A stretch of 47,301 bases of DNA from Alphaproteobacteria bacterium (GTDB lineage Bacteria; Pseudomonadota; Alphaproteobacteria; Caulobacterales; Aquidulcibacteraceae). The stretch lies in the NCBI GenBank assembly GCA_027488965.1, contig JAIYAO010000140.1:1-47301 (forward strand), read 5' to 3'. The notes beneath the pieces are model-generated. The model searched no databases. It had not been told where the DNA came from and saw only the letters and a program-made list of their open reading frames with translations. Shown here piece by piece: positions 1 through 47,301 of the stretch; the stretch's first letter is position 1; the number at the start of each line of letters is the position of its first letter. The position numbers and the translations under genes are program-made.

Positions 1-180
1 CGCGACCGCACCGAGTGCCTGATGCGCCTTCGGCGCGCGCTCGATGAAATGGTGATCACCGGCATCGAGACGACGACGCCGCTCTTCCAGCGCCTCGCCG
101 TACAGCCCGACATCGCCAACGGCGACTACCACATTCACTGGCTCGAACAGCACCTGAAGGGCGAAGCGTCGGACGCATGA
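1..180 (+). CDS. accC: Acetyl-CoA carboxylase biotin carboxylase subunit, 3' end (partial)
   Basis: This is the last 59 codons of a gene that enters from the left edge. The translation contains ALDEMVITGIETTTPL, then a short variable stretch and GDYHIHWLEQHL, which is the characteristic C-terminus of AccC, the ATP-dependent subunit that carboxylates biotin on AccB in the first step of fatty acid synthesis. The stop codon overlaps the start of aat in an ATGA tetranucleotide, so the two genes are probably translationally coupled. accC followed by aat is a common order in alphaproteobacteria. The catalytic part lies outside the window, so its integrity cannot be judged. Confidence 0.9.
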   Translation, partial: RDRTECLMRLRRALDEMVITGIETTTPLFQRLAVQPDIANGDYHIHWLEQHLKGEASDA

Positions 181-830
181 CCCCGAGCATCGGTCCCGAC
201 GACCTGCTCGACTGTTATCGCCGCGGCGTGTTCCCGATGGCCGAGGCGCGCGACAGCGCCCGCCTCTTTCTTGTCGACCCGCAAGAGCGGGGCGTGCTGC
301 CGCTGCGCCCGTTCCGCATCCCACGTCGCCTTGCGCGCACGGTGCGGCACGATCCCTTCCGGGTCACGACGGATGCAGCCTTCGATGGTGTGATGGAGGG
401 CTGCGCCGAAAGCGGTCCGGGGCGTCCGGAAACGTGGATCAACGCGGAGATCCGCGCGCTCTACGGCGCGCTCCACCGGCGCGGCCACGCCCACAGCGTG
501 GAATGCTGGCGCGACGACGCGCTCGTGGGCGGGCTCTACGGCGTCTCTCTTGGCGGCGCGTTCTTCGGGGAGAGCATGTTCTCGCGCGCCACGGACGCCA
601 GCAAGGTGGCGCTCGTGCATCTCGCAGGCCGGCTTGTCGCCGGCGGTTACCTGTTGCTCGATGCGCAGTTCCACAACGCCCATCTCGAGCAGTTCGGCAT
701 CGAGACGATCACGCGCGCGGCGTTCAGGCGGCGGCTGCGCGAAGCGCTCTCAAGAACAGGCGATTTCCACGCCATGGCCGGCGCCGTCAGCGGCGCTCAG
801 CTCCTGCAGTCGATGGCCCACACGTCGTAG
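177..830 (+). CDS. aat: Leucyl/phenylalanyl-tRNA--protein transferase
   Basis: 217 aa cytoplasmic enzyme of the N-degron pathway. It transfers Leu or Phe from aminoacyl-tRNA to the N-terminal Lys or Arg of proteins, marking them for ClpAP via ClpS. Family signatures are visible: DLLDCYRRGVFPMAE near the N-terminus, GGLYGVSLGGAFFGESMFS around residues 118-136, and LLDAQFHNAHLEQFG around 160-175. Length is typical for the short alphaproteobacterial form. The ATG overlaps the accC stop (ATGA). Its last 34 bases overlap head-on with the end of the convergent DUF2155 gene, so the two mRNAs are complementary at their 3' ends. Confidence 0.94.
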   Translation: MTPSIGPDDLLDCYRRGVFPMAEARDSARLFLVDPQERGVLPLRPFRIPRRLARTVRHDPFRVTTDAAFDGVMEGCAESGPGRPETWINAEIRALYGALHRRGHAHSVECWRDDALVGGLYGVSLGGAFFGESMFSRATDASKVALVHLAGRLVAGGYLLLDAQFHNAHLEQFGIETITRAAFRRRLREALSRTGDFHAMAGAVSGAQLLQSMAHTS

Positions 831-1174
831 GTGGGATGCTCCAGCGCGTTGCGGGCGGGATTGGAGGCGAAGATCCAGCCGGACATCAGCGGACGCGTCT
901 CCACCGGATCGCCCTTCGTGCGCGGCACAGGCCGGTCGATGACTTCCAGATAGATCGATACCTCGGGCGTCTCCTCGGGCGCCGCCTTCTGGCAGGCGCG
1001 CACGGTGATCTCCAGGGTGCCGAACTTCACCGGACGGCCTACAGGCGCGGTGAAATCCCGCGCCTGACCGGTGATCTTGTCGAGTCCACGCAGGACAGCG
1101 CCAGGCGCCGCGTGCGCCACGGCGCCAAATCCAAGCCCCGTGATGAGGGCGAGCGCCGCCAGTGTCTTCCTCAA
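797..1174 (-). CDS. DUF2155 domain-containing exported protein
   Basis: 125 aa protein with a Sec signal peptide (residues 1-22, ending AHA) and then a DUF2155 core: a Lys/Arg-poor beta-rich segment with KFGTLEITVRAC, a conserved PLMSGWIFASNPARNALEHPTYDVW stretch, and a C-terminal WAIDC. The two cysteines (in RACQK and AIDC) could form a disulfide. Function is unknown; the family occurs in alphaproteobacteria beside aat and NDUFA12, as here. The start codon is TTG, overlapping the mlaD-like stop as TTGA, with GGAGGG upstream. It is the last gene of a three-gene minus-strand operon. Confidence 0.88.
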   Translation of the reverse strand: MRKTLAALALITGLGFGAVAHAAPGAVLRGLDKITGQARDFTAPVGRPVKFGTLEITVRACQKAAPEETPEVSIYLEVIDRPVPRTKGDPVETRPLMSGWIFASNPARNALEHPTYDVWAIDCRS

Positions 1175-1662
1175 GGCGTACCGCCCTCCGTTGCGCTGGC
1201 GCCGCCCCCGCCGCCCGCCCCGCCGGCGGCGGCCGCGAGCAGCGACAGCAGGTCGATCGATCCCTGCGTGTTGAGGATTTCGCTCCCCGGCGCCAGGACC
1301 GCTTCCGAACCGCCCGCATCGAGCGACACGTATGCGCCGCCCAGCAGGCCGTCAGACGCCACCTTCGCGGACGAATCGTCCGGAAGTTTGACGCTCGGGT
1401 CGATGGTCAGCGTGAGCTTTGCGTAGAACGTCTCCGGATCGAGAGCGACCTTGCTCACCGCGCCCACTTTCACGCCGCTCATGCGCACGTCCGAACCGAC
1501 CGCCACGCCATCGACCCGCTGAAACCGGGCCACGAGTTCATAGCCGCCCGCGGCCTGGCTCGTGCCGGCGCGGGTGACGGCGAACACAAGAAAAACGACC
1601 GCCACGGCGGCCACGATCGCGCCGAGAATGGTCTCGGCCGCCTGTTCCTTGTTCGCGCTCAT
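1171..1662 (-). CDS. mlaD: MlaD/MCE family lipid-transport protein
   Basis: 163 aa. An N-terminal membrane anchor (residues about 11-31, AIVAAVAVVFLVFAVT) is followed by a single MCE domain (about 40-118) with the family features RFQRVDGVAVGSDVRMSGVKVG and DGLLGGAYVSLDAGGS. The C-terminus is a short Leu/Ala/Gly-rich helix (SIDLLSLLAAAAGG). MlaD is the periplasmic substrate-binding hexamer of the Mla ABC phospholipid transporter, which keeps outer-membrane lipid asymmetry. The MlaE and MlaF partners are not in this window. The ATG overlaps the NDUFA12 stop (ATGA). The function is inferred from the family. Confidence 0.88.
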   Translation of the reverse strand: MSANKEQAAETILGAIVAAVAVVFLVFAVTRAGTSQAAGGYELVARFQRVDGVAVGSDVRMSGVKVGAVSKVALDPETFYAKLTLTIDPSVKLPDDSSAKVASDGLLGGAYVSLDAGGSEAVLAPGSEILNTQGSIDLLSLLAAAAGGAGGGGGASATEGGTP

Positions 1663-2051
1663 TCTGGGGTCCATGCCTCGTAGTCGCCGGTGGCTTTGGG
1701 CCGGTCGCCGGTGCGGGCAAGGCTCCCGCGGGGACGATAGGCCATGGGCGTGCCGGTCAGGTTGGGGATGTGGGGCGCCTCCCAGGCCTGCCGCGGCAGG
1801 GGGCCGGTGGTGGGCGGCGCGTCGAAGGTGTGGTGCAGCCAGCCGTGCCAGTCCGGCGGGACCTTCGACGGCTCGGCCAGCCCCTCGTACAGCACCCAGC
1901 GGCGCCTGCGCCCGTCCTGGCTGGGTTTGCGCTCCTCGAAATAGCGATTGTTCTGGTCGTCCCGGCCCACCAGCGCGCCACGGCGCTGGATATCGAACAG
2001 CGCGCCCAGCGTCGCGCCATTCCACCAGGTGAAGAAGCGTAACAGGAACAA
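1659..2051 (-). CDS. NADH:ubiquinone oxidoreductase accessory subunit NDUFA12 family
   Basis: About 130 aa. It has the hallmark segments of the NDUFA12 (B17.2) complex I accessory subunit found in alphaproteobacteria and mitochondria: [15 protein letters not shown] near the N-terminus, then [21 protein letters not shown] and [17 protein letters not shown]. The C-terminal AYRPRGSL...ATGDYEAW is also family-like. No ATG lies near the conserved start; I chose a TTG at 2051 behind GGGGGTCGGAT because homologues begin just before FFTWWNG. An ATG at 2141 would add 30 unlikely residues. It is the first gene of the NDUFA12-mlaD-DUF2155 operon and diverges from the NrdJ-like gene. Confidence 0.88.
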
Positions 2052-2237
2052 ATCCGACCCCCGGCGCCCCCGGTTGGGGCATTTCCGTTGCGCCGCACTA
2101 TGGCGCCCGCGCCCGCGCCGGTCCAGATCGGCGACGCACATCGATGTGGCGCATATTGTTTGTCCACCGAAACGATTATACCAGATGTTGATCCTGTGCC
2201 CGCGTCAGCCTACCCTTGCACCTGTATGGAGGCGAGG

Positions 2238-5015
2238 ATGGCGAAGGCGCTCGGGCACATCGGCTGGTGCACGCGGACTGTGGACGCGTGGGACGGGGAA
2301 CCCGCGCCGGTCGTCGCGCCGGACCATTGGGACGACGCGGCCCTGGCGAAGGCCCTCGCGGACGGCCTTGCCGCCGACGAGGGCCCGGCGCGCAGCATCC
2401 GTGCCGGCATCGCCCAGGTCGCCAGCAGGATCGCCGCCTGGGCCACCGCAGACGACGCCATCGATCAGGAGGACGAGCAGGCACTGGCCGGGCGGCTCGC
2501 GGACCTGATGGCGGCGGGGGCGGTCTGGTTCGACGCCCCGCTCATCTCCACCGCCCTCGGACGGCCAGACGCGCAAGCCTGGTCTGCGTGCGCCATAGCG
2601 TGGCCGGCGGCCGGCCCTGACGAAATGCAGGGGCTAATGGCGGCTCAGCGCGTGCTTGCGTGCGGGGCCGACCTCGCGATCCTCGGTGCGCCGTCCCCGG
2701 ACGCGCTCGATGCGCTGGAAGCCCTTGCCCGGCTCGCCGGCCGTGGCGTGGGCGCCATCTGCATCTCCAGCGACGCGAACGGCCTTGCAGACCGCGCAGC
2801 CGCGCGCGCGCGGCTGGCGGCGGCGGCCCTGAACGGCGCCCGCGCCATCGATGCCGGGCTCGACGCTGTGACCGCCCAGCAGGGCGGCCCTTCCGCCCTG
2901 CGAGAAGCCGCACGCGCACGACGCCAGGGCGCGCTTGACGCCGACATAGCCACCGCGCTGACCGGGGCCTGCGAGACGAGTTATCTGGAGGCCGCCCGCG
3001 ACGATCTCGACCGCCTGAGCCAGACTGTCCGCGTCGTCACCGATTACGACGGCCACGCCGCCGATCCCGAAGGCGCGTGCCTCTTCACCGGCCCGGGCGC
3101 CGCGGTGGCCGCGCGACTCGATGTCCGGGCCTTTCTCCGCGATGGGGCCATCGACGCGGCCGCCCTCGAACAGGCGGCCCGCGATCTGGTCATCGCACTC
3201 GATGCCGCCCACGGCGTAAGCCTTCCCCCATCCGAAGAGATTGCAGCAGGCGCATCTACACGTCGGCAGATCGTTATCCGCATGGTCGGTCTCGCTGGCC
3301 TCCTGATGGCCGCGGGCCTTGCTTACGACAGCGCGGACGGCAGGGCGGCGGCGGGCGCGATCACCGCGCTGATCTCCGGCGCCTCCGTACACGCAAGCGA
3401 CGCGCTCGGAGACCGCCTTGGCGCCGAAGTGAGCGCAGAGCCTCTGCAGTCCGCACGCGAGGCCGCGCGCGCCCTCGGTGGCGCGGGAGCCTTCGCGGAA
3501 ACCGCCGCCCGCGCCCGCACGCTTTGGGAAGAGACCGGCGCGATCAGCGTTCTGCGGCACACCGGCCTCACGGCGCTGGCGCCTGACGATGGCGGCGGAG
3601 GCGGCATCGAGCCGCTGGAAACGGTGGCGCCCTTCGGCGCGCATGGCGATGGCGTGCGTCGCCGTCTCGCAGAGCCTGCGGCGCAGGGCCTGCGCGCACT
3701 TGGCCACACACCCGGCGCCATCCTCTCCATCGCCGCGCACGCCGAAGGCCGGCGGACGCTGGAGTGCGCCCCGCAGATTTCGCTGGAAGCGCTGGCCCGA
3801 AAGGGCTTCCCGGACTCCACCCTGGAGGCCATCGAGGAAGCGGTGCGCGACGGGTTCGGCGTACGCAGCGCCATACACCCGGCCGTCATCGGCGCAGCCG
3901 TGCTGCGCGAAACATTCAGCATGCCGGATGATGTGGCGGCCGGCCGCCGCGGCGATCTGCTGCGCACGCTGGGCTTCACCGATGCCGACATCGCGGCCGC
4001 CGACACGTGGGCGCATGGCGCAGGCTCTCTTGCGGAAGCACCCGACCTTCCGCCCGCACAGCGTGCGATCTTCGCCGACGCCGACCGCATCGACGCCGGC
4101 GCACGCCTCGCCATGGCGGAAGCGGTGGCGCCGTTCGCGCTTGGCGCGCTAGCACTCACCCTTCCGGCCACGGGCGATCGTGCGCAGCTCGCGGCGGCGG
4201 CGCGGCGCCTCGGCGTGACAGGCCTGCGGTTCGCAGCGCCGCCGTCGCCAGCGTTCCTGATCGCCGATGAGCCCGAACCTCCCGTGGAGGCGCCGCCGGC
4301 GCCGACCACTATCGAAGTCATCCGCGAGCGGATCGTAGAGCGCGCGGCGAACGGCCCCGGCGAGCGGCGACGCCTGCCGGACCGGCGCAAAGGCTACATC
4401 CAGAAGTCTGCCATCGGCGGCCACAAGGTCTACCTGCACACGGGTGAGTACGATGACGGCGCCTTGGGCGAGATCTTCATCGACATGCACAAGGAAGGCG
4501 CCGCCTTCCGCTCGCTCATGAACAATTTCGCCATCGCGATCTCCATCGGCCTCCAGTACGGCGTGCCGCTGGAAGAGTTCGTCGACGCCTTCGTCTTCAC
4601 CCGGTTCGAGCCGTCCGGCGAGGTGAAGGGCAACGACAGCATCCGTCACGCCACCTCGATCCTGGACTACGTCTTCCGGGAACTCGCCGTCTCCTACCTG
4701 GAACGTACAGACCTTGCCCACGTGGATCCCTTTGCGGCGCGCGGCGACGGAATCGGGCGTGGGGCGGTGGATGCAGAGGCGGCGGTGCGGCTGATGTCGC
4801 GCGGGTTCGCGCGCCAGGCCCCGGAAAACGTGGTGATGCTGCAGCCGCGCGCGCCGAAGGGCGCGGACGCCCGCGAAGGCGCCGGGCGCGCAAGAATGCC
4901 CGCACCCGCTTACGAAAAGGACCCCTGCCCCGCCTGCGGACACTTCACCGTGGCGCGTGACAAGTTGGGCGCGTTTTCGTGCGCTGCGTGCGGCGTCGAG
5001 GTGAAACACGCCTGA
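2238..5015 (+). CDS. Catalytically decayed NrdJ (B12-dependent ribonucleotide reductase) paralogue with TSCPD domain
   Basis: 925 aa from the ATG at 2238, which has GGAGGCGAGG directly upstream; an in-frame TTG at 2088 is less likely. The C-terminal domain (about 715-840; [60 protein letters not shown]) is a nearly intact NrdJ/TSCPD tail, followed by a CPxC/CxxC zinc ribbon (897-918). The preceding 700 residues follow NrdJ block by block (for example [32 protein letters not shown]) but the active site is gone. NPCSE, which carries the radical cysteine, is DPEGA at 276-280, and its downstream cysteine is missing. The APTGTIG loop is not recognisable; only the first cysteine (C118) may survive. 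A regulatory or structural pseudoenzyme is inferred; a real nrdJ must lie elsewhere. Confidence 0.85.
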
Positions 5016-5157
5016 AGACGCATGCAGGAACTTGGAAGGTGTGGAGTTTTCGCAACAAGCTGCGAATCGAATCTCACTTTCCGCCGAGGAAGACTTCAGG
5101 TTCTACTGCAACTTACGCAGTTTTCACTACGCACGACCGGGCGACAGCGATACGCGC

Positions 5158-5862
5158 ATGATTATGTTCACCCGTGCGCGCACCCTGATTCTTGCGCTTA
5201 TGCTCGCTGCGACCGCGGCGGACGCGGTCGCGCAGGGACTGTTGCCCGGACCATCCATCTCACCTGTGGCGCGAGCGCAGCGGTTCGGCGGCGCCTGCCA
5301 GGACTGCAACCTTTCCCGTCGCACGCTGTCCGGTGTGCGCATCGAGCAGGGCGATTTCACTCGCGCCAGTTTCGTGCGCGCGGTGCTTGAGCGGATGGAC
5401 GGCGCGGGATCGACCTTCACCGAAGCCGACTTCAGTCTCGCCAACATGACCGGGGCGCGCCTCATGGACGCCCGGTGTGACCGCGCGCGGTTTTCGGGCG
5501 CCGTGATGGCGCGGATCGACGCCAGTCGCGCGCAGATGGCGGGCGCCGATTTCGCCAACGCCGAACTGCCGGATGCGGTGCTGGTGCAGACGCGGCTGTC
5601 CGGCGCCTCCTTCGCCGGGGCCAAGGCCATGCGCGCAAACTTCCTGCGCGCCGACCTGCGCAATGCGACGCTTTCCTACGCGCGTCTCGACAACGCCGAT
5701 TTCACCCAGGCCGATCTCCGCGGCGCCACATTCTCCGGCGCAACGCTGACGGGGGCCAACCTCGCCACCGCCCGCCATCTCGCCCAGCCGCAGCTGCGCG
5801 GCGCCTGTGGCGACGAGGCCACCCGCCTGCCCGCGGGCCTGCGCCTGTCGCCCTGCCCCTAG
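5158..5862 (+). CDS. Exported pentapeptide-repeat protein
   Basis: 234 aa. A signal peptide (residues 1-26, ending ADAVAQ) is followed by a CQDCNLSRRTLSG motif and then continuous pentapeptide repeats of the A(D/N)LXX/F type to about residue 215 (for example GADFANAELPDAV, RADLRNATLSYARLDNADF). These form a right-handed quadrilateral beta-helix. Function is unknown; the export signal makes a gyrase-mimic role unlikely. The start is one of two close ATGs (5158, 5164); the open frame extends further upstream but only the shorter form begins with a signal peptide. The 142-base gap before it is comparatively AT-rich and may hold its promoter, but I see no clear -35/-10. Confidence 0.82.
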   Translation: MIMFTRARTLILALMLAATAADAVAQGLLPGPSISPVARAQRFGGACQDCNLSRRTLSGVRIEQGDFTRASFVRAVLERMDGAGSTFTEADFSLANMTGARLMDARCDRARFSGAVMARIDASRAQMAGADFANAELPDAVLVQTRLSGASFAGAKAMRANFLRADLRNATLSYARLDNADFTQADLRGATFSGATLTGANLATARHLAQPQLRGACGDEATRLPAGLRLSPCP

Positions 5863-5918
5863 GCTGCATTTCGCTTTAGCGATTTAGGCCGTAGTGTTTC
5901 CGCAAACCGGAGGAACAC

Positions 5919-6950
5919 ATGGCTGACGTCAATCGCCGCTGGCTGCTCGCCGCGCGCCCGCAGGGCATGGTCAAGGACAGCGATTTCCGACTGGTGACGG
6001 AGCCTGTGCCGGAGCCCGCCCCCGGCGAGTTTCTGGTGAGTCAGACGCACCTGTCTTTCGATCCCACCCAGCGCGGCTGGATCTCCATGGACTCCTACCT
6101 GCCGGCGGTGAAGATCGGCGACGTGGTGCGCGCCGGCGGCGTGGGCCAGGTGGTGAAGTCGAACCATCCGGGCTTCAAGGTGGGCCAGATGGTGCAGGGC
6201 GGCTTCGGCTGGCAGGACTACATGGTCACCGCCGGGCAGACCGAGTTCATGCCCGTGACGCCGCTGTTTCCCGGCGTGACGCCCGAGCAGGCGCTTGGCG
6301 TGTTCGGGATCACGGGGCTCACCGCCTGGTTCGGTCTTACCGACGTGGGCAAGCCCAAGGCAGGCGACACGGTGGTCGTGTCCGGCGCCGCCGGCGCCAC
6401 GGGATCGGTGGTGGTGCAGGTGGCGAAGGCGCTGGGATGCAGAGTGATCGGGATCGCGGGCGGACCGGAGAAGTGTCGCTGGGTGGTGGAGACTGCCGGC
6501 GCCGACGCCTGCATCGACTACAAGAACGAAGCCGTGCCGGCGCGCCTCAAGGAATTGGCGCCGAAGGGCATCGACGTGGTGTTCGAGAACGTGGGCGGTG
6601 AGATCCTGGAAGCCTCCATGCTCAACCTCGCGCTGAAGGCGCGCATCGTGCTGTGCGGCGGCATCTCCGGCTACAACGACGAAGGCCCGCCCACCGGCAT
6701 CCGCACGTACATGATGCTGACCATCCAGCGCGCGCGCATGGAGGGCTTCATCGTGCTCGACTACGCGCCGCGCTATGGCGAGGGCGTGCAGGGCCTGTCG
6801 AAGCTGATGGCGGAAGGCAAGCTCAAGACCGCCGAGGACGTGCAACACGGCTTTGAAAACATTCCCGCCACATTGCGGCGGCTGTTCGAGGGCAAGAACT
6901 TCGGCAAGCAGTTGCTGAAGATCACCGACCCGCCGCTGCCGGTGGTGTGA
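5919..6950 (+). CDS. NADP-dependent medium-chain reductase (prostaglandin/alkenal reductase-like)
   Basis: 343 aa soluble enzyme of the zinc-free MDR superfamily, leukotriene B4 dehydrogenase/CurA branch. The N-terminal GroES-like domain contains LSFDPTQRGWI. The Rossmann domain starts at about residue 148 with DTVVVSGAAGATGSVVVQVAK, and the NADP-binding AGGPEKC and INYKN-like CIDYKN segments follow; ENVGGEILEASMLNL is also typical. Members reduce the double bond of alpha,beta-unsaturated aldehydes and ketones with NADPH, often in detoxification. No zinc-ligand pattern is present. GGAGGAACAC precedes the ATG. The exact substrate cannot be read from sequence. Confidence 0.9.
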   Translation: MADVNRRWLLAARPQGMVKDSDFRLVTEPVPEPAPGEFLVSQTHLSFDPTQRGWISMDSYLPAVKIGDVVRAGGVGQVVKSNHPGFKVGQMVQGGFGWQDYMVTAGQTEFMPVTPLFPGVTPEQALGVFGITGLTAWFGLTDVGKPKAGDTVVVSGAAGATGSVVVQVAKALGCRVIGIAGGPEKCRWVVETAGADACIDYKNEAVPARLKELAPKGIDVVFENVGGEILEASMLNLALKARIVLCGGISGYNDEGPPTGIRTYMMLTIQRARMEGFIVLDYAPRYGEGVQGLSKLMAEGKLKTAEDVQHGFENIPATLRRLFEGKNFGKQLLKITDPPLPVV

Positions 6951-6966
6951 GCGCGCGGGAGTGACG

Positions 6967-7719
6967 ATGCGAGCATTGATGTGGGCGACGCTGGCGCTGG
7001 CTGCGTTGCTGGGCGAGGCCGCGTGCGCCGATCCCCCGACGACGCAGGCGGCGGCCCCGGTCGAGGCTGCCGCGCCGCCGCCGGCCCCCTCGCCGCCCGC
7101 GCCGCCGCCGCCGGTCCCGCGGGCCTACGGCCACTTTCCCTACGCTGAAGGTGCAGGCCTGCAGGCCGGCGTGTGCCAGCATGGCGATCCCGAGCGCACG
7201 AAGCTGAAACCCGATGCGGCCGCGGCGCTGGCGCGCATGCGCGACGCTGCGCGCGCGGCGGGCGTTACGCTCCTGCCCTCGTCCTGCTTCCGCTCCGTCG
7301 CCAGTCAGGCGCGCCTCTTCAACTGCAGCGGCAACAGCGGCACGGGCTGCGCGGGCGGCAAGCTCGCCAGCGCGGAACGGCGCGCCACAGCGGTGGCGCC
7401 GCCGGGACACAGCGAACACGCCACCGGCTACGCCATCGACTTTTTCCCGGGCGCGACAGACCTGAGCGAAGGCGGCGGATGCCCGTCGCGTGCAGCGTGC
7501 ACGACCACCGCGCGCTTTGCGCAATCGCGGTCCGGCAAGTGGCTGGCCGCGCATGCGCACGACTTCGGATTCGAGCAGTCGTTCTATCCGGGCTCCACGC
7601 AGGGCGTGATGGTTGAGCCTTGGCACTACCGGTTCGTGGGATCGCCGGAGGCCCAAGAGGTGTTCCGTGCGGCGCGGATGATGTTTTCGCCGCCGAAGCC
7701 GGGCGGGACCGCGAGATAG
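6967..7719 (+). CDS. VanY-type D-alanyl-D-alanine carboxypeptidase (M15), exported
   Basis: 250 aa from the ATG at 6967 (GGGAG five bases upstream; an in-frame GTG at 6961 is the alternative). A signal peptide (about 1-21, ending ACA) and a Pro/Ala-rich linker (about 22-52) precede an M15B domain. Zinc and catalytic motifs are present: SEHATGYAID (about 148-157) and EPWHYRFVG (about 217-225). The family removes the terminal D-Ala from peptidoglycan stem peptides in the periplasm. Several extra cysteines (SSCFRS, NCSGNSGTGC, GGGC, RAACTT) could form disulfides, consistent with export. It follows the reductase by 16 bases but has its own ribosome site. Confidence 0.88.
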   Translation: MRALMWATLALAALLGEAACADPPTTQAAAPVEAAAPPPAPSPPAPPPPVPRAYGHFPYAEGAGLQAGVCQHGDPERTKLKPDAAAALARMRDAARAAGVTLLPSSCFRSVASQARLFNCSGNSGTGCAGGKLASAERRATAVAPPGHSEHATGYAIDFFPGATDLSEGGGCPSRAACTTTARFAQSRSGKWLAAHAHDFGFEQSFYPGSTQGVMVEPWHYRFVGSPEAQEVFRAARMMFSPPKPGGTAR

Positions 7720-7726
7720 CCGACAC

Positions 7727-7753
7727 GCCGTACCGCCGGCCTTCAGACCGGCG
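7727..7753. repeat. REP-like palindrome, copy 1 (intergenic)
   Basis: CGCCGG (7734-7739) and CCGGCG (7748-7753) flank CCTTCAGA, preceded by GCCGTAC. Read on the minus strand the core is CCGGTCTGAAGGCCGGCGG followed by TACG. A close variant lies in frame inside mccB at 36922-36946. Here it sits between the convergent VanY and HtrA-like genes and could also act as a weak terminator, although no T-tract follows. Two copies in the window suggest a dispersed chromosomal repeat. Confidence 0.6.
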
Positions 7754-7759
7754 CTAGCA

Positions 7760-8737
7760 TCACGACGCCGGCCGCTCCGTCACCAGCAGGGTCAGCCGCG
7801 TCTTTTGCCCGTCGCGCAGCACGTCGAGATCGAGTTTCCTGCCGATCTGTTCGCGGGCAAGCACGCGGTGAATTGCATCAACAGAGGGCGTCGCGTCAGA
7901 GCCGACCGCCAGGATCACATCGCCCGCCAGCAGCCCCGCGCGTTCGCCAGGGCCGCCCGACACCACCTGCACCACCAGCACGCCCGCCTCGGTCTTCAGG
8001 TGCAGCCGCCGCGCCAACGCCTTCGACAACCCTTGCGTCTGCCCCGCCACGCCCAGCCAGCCGCGCGCCACGCGGCCGTTGCGCATGAGTTCGGGGATGA
8101 TGCGCTTGGCGGTGTTGATGGGCACGGCAAAGCAGATGCCCTGCGCGCCGCCGATGATTGCGGTGTTGACGCCGACGATGCGGCCCTTTGCGTCGCATAG
8201 CGCACCGCCGGAGTTGCCGGGATTGAGCGCCGCGTCCGTCTGGATCACGTCCTCGATCAGCCGACCGCTCTCGCCGCGCAGCGTGCGCCGCAGCGCCGAG
8301 ACGACGCCCGCCGTCACCGTCGCCTGCAGGCCCAGCGGGTTGCCGATGGCGATGGCGAGTTCTCCCACGCGCAGGTCGTCGCTGTCTCCCAGTTCGGCGT
8401 GCGCGAGCTTGGAAGCGTGCAGGCGAAGCAGCGCCAGATCGGTGTCCGGATCTGCGCCGACCACGTCGGCCTGGACGACCTCGCCATCGTGCAACGAGGC
8501 CTCGATGCGCTCGGCGCCGCGGATGACGTGGTTGTTGGTGAGCGCATAGCCGTCGGTGGTGACGAGCACGCCTGAGCCTGCGCCGTCGAACGCATCGGCC
8601 CGCCCGCGCTTGCCGCGGCGCACGCCGATGACGGAGGGCCCCGCCTTCTCGACCGCGGCGATCACCGTGGCGGAGTAGGCGTCGCGCAGCTCCTGCTGGT
8701 CGACGGCGTTCAATCGGGTGCGGGGCTGGAATAGCAT
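7760..8737 (-). CDS. HtrA/DegP-like trypsin-type serine protease with PDZ domain
   Basis: 325 aa from the ATG at 8737 (an upstream ATG at 8842 would add 35 residues that resemble neither a signal peptide nor a family sequence). The S1C protease domain has the full triad: H70 in ALTNNHVI, D100 in DPDTDLALL and S177 in NPGNSGGAL. One PDZ domain follows (about 225-320, GARRGWLG-like RGWLGVAG and GPGERAGLLAGDVILAVG). Usual HtrA proteins are periplasmic, but no Sec signal or membrane anchor is visible here, so it may act in the cytoplasm or use an unrecognised route. No Shine-Dalgarno sequence is evident at 8737, so the start is uncertain. Confidence 0.88.
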   Translation of the reverse strand: MLFQPRTRLNAVDQQELRDAYSATVIAAVEKAGPSVIGVRRGKRGRADAFDGAGSGVLVTTDGYALTNNHVIRGAERIEASLHDGEVVQADVVGADPDTDLALLRLHASKLAHAELGDSDDLRVGELAIAIGNPLGLQATVTAGVVSALRRTLRGESGRLIEDVIQTDAALNPGNSGGALCDAKGRIVGVNTAIIGGAQGICFAVPINTAKRIIPELMRNGRVARGWLGVAGQTQGLSKALARRLHLKTEAGVLVVQVVSGGPGERAGLLAGDVILAVGSDATPSVDAIHRVLAREQIGRKLDLDVLRDGQKTRLTLLVTERPAS

Positions 8738-8871
8738 GGCGGGAAGATAGGAACGGCGGAGCGACGGCGCCAACCCCGAAAGCTGGGGCAGAACTTTCCA
8801 CGAGGTCGCCGCGCACGAGGCGTCGCAGGCAAGACCGTCCAACTCATGACGCCCCGCCCGAACCTGCCTAT

Positions 8872-9756
8872 ATGTGCAACATGGCTATTATTCCCGCCGC
8901 CCTCGCCAACGCCCCCACCGCCCACGGCCTGCGCGGAGACTACTCCGCCATGGCCCCGGACTGGACGGTGACCCAGGACATGGGCGCCTACACGCGCGAG
9001 GACCACGCGCTTTGGCGAACGCTGTTTGAGCGTCAGGCCAAGCTCGTGAAGGCCTATGCGCCGCCGGTGTTCGTCCGGTCCGTCGCGGCGATGGACTGCG
9101 CCGACGGCATCCCCGACCTGGAGGCGCTGTCCTCCCGCCTGCGCGCCGCGACCGGCTGGGAGATTGCGCCCGTGCCCGGGCTCATTCCCGACGACGTGTT
9201 CTTCGCCCACCTCGCCCACCGCCGCTTTCCCTCGAGCTTCTGGATCCGCAAGCCGGAGGAGATCGACTACCTGGTGGAACCTGACGTCTTCCACGACGTG
9301 TTCGGCCATGTCCCGCTGCTGTTCGATCCCGTCTTCGCCGACTATCTCCAGCACTATGGCCTCGGCGGCCCCAAGGCGATCGAGCATGACGCCGTGGGCA
9401 TTCTCGCCCGGCTGTACTGGTACATGGTCGAGTTCGGCCTGATCCAGACCGAGGACGGCGTGAAGGCGTATGGGGCGGGCATGCTGTCGTCGTTCGGCGA
9501 GACCCAGTTCAGCGTCGACAGCCCCGAACCCAACCGCATTGGATTCAACCTCGAGCGCGTGATGCGCACGCGCTACAAGATCGACACGTTTCAGCAGACC
9601 TATTTCGTACTGCCGAGCTTCGAGAAGCTGTTCCGCGACAGCATCGATACCGACTTCGGGCCCCTCTACGAGCAGCTCAAGGCGCTGGAGCCCTATGCGC
9701 CGGATGCGGCGGTCGCGGGCGACGAGGTGATCCACCGGGGCGCCCCGGCGGCCTGA
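8872..9756 (+). CDS. phhA: Phenylalanine 4-monooxygenase
   Basis: 294 aa, the normal length for bacterial phenylalanine hydroxylase without the eukaryotic regulatory ACT domain. The enzyme converts Phe to Tyr with tetrahydrobiopterin and O2 at a mononuclear iron. The iron ligands are visible: H141 and H146 in DVFHDVFGHVP and E187 in YWYMVEFGL. The pterin/substrate region PGLIPDDVFFAHLAHRRFP and the C-terminal GETQFSVDSPEPNRIGF are typical. An in-frame ATG three codons downstream (8881) is an alternative start. No pterin-4a-carbinolamine dehydratase gene is adjacent. Confidence 0.95.
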   Translation: MCNMAIIPAALANAPTAHGLRGDYSAMAPDWTVTQDMGAYTREDHALWRTLFERQAKLVKAYAPPVFVRSVAAMDCADGIPDLEALSSRLRAATGWEIAPVPGLIPDDVFFAHLAHRRFPSSFWIRKPEEIDYLVEPDVFHDVFGHVPLLFDPVFADYLQHYGLGGPKAIEHDAVGILARLYWYMVEFGLIQTEDGVKAYGAGMLSSFGETQFSVDSPEPNRIGFNLERVMRTRYKIDTFQQTYFVLPSFEKLFRDSIDTDFGPLYEQLKALEPYAPDAAVAGDEVIHRGAPAA

Positions 9757-9822
9757 GCGCTGCGCATGTGCGCCTGACAAATGCATGGCATAGAGGCCGG
9801 GCGTTTCGTCCCGGAGATCGCC

Positions 9823-10182
9823 ATGCGCGCCGTCGTCCTTGCCTTCGCCCTGCTGCTCGCCGCCTGCACGGCGCCCGGTGCGCCCGTCGCCGCCGTGGAG
9901 CCGGCCGCTCCCGCGGCCGTCACCGAAGCGTCCGCCTGCGCCGACAAGGGCGGGACCATCCGGCCCGTCTGCCGCCGACAGATCGCCACCTGCGTCATCG
10001 CCTACAAGGACGCCGGCAAAGCCTGCACCGACGGCGCCCAGTGCGACGGCCATTGCCTCTACAAGGACGATCCGCCCGCCGGCGCCGGCGCGCTCACCGG
10101 CCAGTGCCAGGCCGACAGCAATCCCTGCGGTTGCCGAACCACGCTGACGGCAGGCCAACCGACCACGATCTGCGTCGACTGA
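9823..10182 (+). CDS. Small cysteine-rich lipoprotein, function unknown
   Basis: 119 aa. The N-terminus MRAVVLAFALLLAAC is a lipoprotein signal with lipobox LAAC. After an Ala/Pro linker (about 16-40) the mature part has about ten cysteines in a regular spacing (SACADKGG, PVCRRQIATC, KACTDGAQCDGHC, GQCQADSNPCGCR, TICVD), suggesting a small disulfide-stabilised outer-membrane-associated domain. I do not recognise the family confidently. The ATG at 9823 was chosen because it starts the lipoprotein signal; an upstream ATG at 9781 is in frame. It follows phhA by 66 bases on the same strand. Confidence 0.75.
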   Translation: MRAVVLAFALLLAACTAPGAPVAAVEPAAPAAVTEASACADKGGTIRPVCRRQIATCVIAYKDAGKACTDGAQCDGHCLYKDDPPAGAGALTGQCQADSNPCGCRTTLTAGQPTTICVD

Positions 10183-10207
10183 GAACGCTGTCCGTGCCGT
10201 CCGCCTG

Positions 10208-11854
<1,647 letters not shown>

Positions 11855-11944
11855 GCGCACCCTCCGTTCGCCCTTCCGGCGCTTGTGGCGCAGCTTAGAT
11901 CGGCGATGCCGCCCCGGCAATTTGCGCCGGAAAACGTGAAGCGG

Positions 11945-12454
11945 TCAGGCGGCGCGGCGCAGCGTGCCGTAGGTCCGGGCGGGCCGGGCGGCGCCCTTGC
12001 GAGGGCGGAAATCGGCGATCCGCAGCACCCGCACCACGGGCGCCGCACCCGGCTCCATGGCCACGTAGCGGCTGGCGATGTCGGCCTCGCTGACGGCGCC
12101 GATCTCGGCGCGGATCTGGGCATGGGCGCGGGCGAACCAGTCGCCCCCGCTGGCGGCGGCCTTGAGCGGGGCTTTCATGGAAAGGCGCATCTGCGGAGCA
12201 AAGGAGGCCTGGGCGGGGCGCTCGCCCCAAACAGTACCGATCATGCAGGGCGCGATGGACGTCTCGCCCCACAGCGAGTTGGCGCGGGCATACTGGACGG
12301 GCGCGATGGCCTGGCGGGAGAGGTCGTCCATGCGAGCCGCCCGCGGCTGGGCGGCGGCGGCGCGCTGGCCGTGCCGCGTGGCGCCCCGGGCGCCCAGACT
12401 GGCCAGCATGAACGCCGAAAACACACCGATGAAGGCCATGACAATCGTGCGCAT
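11945..12454 (-). CDS. Exported protein of unknown function
   Basis: 169 aa beginning MRTIVMAFIGVFSAFMLASLGARGA, a signal peptide or membrane anchor, followed by a basic Ala/Arg-rich stretch and a compact C-terminal region containing two cysteines far apart (one visible in IAPCMIG). Apparent features are IAPCMIGTVWGERPAQASFAP and SEADIASRYVAMEPGAAPVVRVLRIADFR. I do not recognise the family. The ATG at 12454 was preferred over 12478 because it gives a clean signal. A CtrA-like half-palindrome lies 52 bases upstream (12506-12520). Confidence 0.65.
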   Translation of the reverse strand: MRTIVMAFIGVFSAFMLASLGARGATRHGQRAAAAQPRAARMDDLSRQAIAPVQYARANSLWGETSIAPCMIGTVWGERPAQASFAPQMRLSMKAPLKAAASGGDWFARAHAQIRAEIGAVSEADIASRYVAMEPGAAPVVRVLRIADFRPRKGAARPARTYGTLRRAA

Positions 12455-12505
12455 CGTACTGCTCCGCGGTTCGAACACCGTGGCGCGAACTTCATCCGGT
12501 GGTGG

Positions 12506-12520
12506 TTAACAACCTCTGAA
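12506..12520. promoter_or_regulatory. CtrA-like box with one mismatch
   Basis: TTAA-CAACCTC-TGAA matches the TTAA-N7-TTAA pattern bound by CtrA except for one base in the second half. It lies 52 bases upstream of the exported-protein gene at 12454 (-) and just past the end of pdxH. The resemblance may be chance; only the pattern is visible. Confidence 0.3.
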
Positions 12521-12522
12521 CC

Positions 12523-13224
12523 TCATGGGTAAAGGCGCTGCTTTCGCCAAGGCGCCGATGGCGCATCGCGCAGGAACTCCAGCCTGTCGTGCAGCCGGAA
12601 CGGGCGATCCTGCCAGAACTCGATCCGCAGGGGGTGGAGGCGCCATCCAGTCCAGTGAGTGGGCCGGGGAACCTCCCCCAGGCCGAACCGGGCGGCCTCC
12701 TCCGCAATGCGCCGCTCCAGGGCGAACCGGCTCTCCAGCGGCCGGGACTGGTCTGATGCCCACGCGCCGATCCGGGCGCCCCGGTCCCGGCTGGCGAAGT
12801 AGGCGTCGGCGGCGGCGGTGTCCACGGGCGCCACGGGGCCGCGCAGGCGCACCTGCCGGCGCAACGATTTCCAGTGGAAGCACAGCGCCGCCTGCGGATT
12901 CGCGGCCAGTTGGCCGCCCTTCACGCTTTCCGTGTTGGAGTAGAACGTGAAGCCCCCAGCGTCGAAATCCTTCAGTAGGACCATCCGTACATCGGGCAGG
13001 CCGGAGGGGTCCGCCGTTGCGAGCGCCATGGCGTTGGCGTCATTGGGCTCCTTCTCGCGCGCGGCCTTGAGCCAGTCCGCAAAGAGCGCCAGAGGCGCCT
13101 CGGCGGCGAAAAACGCCGCATCGTCAGGCGGGGGGCCGTTCTCGGCATAGTCGGCGGCGGTGGGGGACGGGGGGATGAGGTCGTTGCGGGGCAATGCGCA
13201 GGCTCCGTTGCACGGTCCATTCAT
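12523..13224 (-). CDS. pdxH: Pyridoxamine 5'-phosphate oxidase
   Basis: 233 aa FMN enzyme that oxidises pyridoxamine or pyridoxine 5'-phosphate to pyridoxal 5'-phosphate, the last step of vitamin B6 synthesis and salvage. Recognisable segments are [21 protein letters not shown] (FMN and substrate binding), [30 protein letters not shown], and the C-terminal [26 protein letters not shown] with terminal RLYP. Length is normal. It diverges from aroC across 21 bases, so the two promoters must be very compact or overlap. Confidence 0.95.
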
Positions 13225-13245
13225 ATAGGCCAGCTATGGGGAACC

Positions 13246-14349
13246 ATGTCGCACAATTCGTTCGGCCACCTCTTCCGGTTCACCACCTGGGGCGAAAGCC
13301 ACGGGCCGGCGCTTGGCGTCGTTGTCGATGGGTGCCCGCCGGGCATTCCCCTCACCGAAGCCGACATCCAGCCCTGGCTCGACAAACGCAAACCTGGACA
13401 GAACCGCTTCGTCACCCAGCGGCGCGAGCCCGACCAGGTGCGTATCCTCTCCGGCGTGTTCGAAGACGAGCGGCTGCGTGCGAAGTTCGGCGGCCAGGTC
13501 ACCACCGGCACGCCCATCTCCATGTTGATCGACAACGTCGACCAGCGCTCGAACGACTACTCCGACATCGCCACGCTCTACCGCCCGGGCCATGCCAACT
13601 TCAGCTACGACGCCAAGTACGGCTTCCATGACTATCGCGGCGGTGGACGCGCCTCCGCGCGCGAGACCGCCGCGCGGGTGGCGGCGGGCGCCGTGGCGCG
13701 CAAGGTGCTGGGCGAAGCGCTCACAATCCGCGCCGCCGTCATCCAGATCGGCTCCGACGCCGTGGACCGCGCCGCCTGGGACTGGGAGGAAACCGCGCGC
13801 AACCCCTTCTGGAGCCCGGACGCCGACGCCGCCGCGCGCTGGGAGATCGACGTGGACGCCGCGCGCAAGGCGGGGTCCTCGCTCGGCGCCATCATCGAAG
13901 TGACCGCCTCAGGCGCGCCCGCCGGCTGGGGTGCGCCCGTCTACGGCAAGCTCGACGCCGACATCGCCGGCGCAATGATGAGCATCAACGCCGTGAAGGG
14001 CGTGGAGATCGGGGCCGGCTTTGCGGCCGCTGCGCTCTCGGGCGAATCCAACGCCGACGAAATCCGCATGGAAAACGGCACGCCGGTTTTCTTGTCCAAC
14101 AATGCGGGCGGCGTCCTCGGCGGCATTTCGACCGGACAGGACATCGTCGTGCGCATCGCGGTGAAGCCCACGTCCTCGATCCTCACGCCCCGGCGCACGA
14201 TCACCACCGACGGCGCCGACGCCACCGTGTCCACCAAAGGCCGCCATGACCCGTGCGTTGGCATCCGCGCTGCGCCGGTGGCAGAAGCCATGCTGGCGTG
14301 CGTGCTGGCCGACCACATGCTGCGCCACCGCGGCCAGACAGGACGCTAG
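13246..14349 (+). CDS. aroC: Chorismate synthase
   Basis: 367 aa. It converts 5-enolpyruvylshikimate-3-phosphate to chorismate with reduced FMN, the last common step to aromatic amino acids. Signatures are [24 protein letters not shown] at the N-terminus, RRREPDQV-type [46 protein letters not shown], and [17 protein letters not shown]. Full length and intact. ATG is preceded by a modest GGGG. Its stop lies one base from the stop of the convergent Gmad2 lipoprotein gene, with no terminator visible between them. Confidence 0.97.
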
Positions 14350-14350
14350 G

Positions 14351-14788
14351 CTACTTCGTCAGGATCACGGACACGCGCACCTCGCGCGGCGGCGGGCCAT
14401 CCTCGGGCGGCATGTCTTCCTGAAGCACCAGCGTGGCCGGCGTATCGGCGGCGACGGTGAACGGGAGTTCGGCGACGAACGCCTTGTCGCCTGGCGCCGT
14501 CCAGTCCGTCTGCGCACGGGCCGGGCCCTCGGCCAAGACCTTGCCATCGGCGCCCACGAGGCTCGCGGCGAACACGGCCTCGAAGTACCAGTCGCCAGGG
14601 GCGTTTCCCGTGGCGACGAGCGGGCTTGTCACACGCGCCCCGGCAACAGGCGCCGTGACGGTGGCCACACCCGTGCGCTGGGCCGGCGCGACCTCGCTCA
14701 CCGGCGGCTCGGGCATCGGTTCCGTCGGCGGCGCGGGCGGCGAACACGCGGCGACCGCAAGAACCACTAGCAGATGACGCACAGTCAC
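14351..14788 (-). CDS. Lipoprotein with Gmad2-type immunoglobulin-like domain
   Basis: About 145 aa. A lipoprotein signal ends at lipobox AVAAC; a Pro-rich linker follows, then one Gmad2-like domain (about 40-145) with VTAPVAGARVTSPLVATGNAPGDWYFEAVF, VGADGKVLAEG and FVAELPF. Gmad2 domains occur in spore-germination and cell-surface proteins and probably bind carbohydrate or protein; the role here is unknown. The start is uncertain: GTG at 14788 sits eight bases behind GGGAG, while GTG at 14797 and 14782 are in frame. It lies 15 bases after the methyltransferase stop and may be the last gene of that operon. Confidence 0.75.
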   Translation of the reverse strand: MTVRHLLVVLAVAACSPPAPPTEPMPEPPVSEVAPAQRTGVATVTAPVAGARVTSPLVATGNAPGDWYFEAVFAASLVGADGKVLAEGPARAQTDWTAPGDKAFVAELPFTVAADTPATLVLQEDMPPEDGPPPREVRVSVILTK

Positions 14789-14803
14789 TAGCCACACTCC
14801 CGT

Positions 14804-15850
14804 TCAGGCGCGGCGGAACCGCATGACTTTGGTGAGGAACGCCAGCCGCGTCTCCTCCAGTACAAACCCCGCCTCGCCGAACAGCGCTGCGAAATCCTCC
14901 GTCTGGTAACTGCCATAGAACGGCTCGTGGAAGCCCACGGGAAAGTATTCCAGCATCTGGTCGAGATCGGGCGAATCCCCGGCCTGCAGGGAGTCCGCAA
15001 ACACAAGCGCGCCGCCCCGCTTCACCACCCGCGCCAGCTCACGCGCCACGTCCCGGCGCACCCGCGGCGGCAGTTCATGGAAGAGGTAGACGCACGTGGC
15101 CACGTCGATGCCCGCATCCGGGAACGGCTGGGCCTCTGCGGCGCCCACCACGACATCCGCTTGCGTCCAGCCCTTGAGGCGCGCGCGCGCCGTCTCTGCG
15201 TAGGCGGGCGACAGATCGAGCCCGGTGGCCGGCCACTTCGGAAACGCCGTGAGAACTTGCGCCAGGAACCGCCCGTTGCCGCACGCCACATCCAGCAGCC
15301 GCATGCGACGCTGGTCATGGCCCTTCATCGCGCGCGCAACGCTGCCCAGCGCAATCCGGCGCATGGCGTCGGCGGCGCCGGCGAACAGCACCTCCACCTG
15401 CGTATCGTACAGGCGCGCACTCTCTTCGGTGAGCCAGCCGCCGGACTGGTAGTGGAAGTTCTGCAGGTAATAGGCGGGATAACGGCCCGCCACGTCGTTG
15501 CGCCGCACCTCCACGCCCGCCCGCGCCACGCGGCGCGCATCGACGTTGGGCACGTCCGCGAAGAAGCGCGCGCTGTCGTCGAACGCGCGCACGAGACGGC
15601 GCAGGCTGAATTCACGGGGCGCTGGATAGAGCCCGGCTTCGATGTTGGCGCGGTCCTGCGCGAACAGATCGAGGAAGCTGTCGCGGATGCGCTTTTTGTC
15701 CCCCGCCGGCGCCTTGGGGCGGAACGCAGGCTCGCCCGGCCGGTCGAACGGCTGCGACATGCGCCGCGCCGCCAGATAGTGCGCCGAGTACCACGCCACG
15801 CGGGCGCCCTGCTCGATGGTGTAGCGCGCACGGTCGGCAAGGGTGCTCAT
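14804..15850 (-). CDS. Class I SAM-dependent methyltransferase
   Basis: 348 aa from the ATG at 15850, which overlaps the YcgN-like stop (ATGA). The first 190 residues are helical and lineage-specific ([50 protein letters not shown]). The C-terminal Rossmann domain has motif [17 protein letters not shown], acidic loop GLDLSPAY, and motif [18 protein letters not shown], as in ubiquinone/menaquinone-type and small-molecule methyltransferases. FHYQSGGW plus this domain suggests a lipid or small-molecule substrate, but this is inference. It is the third gene of the RlmD-like/YcgN/methyltransferase overlap operon. Confidence 0.85.
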
Positions 15851-16389
15851 TCCCCGGTCTCCTGCGTTTCCGGCGTGTTCGGTTCCGGCCATGTCGTGAT
15901 CCGTCGCATCAGTCCACGTACCTTGAGGCGCCCTTCCGGCCGCGTCCGCCCGCGCACCGAGACGTTAGCCCTGTGTACGCTTTCGGGGTCGCCGCTGACC
16001 AGCGGGTGCCAGTCGAAAAGATCGCGCTTCTCCGCCACGAGCCGATACGCGCAGGTCTTGGGAATCCACTTCAGCTTCGGCACATTCTTTGGCGTCAGCT
16101 TGACGCAGTCGGGCACCAGCGTCTTGCGCTGCGCGTAGTCGCCGCAGCGGCAGGACTGGCCGTCCAGCAGCTTGCAGGCCACGTCCGTCAGGTAGATTTC
16201 CCCGGTATCGGCGTCTTCGAGCCCGATCAGGCAGCATTTGCCGCAGCCGTCGCAGAGGGATTCCCATTCCGTCTCGGTCATCTGCGCCAGCGTCTTGGTT
16301 TTCCAGAACGGCTCGGGCGCTGCCGCTGGCGCGCGACTGCGCCGGCGCGCCGGTTCGGGTGGCGCCGTGACGGTCACACGTTTCTTCAT
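15847..16389 (-). CDS. YcgN/UPF0260-type cysteine-cluster protein
   Basis: 180 aa. The core is the UPF0260 signature [58 protein letters not shown], with the CxxCxxCC motif and three further cysteines that probably bind zinc or an Fe-S cluster. SCAYRLV-like TCAYRLV and DWHPLVSGD near residues 115-135 are also conserved. An extra basic Pro/Ala-rich N-terminus (about 1-27) precedes the domain. Biochemical role unknown. Both ends overlap neighbouring genes by four bases (ATGA), so it should be coupled to the RlmD-like RNA methyltransferase upstream and the methyltransferase downstream. Confidence 0.9.
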
Positions 16390-17693
16390 CGCTCAAGCAC
16401 GCCGACGACTTCCACATGCGGGGTCCAGCGGAACTGGTCCACGGGAACCACTTTCGTCAGCGTAAACCCCATGTCCACGAGCACGCGGACATCGCGCGCG
16501 AATGTCGCAGGATCGCACGAGACCGCCGCCACCTTGCGCGCCTTCGAGGCGCCGATCTGTTCGGCCTGCAGGCGTGCGCCGGCGCGCGGAGGATCGAACA
16601 CCACCGCATCGAACCGCTTCAGCTCCAGCGCCGCCAGCGGCGCGCGCAACAGGTCGCGCCGTTCAACTGACACGCCCCGCAGCCCGCCCACGCCATCCGC
16701 CGCCTTCTTCAGCGCCGCGATCATGTCTGCGTCGCCCTCCACGCCGTGCACTTCGGCGTCGCCGGCGAGGCGCAGCGCGAACGTGCCCACCCCGCAGAAC
16801 AGATCGGCGATCCGTTCCGCGCCCTGCAGGGCCGCCACCACGATGTCGCCCAGCACCCGTTCGCCTTCCGCGGTGGCCTGCAGGAACGCGCCGGGCGGCG
16901 GCGCCACGCGGGCCGGGCCGATGGTCACCACCGGCGTGCGCCGCGCCACCAGCGTCTCGCCATCGAAGGCCAGGCGCGCAAGATCGAGCTTCTGCGCCAG
17001 CGCCGCTGCCTGCTCCAGCCGGGCGCGGTCGAACCCGCCCGGCTTGCCCGCGCCCTTCAGCGCCACGTCGAGGCCGGTGTCGGTGACGAGGCAATGCAGC
17101 GCAATCTCGCCGCGGGCGGGCGTGAACGCGTTGGCGAGCGCGCGCAACTCCGGAAGCGCCGCCGCAAGCGCCGGCGCGAGGACCGGACACAGCGTGATGG
17201 GTTCGATGCGGGCGCCGCCGCGCTCCACGAACCCGAAGAGGACGACTCCGCCCGCACGCTGGGCGTGGAACGTGGCGCGCCGGCGGCCTTCGCCCCATGC
17301 GGTGACGATAGGATCCACCGGCGTGTCGAGCTGGCGGCGCGACAGCGCGCGCACCACCTGTGCGTGCTTCCACGCGAGGTAGGGTGCGTCCGCCCAGTGC
17401 TGGAGCTGACAGCCGCCGCAGCGGCCAAAGTGGGCGCACGGAGGCGCAACCCGGTCCGCGCTGGGCGTCTCCACCACGATGCCCGTGGCCCGTCCGCCGA
17501 GCACCCTGGCGCGCACGCGCTCTCCCGGTAGGGCGAAGGGGGCGTAGATGGGGCCGTCGTCGCCGGCCGCCACGCCCTCGCCGCGCGCGCCCATCTCCAC
17601 GATCTCAAGCACCGCCTCGCGGGCGGCGGCCGGCACGGGGCGGGCACCCTGTGGGCCCGGGCGGGGGCGGGCGGATCGGTCAAGGCGCTTCAT
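16386..17693 (-). CDS. RlmD/TrmA-family RNA (uracil-5-)-methyltransferase
   Basis: 435 aa. The order is an N-terminal TRAM-like beta-barrel (about 28-80), a 4Fe-4S cluster region with [15 protein letters not shown] plus a later cysteine in ITLCPVL, and a C-terminal SAM domain with [29 protein letters not shown] and the catalytic-cysteine motif [12 protein letters not shown]. Enzymes of this family form 5-methyluridine in 23S rRNA (RlmC/RlmD) or tRNA (TrmA); which site is modified cannot be decided here, although the Fe-S cluster favours an rRNA enzyme. First gene of the three-gene overlap operon. Confidence 0.92.
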
Positions 17694-17778
17694 GCGGCGT
17701 TCAGGCAGACTTTGATTAGTTCACGCTCGAAGGCCGGCGGGGTTTTTCCCGCCCCGGCCCGGGGAACGGAGACTTACC

Positions 17779-18399
17779 ATGCGCGCACGAGCCTTGCTCG
17801 CCCTTGCTGCGATGAGTGGAGCGCTCGCCGCCACGGCTGCGCCCGCATCTGCCCAATCGTACTACCAGGGCGGCCCCGTCAACGGGGACGCCTACTGCGC
17901 CCAGGTGCGCCAGAACCGCATGCTCGTGGGCGGCGCCATCGGCGCAGCCATCGGGGCGGTGCTGGGCAACAACCTGGCCGCCCGCAACGCCCAGACCGAA
18001 GGCGCAGGCCTCGGCGGCGTGGCCGGCGCGGCCACGGGCGCCATCATCGGGCGCAACACCGGCGCATGCAGCACCGCCGCCCAGCAACGCGCCCAGCAGG
18101 CGCAGGGCTACGGGCAGCAACCCTACGGCCAGGCCCCCTACAGCCAGTCCGGCTACCAGGAGCCCGCCTATGGCGGCCAAGGCTACGGCCAGCAGGCCGG
18201 CTACGGCGACCGCTACCCGCTGTCGGGCGGCCCCGACTATCGCGGCGGCGACTACCGCAACACCGCCCCGGGCGGCGGCGACCCGAACTGCCGCTGGGGC
18301 ACCGTCTCCACCCGCGACCCGGACGGGCGCGAAGTGCGCGACAACATCTACATGTGCCGTGGCCGCGATGGGGTCTGGCGGGCCCAGCAGCCCTACTGA
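17779..18399 (+). CDS. Exported glycine-zipper protein
   Basis: 206 aa. Signal peptide 1-25 (ending ASA), a short Tyr/Gly region, then a glycine-zipper 2TM segment (about 49-95) with GGAIGAAIGAVLGNNLAARN and GGVAGAATGAIIGRNTG. A Gln/Tyr/Gly/Pro low-complexity stretch (GYGQQPYGQAPY type repeats, about 105-160) precedes a C-terminal domain with two cysteines (DPNCRWGTVSTRDPDGREV, NIYMCRGRDGVW). Such proteins associate with the outer membrane and are often stress-induced, but the exact role is unknown. GGGAACGGAGAC precedes the ATG. A strong terminator follows at 18428. Confidence 0.85.
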   Translation: MRARALLALAAMSGALAATAAPASAQSYYQGGPVNGDAYCAQVRQNRMLVGGAIGAAIGAVLGNNLAARNAQTEGAGLGGVAGAATGAIIGRNTGACSTAAQQRAQQAQGYGQQPYGQAPYSQSGYQEPAYGGQGYGQQAGYGDRYPLSGGPDYRGGDYRNTAPGGGDPNCRWGTVSTRDPDGREVRDNIYMCRGRDGVWRAQQPY

Positions 18400-18427
18400 T
18401 CCGCGGATCCTCCTCGATAGACCTGAA

Positions 18428-18458
18428 GACCCCGGCGCACCGCCGGGGTCTTTATTCT
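18428..18458. terminator. Rho-independent terminator, probably bidirectional
   Basis: GACCCCGGCG (18428-18437), loop CAC, CGCCGGGGTC (18441-18450): a perfect 10-bp stem, extended two base pairs by AA/TT, followed by TTTATTCTT. It ends the glycine-zipper transcript; on the other strand AAGAATAAA-type flanks also give a short U-run, so it may end tlyA, whose stop is four bases away. Confidence 0.9.
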
Positions 18459-18461
18459 TGG

Positions 18462-19181
18462 TCAGGACCGCACCGCATGGAGCAGGTATTCCACCTGCCC
18501 CTCGCCGCCCCGGACCGGACTTTCGATGAGGGCGCGCACGGCGAACCCCGCCAAGCCGTTGAGACGCCCCGCCACCGCTGCCGCAACGCTCCGCACGGCC
18601 TCCGGGCTGCGCTGCAGCCGGCCCGGCCCGGCCTCGTACTGGGGCTTCACCAGCGCAATCAGCACCGCCGACGCGGCCGCGAGCGCCAGCGGCCCGGGGA
18701 GGACTTTCTCCAGGCCGATGAAACTCGCGTCGCACACGATCAGCGCCGGCGGCGCCGGCAAGTCCGACGCCGTCAGCGTGCGTGCATCGCAGCTTTCGCG
18801 CACCGTGACCCGGCGATCGCCCCGCAGACGCGGGTGCAACTGGTCGCGGCCCACATCCACCGCCACCACGTGCGCGGCGCCCCGCGCCAGCAGCACATCC
18901 GTGAAGCCGCCCGTGGAGGCGCCGATGTCGAGGCAGTGCGCGCCGGCGGGATCGACCGCGAAGGCGTCCAGCGCGTGCGCCAGCTTCTGACCCGCCCGCG
19001 AGACCCACGGATGCGGCGGCGCCAACGAAAGAGCTGCGGTGTGCTCCACGAGCTGGGACGCCCGGAGCACCACAGCGCCATCGGCGGTGACGCCCCCGGC
19101 GGCGATGGCCGCCTGCGCGCGGGCGCGGCTCTCGGCGAGGCCGCGGGCCACCAGCAGGAGATCGGCGCGGGAGCGGGCCAT
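18462..19181 (-). CDS. tlyA: TlyA-family rRNA 2'-O-methyltransferase (hemolysin A family)
   Basis: 239 aa. An N-terminal S4 RNA-binding domain (about 1-60, RADLLLVARGLAESRARAQAAIAAGGV) is followed by an FtsJ/RrmJ-type methyltransferase fold with SRAGQKLAHAL, CLDIGASTGGFTDVLL, VVAVDVGRDQLHPRLR, CDASFIGLEKVLP and LVKPQYEAG. A K-D-K-E tetrad (K66, D151, K179, E220) is compatible with 2'-O-methylation. TlyA modifies 16S and/or 23S rRNA; the alphaproteobacterial target is not established by sequence. The open frame continues upstream of 19181 only as an antisense shadow of the amidase and dioxygenase; the ATG at 19181 matches the family start. Confidence 0.92.
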   Translation of the reverse strand: MARSRADLLLVARGLAESRARAQAAIAAGGVTADGAVVLRASQLVEHTAALSLAPPHPWVSRAGQKLAHALDAFAVDPAGAHCLDIGASTGGFTDVLLARGAAHVVAVDVGRDQLHPRLRGDRRVTVRESCDARTLTASDLPAPPALIVCDASFIGLEKVLPGPLALAAASAVLIALVKPQYEAGPGRLQRSPEAVRSVAAAVAGRLNGLAGFAVRALIESPVRGGEGQVEYLLHAVRS

Positions 19182-19277
19182 GACCGAATCCTGTTGCGTG
19201 CGCCGCGTCTGGAGGCAAGTCTGATCCCCAACCCGCCGCAGCGCGGGGCCCGGTGCGACGGGCGAGGGAGGACAGCG

Positions 19278-20783
19278 ATGACCGACATTTCCAGACGGCG
19301 CCTCATGGAGGGCGCCGGCGCCGTGGCGTTGGCCGCCGCTGTCCCCGCCTGTTCGCCCAAGGCGCCTGCCCCTGCCGCCGCCGCCGCGGGAGACGTCTTG
19401 GGCGACCTCGATGCGCTGGGCGTGGCCGAGAAGATCAAGGCCGGGGAATTCACCGCCGGCGAGGCCGTGGAGGCGGCCATCGCCCGCGCGCAGAAGATGC
19501 AGCCGGCGCTGAACTTCCTCGTCACCGACATGTTCGACCGCGCCCGCGCCGACGCGGGCAAGGCGGCTGCGGGCCCCTTCACCGGCGTGCCGACGCTGAT
19601 CAAGGACCTGCTCGATGTCACCGGCTTTCCCACCAAGGCCGGTTGCCGCGCGCTCGCCGGCGCACCGCCCGCGCCAACACAATCGAAGTATGCCGACGCG
19701 CTGGTTGCGGCGGGTCTTGTCTCCATCGGCAAATCGACGACGCCGGAGTTCGGCTTCACCGCCACCACCGAGCCGCTGCTCACCGGCCCCACGCGCAATC
19801 CCTGGAACACGGAGTATTCCTCCGGCGGCTCCTCCGGCGGCGCGGCGGCGGCGGTGGACGCAGGCGTGGTGCCCATCGCGCACGCCAGCGACGGCGGCGG
19901 TTCGATCCGCATCCCCGCCGCCTGCTGCGGTCTCGTGGGCCTGAAGCCCTCGCGTGGCCGCGAGATCGATACGGGGCGCGACCAGGGCCCGGTGCCCATC
20001 TCGGTGAACGGCGCGGTGACGAAGAGCGTGCGCGACACCGCCGCCTGGCTTGTCGCGACACAACGCACCGGGACAGTAAAGGTGTTCGAACCCGTGGAGA
20101 TGGTGACGGGCCCCTCCACGCGCCGGCTCAAGATCGGCCTGCAGATCAAGACGCTGCTGGGCAAGGATCCCGACAGCGAAGTGGCCGCCGAGATCGCCGC
20201 CGTGGGCGAAGCGCTGAAGGTGCTGGGCCATGATGTGCGGGAGTTCACCGCGCCTGTGAACGGCCAGACGGTGTCGGATGCATTCACGCTCTACTGGGCG
20301 GGCATGGCGCTTGAAATCCGCGAAGAGATCCGCAAGGCGGCGCCGGGCGCCCCGCTCGAGCAGTTGCTGGAGCCGCTGTCGCTCGGCCTCGCCGACTTCG
20401 CACAGAAACAGGGACCGGCCGCCATGGCGCGCGCGGTGGCGGCGCTGAAGGCCGCCGAGCGCAGCTACGCCGGGATCTTTCCCGGCATCGACGTGCTGCT
20501 CACGCCCGTGCTTGCACGGCCCACCGTAAAGATCGGCGAATTCGCGCCCACGCTGCCGTTCGAAAAGTTCCTGAGCATCCAGGACTATGTGGCCTACACG
20601 CCGCTGATCAACGCCGTGGGCGCGCCTGCGATCTCGCTGCCGCTGGGCTGGACGGCGAGCGGCATGCCCATCGGCGCGCACTTCTGTGCGAAAGCGGGCG
20701 ACGAGAAGACGCTGCTGGAACTTGCCTACGAGATGGAGGAGACGCGCCCCTGGAAGGACCGAAAGGCGCCCACGCACGCCTAA
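19278..20783 (+). CDS. Amidase-signature hydrolase, probable Tat-exported lipoprotein
   Basis: 501 aa. SRRRLMEGAGAVALAAAVPAC is a twin-arginine signal with a lipobox (VPAC), so the enzyme is probably folded in the cytoplasm, exported by Tat and lipidated. The amidase-signature fold carries the Ser-cisSer-Lys triad: K109 in TLIKDLLDV, S185/S186 in SSGGSSGGAAAAV and S209 in DGGGSIRIPAA. The family hydrolyses amides from fatty acid amides to aryl amides; substrate unknown. GGGAGGA precedes the ATG. It is followed after 12 bases by the TauD-like gene (with its own AAAGGAGG), suggesting a shared transcript. Confidence 0.9.
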   Translation: MTDISRRRLMEGAGAVALAAAVPACSPKAPAPAAAAAGDVLGDLDALGVAEKIKAGEFTAGEAVEAAIARAQKMQPALNFLVTDMFDRARADAGKAAAGPFTGVPTLIKDLLDVTGFPTKAGCRALAGAPPAPTQSKYADALVAAGLVSIGKSTTPEFGFTATTEPLLTGPTRNPWNTEYSSGGSSGGAAAAVDAGVVPIAHASDGGGSIRIPAACCGLVGLKPSRGREIDTGRDQGPVPISVNGAVTKSVRDTAAWLVATQRTGTVKVFEPVEMVTGPSTRRLKIGLQIKTLLGKDPDSEVAAEIAAVGEALKVLGHDVREFTAPVNGQTVSDAFTLYWAGMALEIREEIRKAAPGAPLEQLLEPLSLGLADFAQKQGPAAMARAVAALKAAERSYAGIFPGIDVLLTPVLARPTVKIGEFAPTLPFEKFLSIQDYVAYTPLINAVGAPAISLPLGWTASGMPIGAHFCAKAGDEKTLLELAYEMEETRPWKDRKAPTHA

Positions 20784-20795
20784 AGGAGGTAACCC

Positions 20796-21710
20796 ATGAC
20801 CATCCCCCTCAAGCACGACGCCTACACCGCCTTCGAGCCGCGGCCGCTCACGCCGGCCATCGGCGCCGAACTGATCGGCATCGATCTGCGGGAAGACCTC
20901 TCCGACGCCGTCATCGGCGAAGTGCGTCGTGCGCTGCTGCAGTACAAGGTGGTGTTCTTCCGCGACCAGAAGATCACTCGCGCCCGGCACATCGCGTTCG
21001 CGCGCCGCTTCGGTGCGCTGGAGATACATCCCGCCACGCCGAAGGACCAGGAAGACCGCGAGGTGCTGCGCATCGCCCACGGGCCCGATAGCCGCGGGCA
21101 GGAGAACTACTGGCACTCCGACGTGACGTGGCGGGCCGAGCCGTCGCTGGGCTCCATCCTGCGCGCCATCGAAATCCCGCCGGTGGGCGGGGACACGCTG
21201 TTCGCCGACATGGGGGCCGCCTACGACGCGCTGAGCGCGGAGATGAAGCGCATCGTCACCGGCCTCACCGCCACGCACGACATCGCCCGCGTGTTCGCCG
21301 GACGCCTCGGCAAAAGCGCCGAGGACCTGCACGCGAAGTTTCCCCCGGTGGAGCATCCGGTGGTGCGGACCCATCCGGAAACGGGCCGCCAGGTTATCTA
21401 CGTCAACACCGCCTTCACCGACCGCATCAACGGCCTTTCCCGCGCCGAGAGCGACGCGCTGCTGGCGCATCTTTACCGTCAGGCGTCCGTGCCGGAGTTC
21501 CAGTGCCGTTTCCGCTGGGCGCAGGACTCCATCGCCTTCTGGGACAACCGCGCCTGCCAGCACTATGCGGCGTCCGACTACTACCCCGCTGTCCGCATCA
21601 TGGAGCGCGTGACGGTCGCAGGCGACCGGCCGTTTTTCTTTGCTTTACAATTTCCAAACTGGGCGGCATCACCGCAGTGGTCTAGGGTTCCCTCACTCAG
21701 GGAGTGGGGC
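20796..21710 (+). CDS. TauD/TfdA-family 2-oxoglutarate dioxygenase (no own stop; continuous with the cyclase)
   Basis: About 280-305 aa. Fe(II)/2-oxoglutarate dioxygenase with ligands H107 and D109 in YWHSDVTW, distal H256 in ACQHYAASDYYP, and the 2-oxoglutarate arginine in RIMERVTVAGDRP. The family hydroxylates sulfonates, aryloxy acids or betaine-like compounds. AAAGGAGG lies upstream of the ATG and the spacing from the amidase is 12 bases. A normal family member would stop at about residue 280 (AGDRPF), but the frame runs on through 78 AT-richer, intergenic-looking bases into the adenylate cyclase start at 21711. One 1324-aa fusion (20796-24770) is the literal reading; a lost stop or a sequencing indel in the T-run near 21632 is the alternative. 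Confidence 0.85.
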
Positions 21711-24700
21711 ATGACCGGAGAACTTGGGCGCCTGCGCGGGCCGGCGGTTCAGCGGAAGCGGGAATCGCAAGGCTGGCGTACGCGGGCCGTGGCGCTCGCG
21801 GTGCTGGCGATCTTCCTCGCATTGCTCGCGCCCCTCTTCGTCGACAGCACCGCACCGAATCCGCCCCCCGCCGTGCGAGGACAAGTGTCGTTTGCGGGTG
21901 TTTCCCTCGACGAGGCCCCCGCCCGCATAGCGGGTGAATGGAAACTGACATGGGCGAGCCCGAAGACCGGCGACGGCCCGGCGCCAGGCGACACCGCGTT
22001 CGTGAAGGCGCCGGGCTTCTGGCGAGGCACTGCGACCACGACCGGCGTCCCACTCCCGGACATGGGCCGCGTGCGCTACGACCTCGAGATCGCAGGACTG
22101 GATCCGCAACACCGCTACATGTTGCATCTGCCCACCAACTGCCCGGCGACCGAAGTCTGGGTCGACGGGCGGCTTGCCTCCCGGGCAGGCGTGGTCGGCG
22201 CCACGGCCGACGCCACGCGCACCGTTTGGCGGCCGCACGACGTGGCCATCGCACCTGCAGGCCCTGTCGTGCGGCTCGGCATCCAGGTTGCGGCCTTCGA
22301 GCATGAGTGCAACGGCATCCTCGCTGCGCCGCTGCTGGGCGAGGAAGGCGCACTGAACCGCTGGCTGAAAGCCAAGATCGCGCAGGACTTCCTTTTTCAT
22401 GCCACGCTGCTGCTGCTGAGCCTCTACAGCGTCGTGGTCTTCATCTTCCGCCCGGAGGATCGCGCATCGCTCTATCTGAGTGCGAGCCTCCTCTTCTTCC
22501 TGCCGGCATCGACCCTGCTGAGAGTCGAGAACCTCGTTGTCCTTTTTGCGCCGAATATCGCATTCCCCGCGCTGCTGGCCATCGTCTATCCATCCGGCAT
22601 TCTGGCGATCGCGCTTTTCCTTGCGTACGCGCATGCGCTGTTTCCGAAAGAGAGCCCCCGCGGGCTCGTGTGGGCGCAGTTTGCCGGCTACGGCATCGCC
22701 ACCCTGGGGATCTTCGCCCTCATCGTATCCGGCCACACGCGTCTTGCCTCGATCATTTATCCGTTCATCGCCATCGGCTTCATCGCCACGCTGCTGTACA
22801 TCGTCGTGGTGCTGGCGTTCGCCGTGCGCCGCAACCGCCCCGGCGCATGGACCTTCCTCATCGGCATCAGCATTCTCACGGGGGCCCTGGCCATCAGCGT
22901 CGCCACCGCCACGGGCCTCCTCATCGACAATCCGCTCAGCGAGCCGGCGGCGCCAGTCGGCATCCTGTTCCTGCTGTTCTCTCAGGTGCTGCTGCTGGGC
23001 GAGCGATGGGCGAATGCGATCCGCTCGGCGGAGACCATGAACACGGACCTACGCCGCCTGATGGATGTCAGTTCGGCGATCACCTCGGAGATCCGCATCG
23101 AGACGCTGCTGGCCAAGATTGTCGCCGCCACCAGCAATTTCCTGCACGCCGACCGCAGCTCGCTGTTCCTGTTCGACGCGCGCCGCAACTTTCTCTGGTC
23201 GCTCGTGGCGCAGGGGCTGGGACGGCGCGAAATCCATCTCGGCGCCGATGAAGGCATCGCCGGCCTTGCCTTCTCCAGCGGCGCCACCGTGAACGTGCAG
23301 GATGCCTACAAGCACCCGAAGTTCAACCGTGAGGTGGACGAGTCGACGGGCTACCGCACGAAGACCATTCTCGCCATGCCCATCGCGGCGCGCGACGGGC
23401 GCAGGCTTGGCGTGATGCAGGCGCTGAATCAGCTGGACGGGCGCAGTTTCGACGATGGCGACATCGAGCGCATGCGCGCCTTCGCCTCGCAGGCTGCCAT
23501 CGCCATCGACAACGCGACGCTCTTCTCCGAAGTGGTGGAGGCGCGCAACTACAACGAAAGCATCCTCGGCTCCATGTCGAACGGCGTCATCACGCTGGAC
23601 GCCGAGGGCCGCCTGATGAAGATGAACGCCGCCGCCTGCGCGATCATGGAGATCGAGGCGGACCGGGTGGTCGGGCGCCACTTCAGCGAGGTGCTTGTGG
23701 GGGACAACGCCTGGTTTGTCCCCGAGATCGGCGGCGTGCTGTCCGACGGGCGCCCGCGTACGTTCCTCGACGTGAACTTCCGCACCGGTGCGGGCCGCAT
23801 CGCCGACATGAACGTCCAGATCGTCCCGTTGCGGCTTGAGGGCGCCAACAACGGACTCCTCGTGCTCGCCGAGGACATCAGCGAGGAAAAGCGCCTTGAG
23901 GGCGCCATGCGCCGGTTCATGACCCCGCAAGTGGTCGACCAGGTGCTGCAGAACCGCGACGACATCCTGTTCGGCACCTCGTGCCGCGCGAGCGTGCTGT
24001 TCGCCGACATCCGCAACTTCACCACCATGGCCGAGACGCTGACGCCGCGCGAAACCGTGGACATGCTGAACGAGATCTTCGCCGAGCTTGTGGAGGCCGT
24101 TTCAAGCCACGATGGCGTGCTCGACAAGTTCATGGGCGATGCGGTGATGGCGGTGTACGGGGCGCCCCTGTCGAGCGGACGCGACACGGAGAACGCCATC
24201 GACAGCGCCACCGCCATGATGGGCGGGGTGCAGGCGCTCAACGAGCGGCGCGCCGCGCGCGGCGCCTCGCCGCTGCAGCTGGGCATTGGCATCGCCTCGG
24301 GGGATGTGGTGGCCGGCACGATCGGCTCGCCCAAGCGCATGGACTACACGGTCATCGGCGACAGCGTGAACCTGGCGTCACGCCTGCAGAACACCACCAA
24401 GCACTACAAGGCCGGCATCGTGGTGTGCGAGGCCACCTCTCGCGCGGTGGCCGATCCCGATCAGCTGCGCCAGCTCGACACCATCCGCGTGCGCGGTCGC
24501 GCACGCCCGGAGCGCATCTATCAGGTGCTGACCTACCACTCCGACGCCACCTTCCCGAACATGGCGGCCACGCTGGGCGCGTACCGCACCGGCATGGCCT
24601 ATCTCGGTGCGCGCAACTGGGCGGGCGCAGTGGAGGCGTTCGCGGAGGCCCTGCGGCAGTGCCCGGATGACCGGCCCTCCGCGCTGCAGCTTGAGCGGGC

Positions 24701-24770
24701 GCGCCAGCTCGCCGCCAACCCGCCGCCGGCGGACTGGGACGGCGTGTGGGCGTCGCCCGACGAAGCGTGA
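21711..24770 (+). CDS. Membrane adenylate cyclase: 7TM sensor, GAF, PAS, class III catalytic domain
   Basis: 1019 aa from the ATG at 21711, which has GGGAGTGGGGC upstream. Order: first membrane segment (about 24-45), an exported jelly-roll-like sensor of about 170 residues, seven membrane helices (about 225-440) as in 7TMR-DISM receptors, GAF (about 465-610), PAS (about 620-730), then a class III cyclase domain (about 755-930) and a C-terminal helical tail. Catalytic residues are complete: metal-binding Asp in FADIRNFT and GDAVMAVYG, adenine-selecting Lys in LDKFMGD and Asp in MDYTVIGDSVN, and Asn/Arg in NLASRLQ. This predicts cAMP rather than cGMP. The frame is open from the TauD gene without a stop. 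Confidence 0.9.
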   Translation: MTGELGRLRGPAVQRKRESQGWRTRAVALAVLAIFLALLAPLFVDSTAPNPPPAVRGQVSFAGVSLDEAPARIAGEWKLTWASPKTGDGPAPGDTAFVKAPGFWRGTATTTGVPLPDMGRVRYDLEIAGLDPQHRYMLHLPTNCPATEVWVDGRLASRAGVVGATADATRTVWRPHDVAIAPAGPVVRLGIQVAAFEHECNGILAAPLLGEEGALNRWLKAKIAQDFLFHATLLLLSLYSVVVFIFRPEDRASLYLSASLLFFLPASTLLRVENLVVLFAPNIAFPALLAIVYPSGILAIALFLAYAHALFPKESPRGLVWAQFAGYGIATLGIFALIVSGHTRLASIIYPFIAIGFIATLLYIVVVLAFAVRRNRPGAWTFLIGISILTGALAISVATATGLLIDNPLSEPAAPVGILFLLFSQVLLLGERWANAIRSAETMNTDLRRLMDVSSAITSEIRIETLLAKIVAATSNFLHADRSSLFLFDARRNFLWSLVAQGLGRREIHLGADEGIAGLAFSSGATVNVQDAYKHPKFNREVDESTGYRTKTILAMPIAARDGRRLGVMQALNQLDGRSFDDGDIERMRAFASQAAIAIDNATLFSEVVEARNYNESILGSMSNGVITLDAEGRLMKMNAAACAIMEIEADRVVGRHFSEVLVGDNAWFVPEIGGVLSDGRPRTFLDVNFRTGAGRIADMNVQIVPLRLEGANNGLLVLAEDISEEKRLEGAMRRFMTPQVVDQVLQNRDDILFGTSCRASVLFADIRNFTTMAETLTPRETVDMLNEIFAELVEAVSSHDGVLDKFMGDAVMAVYGAPLSSGRDTENAIDSATAMMGGVQALNERRAARGASPLQLGIGIASGDVVAGTIGSPKRMDYTVIGDSVNLASRLQNTTKHYKAGIVVCEATSRAVADPDQLRQLDTIRVRGRARPERIYQVLTYHSDATFPNMAATLGAYRTGMAYLGARNWAGAVEAFAEALRQCPDDRPSALQLERARQLAANPPPADWDGVWASPDEA

Positions 24771-24773
24771 GCC

Positions 24774-25553
24774 TCAGCCCTTCTGGGCGCGCCCGCGCGC
24801 CATGACGCCTTCGCGGCTCTTTGCAACGGCGTCGGGCGTCACCGCCGCGTTGAGCTTGCTTGAGCGCTTGCCCTCCAGCTTCATCGCCTTGCCGAAAGAG
24901 CGCGCGTACCCGTCATCGATGAGGCGCTTATAGGCCTGCACCCTGTCGGCGGGCGCGCTGGCGATATCGGCGGCGAGCTTGAGCGCCGCGGGCAAAAGCT
25001 CCTCGGGCGCCACGACGCGGTTGACGAGGCCCCACGCCAGCGCCGTCTCCGCATCGATGAAGTTGCCGCTGAGCGAGGCCTCCTTCGCGCGGCTGACGCC
25101 CACAAGGCGCGACAGCTTCTGCGACAGGCCCCAGCCCGGCATGATGCCCACGCGCGCATGCGTATCGGCGAACTTCGCGTTGGTGGAGGCGATGAGGATG
25201 TCGCACGCGAGCGCCACCTCGAAGCCGCCCGTGATGGCCGCGCCGTTGATCGCCCCGATCACCGGTTTGGCGCAGGTTTCGATGGCGGCTACGGGATTGC
25301 TCCTGGCGTCCGTGGCGTTGGCGGCGCCGAGGGCGGAGGCGTCGGCGCCCAGCTCCTTCAGGTCGAGGCCCGCGGTGAACGCGCGGCCGGCGCCGGTGAG
25401 CACCACGGCGCGCACGCCATCGTCGTCGTTCAGCGCGGCGAACACGCGCGCAAGCTCTGCGCGCAGCGCCTTCGACAGCGCATTCATCGCCTCGGGGCGA
25501 TTGAGGGTGACGAGGGCGACGCCGTCGGTCGTTTCGACGAGAATGAGGCTCAT
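24774..25553 (-). CDS. Enoyl-CoA hydratase/isomerase (crotonase) family protein
   Basis: 259 aa cytoplasmic crotonase-fold enzyme. The oxyanion-hole segments GRAFTAGLDLKEL and INGAAITGGFEVALACD are present. By alignment with classical hydratase, the first catalytic glutamate position (in PEINLGI) is replaced in DTHARVGIMPGWG, whereas the second (AKEASLSG) is kept. The enzyme may therefore not be a standard short-chain hydratase. The ATG overlaps the stop of the MliC-like gene (ATGA); it is the last gene of an acyl-CoA synthetase/lipoprotein/crotonase operon. Confidence 0.9.
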   Translation of the reverse strand: MSLILVETTDGVALVTLNRPEAMNALSKALRAELARVFAALNDDDGVRAVVLTGAGRAFTAGLDLKELGADASALGAANATDARSNPVAAIETCAKPVIGAINGAAITGGFEVALACDILIASTNAKFADTHARVGIMPGWGLSQKLSRLVGVSRAKEASLSGNFIDAETALAWGLVNRVVAPEELLPAALKLAADIASAPADRVQAYKRLIDDGYARSFGKAMKLEGKRSSKLNAAVTPDAVAKSREGVMARGRAQKG

Positions 25554-25906
25554 GGGGTCTCCGGGTCCGTGGTGCAGTTGGTGACGGCCTCGCCTTCGGC
25601 GAAATAGGCCTCGGTCATGCCTTTGGAATGGAACCGCACGCCGTCGGCCTCGAACAGGTTGCCCGAGGCGGCGATGGCCGCCGGCAGCGTCAGCCTGCGA
25701 CCGTCGCCGAACGTGAGATCGACGCGATCAGGATCGGTGAAGTACGCCATCGCGATCGTGCGCCCGTCCTCGCAGGTCCACTGCGCCACGTCCACCGGCG
25801 GAGCCTCCACCGCCGCCGGCGCCGTCGCCGCGGGCGGCGCCTTGGCCGGGGAACACGCCGCCAGCGCGCCCGCCATCGCCGCGAAGACCCATCGGTTCAT
25901 GCGCAT
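25550..25906 (-). CDS. MliC-like (C-type lysozyme inhibitor family) lipoprotein, copy 1
   Basis: 118 aa from the ATG at 25906, which has AAGGAGG five bases upstream; an ATG at 25921 overlapping the previous stop (ATGA) is the alternative. The signal ends in lipobox LAAC. After an Ala/Pro linker comes an MliC-like domain: WTCEDGRTIAMAYF, DRVDLTFGDGRRLTLPAAIAASGNLFEADGVRFHSKGMTEAYF and a second cysteine in VTNC. MliC proteins inhibit C-type lysozyme at the cell envelope. The typical SGxRY inhibitory loop reads ASGNLF here, so true inhibition is uncertain. It is flanked by a paralogue and by acyl-CoA genes. Confidence 0.8.
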   Translation of the reverse strand: MRMNRWVFAAMAGALAACSPAKAPPAATAPAAVEAPPVDVAQWTCEDGRTIAMAYFTDPDRVDLTFGDGRRLTLPAAIAASGNLFEADGVRFHSKGMTEAYFAEGEAVTNCTTDPETP

Positions 25907-25917
25907 GCCTGCCTCCT

Positions 25918-26310
25918 TCATTCGCCGGCTTCATTCGCCGGCCGCGCGCGCCGGCACACGAAGGACGCGGTCCCCCGGGTGAGCAGCGCGCGGTCCTCGA
26001 TGGTCTGAAAACTGACACCGTCGCCCTCGTAGAGCGCCCCGGCGCCGGACATGGCCGCGCCCAGCGTGGCGGGGGCGCCATCGTCGAAGGCGATCTCCAC
26101 GCGGTCGGGCTCGGCCAGGAAGGCGGCCCGCACCATCACCAGCGTCGCGGCATCGCCGCACGCCCACCGCGACACCTCCACGGGCGCCTGTCGGGGCGCG
26201 GGGATGGTCGTGGTCGCCACAGGCGCGCCCGGCGTGGGCGACTGCGGCGCAGGCTGGGTGCAGCCCGCCAGCGCGATCGCCACCGCCGCCAGTGCGCGCG
26301 CCGGCGCCAT
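25918..26310 (-). CDS. MliC-like lipoprotein, copy 2 (diverged)
   Basis: 130 aa. Signal peptide with lipobox LAGC, a Pro/Thr-rich linker, then a domain laid out like the neighbouring MliC-like protein: RWACGDAATLVMVRAAF, DRVEIAFDDGAPATLGAAMSGAGALYEGDGVSFQTIEDRALL and a C-terminal FVCRR with the paired cysteine. The two genes are clearly tandem paralogues. The ATG at 26310 was chosen; a TTG at 26319 overlaps the acyl-CoA synthetase stop (TTGA) and could be the coupled start. Function as lysozyme inhibitor is only an inference from the fold pattern. Confidence 0.75.
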   Translation of the reverse strand: MAPARALAAVAIALAGCTQPAPQSPTPGAPVATTTIPAPRQAPVEVSRWACGDAATLVMVRAAFLAEPDRVEIAFDDGAPATLGAAMSGAGALYEGDGVSFQTIEDRALLTRGTASFVCRRARPANEAGE

Positions 26311-26315
26311 CCCCG

Positions 26316-28058
26316 TCAACCGCCGAACGCGCTCTTGAGGTCGCGCTTCAGGATCTTGCCGTTGGCGTTGCGCGGCAGCGTCTCGGGCCAGAACAGGATC
26401 GTCACCGGCACCTTGAAGGCCGCCAGCTTCTGGGCGACGTGGTGGCGCAGTTCCGCTTCATCGGCCTGCGCGCCCGGCTTCAGGTGGACGATGGCGCCCG
26501 GCTCCTCGCCCAGGGTCTGGTGCGGGATGCCGACGACGGCGGCGTCCATCACCGCGGGATGATCGTAGAGCGCGTTCTCCACTTCCACGCAGTAGATGTT
26601 CTCGCCGCCGCGGATCAGCATGTCCTTGGCGCGGTCGACGATGTAGACGAACCCTTCCTCGTCGACCTTCGCCAGATCGCCCGTCTTCACCAAGCAGTTC
26701 ACGAACGTCTCGGCGGTGGCTTCGGGCTTCTGCCAGTAGCCGCGCACCACGATGGGGCCGCGGTACCAGAGCTCGCCCACCTCGCCCACTGGCACGTCGC
26801 GCTCGCCCTCGCCCACGATGCGCACTTCGCCGGTGGCGCTGGGCGGGCCGCAGCTGGAGGGGCGCAGGATGTAGTCCTCCGCCGAATTGGATGTGGCGGT
26901 GGCGGACGTTTCCGTCATGCCCCAGCCCTGACCGGCGTGGGCGTTGGGGAACGTCTGCTTGATGCGCTTCACAAGCTCCGGCGCCGAAGGCGCGCCGCCG
27001 TAGGCGACCGCGTCGATGCTGGAGAGATCGAACTCCTTCGCGCGCGGATGCTCGATCACCTGCCAGGCGATGGTGGGCACGCCGCCGATCTGGTTGATCT
27101 TCTCGCGCTCGATGAGGCCCAGCGCCTGCTCGGCGTCCCACTTGCGCTGCAGCACGATCTTGGCGCCGCCAAACATGGCCGGCACCATCACCGCAAAACA
27201 CCCCGTGGCATGGAAGAAGGGCACGCTCAGCAGCACCGCGCGCTGGGGGGCGTCGGGATCGGGCGCCGGCGGCGCCTCGCCGCGGCGCAGGAACGCGCGC
27301 GCCTGCGCGGACGCCGCGTTGAAGAAGTTGGAAATGATGTTGCGGTGGGTGATCACCGCGCCCTTCGGCTTTCCGGTGGTGCCGGAGGTGTAGAAGATGG
27401 TGCAGTCGTCGTCGGGGGCGAGATCGGTCGGCGGCGGCGTCTCGTCCGGCAGGGCGCCCCACGCGCTCACGGGGCCGATGACGCTCTCCAGTTTCACCAC
27501 GCGCGGATCGGCGATCTCTTCCACGGCGCGCGAGACGAACAGGCGCTCGAGCGCGGGACACGCATCGACGTGCTCGCGCACGCGCTCCCACCGCTCATGG
27601 TCGAGGATCGCCACCTTGGCGCCGGAGTCCGCGAGGCCGTACTCCAGCTCCGGCCCCGTCCACCACGCATTCAGCGGGGTGACGATGGCGCCGATGAGGG
27701 CCGCCCCCCAGAACGCCGCGGACCACTCCGGCAGGTTGCGCATGATGATGGCGACGCGGTCGCCCTTCACCACGCCTTCCGCCTTCAGGCGGCGCGCCAC
27801 CGCGGTGGCGGCGCGGGCGTGGTCGGCGAAGGTGGCGCGTTCGCCCTCGTAGACGAGATAGGTGCGCGCGGCGTGCGCCTTGCCCAGCGTCCAGATGTCG
27901 GCCAGCGTCGGGGGCGCGTTTTTCCATATCTTCAGGCGGACGCCGCGGATCTCGGCTTCACCCACCTCGAACATGCTGCCCGGCTGCGCGATCAGCGCGT
28001 GCGCGGCGGCCACAGACATGGCTGGAAAGTTTGGCGGCAGCGCCGGCCCGTCCGTCAT
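26316..28058 (-). CDS. Acyl-CoA synthetase (AMP-forming)
   Basis: 580 aa adenylate-forming ligase. Motifs: FYTSGTTGKPKGAVITHRN (P-loop), GWGMTETSATAT, GELWYRGP, KTGDLAKVDEEGFVYIVDRAKDMLIRGGENIYCVEVENAL, and NANGKILKRDL with the C-terminal catalytic lysine. PFFHATGCF is typical of the long/medium-chain and aromatic acid branch. An N-terminal extension of about 60 residues (including IRGVRLKIWKNAPPTLADIW) is common to this alphaproteobacterial subgroup. It heads a minus-strand operon whose other members are two lipoproteins and a crotonase; substrate unknown. Confidence 0.92.
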   Translation of the reverse strand: MTDGPALPPNFPAMSVAAAHALIAQPGSMFEVGEAEIRGVRLKIWKNAPPTLADIWTLGKAHAARTYLVYEGERATFADHARAATAVARRLKAEGVVKGDRVAIIMRNLPEWSAAFWGAALIGAIVTPLNAWWTGPELEYGLADSGAKVAILDHERWERVREHVDACPALERLFVSRAVEEIADPRVVKLESVIGPVSAWGALPDETPPPTDLAPDDDCTIFYTSGTTGKPKGAVITHRNIISNFFNAASAQARAFLRRGEAPPAPDPDAPQRAVLLSVPFFHATGCFAVMVPAMFGGAKIVLQRKWDAEQALGLIEREKINQIGGVPTIAWQVIEHPRAKEFDLSSIDAVAYGGAPSAPELVKRIKQTFPNAHAGQGWGMTETSATATSNSAEDYILRPSSCGPPSATGEVRIVGEGERDVPVGEVGELWYRGPIVVRGYWQKPEATAETFVNCLVKTGDLAKVDEEGFVYIVDRAKDMLIRGGENIYCVEVENALYDHPAVMDAAVVGIPHQTLGEEPGAIVHLKPGAQADEAELRHHVAQKLAAFKVPVTILFWPETLPRNANGKILKRDLKSAFGG

Positions 28059-28168
28059 GCGTCTCTCCCGGTAGGGCGTCGTCTCAAGCGCGCCGCTGGC
28101 GTCTTATCAGCATGGCCGGGGGCGGATGAAAACCCTTGGTCGGCTCCGGGGACGCGTTCGGGCCGCCC

Positions 28169-29050
28169 TCAGACGTGAAGCACGCCTTCCGCCACCACTA
28201 CCGCGGCCCCGCCGATCTCGCCGCCCGTGAGCTTGCCGCCCTCCAAGTGGATCTGCAGTTCGATGTGACTGGGCCGGCCCATCTCCACCCCTTGCAGGAT
28301 CGCGACGTCGTGGGACCCGTCACCCAGGCCCTCGTAGTCCGCGAGCGCGCCCGCGAGGCAGGCGACGGCGGAGCCGGTGGCGGGGTCCTCCGCGATGCCG
28401 AGGCCCGGCGCGAACATGCGCGCGCGCAGGCCGTCGCGGACGACGGCGTAGAGAAACACGGCGGCGTGGTCGCCCGTGACGAGCGTGGAGAAGCTGCCGG
28501 AGGGCTTCGCCTGCGCCAGCGCGTCCAGCGACGCCAGCGGGATCAGATGAAACGCGCCGCCCACGGCGCGCTGTGACGGCACGTGGCGGCCGAACCCGAT
28601 ATCCTCGGCCCGCAGACCGAGTGCTGCGGCGGCATCCACGTGCGACAGCCCCCGCCCGACAACGGCAGGCAGGCGCGGCAGGCGGAACCGGGCATAACCC
28701 GCCCGGTCGCCGCGCTTTTCCGTGACGCAGGAGACGACGCCGACCCCTTCCTCAAGCCCGAACGCCTCCGCCGTCTCGCGCCCGTCGAGCAGCGCGAGCA
28801 GCACGGCGGTTCCCACCGTGGGGTGGCCGGCGAAGGGCAGCTCCGATCCCGGCGTGAAGATGCGCAGCTGCGCCCGGTGGCGCGCGTCCTGCGGCGGCAG
28901 GACGAACACCGTCTCCGACAGGTTGAACTCCGCGGCGATGGCCTGCATTCGCGCGGTGTCGAGCCCTTCCGCATCCGTCACCACCGCGAGCGGATTTCCG
29001 GCGAGCGGTGTATCGGCGAAGACGTCGAGGATGTGGTAACGGCGGCTCAT
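28169..29050 (-). CDS. PhzF-family isomerase/epimerase
   Basis: 293 aa. The duplicated diaminopimelate-epimerase-like fold is recognisable: ILDVFADTPLAGNPLAVV at the N-terminus, the catalytic glutamate (E46) in NLSETVFV, ELPFAGHPTVGTAVLL, and the C-terminal EDPATGSAVACLAGAL. PhzF itself isomerises dihydro-3-hydroxyanthranilate in phenazine synthesis, but most genomic members are uncharacterised and no phenazine genes lie nearby. The ATG overlaps the stop of the XpaC-like gene by four bases (ATGA), implying coupled translation. Confidence 0.92.
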   Translation of the reverse strand: MSRRYHILDVFADTPLAGNPLAVVTDAEGLDTARMQAIAAEFNLSETVFVLPPQDARHRAQLRIFTPGSELPFAGHPTVGTAVLLALLDGRETAEAFGLEEGVGVVSCVTEKRGDRAGYARFRLPRLPAVVGRGLSHVDAAAALGLRAEDIGFGRHVPSQRAVGGAFHLIPLASLDALAQAKPSGSFSTLVTGDHAAVFLYAVVRDGLRARMFAPGLGIAEDPATGSAVACLAGALADYEGLGDGSHDVAILQGVEMGRPSHIELQIHLEGGKLTGGEIGGAAVVVAEGVLHV

Positions 29051-29898
29051 GGCGCTTTTCCGTCGCCCTTGCCGTTCAGCTCCTCATCCAACGACTGATT
29101 GATGAGCCGCATCTCGAGATCCATCTCCGCGGCATCCACTTCGCTGAGATCGAGCAGCGTTTTTTCAAACACCATGTCCATGCGCGTCAGCACGTGGCGG
29201 GCTTCCTCGGCGCGCTTAGCCGGGGCATGGTCCGGCAGGTCTACCAGCGTCTGCGCCACATAGACCGCCTTCGGCAGGTTGTAGGTGAACAGCCGCTGCG
29301 CGAGGGGAAACTTCGCCGGCGCGTCGGCGATGGCGTCGGACAGTTTCTCTGCGGTGCGCACCAGCCTGCGGCACAGCTCCGCCGCCGCTGCATCGCGCCG
29401 CTCCATGCCGCGTGCGGCGTCGTCCAGCGCGCGCATGTGATCGGCGGCGTCATCGAGCACGCCCTGGATGAGATCGCGCTGGGAGCGCGCGAGGTTGCGG
29501 CCGTCCACTTCCGGCGGCGCGATGTCGGCGCGCTTCGGCGCCCTGGCCGGCAGCCCGAGGCCGAACGCGGCGACGCCCCGTTCCTGGATCGCCCGGATCA
29601 GCAGCTGCACGCATCCCCCGGCGAGGAGTCCGACCCCTACCGCCGCCACTGTTGGCGCAATAATCGAAACAAGCCCGCCGGTGGCGAGGCCGACGCCGAC
29701 GCCGGCATAGGTGCGCAACTCCCGCTGCTCGCGGCGTTGACGCGCCTCCGCCTTGGCGGCCGCACGGGCGGCTTCCCGCTCCGCCTGCGCCCGCAGGGAA
29801 GCCTCGTCCTGCGGGGCCTCCGCAGGCACGACGCCCCGGATCACGTCATAGACGACGTCCACAAGGTCGTCGCGGACACGGCGGCGGTGATTGGCCAT
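29047..29898 (-). CDS. XpaC-like membrane protein (5-bromo-4-chloroindolyl phosphate hydrolysis family)
   Basis: 283 aa. A charged Ala/Arg/Glu-rich N-terminus (about 30-60, probably helical or coiled coil) precedes two hydrophobic segments (about 62-100, AGVGVGLATGGLVSIIAPTVAAVGVGLLAGGCVQLLI). The C-terminal cytoplasmic part has FTYNLPKAVYVAQTLVDLPDH and a terminal helix with MVFEKTLLDLSEVDAAEMDLEMRLINQSL, which matches the XpaC layout. XpaC relates distantly to TelA of tellurite-resistance loci; its own function is obscure. ATG at 29898. It precedes and overlaps phzF. Confidence 0.72.
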   Translation of the reverse strand: MANHRRRVRDDLVDVVYDVIRGVVPAEAPQDEASLRAQAEREAARAAAKAEARQRREQRELRTYAGVGVGLATGGLVSIIAPTVAAVGVGLLAGGCVQLLIRAIQERGVAAFGLGLPARAPKRADIAPPEVDGRNLARSQRDLIQGVLDDAADHMRALDDAARGMERRDAAAAELCRRLVRTAEKLSDAIADAPAKFPLAQRLFTYNLPKAVYVAQTLVDLPDHAPAKRAEEARHVLTRMDMVFEKTLLDLSEVDAAEMDLEMRLINQSLDEELNGKGDGKAP

Positions 29899-29960
29899 GG
29901 CAGATCACGTGGCCCGCCGCCGCGCCGAACGCAAGATCGGATGCGACCTAAATCGGGCCC

Positions 29961-30488
29961 TCAGCCCGGCGTGGGCCGGGTGATCGCGCCCGCGAGATTC
30001 TCGCGGACCTGGCGGGCGTCGAACGCCTGGGGATCGGCCGCGGGCTTCTGGCCCTTGTACAGCACGATCTCGGCGGTCGCCTCGTAGCGGGTCACCTGCC
30101 GGTAAGTGGTGTCGTCCCAGAACGGATCGTAGAACGGCCGCCAGCCGGCGTAGGGCGAGTACCACGAATAGTGGGGATAGAACCCGAAGCGCGAGGGCCC
30201 GCCGCCGAAGGGCACGAGGCTGGTGTCGCCATCCGTGGCGCGCCGGGCGACGATGAAATAGTCGAAACCTTTCTCCAGCGTCAGTTCCGCGGCGCGGAAC
30301 AGGAGATAGCTCTCCACGGTGTCGCGCTCCGTGAGCGAATTGCCGCTGAAGCCGATGGTGAAGCGGTTCGCCTCGATCTGGCGCTCGGTGTAGCCGTTGC
30401 GGCCGCTCGGCGCGGCCGGCTGGTACGGCGTGGCCGTCGCGCAGGCGGCCAGCACCGCCGCGCACAGGACCACAAGAATGCGGGTCAT
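29961..30488 (-). CDS. CC0125/CC1285-family lipoprotein
   Basis: 175 aa. The signal ends at lipobox LAAC. The mature part has the family layout: GYTERQIEANRFTIGFSGNSLTERDTVESYLLFRAAELTLEKGFDYFIV, a Tyr/Pro/Phe/Trp-rich middle (FYPHYSWYSPYAGWRPFYDPFW) and a C-terminal RYEATAEIVLYKGQKP. The family is typical of Caulobacterales and relatives and supports the taxonomic guess; function is unknown. GGAGAAACCCCC precedes the ATG. The next gene diverges from it across 155 bases, which should contain both promoters. Confidence 0.88.
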   Translation of the reverse strand: MTRILVVLCAAVLAACATATPYQPAAPSGRNGYTERQIEANRFTIGFSGNSLTERDTVESYLLFRAAELTLEKGFDYFIVARRATDGDTSLVPFGGGPSRFGFYPHYSWYSPYAGWRPFYDPFWDDTTYRQVTRYEATAEIVLYKGQKPAADPQAFDARQVRENLAGAITRPTPG

Positions 30489-30643
30489 GGGGGTTTCTCC
30501 TTCAGGTCCTCGCTCGCGGAGACCATAGCGCGCCGCAGTGTCCGGTACGAGTGCGGCAAAGACTTGACGCCGCCGTTCGGGTCCGGTTCAGCCGACGCGC
30601 GGCCACTGGCGCTTTACGCCGCTTCCGTAGCAGAGGTTCATTC

Positions 30644-31042
30644 ATGCGCATCGCCGCCACGCTCACCGTCCTCGCCGCGCTCGCGCTGGCCGCCCCCCTG
30701 CCGGGCGCGCGCGCCCAGGCGGCGGGCGAGGCCCCCGGCGCCACCGCCCGCCAGATCCAGGATGGCTGCGTCCGCCGGCGCGAGGACGCGCGGGTATGCG
30801 CCTGCGGCGTGGGCGTGGCCTACGCCAAGCTCGATCCCGCGGTGTTCGCCCTGATCCCGCAGCTCGATCCCCTGATCGAGGAGCGGGACCGGATGAAGCA
30901 GATCATGGGGCTGTCCGCCGTCGCGTCGCAGAGCCGGCTGTCCGCCGACCAGGTGAAGACCGCATACGACACCATCCGCGCCAACCGGGCCACCGTGCGC
31001 GCCGTCTGCGCGCCGCTGGCCGCCCCGTCCACGCCCGGCTGA
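30644..31042 (+). CDS. Exported protein of unknown function with paired cysteines
   Basis: 132 aa. Signal peptide 1-25 (ending ARAQA). The mature part begins GEAPGATARQIQDGCVRRREDARVCACGVGVAYAKLDP, with three cysteines close together and a fourth in RAVCAPL, then a helical segment (PLIEERDRMKQIMGLSAV, LSADQVKTAYDTIRANRATV). I do not recognise the family; the C-x(8-9)-CxC pattern resembles small periplasmic helical proteins with intramolecular disulfides. The ATG at 30644 was chosen because it begins the signal peptide and has AGAGG upstream. Confidence 0.72.
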   Translation: MRIAATLTVLAALALAAPLPGARAQAAGEAPGATARQIQDGCVRRREDARVCACGVGVAYAKLDPAVFALIPQLDPLIEERDRMKQIMGLSAVASQSRLSADQVKTAYDTIRANRATVRAVCAPLAAPSTPG

Positions 31043-31146
31043 GCCTTTCGCCCCGGCGGGGAAACGCCGGCCCCGGCAAGTTTGCGCACGCGCGCCGACC
31101 GTTTCGGTGATAAAAACCCTTCGTCTTCAAGACGTGGGGTCGTGCC

Positions 31147-32898
31147 ATGAAGCGTGGGTTTCTTGTCGCCGCGGGCGCTGCCGCCCTGATCGCCGCCGCC
31201 TTCGCCCCGATCACGTCGGTCGTGGACCCCGTGCTCGCCGCCGCCGTGGGCGGCCAGCGCTGCGCGCCGCCCGGCGCGTCGATGCTGGCCCTGCTGGGCG
31301 CAGCGCACGCCGCCGCCGACACCCCCGCGCCGGGCGCGGGCGCGCCGCCGCTGCTGTCCGGCATCGGCGCCACCAGCATGGCGATCACCACCGCCAATCC
31401 CCGCGCCCAGGCCTACTTCGACCAGGGCCTCCGGATGCTGCACGGCTTCAACCACGCCGAGGCGGTGCGCGCCTTCAGGGAAGCCCAGCGCCTCGATCCC
31501 GCCTGCGCCATGTGCGCATGGGGCGAAGCCTTCGCGCTCGGCCCCAACATCAACGCGCCGATGGATCCCGCCCACAACGCCGACGCCTTCGCCGCCGCAC
31601 GTGCAGCGTTCGCGAAGATGGGCGCGGCCACGGAGAAGGAACAGGCGCTCATCGAGGCCATCCTGCTGCGCTACACCCGCACGGCGCCGAAGGACCGCGC
31701 GCACCTCGACCGCGCCTATGCCGAAACCATGCGCGCCGTGGCCGACCAGTATCCCGACGACGACGCGATCCAGACCTTCGCCATCGAGGCGATGATGGAC
31801 ACCCAGCCGTGGAACTACTGGCAGGCGGGCGGGCGCGAGCCCTACGGCTACACCGCCGACATGGTAGCCCGCGCCGAAGCCGTGCTGAAGCGCAACCCGC
31901 GCCACGTGGGCGCCGCCCACCTCTACATCCACCTCGTGGAGGCTTCCGCAGACCCGTGGCGCGCGGCGCGCTACGCCGATGCGCTGGAGTCGCTGGCGCC
32001 CAACGCCGGCCACCTCGTGCATATGCCGGCGCACATCTACTACCGCACCGGGCGTTTCAAGGAGTCCATCCGCGCCAACCAGCGTGCGGCGAAGGCCGAC
32101 GAAGCCTACATGGCCGCCGCAAACCCCAGCGCCATGTACCAGTACGGCTACTACACCCACAATCTGCACTTCATCCTCACCAGCGCGCAGATGAACGGCG
32201 ACGCGCGCACCGCGCTGGACGCCGCCCGCAAACTCGACGCCGCCCTGCCGATGGACATGGCACGCGCGGTGCCGCTGGCGCAGCCGGTGAAGGCAGCCCC
32301 CTGGTTTGCGCTGGCGCAGTTTGCAACGCCGGAGGCGATCCTGGCGGCGCCGGAGCCTGCGGCAGGCGTGGACTTCGTCACCGCCGCCTGGCGCTATGCG
32401 CGCGCCATCGGATACATCGGCCTTGGCGAGTACGGCTTCGCGCGCGAGGAGGCCGGAAAGATCATGGCCCTTGCGAAGAGCGGGGATTTCTCCGCCATGC
32501 AGGCCGGCGGCATCCCCACCGACGACCTGCTGAAGCTTATGGCCACGGTGATCGAGGGCAAGGCGCTGATGGCGCAGGAGAAGCATGCCGAAGCGGTCGC
32601 GGCGTTCGACGCCGCCGTCGTGCTGCAGGCCAGGCTGCCGTACATGGAGCCGCCCTATTTCTACTACCCCGTGCGCCAGTCCCTGGGCGCAGCGCTGGTG
32701 GCGGACGGCCAGGCCGCGCGCGCCGAGAACGAGTTCCTGCACACGCTGACGGAAAACCCCAACAACGCCTACGCGTTCTGGGGTCTGGCGCAGGCGCGCA
32801 AGGCGCAGGGCGACGCCGCCGGCGCCGCCGGCGCACGCCGCTTCTTCAACGCCGCCTATGCGGGGGACAGACGGCGCGTGTCGCTGAAGACGCTGTAG
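31147..32898 (+). CDS. Exported TPR-repeat protein
   Basis: 583 aa. A signal peptide (1-31, ending PVLA) is followed by an Ala/Pro-rich stretch with one cysteine, then helical repeats to the end. Recognisable TPR units are QAYFDQGLRMLHGFNHAEAVRAFREAQRLDPACAMCAWGEAFALG (about 101-145) and the C-terminal RAENEFLHTLTENPNNAYAFWGLAQARKAQGD (about 530-561). Between them are conserved HxxHIYYRTGRF-like blocks (VHMPAHIYYRTGRFKESIRANQ) and HLYIHLVEA. Several histidines in these blocks are notable but no catalytic motif is certain. Such proteins are widespread in proteobacteria and uncharacterised. A different-frame 634-codon open frame covers the same region and is a shadow. Confidence 0.85.
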   Translation: MKRGFLVAAGAAALIAAAFAPITSVVDPVLAAAVGGQRCAPPGASMLALLGAAHAAADTPAPGAGAPPLLSGIGATSMAITTANPRAQAYFDQGLRMLHGFNHAEAVRAFREAQRLDPACAMCAWGEAFALGPNINAPMDPAHNADAFAAARAAFAKMGAATEKEQALIEAILLRYTRTAPKDRAHLDRAYAETMRAVADQYPDDDAIQTFAIEAMMDTQPWNYWQAGGREPYGYTADMVARAEAVLKRNPRHVGAAHLYIHLVEASADPWRAARYADALESLAPNAGHLVHMPAHIYYRTGRFKESIRANQRAAKADEAYMAAANPSAMYQYGYYTHNLHFILTSAQMNGDARTALDAARKLDAALPMDMARAVPLAQPVKAAPWFALAQFATPEAILAAPEPAAGVDFVTAAWRYARAIGYIGLGEYGFAREEAGKIMALAKSGDFSAMQAGGIPTDDLLKLMATVIEGKALMAQEKHAEAVAAFDAAVVLQARLPYMEPPYFYYPVRQSLGAALVADGQAARAENEFLHTLTENPNNAYAFWGLAQARKAQGDAAGAAGARRFFNAAYAGDRRRVSLKTL

Positions 32899-32976
32899 GC
32901 AGACGGCGCATGGACGACCTCGTCCACGCAGACCTGCGCGAGAGCGCGCAGACGGGGTCGTCCGCGCTCCGGCGGA

Positions 32977-33570
32977 TCACCCCGGAAACGTCTGGACGCC
33001 CACATCGGTGAGCGCGCCGGCCGCCTTGTCGTACGCCAGGCACTGCATGCTTTCGCCGCCCTGCACGAAGCAGAACATGGGCAGCGCCTGCACGCGGAGG
33101 CGGGCGTAGGCGTCCCGCGTCATGCCTTCGGCGGGATAGAACGGGAATTCGCCGTCCTGCGGCGCGTCTGCGCCCGGCGCCCATGCCGGCAGCTGCTGGG
33201 TGGTGGGCATCATGGCGTCGGCGGGATCGATCCACTGCTGGAGCGCGACCTTGAGGGATTCGGGCGTTTTCGCCTCGGCGAATACCGTGGTGGTCATCGG
33301 TGCGATGTCGTAGTCGCCGGCGAACAGCGACCTGCCGGCGGCGTCGGTGACGGCGATCTTCGCTGTGCCTGTATCGCACGCGGCGCCCGCAGCGCTGGCG
33401 GCGATCTTCAGCGGCGGGCCGCCGGCGGGCGTCCAGTCGATGGCGATCTCGGCCACGCACGCAGCGGCGGGCGCGGGGGGCGAAGGCTCCGCGGTGGTCT
33501 GCGTCTTCGGACCGCACGCGGCGACAAGGAACGCGAGAGCCATAACCCCCGCAACGAACATGAGTTTCAT
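32977..33570 (-). CDS. Lipoprotein of unknown function, paralogue A
   Basis: 197 aa. Signal with lipobox VAAC, Pro/Ala linker, then a domain of about 160 residues with cysteine pairs: ACVAEIAIDWTP, GAACDTGTAKIAVTDAAGRSLFAGDYD and, near the end, ALPMFCFVQGGESMQCLAYDKAAG. The region MTRDAYARLRVQALPMFC aligns with FARETYETIRAAALPRMC in the next gene, so the two are tandem paralogues. They are separated by 16 bases and should share an mRNA. No known domain was recognised. A cysteine pattern and lipidation place it in the cell envelope. Confidence 0.78.
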   Translation of the reverse strand: MKLMFVAGVMALAFLVAACGPKTQTTAEPSPPAPAAACVAEIAIDWTPAGGPPLKIAASAAGAACDTGTAKIAVTDAAGRSLFAGDYDIAPMTTTVFAEAKTPESLKVALQQWIDPADAMMPTTQQLPAWAPGADAPQDGEFPFYPAEGMTRDAYARLRVQALPMFCFVQGGESMQCLAYDKAAGALTDVGVQTFPG

Positions 33571-33586
33571 CGCCGTCTACCCAGTC

Positions 33587-34123
33587 TCACGCGCCGCCTT
33601 GGAAATGGACGTCCACCGCCTCCGCCGTCGCATCGTAGAACAGGCACTGGTACGTCTCGCGCGAGGTGGGCACGCACATGCGCGGCAACGCGGCGGCGCG
33701 GATGGTCTCGTACGTCTCGCGCGCGAACATGCTGTGGCCGGTCGGGCCCCACGCTTCCGGCGGCGCATCGCCCCCCCAGGCGGGCGACGCCGCGGTGGTG
33801 TCTACCGGCGCGGCTACCCACTGGTCGAGGAATGCGCCCATCTCGGCGACGGAGGCGGTATCGGCCGCCTTCGCCAGCGATGCGTAGGGCGCAGCATGCG
33901 TCCACAGCACCTTGCCGGCAGCGTCGCGCAGCACCCAGACCACCACCGCACTCTCGCACGTATCGCCTAGCGCGCGGGCGATGACGGTGTCTTTCGCGTC
34001 AGGGCCCGTGAACGCCGCGGCCCGCTCCACCCGCCGCTCGCACCCCGCCTCCGCCACCGGCGCAGGCGCCGGCGCGCACCCGGCGAGGATCAGGGCGGAG
34101 AGGAAAGTGATGAAACGAACCAT
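33587..34123 (-). CDS. Lipoprotein of unknown function, paralogue B
   Basis: 178 aa. Signal with lipobox LAGC. The mature part mirrors paralogue A: an N-terminal Cys segment (EAGCERRVERAAAF), DTCESAVVVWVLRDAAGKVLWTH, and the C-terminal RETYETIRAAALPRMCVPTSRETYQCLFYDATAEAV. The amino acid similarity is weak outside the conserved blocks, so the duplication is old. It is the promoter-proximal member of the pair and begins 42 bases upstream of the end of the patatin gene, on the same strand. Function unknown. Confidence 0.78.
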   Translation of the reverse strand: MVRFITFLSALILAGCAPAPAPVAEAGCERRVERAAAFTGPDAKDTVIARALGDTCESAVVVWVLRDAAGKVLWTHAAPYASLAKAADTASVAEMGAFLDQWVAAPVDTTAASPAWGGDAPPEAWGPTGHSMFARETYETIRAAALPRMCVPTSRETYQCLFYDATAEAVDVHFQGGA

Positions 34124-34165
34124 GCCGCGGGTGTAGCAGGCGCGCCGGGCGCCGTCATGGCCCTG

Positions 34166-35953
34166 TCACGCCGCGCCGCGCACGATGCCGGCGGGCATGT
34201 CGGGCTCCGCGTACGCCCCCGAGGCCGCCGCCACGGCCGCCACTTCGGAGCGGCGCTGCAGCGCGGCCACGGCGGCTTCGTAGCCCGCGGCGACGGCGGA
34301 ATCGAACTTCTTCCAGTCGCGCAGGTCCACGTCCGGCATTTCGGGCGTGATCAGCACGTCGGCCCCGTCGCGGCCCATCCACGGATCGACGCTGAGCGTG
34401 GCCGTGTGCATCAGCAGCGAGGCGATGGGCGGCGCCGACTGGAAACCCTTGCGCGTCACCCAGGTGATGAAGTCGGGCGTGTCGGCGTAGTCCTGCGGAT
34501 CGATGGTGCTCTTGCGCGCGACGTCGACGCCGACGATGGGGCCGCGATGGAATTCCTTCATCACGTCCACGGGAAAGTTCATGACCACCGCGCCGTCCAC
34601 CAGCAGCGCGTGGGCGCCGTCCACCACCGGCGGCAGGATGCCCGGCAGCGAGATCGACGCGCGCAGCGCCTCGCGCAGCTTGCCGCCGCGGTGCACCATG
34701 GCGGAGGCGGACACCAGGTTGGTGGACACGCAGAAGAACGGCACGCGCAGATCCTCGATCAACGTGTCGCCGAAGTTGGCCGCCAGCCGCTGCTCCACGC
34801 GGCGCCCGCGCGAGAGCGCCACCACCGGCAGCACGTAGTCCCCGAGCGGGTTTGACTCGACGAACGCCTTGCGGATGCGGGCCTCGATGTCGTTGTCGTC
34901 CCAGCCCATGGCGTAGCAGGCGGCCACCACCGCCCCCATGCTGGTGCCGCCGACGATGTCTATCGGCATCTTCGCCTCTCGCAGCGCGCGCAGCACGCCG
35001 AGGTGCGCATAGGCGCGCGCGCCGCCGCCCGACAGCACAAGCCCCATGGCCTGCCCCGAGATGATGCGCGCCAGCCGCTCTGCATCCGCATCGTCGAGGC
35101 CGCGCCAGTGGAAGATGCGTGCGGCGCCGCACGCGCGCCGCCATTGTTCGGTCGAGGCCTCCTGGCGGTCCGAACCATGGTGCAGCAGCACGATGTCGAC
35201 GAGTTGGAACTGGCGGGTGGGGGAGAACTCCTCCTCCGGCAACAGCGGGATGGAGGGCACCGCGTCCGACCGCGCGAGGATCCACACGCGGTCTGCCTGG
35301 CGCAGGCAGGTGCGGAACCAGGTGGTGTCGGCGATCGGGCTGATGAGGAAGACAGCGTCGTGGTCCTGCTCGAGGTCGTCGAACCATTCCGAGAGCATGT
35401 CGTCGGCTTCCTCGCCGATGACGCAGACGTTCTTGCCCAGCCGTCCCAGCGCCTCGCCCAGCGCGCGCGCGCGCAGGCGCAGGTCGATGGTGGGCGAGGT
35501 GGAGATCAGCGCGTAGACCTTCGGCTCCGCCCGCGCACTCTTGCGGTTGCCCTCGCGCGAGCGGCGCAGCATGAGGCGCGCGAGGTTGCGCATCAGCTGG
35601 GGGTGCATGTCGATGAGCCGTTCGAACGTGTCGCGCCGGAAGCGCAGCACCTCGGTGTCGCGGATGGCGTAGACGGAGGCCGAGTGCCCGTCGCCGGCGA
35701 TCAGCGCCATCTCGCCCACGGGCTCGCCGGCGCGGATGTAACCGACGAGTTTGGGTTCGGACGTCTCGCTCGCGGCGCGGAACGCCGCCAGCGAGCCGGA
35801 GAGCACGAAGTACAGCCCGTCCGGCGCCTCGCCTGCCTGGAAGAGCGGCCAGCCGCCCGGCAGGGAGAACCATTCAGCCTCGGCTTCCGCCACCGCCAGC
35901 GCCTCCGGGCTGGCGTCATGCAGAAACGGAATGTCCTTCAGTCCCCGTGCCAT
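34166..35953 (-). CDS. Patatin-like phospholipase with N-terminal cNMP-binding-like domain (NTE/RssA type)
   Basis: 595 aa. Residues about 8-125 form a cyclic-nucleotide-binding-like domain (GLYFVLSGSLAAF, GEPVGEMALIAGDGHSASVYAI). The phosphate-binding arginine normally found before SA.V is a histidine here (H90), so nucleotide binding may be lost. A Rossmann-like middle region (about 145-290) precedes the patatin domain with oxyanion loop GLVLSGGGARAYAHLGV, nucleophile S338 in GGTSMGAV and D453 in LLVDGAVVMNFPVD. Neuropathy-target-esterase relatives hydrolyse (lyso)phospholipids at membranes. No signal peptide; probably cytoplasmic and peripheral to the membrane. The 47 bases up to 36000 and the hairpins beyond separate it from mccB. 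Confidence 0.92.
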   Translation of the reverse strand: MARGLKDIPFLHDASPEALAVAEAEAEWFSLPGGWPLFQAGEAPDGLYFVLSGSLAAFRAASETSEPKLVGYIRAGEPVGEMALIAGDGHSASVYAIRDTEVLRFRRDTFERLIDMHPQLMRNLARLMLRRSREGNRKSARAEPKVYALISTSPTIDLRLRARALGEALGRLGKNVCVIGEEADDMLSEWFDDLEQDHDAVFLISPIADTTWFRTCLRQADRVWILARSDAVPSIPLLPEEEFSPTRQFQLVDIVLLHHGSDRQEASTEQWRRACGAARIFHWRGLDDADAERLARIISGQAMGLVLSGGGARAYAHLGVLRALREAKMPIDIVGGTSMGAVVAACYAMGWDDNDIEARIRKAFVESNPLGDYVLPVVALSRGRRVEQRLAANFGDTLIEDLRVPFFCVSTNLVSASAMVHRGGKLREALRASISLPGILPPVVDGAHALLVDGAVVMNFPVDVMKEFHRGPIVGVDVARKSTIDPQDYADTPDFITWVTRKGFQSAPPIASLLMHTATLSVDPWMGRDGADVLITPEMPDVDLRDWKKFDSAVAAGYEAAVAALQRRSEVAAVAAASGAYAEPDMPAGIVRGAA

Positions 35954-36000
35954 CGCCGCGTGAATTCCCGTACCTGCCCGATCCTAGGCGCCAATGGTTG

Positions 36001-36089
36001 CGCCCCCATGAAGGCCGCCTTTAGAGGGGGCGATGCAAGGCCCTGACAGGCGCGCGCCGGGGGGCTGGCGCCGCGCCCCGGCCCGCGCC
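36001..36089 (+). promoter_or_regulatory. Two GC-rich hairpins in the mccB leader
   Basis: CGCCCCC (36001-36007) pairs with GGGGGCG (36026-36032), with a short inner AAGG/CCTT stem. A second, longer hairpin joins GGCGCG (36049-36054) plus CCGGGG (36057-36062) to CCCCGG (36076-36081) plus CGCGCC (36084-36089). It ends three bases before the mccB Shine-Dalgarno (AAGGAG, 36093-36098), so it could affect ribosome access. No U-run follows, which argues against a terminator. Function is inferred only from structure. Confidence 0.4.
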
Positions 36090-36100
36090 ATCAAGGAGCC

Positions 36101-37717
36101 ATGACCGTTCTCGTTTCCCAGGCGGACCCCGCCGGCGACGCCTTCGCCCGCAATGACGCCGCCATGCGCGCCCTGGTTACGGACCTGCGCGCCCGCTCAG
36201 CCCTGGCCGCCGCCGGCGGCAGCCCGGAGGCGCGGGCCAAACACACCGCCCGCGGCAAGCTCCTGCCGCGCGAACGGGTGGAGCGCCTCCTCGATCCCGC
36301 CACGCCGTTCCTGGAGATCGGCGCGCTCGCCGCCAACGGCATGTACGAGGGTGATGTCCACGCCGCCTCCCTCATCGCCGGCATCGGCCGCGTGGAAGGC
36401 CGCACGGTGATGGTCATCTGCAACGACGCCACCGTGAAGGGCGGCACGTACTATCCCATCACCGTCAAGAAGCACCTGCGCGCCCACGAGATCGCCCGCG
36501 AGAACCGCCTGCCGTGCATCTATCTGGTGGACTCCGGCGGCGCGAACCTGCCGTTCCAGGCCGACGTCTTCCCCGACCGCGAGCACTTCGGCCGCATCTT
36601 CTACAACCAGGCCAACATGAGCGCCGAAGGCATCCCACAGATCGCGGTGGTGATGGGCTCGTGCACCGCCGGCGGCGCCTACGTGCCGGCCATGAGCGAC
36701 GAGACCATCATTGTCCGCAAGCAGGGCACCATCTTCCTCGGCGGCCCGCCGCTGGTGAAGGCCGCCACCGGCGAGGTGATCAGCGCGGAGGATCTCGGCG
36801 GCGCCGACGTGCACGCGCGCCGCTCCGGCGTGGCGGACCATTACGCGGTGAACGACGAACACGCGCTGCACTTGTGCCGGCGGATTGTCGCCAACCTGGG
36901 GGACGCCCCCCACAACGGTTTGCCGGCTGAAGCCGGCGGTACGACCGCCGAGCCCCTGTTCGATCCCGAATCCATCTACGGCGTCGTCCCCGCCGACCTG
37001 CGCACCCCCTACGACGTCCGCGAGGTCATCGCCCGGATCGTCGACGGCTCCCGCTTCGACGAGTTCAAGGCGCTCTACGGCGAAACGCTGGTGACGGGCT
37101 TTGCGCGCATCCACGGCATGCACGTGGGCATCCTGGCCAACAACGGCGTGCTGTTCTCCGAGAGCGCGCTCAAGGGCGCCCACTTCATCGAGCTGTGCTG
37201 CCAGCGCGGGATTCCGCTGCTGTTCCTGCAGAACATCACGGGTTTCATGGTGGGCTCCAAGTACGAGGCGGGCGGCATCGCCAAGGACGGCGCCAAGCTC
37301 GTCACCGCCGTGTCCTGCGCGCGCGTGCCGAAGATCACCGTGGTCATCGGCGGCAGCTACGGCGCCGGCAACTACGGCATGTGCGGGCGCGCCTATTCGC
37401 CCCGCTTCCTGTGGATGTGGCCGAACGCGCGCATCTCGGTGATGGGCGGCGAGCAGGCGGCGAGCGTGCTCGCCACTGTAAAACGCGACGGCATGGAGCT
37501 GCGCGGCCAGGCATGGAGCGCCGCGGACGAGGACGCCTTCAAGGCGCCCATCCGCGAGAAGTACGATGTGGAAGGCTCGCCCTACTTCGCCACCGCGCGC
37601 TTGTGGGACGACGGCGTGATCGACCCCGCGCAGACGCGCATGGTGGTGGCGCTGAGTCTGGCGGCGGCGCTGAATGCGCCGGTGGAGCCGACGCGGTTTG
37701 GCGTGTTCAGGATGTAG
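36101..37717 (+). CDS. mccB: Methylcrotonyl-CoA carboxylase carboxyltransferase (beta) subunit
   Basis: 538 aa. Carboxyltransferase half of the biotin enzyme that converts 3-methylcrotonyl-CoA to 3-methylglutaconyl-CoA in leucine degradation. Signatures: the N-domain acyl-CoA site [20 protein letters not shown], the [20 protein letters not shown] segment diagnostic for MCC-beta, and the C-domain [25 protein letters not shown] and [21 protein letters not shown], with [25 protein letters not shown] precedes the ATG. The linker at about residues 275-285 is encoded by a REP-like palindrome (36922-36946). The isovaleryl-CoA dehydrogenase of the same pathway is about 9 kb away at the right edge; no biotin-carrying alpha subunit is seen here. 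Confidence 0.95.
36922..36946 (+). repeat. REP-like palindrome, copy 2, in frame within mccB
   Basis: GCCGGC-TGAA-GCCGGC (36922-36937) is a perfect stem-loop, followed by GGTACGACC. The unit closely matches the minus strand of 7727-7753 (core GCCGG, TGAAG, CCGGCGGTACG). It is translated as [10 protein letters not shown] in a variable linker of the carboxyltransferase, without breaking the frame. Confidence 0.6.
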
Positions 37718-37823
37718 AGCGCCCCGAGCCCCGGACGGAGCGTAGCGGTGGTCATGGGCCCGTTTCCACAAAACCACCGAGTTTCCGCCCCGGCGCCTCA
37801 CGAAAACGCTCGGTGTAAGTCGG

Positions 37824-37853
37824 CCCCGGACTTGGGCTTCGCCCAATCCGGGG
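37824..37853. repeat. Intergenic palindrome between mccB and the flavodoxin-fold gene
   Basis: CCCCGGA-C-TTGGGC, loop TTC, GCCCAA-TCCGGGG: a 13-bp stem with one bulged C. Palindromes built on CCCCGGA...TCCGGGG are a common dispersed intergenic type in alphaproteobacteria. There is no T-run, so it is not an intrinsic terminator. The remaining 239-base spacer (37718-37956) also has a weak CACCGAG/CTCGGTG inverted pair around 37778-37815 and otherwise nothing I can assign. Confidence 0.6.
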
Positions 37854-37956
37854 ATTGGTGCGCACGCCGGAACATATGCCGCGGCAGCGCCGTTGATGAA
37901 GATTAACGCCGCAGCACCTTCCTCCGTACGACGCTGCATCCCGCAGGGAGCGTCCC

Positions 37957-38535
37957 ATGACCAAGACCATCTGCCTCATTAACGGCCACCCCCACGCCGA
38001 CCCGGGCCACTACTGCCATGCGCTCGCGGACGCCTACGCCGCCGGCGCCGCAGAGGGCGGGCACACGCTGTCGCGGTTCAATCTCGCGGACCTTTCGCTG
38101 CCCTACCTGCGCGACCCCCGCGATTTCGTGACGCCGGCCCCGCCGGAGGTGCGCAGCATCCAGGAGGCGGTGCTGTTTGCGGAGCATTTCGTCATCGTCT
38201 ATCCGCTCTGGCTGGGCACGATGCCGGCGCTGGTGAAGGGCTTCTTCGAGCACTTCGCGCGCGCCGAATTCGCCATCGAGAAGAGCGGCAAGGGTTGGCC
38301 GCGCAAGATGCTGAAGGGCCGGTCTGCGCGCGTCATCGTCACCATGGGCATGCCGGCCACAGCCTACCGCCTGATGTTCGGCGCCCACGGCGTGAAGGGT
38401 TTCGAGAGCGGCATCCTGGGCATCGCCGGATTCGATCCCATCGAGGACACGCTCATCGGCGGCGTCGATGGCGATGCGGAGGGCCGACGCGCCTGGCTTT
38501 CGCGGGTGCGGGACCTGGGCTTGCGCGGAGAGTGA
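37957..38535 (+). CDS. NAD(P)H:quinone oxidoreductase-like flavodoxin-fold protein
   Basis: 192 aa. It has the flavodoxin-like fold of the NQO1/KefF/MdaB family: N-terminal ICLINGHPHADPGHYC, then FAEHFVIVYPLWLGTMPALVKGFFEHF (FMN/FAD phosphate and ring binding) and RSARVIVTMGMPATAYRLMFGAHG. Such cytoplasmic proteins reduce quinones or regulate potassium efflux; the specific role is not determined. GGGAG stands six bases before the ATG. The 239-base gap upstream holds the palindrome at 37824 and a TTAA-type half site at 37903. Confidence 0.85.
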   Translation: MTKTICLINGHPHADPGHYCHALADAYAAGAAEGGHTLSRFNLADLSLPYLRDPRDFVTPAPPEVRSIQEAVLFAEHFVIVYPLWLGTMPALVKGFFEHFARAEFAIEKSGKGWPRKMLKGRSARVIVTMGMPATAYRLMFGAHGVKGFESGILGIAGFDPIEDTLIGGVDGDAEGRRAWLSRVRDLGLRGE

Positions 38536-38704
38536 GCGGCGCCGCCGTAGGCTGGGCGTCACGCGCGCCAGTCCGGCGATGCATGCGCGCTATACATGCT
38601 TTGCGCGCCGCCCGCCCATTCGCGCCATCACGCGCGCGCGATCCAATCCCACACCATCCAAACTGAGTTAGACTGCGACCCGCCACAGCAGAGGAGGCGC
38701 GCTG

Positions 38705-39445
38705 ATGACGGGAGGACACGCGACGCTTTCGGCCGCCCTGTGGGCGCTGGCGGCCACGCTGCTGGCGCGCTTCACCGCGCTGTTCGGGGACGGGCGCGGG
38801 CTTGAGGGCGCGCAGCGCCGACAGGCGGGCGCGTGGCTGCGCGACGTGGAGGCGCTGGCGCGACGGTTGCTGCTTGCGCAGGCCGCACGGCTTGCGGCGG
38901 GAAAGGAGTTCGGCGGCGCACCGCGGCGCGCGGCACATGCGCCGGCGCCGCCGCGCACCCTCGACGCCGCACGTGCGTTCGGCGCCTTTCGCATCGGTCT
39001 CGGCGCAGGTCGCGGTGGCGGCGGCGGCGGACGGGCGGAGCGCGCGCCCGTATCCTGCGCCGTCCTGGCGCGCCGGGCGCAGGCGCTGGCCGCCCTGCTC
39101 GCCGCGCCCACGCCGTATGCGCAGAGGCTCGCCCGCCGGATGGCGCGACGGCGCGCGCTCGTGCCCGCGATGCTTATGAAACTGCGCCACCGGCCGCACC
39201 GGCGACTGCGCCGCATTCTCGCGCCGATGTTCGGTGAGGCGCCGGAGGCTCTGGTGGGCTTATGGGAGACGCCGCCGCCCCGCGCGGGACCCTACGCGAT
39301 CACCTTCCCGCCGGACCTTGCCGTGTCGTTCGAGCCGTCCCCGCGCACCGCTGCGCGGCGCCTGCGCACGCCTGTGTCCCAAGGCTTGCCCGCCGCGGCG
39401 CCGGTACGGGCGCACGTGGCGCAGACGGGCCGCCGCGATGGATGA
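38705..39445 (+). CDS. Hypothetical Arg/Ala-rich protein
   Basis: 246 aa. A strong AGAGGAGGCGCGCTG ribosome site precedes the ATG and reads cleanly to a stop. The protein has an N-terminal hydrophobic segment (about 8-28, ATLSAALWALAATLLARFTALF), a helical central region rich in Ala and Arg (RRLLLAQAARLAAGKEF), a Gly/Arg-rich linker (about 92-112) and a C-terminal basic-helical part (MKLRHRPHRRLRRILAPMFGEAP). No family was recognised. An antisense frame over the same bases was rejected because it lacks a ribosome site and overlaps the neighbouring gene. It converges on the receiver gene two bases from its stop. Confidence 0.65.
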   Translation: MTGGHATLSAALWALAATLLARFTALFGDGRGLEGAQRRQAGAWLRDVEALARRLLLAQAARLAAGKEFGGAPRRAAHAPAPPRTLDAARAFGAFRIGLGAGRGGGGGGRAERAPVSCAVLARRAQALAALLAAPTPYAQRLARRMARRRALVPAMLMKLRHRPHRRLRRILAPMFGEAPEALVGLWETPPPRAGPYAITFPPDLAVSFEPSPRTAARRLRTPVSQGLPAAAPVRAHVAQTGRRDG

Positions 39446-39447
39446 GC

Positions 39448-39804
39448 CTACGCCGCCAGCAGCGCGCCCGCCTCGTCGGCCACCGCGCTGTGGGCGATCG
39501 GCTTGCGCAGCGCATGATGCGGGCGCCCCGCCAGCTCGGGCGGCGCCGCATCGATGGCGTAGCCGCTCATCAGCAGCACGCGCGCCTGGCCCAGCGTGTC
39601 GCCCGCAGCCCTCAGCATGGCGAGGCCGTCGAGGCCCGGCAGCGCCAGATCGCAGATCACAAGGCCGTAGTCGCCGGCTTTCAGGTGCTCGAGGCCCTCT
39701 TCGCCGTCGCCCGCCTCCACCACTTCGTGGCCGCGCTCACGCAGCGTGCGCGCAATGCCGGCGCGCAGCGCATCCTCATCCTCGACGAGCAGGATCTTCG
39801 TCAT
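39448..39804 (-). CDS. Single-domain response regulator (receiver), CckA-receiver-like
   Basis: 118 aa, only a receiver domain. Acidic pocket E8-D9/E10 (LVEDEDAL), phosphoacceptor D52 (VICDLALPG), S80 (LLMSGYA) and K100 (LRKP) are all present, so it should accept phosphate. It resembles CckA's own receiver more than DivK: ILLVEDED.LR..IAR.L.., EDGEEGL and GYA patterns are shared. It starts in the cckA stop (ATGA), so it is coupled to cckA. By size and context a CpdR-like role (ClpXP adaptor, phosphorylated through CckA) is possible but the sequence is only moderately CpdR-like. It could also be a phosphate sink. Confidence 0.85.
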   Translation of the reverse strand: MTKILLVEDEDALRAGIARTLRERGHEVVEAGDGEEGLEHLKAGDYGLVICDLALPGLDGLAMLRAAGDTLGQARVLLMSGYAIDAAPPELAGRPHHALRKPIAHSAVADEAGALLAA

Positions 39805-42305
39805 GACGCGATCAACTCCTTCACCTTCTGGGCCAGCGGTTGAAGGCCGACAGGCTTGGCCATGTAGCTGACCGGCAGCCGCTCCAGCACCTGGCTGAAA
39901 TTCTCGGGCGCGTAGCCGGACAGGAAAAGCACCTTGGCGCCGCCGATCATCTCCGGCGTCGCCGCCTTGAGCATTTCCGGCCCGGTCATGATCGGCATCG
40001 TCACATCGGAGATCACAAGGCTGTAGGCGCCGGGCGCCGCACTCAGTTTCGCCAGGCCCTCTTCGCCATCCTCCGCCTCATCCACCTCGTAGCCGCAGTC
40101 GGAGAGGTTCCGTGCAATGGATTTCCGCAGCCGGTCCTCGTCCTCCACGAGCAGGATGCGCCCGCGCCCGGAGACGTCCGTCGGCGCCCGCTGGCCGGCC
40201 TCGCGCTCGCGCTGGAGCAGTTCGTCGCGCTCCGCCGGCGTCGGTTCGTACACCGGCAGGAAGATCCGGAAGATCGTGCCGCGCCCCACTTTGGAGTCGA
40301 AGAAGATGTAGCCCTCGGACTGCTTGATAATCCCGTAGGAGGTGGCGAGGCCGAGGCCAGTGCCCGCACCCGCGTCCTTGGTGGAGAAGAACGGGCGGAA
40401 AATCTTGGCCTGGTCCTCCGGCTTGATGCCGTTGCCGGTGTCCGACACCTCGATGAGGACGTACTCGCCCTCCTCGATGGGGTTGTGGCCGAAGGCCCGC
40501 GCCTCCGCCGCCGTGACCTTGGCGGTGCGGATGGACAGCTTGCCGCCGCGCCCGGTCTCGCGCATCGCATCGCGCGCATTGGTGGCGAGGTTCACCAGCA
40601 CGCGCTCGAGCTGGCTCTTGTCGGCCTTGATGAACGGCAGGTCCCGCCCGTGGCGGACATCGAACGCGATCGTCTCGCCGATCAGGCGGCGGACGAGATC
40701 GTGCATCTGCGCGATGAAGCCGGACACCTCCACCACCTCGCGCCGGAACGTCTGCTGACGCGCATAGGCGCGCAGCCGCTCCGCCAGCTCCTTGGCGCGC
40801 AGCGCGTGGTGGTTGATCTCGCAGAGATCCATGTAGTCGGGATCCCCCACGGGATGGCGGCGGAGCAGGAAATCGCAGTTCTGCATCATCGCCATCAGGA
40901 GATTGTTGAAATCATGCGCCACGCCCCCGGCCAGCATGCCGATCTCGCGCATCTTCTCCGCCTGGCTGAGGCGCTGTTCGAGCTCGCGCTGCTCGGTGAC
41001 GTTGATGACGTACGCCAGCCCGCGGCCGTCATCGGCGCGGGCGAGATAGACGTGGGCGGCTTTCGGCGGCGTGGTGGCGAGCTGCAGCTCCACCGGCTCG
41101 CGCGAGGCGGCGCGCAGTTTGGCGGCCAGCGCCTGCGGCCCGTCGGACGCGTCGAAAAGATCAACGAACGACATGCCCGGCGTGGCGCGCCCCTGCGACA
41201 CGTCCATCAGTGCCGCGTTGGCGTCGAGAACCGCCGACACCGCAGGATCGGCGCCGTCGAGGAGGGCTGCGCCGAACGGCGCATTCTCGAAGAAACTGCC
41301 GCTCGACACGCCCGTGACAGCCCGTGCCTCCGGGCCGGGGCCAGTGTCGGCGTCGAAGAACACGAAGGTGCGCGTGGCGCCATCGGCTGCGCCGCCCGGC
41401 CAGATCGACAGGGCCGCCGCCGGCAGTTCGCGCCCGTCGCGCGTGCGCAGGGTGACCGGCGTGCGCGCCGGCTCATTCGACTTGCGATCCCGCCGCAGCA
41501 CGCGCGCGGCGTCCTCCTTGAGGATGTCCTTCACCCGGACGGGCTCGCCGTCCTCGCCGAAGCCCAGCGCCGACCGCAGCGCGCGATTCATGTAGACGAT
41601 GGCGCCATCGGCCCGCGCCGAGAAGAAACCCACCGGGCTATCCTCGATGAACAGCGCGCGCGCATCGGGATCGGCCACCGCATCGCCCGACGCCATCTCG
41701 CGAAGGCGCCACAACATGCGCCCACTGGGCGCGGGGCTGACGCTGGCCTCGAACCGCACGGGCTCCGCGCCGGCGCCGATGCGCGTGGGCGGGAGAAGTT
41801 CGCGCCGGCTCTGGCGTCCGGCCGCGGCGCGCGACAGCCGGAACATGGCGGGGTTGAGCACAGGATCCCCGCCGAACATGCGGTCCATCAGGGGCGGGCG
41901 TTCGCTGTCGCTCATGGCCCCCGTCTGTTGCGCCAGTGTCCGGTACGCGGCGTTCGCCACCAACGGCGCACCCGCGCGGTCGGTGATCAGCGCAGGCTCC
42001 TCCAAGGCATCCAGCAGCGCGTGCTCGGCCCGGCCCATCTGCAGGGAGGCCGCTTCCGCCGCGCCGCGCGCGGGAAACAGCCCCACGGCTTTGCCGGCGC
42101 CGCGCGAGAGCCAGACAAGAAACACCATGCCCGCCGCCGCCATGGCGATCAGCAGCAGCGCGCCTGCGCGGCCCACCGTGGGGCCCGCCGCCACCGCGAT
42201 TCCCGCGGCGGCGAGGCCCACGGCCAGCGCCGCCCAGAACAGGGCGCGCGGCGCATCGAACGCGACGCGCGGCCGCTCCGATCCTGGGTGTGAAATCTCG
42301 GTCAT
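39801..42305 (-). CDS. cckA: CckA hybrid sensor histidine kinase (cell-cycle kinase)
   Basis: 834 aa from MTEISHPG at 42305 (an ATG at 42326 is the alternative). Two membrane segments (about 20-75) are followed by PAS-like regions, then HisKA with H464 in LAGGVAHDFNNLLMAM, an HATPase domain (ADKSQLERVLVNLATNARDAM, GTGLGLATSYGI) and a C-terminal receiver with D767 in ISDVTMPIMTG. The segment NCDFLLRRHPVGDPDYMDLCEINHHALRAKELAERLRAYARQQTF is a CckA hallmark. CckA feeds phosphate through ChpT to CtrA and CpdR in Caulobacter; ChpT and CtrA are not here. It lies 64 bases after flhB and overlaps the receiver gene. Confidence 0.94.
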   Translation of the reverse strand: MTEISHPGSERPRVAFDAPRALFWAALAVGLAAAGIAVAAGPTVGRAGALLLIAMAAAGMVFLVWLSRGAGKAVGLFPARGAAEAASLQMGRAEHALLDALEEPALITDRAGAPLVANAAYRTLAQQTGAMSDSERPPLMDRMFGGDPVLNPAMFRLSRAAAGRQSRRELLPPTRIGAGAEPVRFEASVSPAPSGRMLWRLREMASGDAVADPDARALFIEDSPVGFFSARADGAIVYMNRALRSALGFGEDGEPVRVKDILKEDAARVLRRDRKSNEPARTPVTLRTRDGRELPAAALSIWPGGAADGATRTFVFFDADTGPGPEARAVTGVSSGSFFENAPFGAALLDGADPAVSAVLDANAALMDVSQGRATPGMSFVDLFDASDGPQALAAKLRAASREPVELQLATTPPKAAHVYLARADDGRGLAYVINVTEQRELEQRLSQAEKMREIGMLAGGVAHDFNNLLMAMMQNCDFLLRRHPVGDPDYMDLCEINHHALRAKELAERLRAYARQQTFRREVVEVSGFIAQMHDLVRRLIGETIAFDVRHGRDLPFIKADKSQLERVLVNLATNARDAMRETGRGGKLSIRTAKVTAAEARAFGHNPIEEGEYVLIEVSDTGNGIKPEDQAKIFRPFFSTKDAGAGTGLGLATSYGIIKQSEGYIFFDSKVGRGTIFRIFLPVYEPTPAERDELLQREREAGQRAPTDVSGRGRILLVEDEDRLRKSIARNLSDCGYEVDEAEDGEEGLAKLSAAPGAYSLVISDVTMPIMTGPEMLKAATPEMIGGAKVLFLSGYAPENFSQVLERLPVSYMAKPVGLQPLAQKVKELIAS

Positions 42306-42369
42306 GTGGAACCCGTTCCTGCGCATGCGATGTCTGGACCGATTCGCCCGGCGATTGATGAACAGCCCC

Positions 42370-43443
42370 CTACCGGCGGCGGCGCTCCGCCAGCCGCAGC
42401 ACGTAACCGATCACCTTGGCCACGGCCTCGAAGTGCTCGCGCGGAATCGTCTCGTCGATCTCCGCAGTGGCGTAGAGGGCCCGCGCCAGCGGGGGATCCT
42501 CCATGATCGGCACGCTGTTCTCCTCGCCCACGGCGCGGATCCGCAGCGCTGCGTCGTTCACGCCCTTGGCCACGCAGATGGGGGCGGGCGAGACGGCGCG
42601 ATCGTACTTCAGGGCCACCGCGTAGTGGGTGGGGTTCGTGATGATCACCGTGGCGGTGGGCACCGCCGCCATCATGCGCTTGCGCGAACGCTCCTGACGG
42701 ATCTGGCGCAGCTTCGCGCGGATCTGGGGATCGCCTTCGCTCTGGCGGTATTCTTCCTTCAGTTCGTGGCGGCTCATGCGCAGGCGCTTCATGTAGGCCT
42801 GCCGCACGAACACGTAATCCACCGCCGCGATCAGCGCCGCCGCCACCGTGCACGCGATCAGCAGCGAGACCGCGCGCTCCTGCACGTAGGGGCCGAGGGC
42901 GGCCACATCGAGCATGGGCATCATCGCCAGCACGCCATCGCGCGGCCACAGGGACCACGTCACCGCCGCGCCGACGATGAGAAACTTCAACGCCGTCTTG
43001 GCGAAATTCCCCACCGCCTGGCCGCCGAACACGCGCTTGGCGCCTTCCAGCGGATTGACGCGCTCAAGCTTCGGCGCAAGGCGCTTGGTGGACCAGCCTG
43101 GGCGATCCTGCACGAACCGCGCGGCGAGTGCGGCCCCCACAAGCGCCAGCGCGATGAGGCCGACCGCTGCGCCCACCCGCATCCCGATGGCGAGGTAAAG
43201 CTGCATCAGCGAGCGGCCGTCGGCATCGTAGGCGTGCGCGTTGGACAACGCCCCGCGCAGCATCACGCCCAGATCGCCCGCCACCGGCCCCGCCGCAAAC
43301 GCCACGATCAGCGTGACCGCCAGCAATGAGAACGCCGCCCCCACCTCCGTGGAATAGACGATCTCGCCGCGCTCGCGCGCATCGTCGATCTTCTTCTGCG
43401 TCGGCTCTTCTGTCTTGTCGTCTTCGTCTGTTCCCTCGGCCAT
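42370..43443 (-). CDS. flhB: Flagellar type III export protein FlhB
   Basis: 357 aa inner-membrane component of the flagellar export gate that switches substrate from rod/hook to filament proteins. The N-terminal Asp/Glu/Lys-rich start (DEDDKTEEPTQKKIDDARERG) and four membrane helices are normal, as is the cytoplasmic domain with the self-cleavage NPTH motif in TVIITNPTHYAVALKYD. The ATG overlaps the fliR stop by one base (TGATG). Third gene of fliQ-fliR-flhB. Full length and intact. Confidence 0.96.
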   Translation of the reverse strand: MAEGTDEDDKTEEPTQKKIDDARERGEIVYSTEVGAAFSLLAVTLIVAFAAGPVAGDLGVMLRGALSNAHAYDADGRSLMQLYLAIGMRVGAAVGLIALALVGAALAARFVQDRPGWSTKRLAPKLERVNPLEGAKRVFGGQAVGNFAKTALKFLIVGAAVTWSLWPRDGVLAMMPMLDVAALGPYVQERAVSLLIACTVAAALIAAVDYVFVRQAYMKRLRMSRHELKEEYRQSEGDPQIRAKLRQIRQERSRKRMMAAVPTATVIITNPTHYAVALKYDRAVSPAPICVAKGVNDAALRIRAVGEENSVPIMEDPPLARALYATAEIDETIPREHFEAVAKVIGYVLRLAERRRR

Positions 43444-44180
43444 CAGCGGCCGCCGCGGGCGTACGTTTCAAGCGTGTCGAGCCAGACGAGCATGCCGGCC
43501 GAAAGCCCGAGCGTGAGAATGACGAACCCCCCCAGGATGTTCAGCGGCATCGCCACGAAGAACACCTGGATCGACGGCGCAAGCCGGGCGAGCACGCCGA
43601 GGCCGAGCCGGAACACGAGCCCCGCCACCACCACGGGCGCGGCGATCTGCAGGCCGATGCGGAAGGCGTCGGCAAACCCGGTCAACGCAAACTCTGCTGC
43701 GTCGCCCACCGGGAACGGCTGGCCCACCTGGAAGACCGTGTAGCTGTCGCGCAGGCCGATGAGGAACACGTGGTGCAGGTTGGTGGCGAAGACGAGCGTC
43801 GTGCCCAGCAGGCCGAGAAAGACGCCGATGATTTGCCCCGCCTGGCCCTGCAGCGGATCGTTGGTCTGGGCGAACGACAGCCCCGTCTCCAGGCCGAAGA
43901 TCTGGCCGGCGGTGGCGAGCCCCGTCATAACGATCCGCGCCACGCCGCCCAGCATGAGACCGACCGCCAGTTCGCCGATCACCACGCCGGATGCGCCCCA
44001 CACATCGTCCGGCGCCGGGGCTACCTCGGGCGCGAGCATGATCGACAGCAACAGCGCGAACCCCAGACGCGCCCGCGCCGGCACCGCCGCCTCGCCTAGC
44101 CCCGGCATCAGCATCACGAGTGCGCCGATGCGCGCGAACGCCAGCGTCACCGACCAGAGCTCATAGCCCCACAGCGTCAT
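43443..44180 (-). CDS. fliR: Flagellar biosynthesis protein FliR
   Basis: 245 aa inner-membrane export-gate protein with about six hydrophobic segments. LMLGGVARIVMTGLATAGQIFGLETGLSFAQTNDPLQGQ is the FliR signature, followed by APVVVAGLVFRLGLGVLARLAPSIQVFFVAMPLNILGGFVIL. It forms the FliPQR pore with FliP and FliQ. The ATG at 44180 follows the fliQ stop by 14 bases; the stop overlaps the flhB start. Length is normal. Confidence 0.95.
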   Translation of the reverse strand: MTLWGYELWSVTLAFARIGALVMLMPGLGEAAVPARARLGFALLLSIMLAPEVAPAPDDVWGASGVVIGELAVGLMLGGVARIVMTGLATAGQIFGLETGLSFAQTNDPLQGQAGQIIGVFLGLLGTTLVFATNLHHVFLIGLRDSYTVFQVGQPFPVGDAAEFALTGFADAFRIGLQIAAPVVVAGLVFRLGLGVLARLAPSIQVFFVAMPLNILGGFVILTLGLSAGMLVWLDTLETYARGGR

Positions 44181-44194
44181 GGCCGCGCCATCGT

Positions 44195-44458
44195 TTAGTA
44201 TGCTGCGACGCGGGCGAAGACGTCCTCGGTGAACCGCCCGAGCAGCCCGCCCATGATCGGCAGGAACAGCAGCAGCGCAATGAAGATCGAGAGAATCTTC
44301 GGGACGAACACCAGGGTCTGCTCCTGGATCTGGGTCAGCGTCTGCAGCAGCGACACGCCGAAGCCCACGGCCAAGCCCACCAGCATCACCGGGGCCGAAA
44401 TGATCACCGTCAGCCAGATCGCCTCGCGGCCAAGATCAAGCACTTCCGCCCCGGTCAT
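44195..44458 (-). CDS. fliQ: Flagellar biosynthesis protein FliQ
   Basis: 87 aa, two membrane helices. MTGAEVLDLGREAIWLTVIISAPVMLVGLAVGFGVSLLQTLTQIQEQTLVFVPKILSIF is the FliQ pattern almost complete. GGAGG lies eight bases before the ATG at 44458; longer in-frame starts (44554, 44506) add residues that homologues lack and would run through the CtrA box. It is the first gene of fliQ-fliR-flhB and sits 51 bases downstream of a perfect CtrA-type site. Class II flagellar genes of this kind are direct CtrA targets in Caulobacter. Confidence 0.95.
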   Translation of the reverse strand: MTGAEVLDLGREAIWLTVIISAPVMLVGLAVGFGVSLLQTLTQIQEQTLVFVPKILSIFIALLLFLPIMGGLLGRFTEDVFARVAAY

Positions 44459-44508
44459 CGAGACCCTCCGCTGCCGTCCAAGTGATCGACGAATGGCGCC
44501 CGACATGG

Positions 44509-44523
44509 TTAATGCCCGATTAA
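44509..44523 (-). promoter_or_regulatory. Perfect CtrA-type box upstream of fliQ
   Basis: TTAA (44509-44512), seven bases, TTAA (44520-44523). On the fliQ strand it reads TTAATCGGGCATTAACC, matching TTAA-N7-TTAAC. It lies 51 bases upstream of the fliQ ATG and 24 bases before the divergent DUF885 gene, so it could control either. CtrA binding is inferred from the consensus and from the known CtrA control of early flagellar operons. Confidence 0.8.
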
Positions 44524-44546
44524 CGATTCTGCCCGGGGAGACTTTC

Positions 44547-46445
44547 ATGACCACACGACGCGACGCCCTTTACCTGGGCGCCGGCGGCCTCGCCGCCCTG
44601 CTCACGGGCTGCGCCGGCACGCCCGCCGCTACCCCCGCCGCCGGCCCCTCCACCGGCGCCGGCGCCCCGCAGCAGGCGGCGCTCGACGCCTTCTTCGAGA
44701 CCATTTTCGAGGAGCGCATCGCCCGCTCGCCCCAGTTCGCCACGGGTCTCGGCGACCGGCGCGGCTACGACCGGTGGGACGACATTTCCGACGCCCGCAC
44801 CGCCGAGGACCAGGCGCTGGGCCGCGCCCGCGTGGAAGAGATGCGCCGCAACTTCCAGCCCGCGAATCTCACCCCCGCCGGCCTGCTCTCGTTCCGCATG
44901 TTCGAGGCCGAAGCCGCGCGCAGTGCGGCGGCCTACCGGTGGCGCCGCTACGGCTATCGCTTCGACCAGATGAACGGCGTGCACGCCCGCGCCGCCACGT
45001 TCCTGATCAACCAGCACAAGGTCGCCTCGCTCGCCGATGCGGAGGCGTACGTGGCACGCCTCAACGGGCTTGGGCCCTACATGCGCCAGCAGATCGCGCA
45101 GGCCGAAGCATCCGCCGCCGCCGGCATCGTGATGCCGCGCTTCGTCTACGACATGGCGATTCCCGGCGCGTCCAACATCATCAAGGGCGCCCCGTTCGAC
45201 GGCCCTGCGATCGGCGATGCGCAACTGGCCGGGTTGCTTGCGGCGGACGCCTCGCGCGCCGGCCCGCAGAGCCCGCTGTGGAGCGATCTGCTGAAGAAGC
45301 TGAAGGCGCTCGATGCGCCGGCGGCGGACAAGGCGCGGCTGCTGGGCGCCGGGCGCGATGCGCTGCTCACCTCGGTGAAGCCGGCCTACGACGCCGTGCT
45401 CGCCATGCTCGCCGCCCATCGCGCCCGCGCGGGCGACGACGACGGCGTGTGGCGCCTGCCCGACGGGGCGGCCTACTACGCGAGCCTGCTGGAGCGCCAG
45501 ACCACCACGAAGCTCAGCGGCGACGACATCCACCGCATCGGTCTGGAGCAGGTGGCGCGCCTGCACGGCGAGATGCGCGCCATCATGGCGCGCGTGGGAT
45601 TCAGCGGCGACCTGCGCGCCTTCTTCGACGTGATGGAAACCGACGCCCGCTTCTACGAACCGCAGACCGCGGAAGGCAAAGCGTCCTACATCCGCAAGGC
45701 GACGGTCGCGATCGACGCCATGCGCGAGAAACTGCCCGCGTACTTCGCCCTGCTGCCGAAGGCGCCGGTGGAAGTGCGCGCGGTGGAGGCCTACCGCGAG
45801 AACGGCGCGGGCCTTGCGTTCTACGAACGCCCGGCGGCGGACGGTTCTCGTCCCGGCGTGTACTACGCCAACACCGTGGATATGAAGGCGCTGCCGCTCT
45901 ACCAGCTGGAGGCGCTCGCCTACCACGAGGGCATTCCCGGCCACCACATGCAGATCGCCATCGCGCAGGAGCTCGACGCGGTGCCGCGCTTCCGGCGGTT
46001 CGGCGGCGGCTACACCGCCTATTCGGAAGGGTGGGGCCTCTACAGCGAACGCCTGGCCAAGGAGATGGGCTTCTACACCGATCCGTACTCGGACTTCGGC
46101 CGCCTCACGCTGGAGCTGCGCCGCGCCATCCGCCTCGTGGTGGACACGGGCCTCCACCACAAGCGCTGGCCGCGCCAGCAGGCCATCGACTACATCCTCG
46201 CCAACCAGCCGGGCGACGAGCCCCAGGCACGCAAGGACATCGACCGCTACATCGTCATGCCCGGCCAGGCGACGGCCTACATGATCGGCCAGATGGAGAT
46301 CCTGCGCCTGCGCGAAGCGGCGCGGGCGAAGATGGGGGCGGCGTTCGACATCCGCGGCTTCCACACCGTGGTGCTGGGCGTCGGCGCCGTGCCGCTGGAC
46401 ATCCTTGGTGAACGGGTGGGCGCCTGGAGTGCAGCGGCGGGCTGA
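44547..46445 (+). CDS. DUF885 (M32-like/gluzincin-type) Tat lipoprotein
   Basis: 632 aa. MTTRRDALYLGAGGLAALLTGC is a twin-arginine signal with lipobox LTGC. The DUF885 domain covers the rest: LALGDRRGYDRWDD-like start, GIVMPRFVYDMAI, and the diagnostic YHEGIPGHHMQIAIAQEL (HExxxHH-type metal site, about residue 455) and YTAYSEGWGLYSERLAKEMG about 25 residues later. Members look like zinc peptidases but few have known substrates. GGGGAG stands seven bases before the ATG at 44547; longer in-frame starts reach back through the fliQ region and are shadows. It diverges from fliQ across the CtrA box. Confidence 0.9.
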   Translation: MTTRRDALYLGAGGLAALLTGCAGTPAATPAAGPSTGAGAPQQAALDAFFETIFEERIARSPQFATGLGDRRGYDRWDDISDARTAEDQALGRARVEEMRRNFQPANLTPAGLLSFRMFEAEAARSAAAYRWRRYGYRFDQMNGVHARAATFLINQHKVASLADAEAYVARLNGLGPYMRQQIAQAEASAAAGIVMPRFVYDMAIPGASNIIKGAPFDGPAIGDAQLAGLLAADASRAGPQSPLWSDLLKKLKALDAPAADKARLLGAGRDALLTSVKPAYDAVLAMLAAHRARAGDDDGVWRLPDGAAYYASLLERQTTTKLSGDDIHRIGLEQVARLHGEMRAIMARVGFSGDLRAFFDVMETDARFYEPQTAEGKASYIRKATVAIDAMREKLPAYFALLPKAPVEVRAVEAYRENGAGLAFYERPAADGSRPGVYYANTVDMKALPLYQLEALAYHEGIPGHHMQIAIAQELDAVPRFRRFGGGYTAYSEGWGLYSERLAKEMGFYTDPYSDFGRLTLELRRAIRLVVDTGLHHKRWPRQQAIDYILANQPGDEPQARKDIDRYIVMPGQATAYMIGQMEILRLREAARAKMGAAFDIRGFHTVVLGVGAVPLDILGERVGAWSAAAG

Positions 46446-46515
46446 TTTCGCCCGGATGCGGAAGGCCCTTGCGGGCGACCGCGAACACCATACATTTGCG
46501 GTGTCTTCAACTTTT

Positions 46516-46532
46516 GAAAGGAGGTGATCCAG
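46516..46532 (+). promoter_or_regulatory. Extended ribosome binding site complementary to the 16S rRNA 3' end
   Basis: GAAAGGAGGTGATCCAG is an exact reverse complement, over 17 nt, of the bacterial 16S 3' terminus CTGGATCACCTCCTTTC. The GTG of a 22-codon frame begins at 46532, seven bases after GGAGG, which is optimal spacing. ACCTCCTT at 46574-46581, inside that frame, can pair with AAGGAGGT (46518-46525) over 8 bp, so the site may be masked in the mRNA. A possible weak promoter (TTGCGG 46469, TACATT 46491) precedes it. Confidence 0.7.
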
Positions 46533-46600
46533 TGTCTCATCGTCGCTCGCCAGAGGCAGCCCGCTCGACCTGGACCTCCTTCCGGAGTGTCAGCGCCTAA
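46532..46600 (+). CDS. Putative 22-aa small protein or regulatory peptide
   Basis: A GTG start follows the extended ribosome site at optimal distance and the frame stops with TAA at 46598-46600. The peptide begins MSHRRSPEAARS and ends TSFRSVSA; it is basic and Ser-rich, with no cysteine or membrane segment. Its own coding bases contain the ACCTCCTT element that can mask its ribosome site. It is followed by an intrinsic terminator and by a convergent gene, so it is not a leader for a downstream gene on this strand. The coding status is inference from the ribosome site, frame and terminator; it may also be a non-coding RNA. I recognise no family. Confidence 0.5.
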   Translation: MSHRRSPEAARSTWTSFRSVSA

Positions 46601-46645
46601 GCCGCGCCACGCAGGTCGAAGGATCGCCTCGCGGTCCGACAATGG

Positions 46646-46681
46646 ACGCCGCTCCGGGACACCGGGGCGGCGTTATTGCTT
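46646..46681. terminator. Rho-independent terminator after the mini-gene
   Basis: ACGCCGCTCCGG (46646-46657), loop GACA, CCGGGGCGGCGT (46662-46673): a 12-bp stem with one G-U pair, followed by TATTGCTT. It ends the short transcript at 46500-46680 and lies 14 bases from the stop of the convergent DUF3008 gene. Confidence 0.85.
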
Positions 46682-46694
46682 GGGGAACGCCAGC

Positions 46695-47069
46695 TCACGT
46701 CTTTTTCGCCGCCGCACGCTTGCGCAGGTGAAGGCGGTTGGCCGCGCGCTTTTTGTCCTGGCGGGTTTTCGGCGGCTTGCGCGCCGGCGTCTTGCGCGTC
46801 GCCCTCTTCACCGCAGCCGCTTTGGGGGCGCCGCGCGTCTCTGTCCGCGGGGCCTTCTTCGCCGGCGCCTTCGACACAGCGCGTACCGCACGCTTGCGGG
46901 CCGGCAGCGCCTTGCCGTGCGTCGACGCGAGGTCTTCCAGCTGGTCCTCGCTCATGGACGCCGCCATCTCCCGCGAGGCGCCCCTGAGCTTCGCCTTCGC
47001 CGTCCGGCCGCGTTTTGCGCTGAGCGCCGCGCCGGCGGCCTTCTGCTGGGCTTTGGACTTGGCAGGCAT
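46695..47069 (-). CDS. DUF3008 domain protein with histone-H1-like basic tail
   Basis: 124 aa, strongly basic. The N-terminal half (about 1-55) is a DUF3008 domain (MPAKSKAQQKAAGAALSAKRG, LRGASREMAASMSEDQLEDLASTHGK). The C-terminal half (about 56-124) is Lys/Arg/Ala/Pro-rich in the manner of eukaryotic H1 tails (APAKKAPR, KRATRKTPARKPPKTRQDKKR). DUF3008 proteins are small and uncharacterised; the tail suggests nucleic-acid binding and possibly nucleoid compaction. The upstream GGAGATCTCC includes a Shine-Dalgarno. Binding is inference from composition only. Confidence 0.85.
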   Translation of the reverse strand: MPAKSKAQQKAAGAALSAKRGRTAKAKLRGASREMAASMSEDQLEDLASTHGKALPARKRAVRAVSKAPAKKAPRTETRGAPKAAAVKRATRKTPARKPPKTRQDKKRAANRLHLRKRAAAKKT

Positions 47070-47147
47070 GGGAGATCTCCGGGGCGGCGTGTGGCGCTTG
47101 TGAACCGAAACCGCTGAACGCGCAGGAACGTTCCGCCTCCGCGCCCC

Positions 47148-47301
47148 TTATCCCTCGGCCATCAGCTCCCGCCCGATGAGGAACCGGCGGATCTCGCTCG
47201 TGCCCGCGCCGATCTCGTAGAGCTTGGCGTCGCGCAGGAGCCGCCCGGTGGGATAATCGTTGATGTAGCCGTTGCCGCCGAGCGCCTGGATCGCCTCAAG
47301 C
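47148..47301 (-). CDS. ivd: Isovaleryl-CoA dehydrogenase, 3' end (partial)
   Basis: The gene enters from the right edge; 50 codons and a TAA are visible. The translation [19 protein letters not shown], then [27 protein letters not shown], is the C-terminus of isovaleryl-CoA dehydrogenase, an FAD-dependent acyl-CoA dehydrogenase in leucine catabolism that produces 3-methylcrotonyl-CoA, the substrate of the MccB-type carboxylase at 36101. The conserved GGNGY and [12 protein letters not shown] segments are intact. The active-site glutamate lies upstream of the window. The neighbouring acyl-CoA gene cluster is therefore split from mccB by about 9 kb. Confidence 0.9.

Follow-up and report, generated by a model that had tools for sequence, protein, structure and literature searches.

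The window, i.e., the whole 47,301-nucleotide stretch of DNA analysed here, contains near its beginning a block of genes adjoining an open reading frame with detectable homology to the B12-dependent ribonucleotide reductase (RNR) NrdJ. Based on Pfam matches, the block consists of aat, coding for leucyl/phenylalanyl-tRNA-protein transferase (177..830, forward strand; PF03588), a DUF2155 gene (797..1174, reverse; PF09923), an mlaD-type gene whose start is provisional (1171..1650, reverse; PF02470) and an NDUFA12 gene (1659..2141, reverse; PF05071), the last being oriented divergently to the NrdJ-like gene and serving as a marker of the nrdJ locus. A matrix scan placed a tandem pair of NrdR-box-like sites at 2146..2193 (forward), at positions -92 and -60 relative to the start codon of the NrdJ-like gene and with a spacing of 32. 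The gene itself (2238..5015, forward) encodes 925 aa and is open throughout, without frameshift or stop; its ATG at 2238 is preceded by a GGAGG-type site and the frame is regarded as real. A pentapeptide-repeat protein is encoded downstream (5110..5862, forward; PF00805), and, on the same contig, an NrdB-type small chain begins some 5 kb downstream.

The N-terminal third of the protein (residues 1-270; 2238..3047) is shortened by approximately 200 residues relative to NrdJ, and the remainder aligns poorly, with an identity of 0.21 between eroded and catalytic proteins and pLDDT values mostly below 50. A remnant of the RNR barrel follows (residues 271-640; 3048..4157), without the radical cysteine, its partner cysteines or an intact PTGT loop, and then a near-invariant TSCPD core (residues 716-836; 4383..4745), recognized by Pfam, identity and dN/dS, and a zinc ribbon of the form C897-x2-C900 ... 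C915-x2-C918 (4926..4991), which lacks the redox cysteines C3 and C6 of NrdJ; all of these lie on the forward strand. The Pfam match to the barrel was limited to residues 296-395 (E 2.4e-11), and TSCPD (PF12637) was matched at residues 726-817 (E 1.4e-9; 38.6 bits against a gathering cut-off of 22.8). The top NCBIfam model was PRK07562/NF005736 (vitamin B12-dependent RNR), which scored 382.6 bits where the cut-off is 1737; since seven NrdJ-grade matches in the order also fall below this value, the score is by itself not decisive for a functional NrdJ. The NrdJ of R. sphaeroides (7b9p) aligned at 4e-25, with DPEGA (residues 276-280; 3063..3077, forward) opposite its NPCSE. The initial annotation had read the whole length as parallel to NrdJ, which was generous in view of the N-terminal third; its reading of DPEGA in place of NPCSE agreed with the alignments to 7b9p and to catalytic NrdJ. 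Neither the radical cysteine of NPCSE, nor the active-site cysteine pair, nor the full-length score of a functional NrdJ was found in the window protein. Judged by homology and by the gene neighbourhood in common, both of which were detected, the protein is derived from alphaproteobacterial NrdJ, and by its residues it is almost certainly a catalytically dead derivative.

Loss and retention of residues were compared between 47 eroded orthologues and 35 catalytic NrdJ proteins. The eroded set comprised the window gene, L006, 26 of the 29 loci L086-L114, 18 of the 19 loci L115-L133, and L146; it omits the truncated L087, L112 and L113, L128 (the same gene as L006), L145 (broken frame) and loci from genomes of the class outside the order. 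The catalytic set comprised 26 of 79 NrdJ-type genome loci and nine of the ten loci L135-L144, with L143 left out as the same gene as L016; L134 was in neither set. The radical cysteine and both partner cysteines were aligned in all of the 35 catalytic proteins and in none of the 47 eroded ones, so that the missing partner cysteine noticed earlier extends to both partner positions. Compared with the 35 NrdJ, NPCSE has in the window protein also lost its N and E, and PTGT its T-G-T; the P of PTGT is still there. In the tail, the cysteines assigned to zinc (C1, C2, C4 and C5) were retained in 46/47 eroded proteins versus 35/35 NrdJ, and the redox cysteines C3 and C6 in 0/47 versus 35/35, the stretch being aligned gap-free in f4 and the register of C3/C4 being less sure in other families because of length differences. 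The single exception for the zinc ligands was L120, a protein that stops before the ribbon. The redox tail of the CRD/NrdJb type is characterized by six cysteines that include the redox pair; of these six, the window protein has four and lacks the redox pair; the zinc ribbon that had been called intact is so only with respect to these four and is not fully canonical.

The genome of the window (G000; 3.28 Mb, completeness 100, 200 contigs) was searched with the window protein, and the single match was the window protein itself. The PF02867 barrel was found elsewhere in this genome only in the class I NrdA, which consists of all-alpha and barrel domains only and has a C-terminal end with CxxC. 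No TSCPD was found in the genome outside the window gene, and the one ATP cone was located in a 169-aa NrdR-type frame with a Cys-rich N-terminus, i.e., NrdR is present. As only NrdAB is left and the only ATP cone is in the NrdR-type frame, an NrdAB without ATP cone must do the chemistry. The gene had been interpreted as a paralogue of a catalytic nrdJ to be found elsewhere in the genome; this was rejected, since the search yielded no second NrdJ and the gene is situated at the nrdJ locus itself. The gene is therefore the nrdJ orthologue, whose catalysis was lost in situ, in a genome with class I NrdAB.

The position of the gene was shared widely. Of the 47 eroded loci for which 900 bp or more of upstream sequence were available (a count that includes the duplicate L128), 46 had NDUFA12 upstream, always divergent, the sole exception being L117. 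NDUFA12 was also the neighbour in 29 of the 77 catalytic nrdJ loci whose upstream sequence was long enough and, among the catalytic loci of the order (L135-L144), in three within the fetched stretch; a pentapeptide-repeat gene like that of the window was downstream of the catalytic nrdJ in nine of these ten. The shared neighbourhood points to vertical descent in place, and by comparison the gene is the nrdJ orthologue at its ancestral locus, deprived of the residues for reduction and for re-reduction by the tail. The same adjacency, found also in 13 of 14 fetched loci of other families, could suggest a role of the TSCPD domain in iron-sulfur or complex I biology, and the IscU-like fold described in PMC9669993 would be in keeping with this. 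However, no cysteine occurs among the conserved positions of the TSCPD core, many of the promoters look NrdR-controlled (see below) and the catalytic loci have the NDUFA12 neighbour too; this explanation is considered improbable.

In the family of the window, 56 of 60 genomes had a match, two of them via another RNR only; the eroded gene was matched in 54/60, and one member (G052) had a broken frame. Across the order (n = 298), 57 genomes passed the NrdJ cut-off; Caulobacter crescentus, used as a control genome, gave a TSCPD hit and an NrdJ hit that stayed below the cut-off, and the Caulobacter gene CC1969 is glnA rather than nrdJ. When classified by score alone, as read by eye from the best E-values, 65 genomes were NrdJ-grade, about 221 were in the eroded range, 11 had neither and one was unclear (G061, which had no match to the window protein); the 11 genomes with neither, by score, count against the reading preferred below. 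The 47 eroded sequences fell on one side of a branch with an SH-aLRT of 100 in a quick, unrooted tree search; since their branches are long, attraction may have contributed to that grouping.

NrdA was found in 295 of the 298 genomes of the order. Among 31 carriers of the eroded form searched with PF02867, NrdA was present in 30, and eight also held a further barrel protein (frames of 582-848 aa). In the remaining genome, G011, this search detected no barrel besides the eroded gene, which would be expected if the eroded protein reduced ribonucleotides by some novel mechanism that dispenses with the finger-loop cysteine. This is extremely unlikely, since G012 and G013 of the same genus have NrdA, which makes an assembly gap in G011 likelier, and all three catalytic cysteines are lost in 47/47. 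One ATP cone per genome was counted in 30/30 eroded carriers; the frame that contains it measured 157-228 aa in 29 of them and 427 aa in one. The count covers carriers of the eroded form only and implies no link between the missing cone and the erosion. Catalytic NrdJ and NrdA occur together in most of the f4 and f5 genomes that hold NrdJ.

Conservation differed strongly between regions. In the TSCPD core, the mean pairwise identity was 0.85 among eroded proteins, 0.80 among NrdJ and 0.78 between the two sets, and the near-canonical state of the C-terminal TSCPD region reported in the initial annotation was thereby confirmed. The corresponding values for the N-terminal part and barrel were 0.34-0.39, 0.64-0.67 and 0.21-0.28; across families, the core was 0.79-0.86 identical and the barrel 0.22-0.29. 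In eight eroded pairs, dN/dS was 0.000-0.051 in TSCPD and 0.095-0.357 in the N-terminal part and barrel, i.e., there was no equal decay in TSCPD. For the five of six catalytic pairs with finite values, the ranges were 0.034-0.154 and 0.068-0.246, respectively. The proposal that selection kept the tail while the barrel drifted holds for the TSCPD core, which is strongly constrained, and for the divergence of the barrel, but the barrel is not drifting freely. For the zinc ribbon, it is less certain: six eroded pairs (29-33 codons) gave dN/dS values between approximately 0 and 0.195, but the pair that includes the window gene gave 0.906 and one further pair 0.688 (about 32 codons), and as the ribbon is near neutral in these two pairs its constraint is unsure. 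Only four positions over the whole protein were conserved in the eroded set yet rare in NrdJ. Taken by comparison, these values indicate very strong purifying selection on the TSCPD core, together with retention of the four-Cys ribbon.

A useless relic in slow decay might produce some of the irregularities observed, such as the broken frame of G052, the absence of the ribbon in L120 and the near-neutral ribbon in two pairs. The low dN/dS values contradict this for the TSCPD core, and those of the barrel also argue against it; moreover, the frames are open in nearly all of the listed matches and the promoter is footprinted by alignment, so that decay is a highly improbable explanation. The status of a pseudogene was likewise rejected from dN/dS and conservation. 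Since TSCPD is kept alike in both sets, the core looks like the same domain with the same job. This job cannot be the re-reduction of the protein's own dead active site, and the presence of the same residues in NrdJ and in the dead proteins indicates that it is independent of any catalysis by the protein itself.

Structure prediction gave a full-length model with a mean pLDDT of 55.1, good only at about residues 290-395 and 480-630. A fold search with this model returned R. sphaeroides NrdJ 7b9p at the top (E 5.6e-13). A model of the 220-aa tail showed a core order of EEEHHH (three strands, three helices) at low confidence (mean pLDDT 58.8); with this low-confidence model, no useful TSCPD fold match was obtained with Foldseek or VIA-align against the PDB, and no solved relative was found by a profile search for TSCPD.

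Betaherpesvirus M45/UL45 are inactive viral R1 homologues and provide an example of an RNR large subunit that has lost catalysis and acquired another role. They are class I and viral, whereas the eroded NrdJ is class II and bacterial, and occurs at its native locus in several families. No description of a catalytically dead NrdJ-type protein was found in the open-licence PMC literature, a scope in which subscription papers are mostly not included. With alphaproteobacterial NrdJ (PRK07562/NF005736, 7b9p), the eroded form shares the locus, the TSCPD core, the zinc ligands, the barrel remnant and the descent; it differs in the absence of the active-site cysteines, NPCSE, an intact PTGT and the redox pair of the tail, and the window protein is about 300 residues shorter.

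Previous studies of class II RNRs provide some indications of what the TSCPD region could do. The corresponding region is described as IscU-like and oligomerisation has been suggested for it, and section 2.4 of the same paper notes that the IscU-like domain of class II RNRs had no reported role (PMC9669993). According to PMC5704485, the tail of Stackebrandtia nassauensis NrdJd drives tetramers and hexamers induced by dATP/dGTP, a further nucleotide site is hinted at, and the tail cysteines are assigned to zinc (C1, C2, C4, C5) and to electron transfer (C3, C6). The CRD of NrdJd resembles the tail of the eroded form in having TSCPD and four Zn-binding cysteines; unlike the eroded form, however, it is situated in an active enzyme with the redox pair. 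In P. aeruginosa, TSCPD/IscU-like domain and zinc finger are carried apart from the catalytic barrel by a separate protein, NrdJb (PMC5704485, PMC9669993 and PMC4520616), and the contact between NrdJa and NrdJb is tightened by dATP (PMC4520616).

By analogy to NrdJb, the eroded protein could act as a tail that re-reduces another RNR in trans. NrdJb serves NrdJa by disulfide exchange, according to the same sources, whereas the redox pair is lost in 47/47 eroded proteins and no NrdJa was found; the NrdA of the window genome ends in a CxxC of its own and the genome contains no short NrdJ. A role as trans electron donor was rejected owing to the absent redox pair, and trans re-reduction in general is very unlikely.

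Based on the promoters of the NrdR type, the missing ATP cone and the literature cited, dNTP homeostasis is the likeliest job. The reading preferred here, to which a probability of about 0.4 is assigned, is that the eroded protein may be a non-catalytic module of dNTP homeostasis in which TSCPD would retain the oligomerisation or ligand-binding role it had in NrdJ. The TSCPD core would still do its former job, most likely homo-oligomerisation and/or binding of purine deoxynucleotides, and the barrel remnant could serve as a folded platform for it. In this order, in which no ATP cone was found in the class I NrdA/NrdB tested, the protein probably acts in trans on dNTP supply, with NrdAB or NrdR as the target being a guess. 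Because these TSCPD residues are conserved in NrdJ too, a small ligand or self-assembly would be a better common denominator than NrdAB alone.

Alternatively, the protein could be a dedicated regulator of the overall activity of NrdAB, replacing the ATP cone in trans and inhibiting or assembling NrdAB upon a dATP signal. The presence of NrdA in 295/298 genomes of the order, the single ATP cone in 30/30 carriers and the composition of the window genome's NrdA (barrel and all-alpha domains only) are all compatible with such a function, as is a tandem NrdR-box-like pair of 16.4 bits in front of its nrdA, of which 15.2 bits come from one box. However, the TSCPD core is just as conserved in catalytic NrdJ, and this speaks against any target that occurs with NrdAB alone. 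Moreover, most f4/f5 genomes with a catalytic NrdJ have NrdA as well. Regulation of this dedicated kind is unlikely, though not negligible.

The candidate NrdR-box-like sites upstream of the eroded genes would tie these genes to dNTP supply. As suggested in the initial annotation, the protein may be a regulatory subunit, an inhibitor or a nucleotide sensor. The scanning matrix started from an NrdR-box consensus and was then trained on 56 boxes, all taken from promoters of catalytic nrdJ; no box from this order had passed the seed. Since the training boxes came from catalytic promoters, the recovery of pairs in 61/83 catalytic promoters is partly circular, and that in the eroded set is not. At p<0.05, tandem pairs were found in 35/50 eroded promoters, a denominator that keeps the truncated L087 and L112, doubtful starts and the duplicate L128; the spacing was 32-33 in 32 of the 35, and in the window's family (f1) the pairs were mostly near -97/-64. 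Scores of at least 10 bits were reached by 30/49 eroded promoters and by 0/508 tiles of the window. In an alignment of 24 f1 promoters (that of the window gene plus 23 from the 29 family loci), both boxes were among the conserved islands. The pair in front of the window gene is weak (3.6 bits, p 0.005-0.006), although no window tile scores higher. Among the eroded f4 promoters (eight genes, one present twice), the pair was found in none, and it was found at p<0.05 in 3/10 of the order's catalytic promoters and in 3/10 tested promoters of other families; these four observations weigh against the NrdR/dNTP link.

A broader possibility, with somewhat less than even odds, is that alphaproteobacterial NrdJ is bifunctional, i.e., its TSCPD has a function of its own independent of reduction, for example as a deoxynucleotide sensor or scaffold, and several lineages dropped the reductase. 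If this is correct, the second function would have been kept alone down to the TSCPD-only protein of f76. Bacteria with a near-unchanged TSCPD in the absence of catalysis separate the two questions, and the role of the domain becomes testable in them. If TSCPD senses deoxynucleotides, it may help explain the control of class I RNRs without ATP cone in the order. Matches to the model "vitamin B12-dependent ribonucleotide reductase" need not be reductases.

Other families of the class were also considered. Of 290 genomes drawn across the class, 175 passed the NrdJ cut-off, and of 22 class genomes hand-picked for intermediate scores, 21 matched the window protein. The NDUFA12-adjacent site was altered, with differing end products, in f11, f22, f33, f76, f77, f95, f127 and f134. 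In f76 (four genomes of 1.2-1.3 Mb, one contig each, GC 27-28%), it carries a frame of 277-280 aa with a TSCPD core 59-73% identical to that of the window, without barrel or zinc ribbon; the missing ribbon of this TSCPD-only protein, like the near-neutral ribbon in two pairs, counts against the preferred reading. The product in f11 has 301 aa with TSCPD and four cysteines but no barrel. The occurrence of TSCPD in the absence of a barrel at this locus in f76 and f11 speaks for the preferred reading. A barrel without NPCSE plus TSCPD, without the zinc tail, was found in f127, f33 and f134, the last retaining one partner cysteine; f22 has TSCPD after a sequence without barrel match and f77 has TSCPD with a weak barrel match. 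In f119, a barrel remnant, TSCPD and four cysteines were found, and NDUFA12 was not found within its 13 kb; the four-Cys tail is thus also present in f11 (L196) and f119 (L198). At the NDUFA12-adjacent locus of f95, a barrel remnant is kept but the TSCPD core is not intact; one of the three genes shows a TSCPD trace of 24 positions (E 3e-4). Dead barrel remnants lacking an intact core were likewise found in f80 and f90; retention of the barrel remnant in these three families runs counter to a reading centred on TSCPD.

Erosion of NrdJ did not always leave the same part of the protein. The dead barrel remnants in families f90 and f80 (loci L180, L181, L184 and L185) and in genome G541 of family f95 (L205) lacked an intact TSCPD core. 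They are the product of erosion with the opposite outcome to that of the standalone TSCPD proteins at L192-L195 (genomes G383, G464, G529 and G587), which were found in 277-280-aa frames adjoining the conserved neighbours NDUFA12 and DUF2155. The host genomes of the latter are AT-rich and 1.2-1.3 Mb in size, and their size and GC content suggest SAR11-type bacteria. TSCPD was also missing from a catalytic-type NrdJ of genome G217 (L134/L153, 902-aa frame), in which the NPCSE motif and a six-cysteine tail were kept; no other relative was found when G217 was searched with the window protein.

An additional barrel protein, in a 582-848-aa frame, was present in eight of the 31 genomes carrying the eroded gene (G013, G028, G029, G031, G045, G060, G105, and G129), with a Cys-rich stretch in that of G045, and one of this type was absent from the window genome. 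In G011, the eroded gene was the sole RNR barrel found, and the absence of a second one is probably caused by an assembly gap.

Broken or shortened copies of the eroded gene were isolated cases. The reading frame was broken in L145 (G052), one TAG was reported within a match in G133 (L146), and a match in G259 (L120) contained one TAA and had no zinc ribbon.

A pentapeptide-repeat protein (Pfam PF00805) is encoded at window 5110-5862 on the plus strand, and relatives of it within the order were located downstream of nrdJ genes of either type, catalytic as well as eroded.
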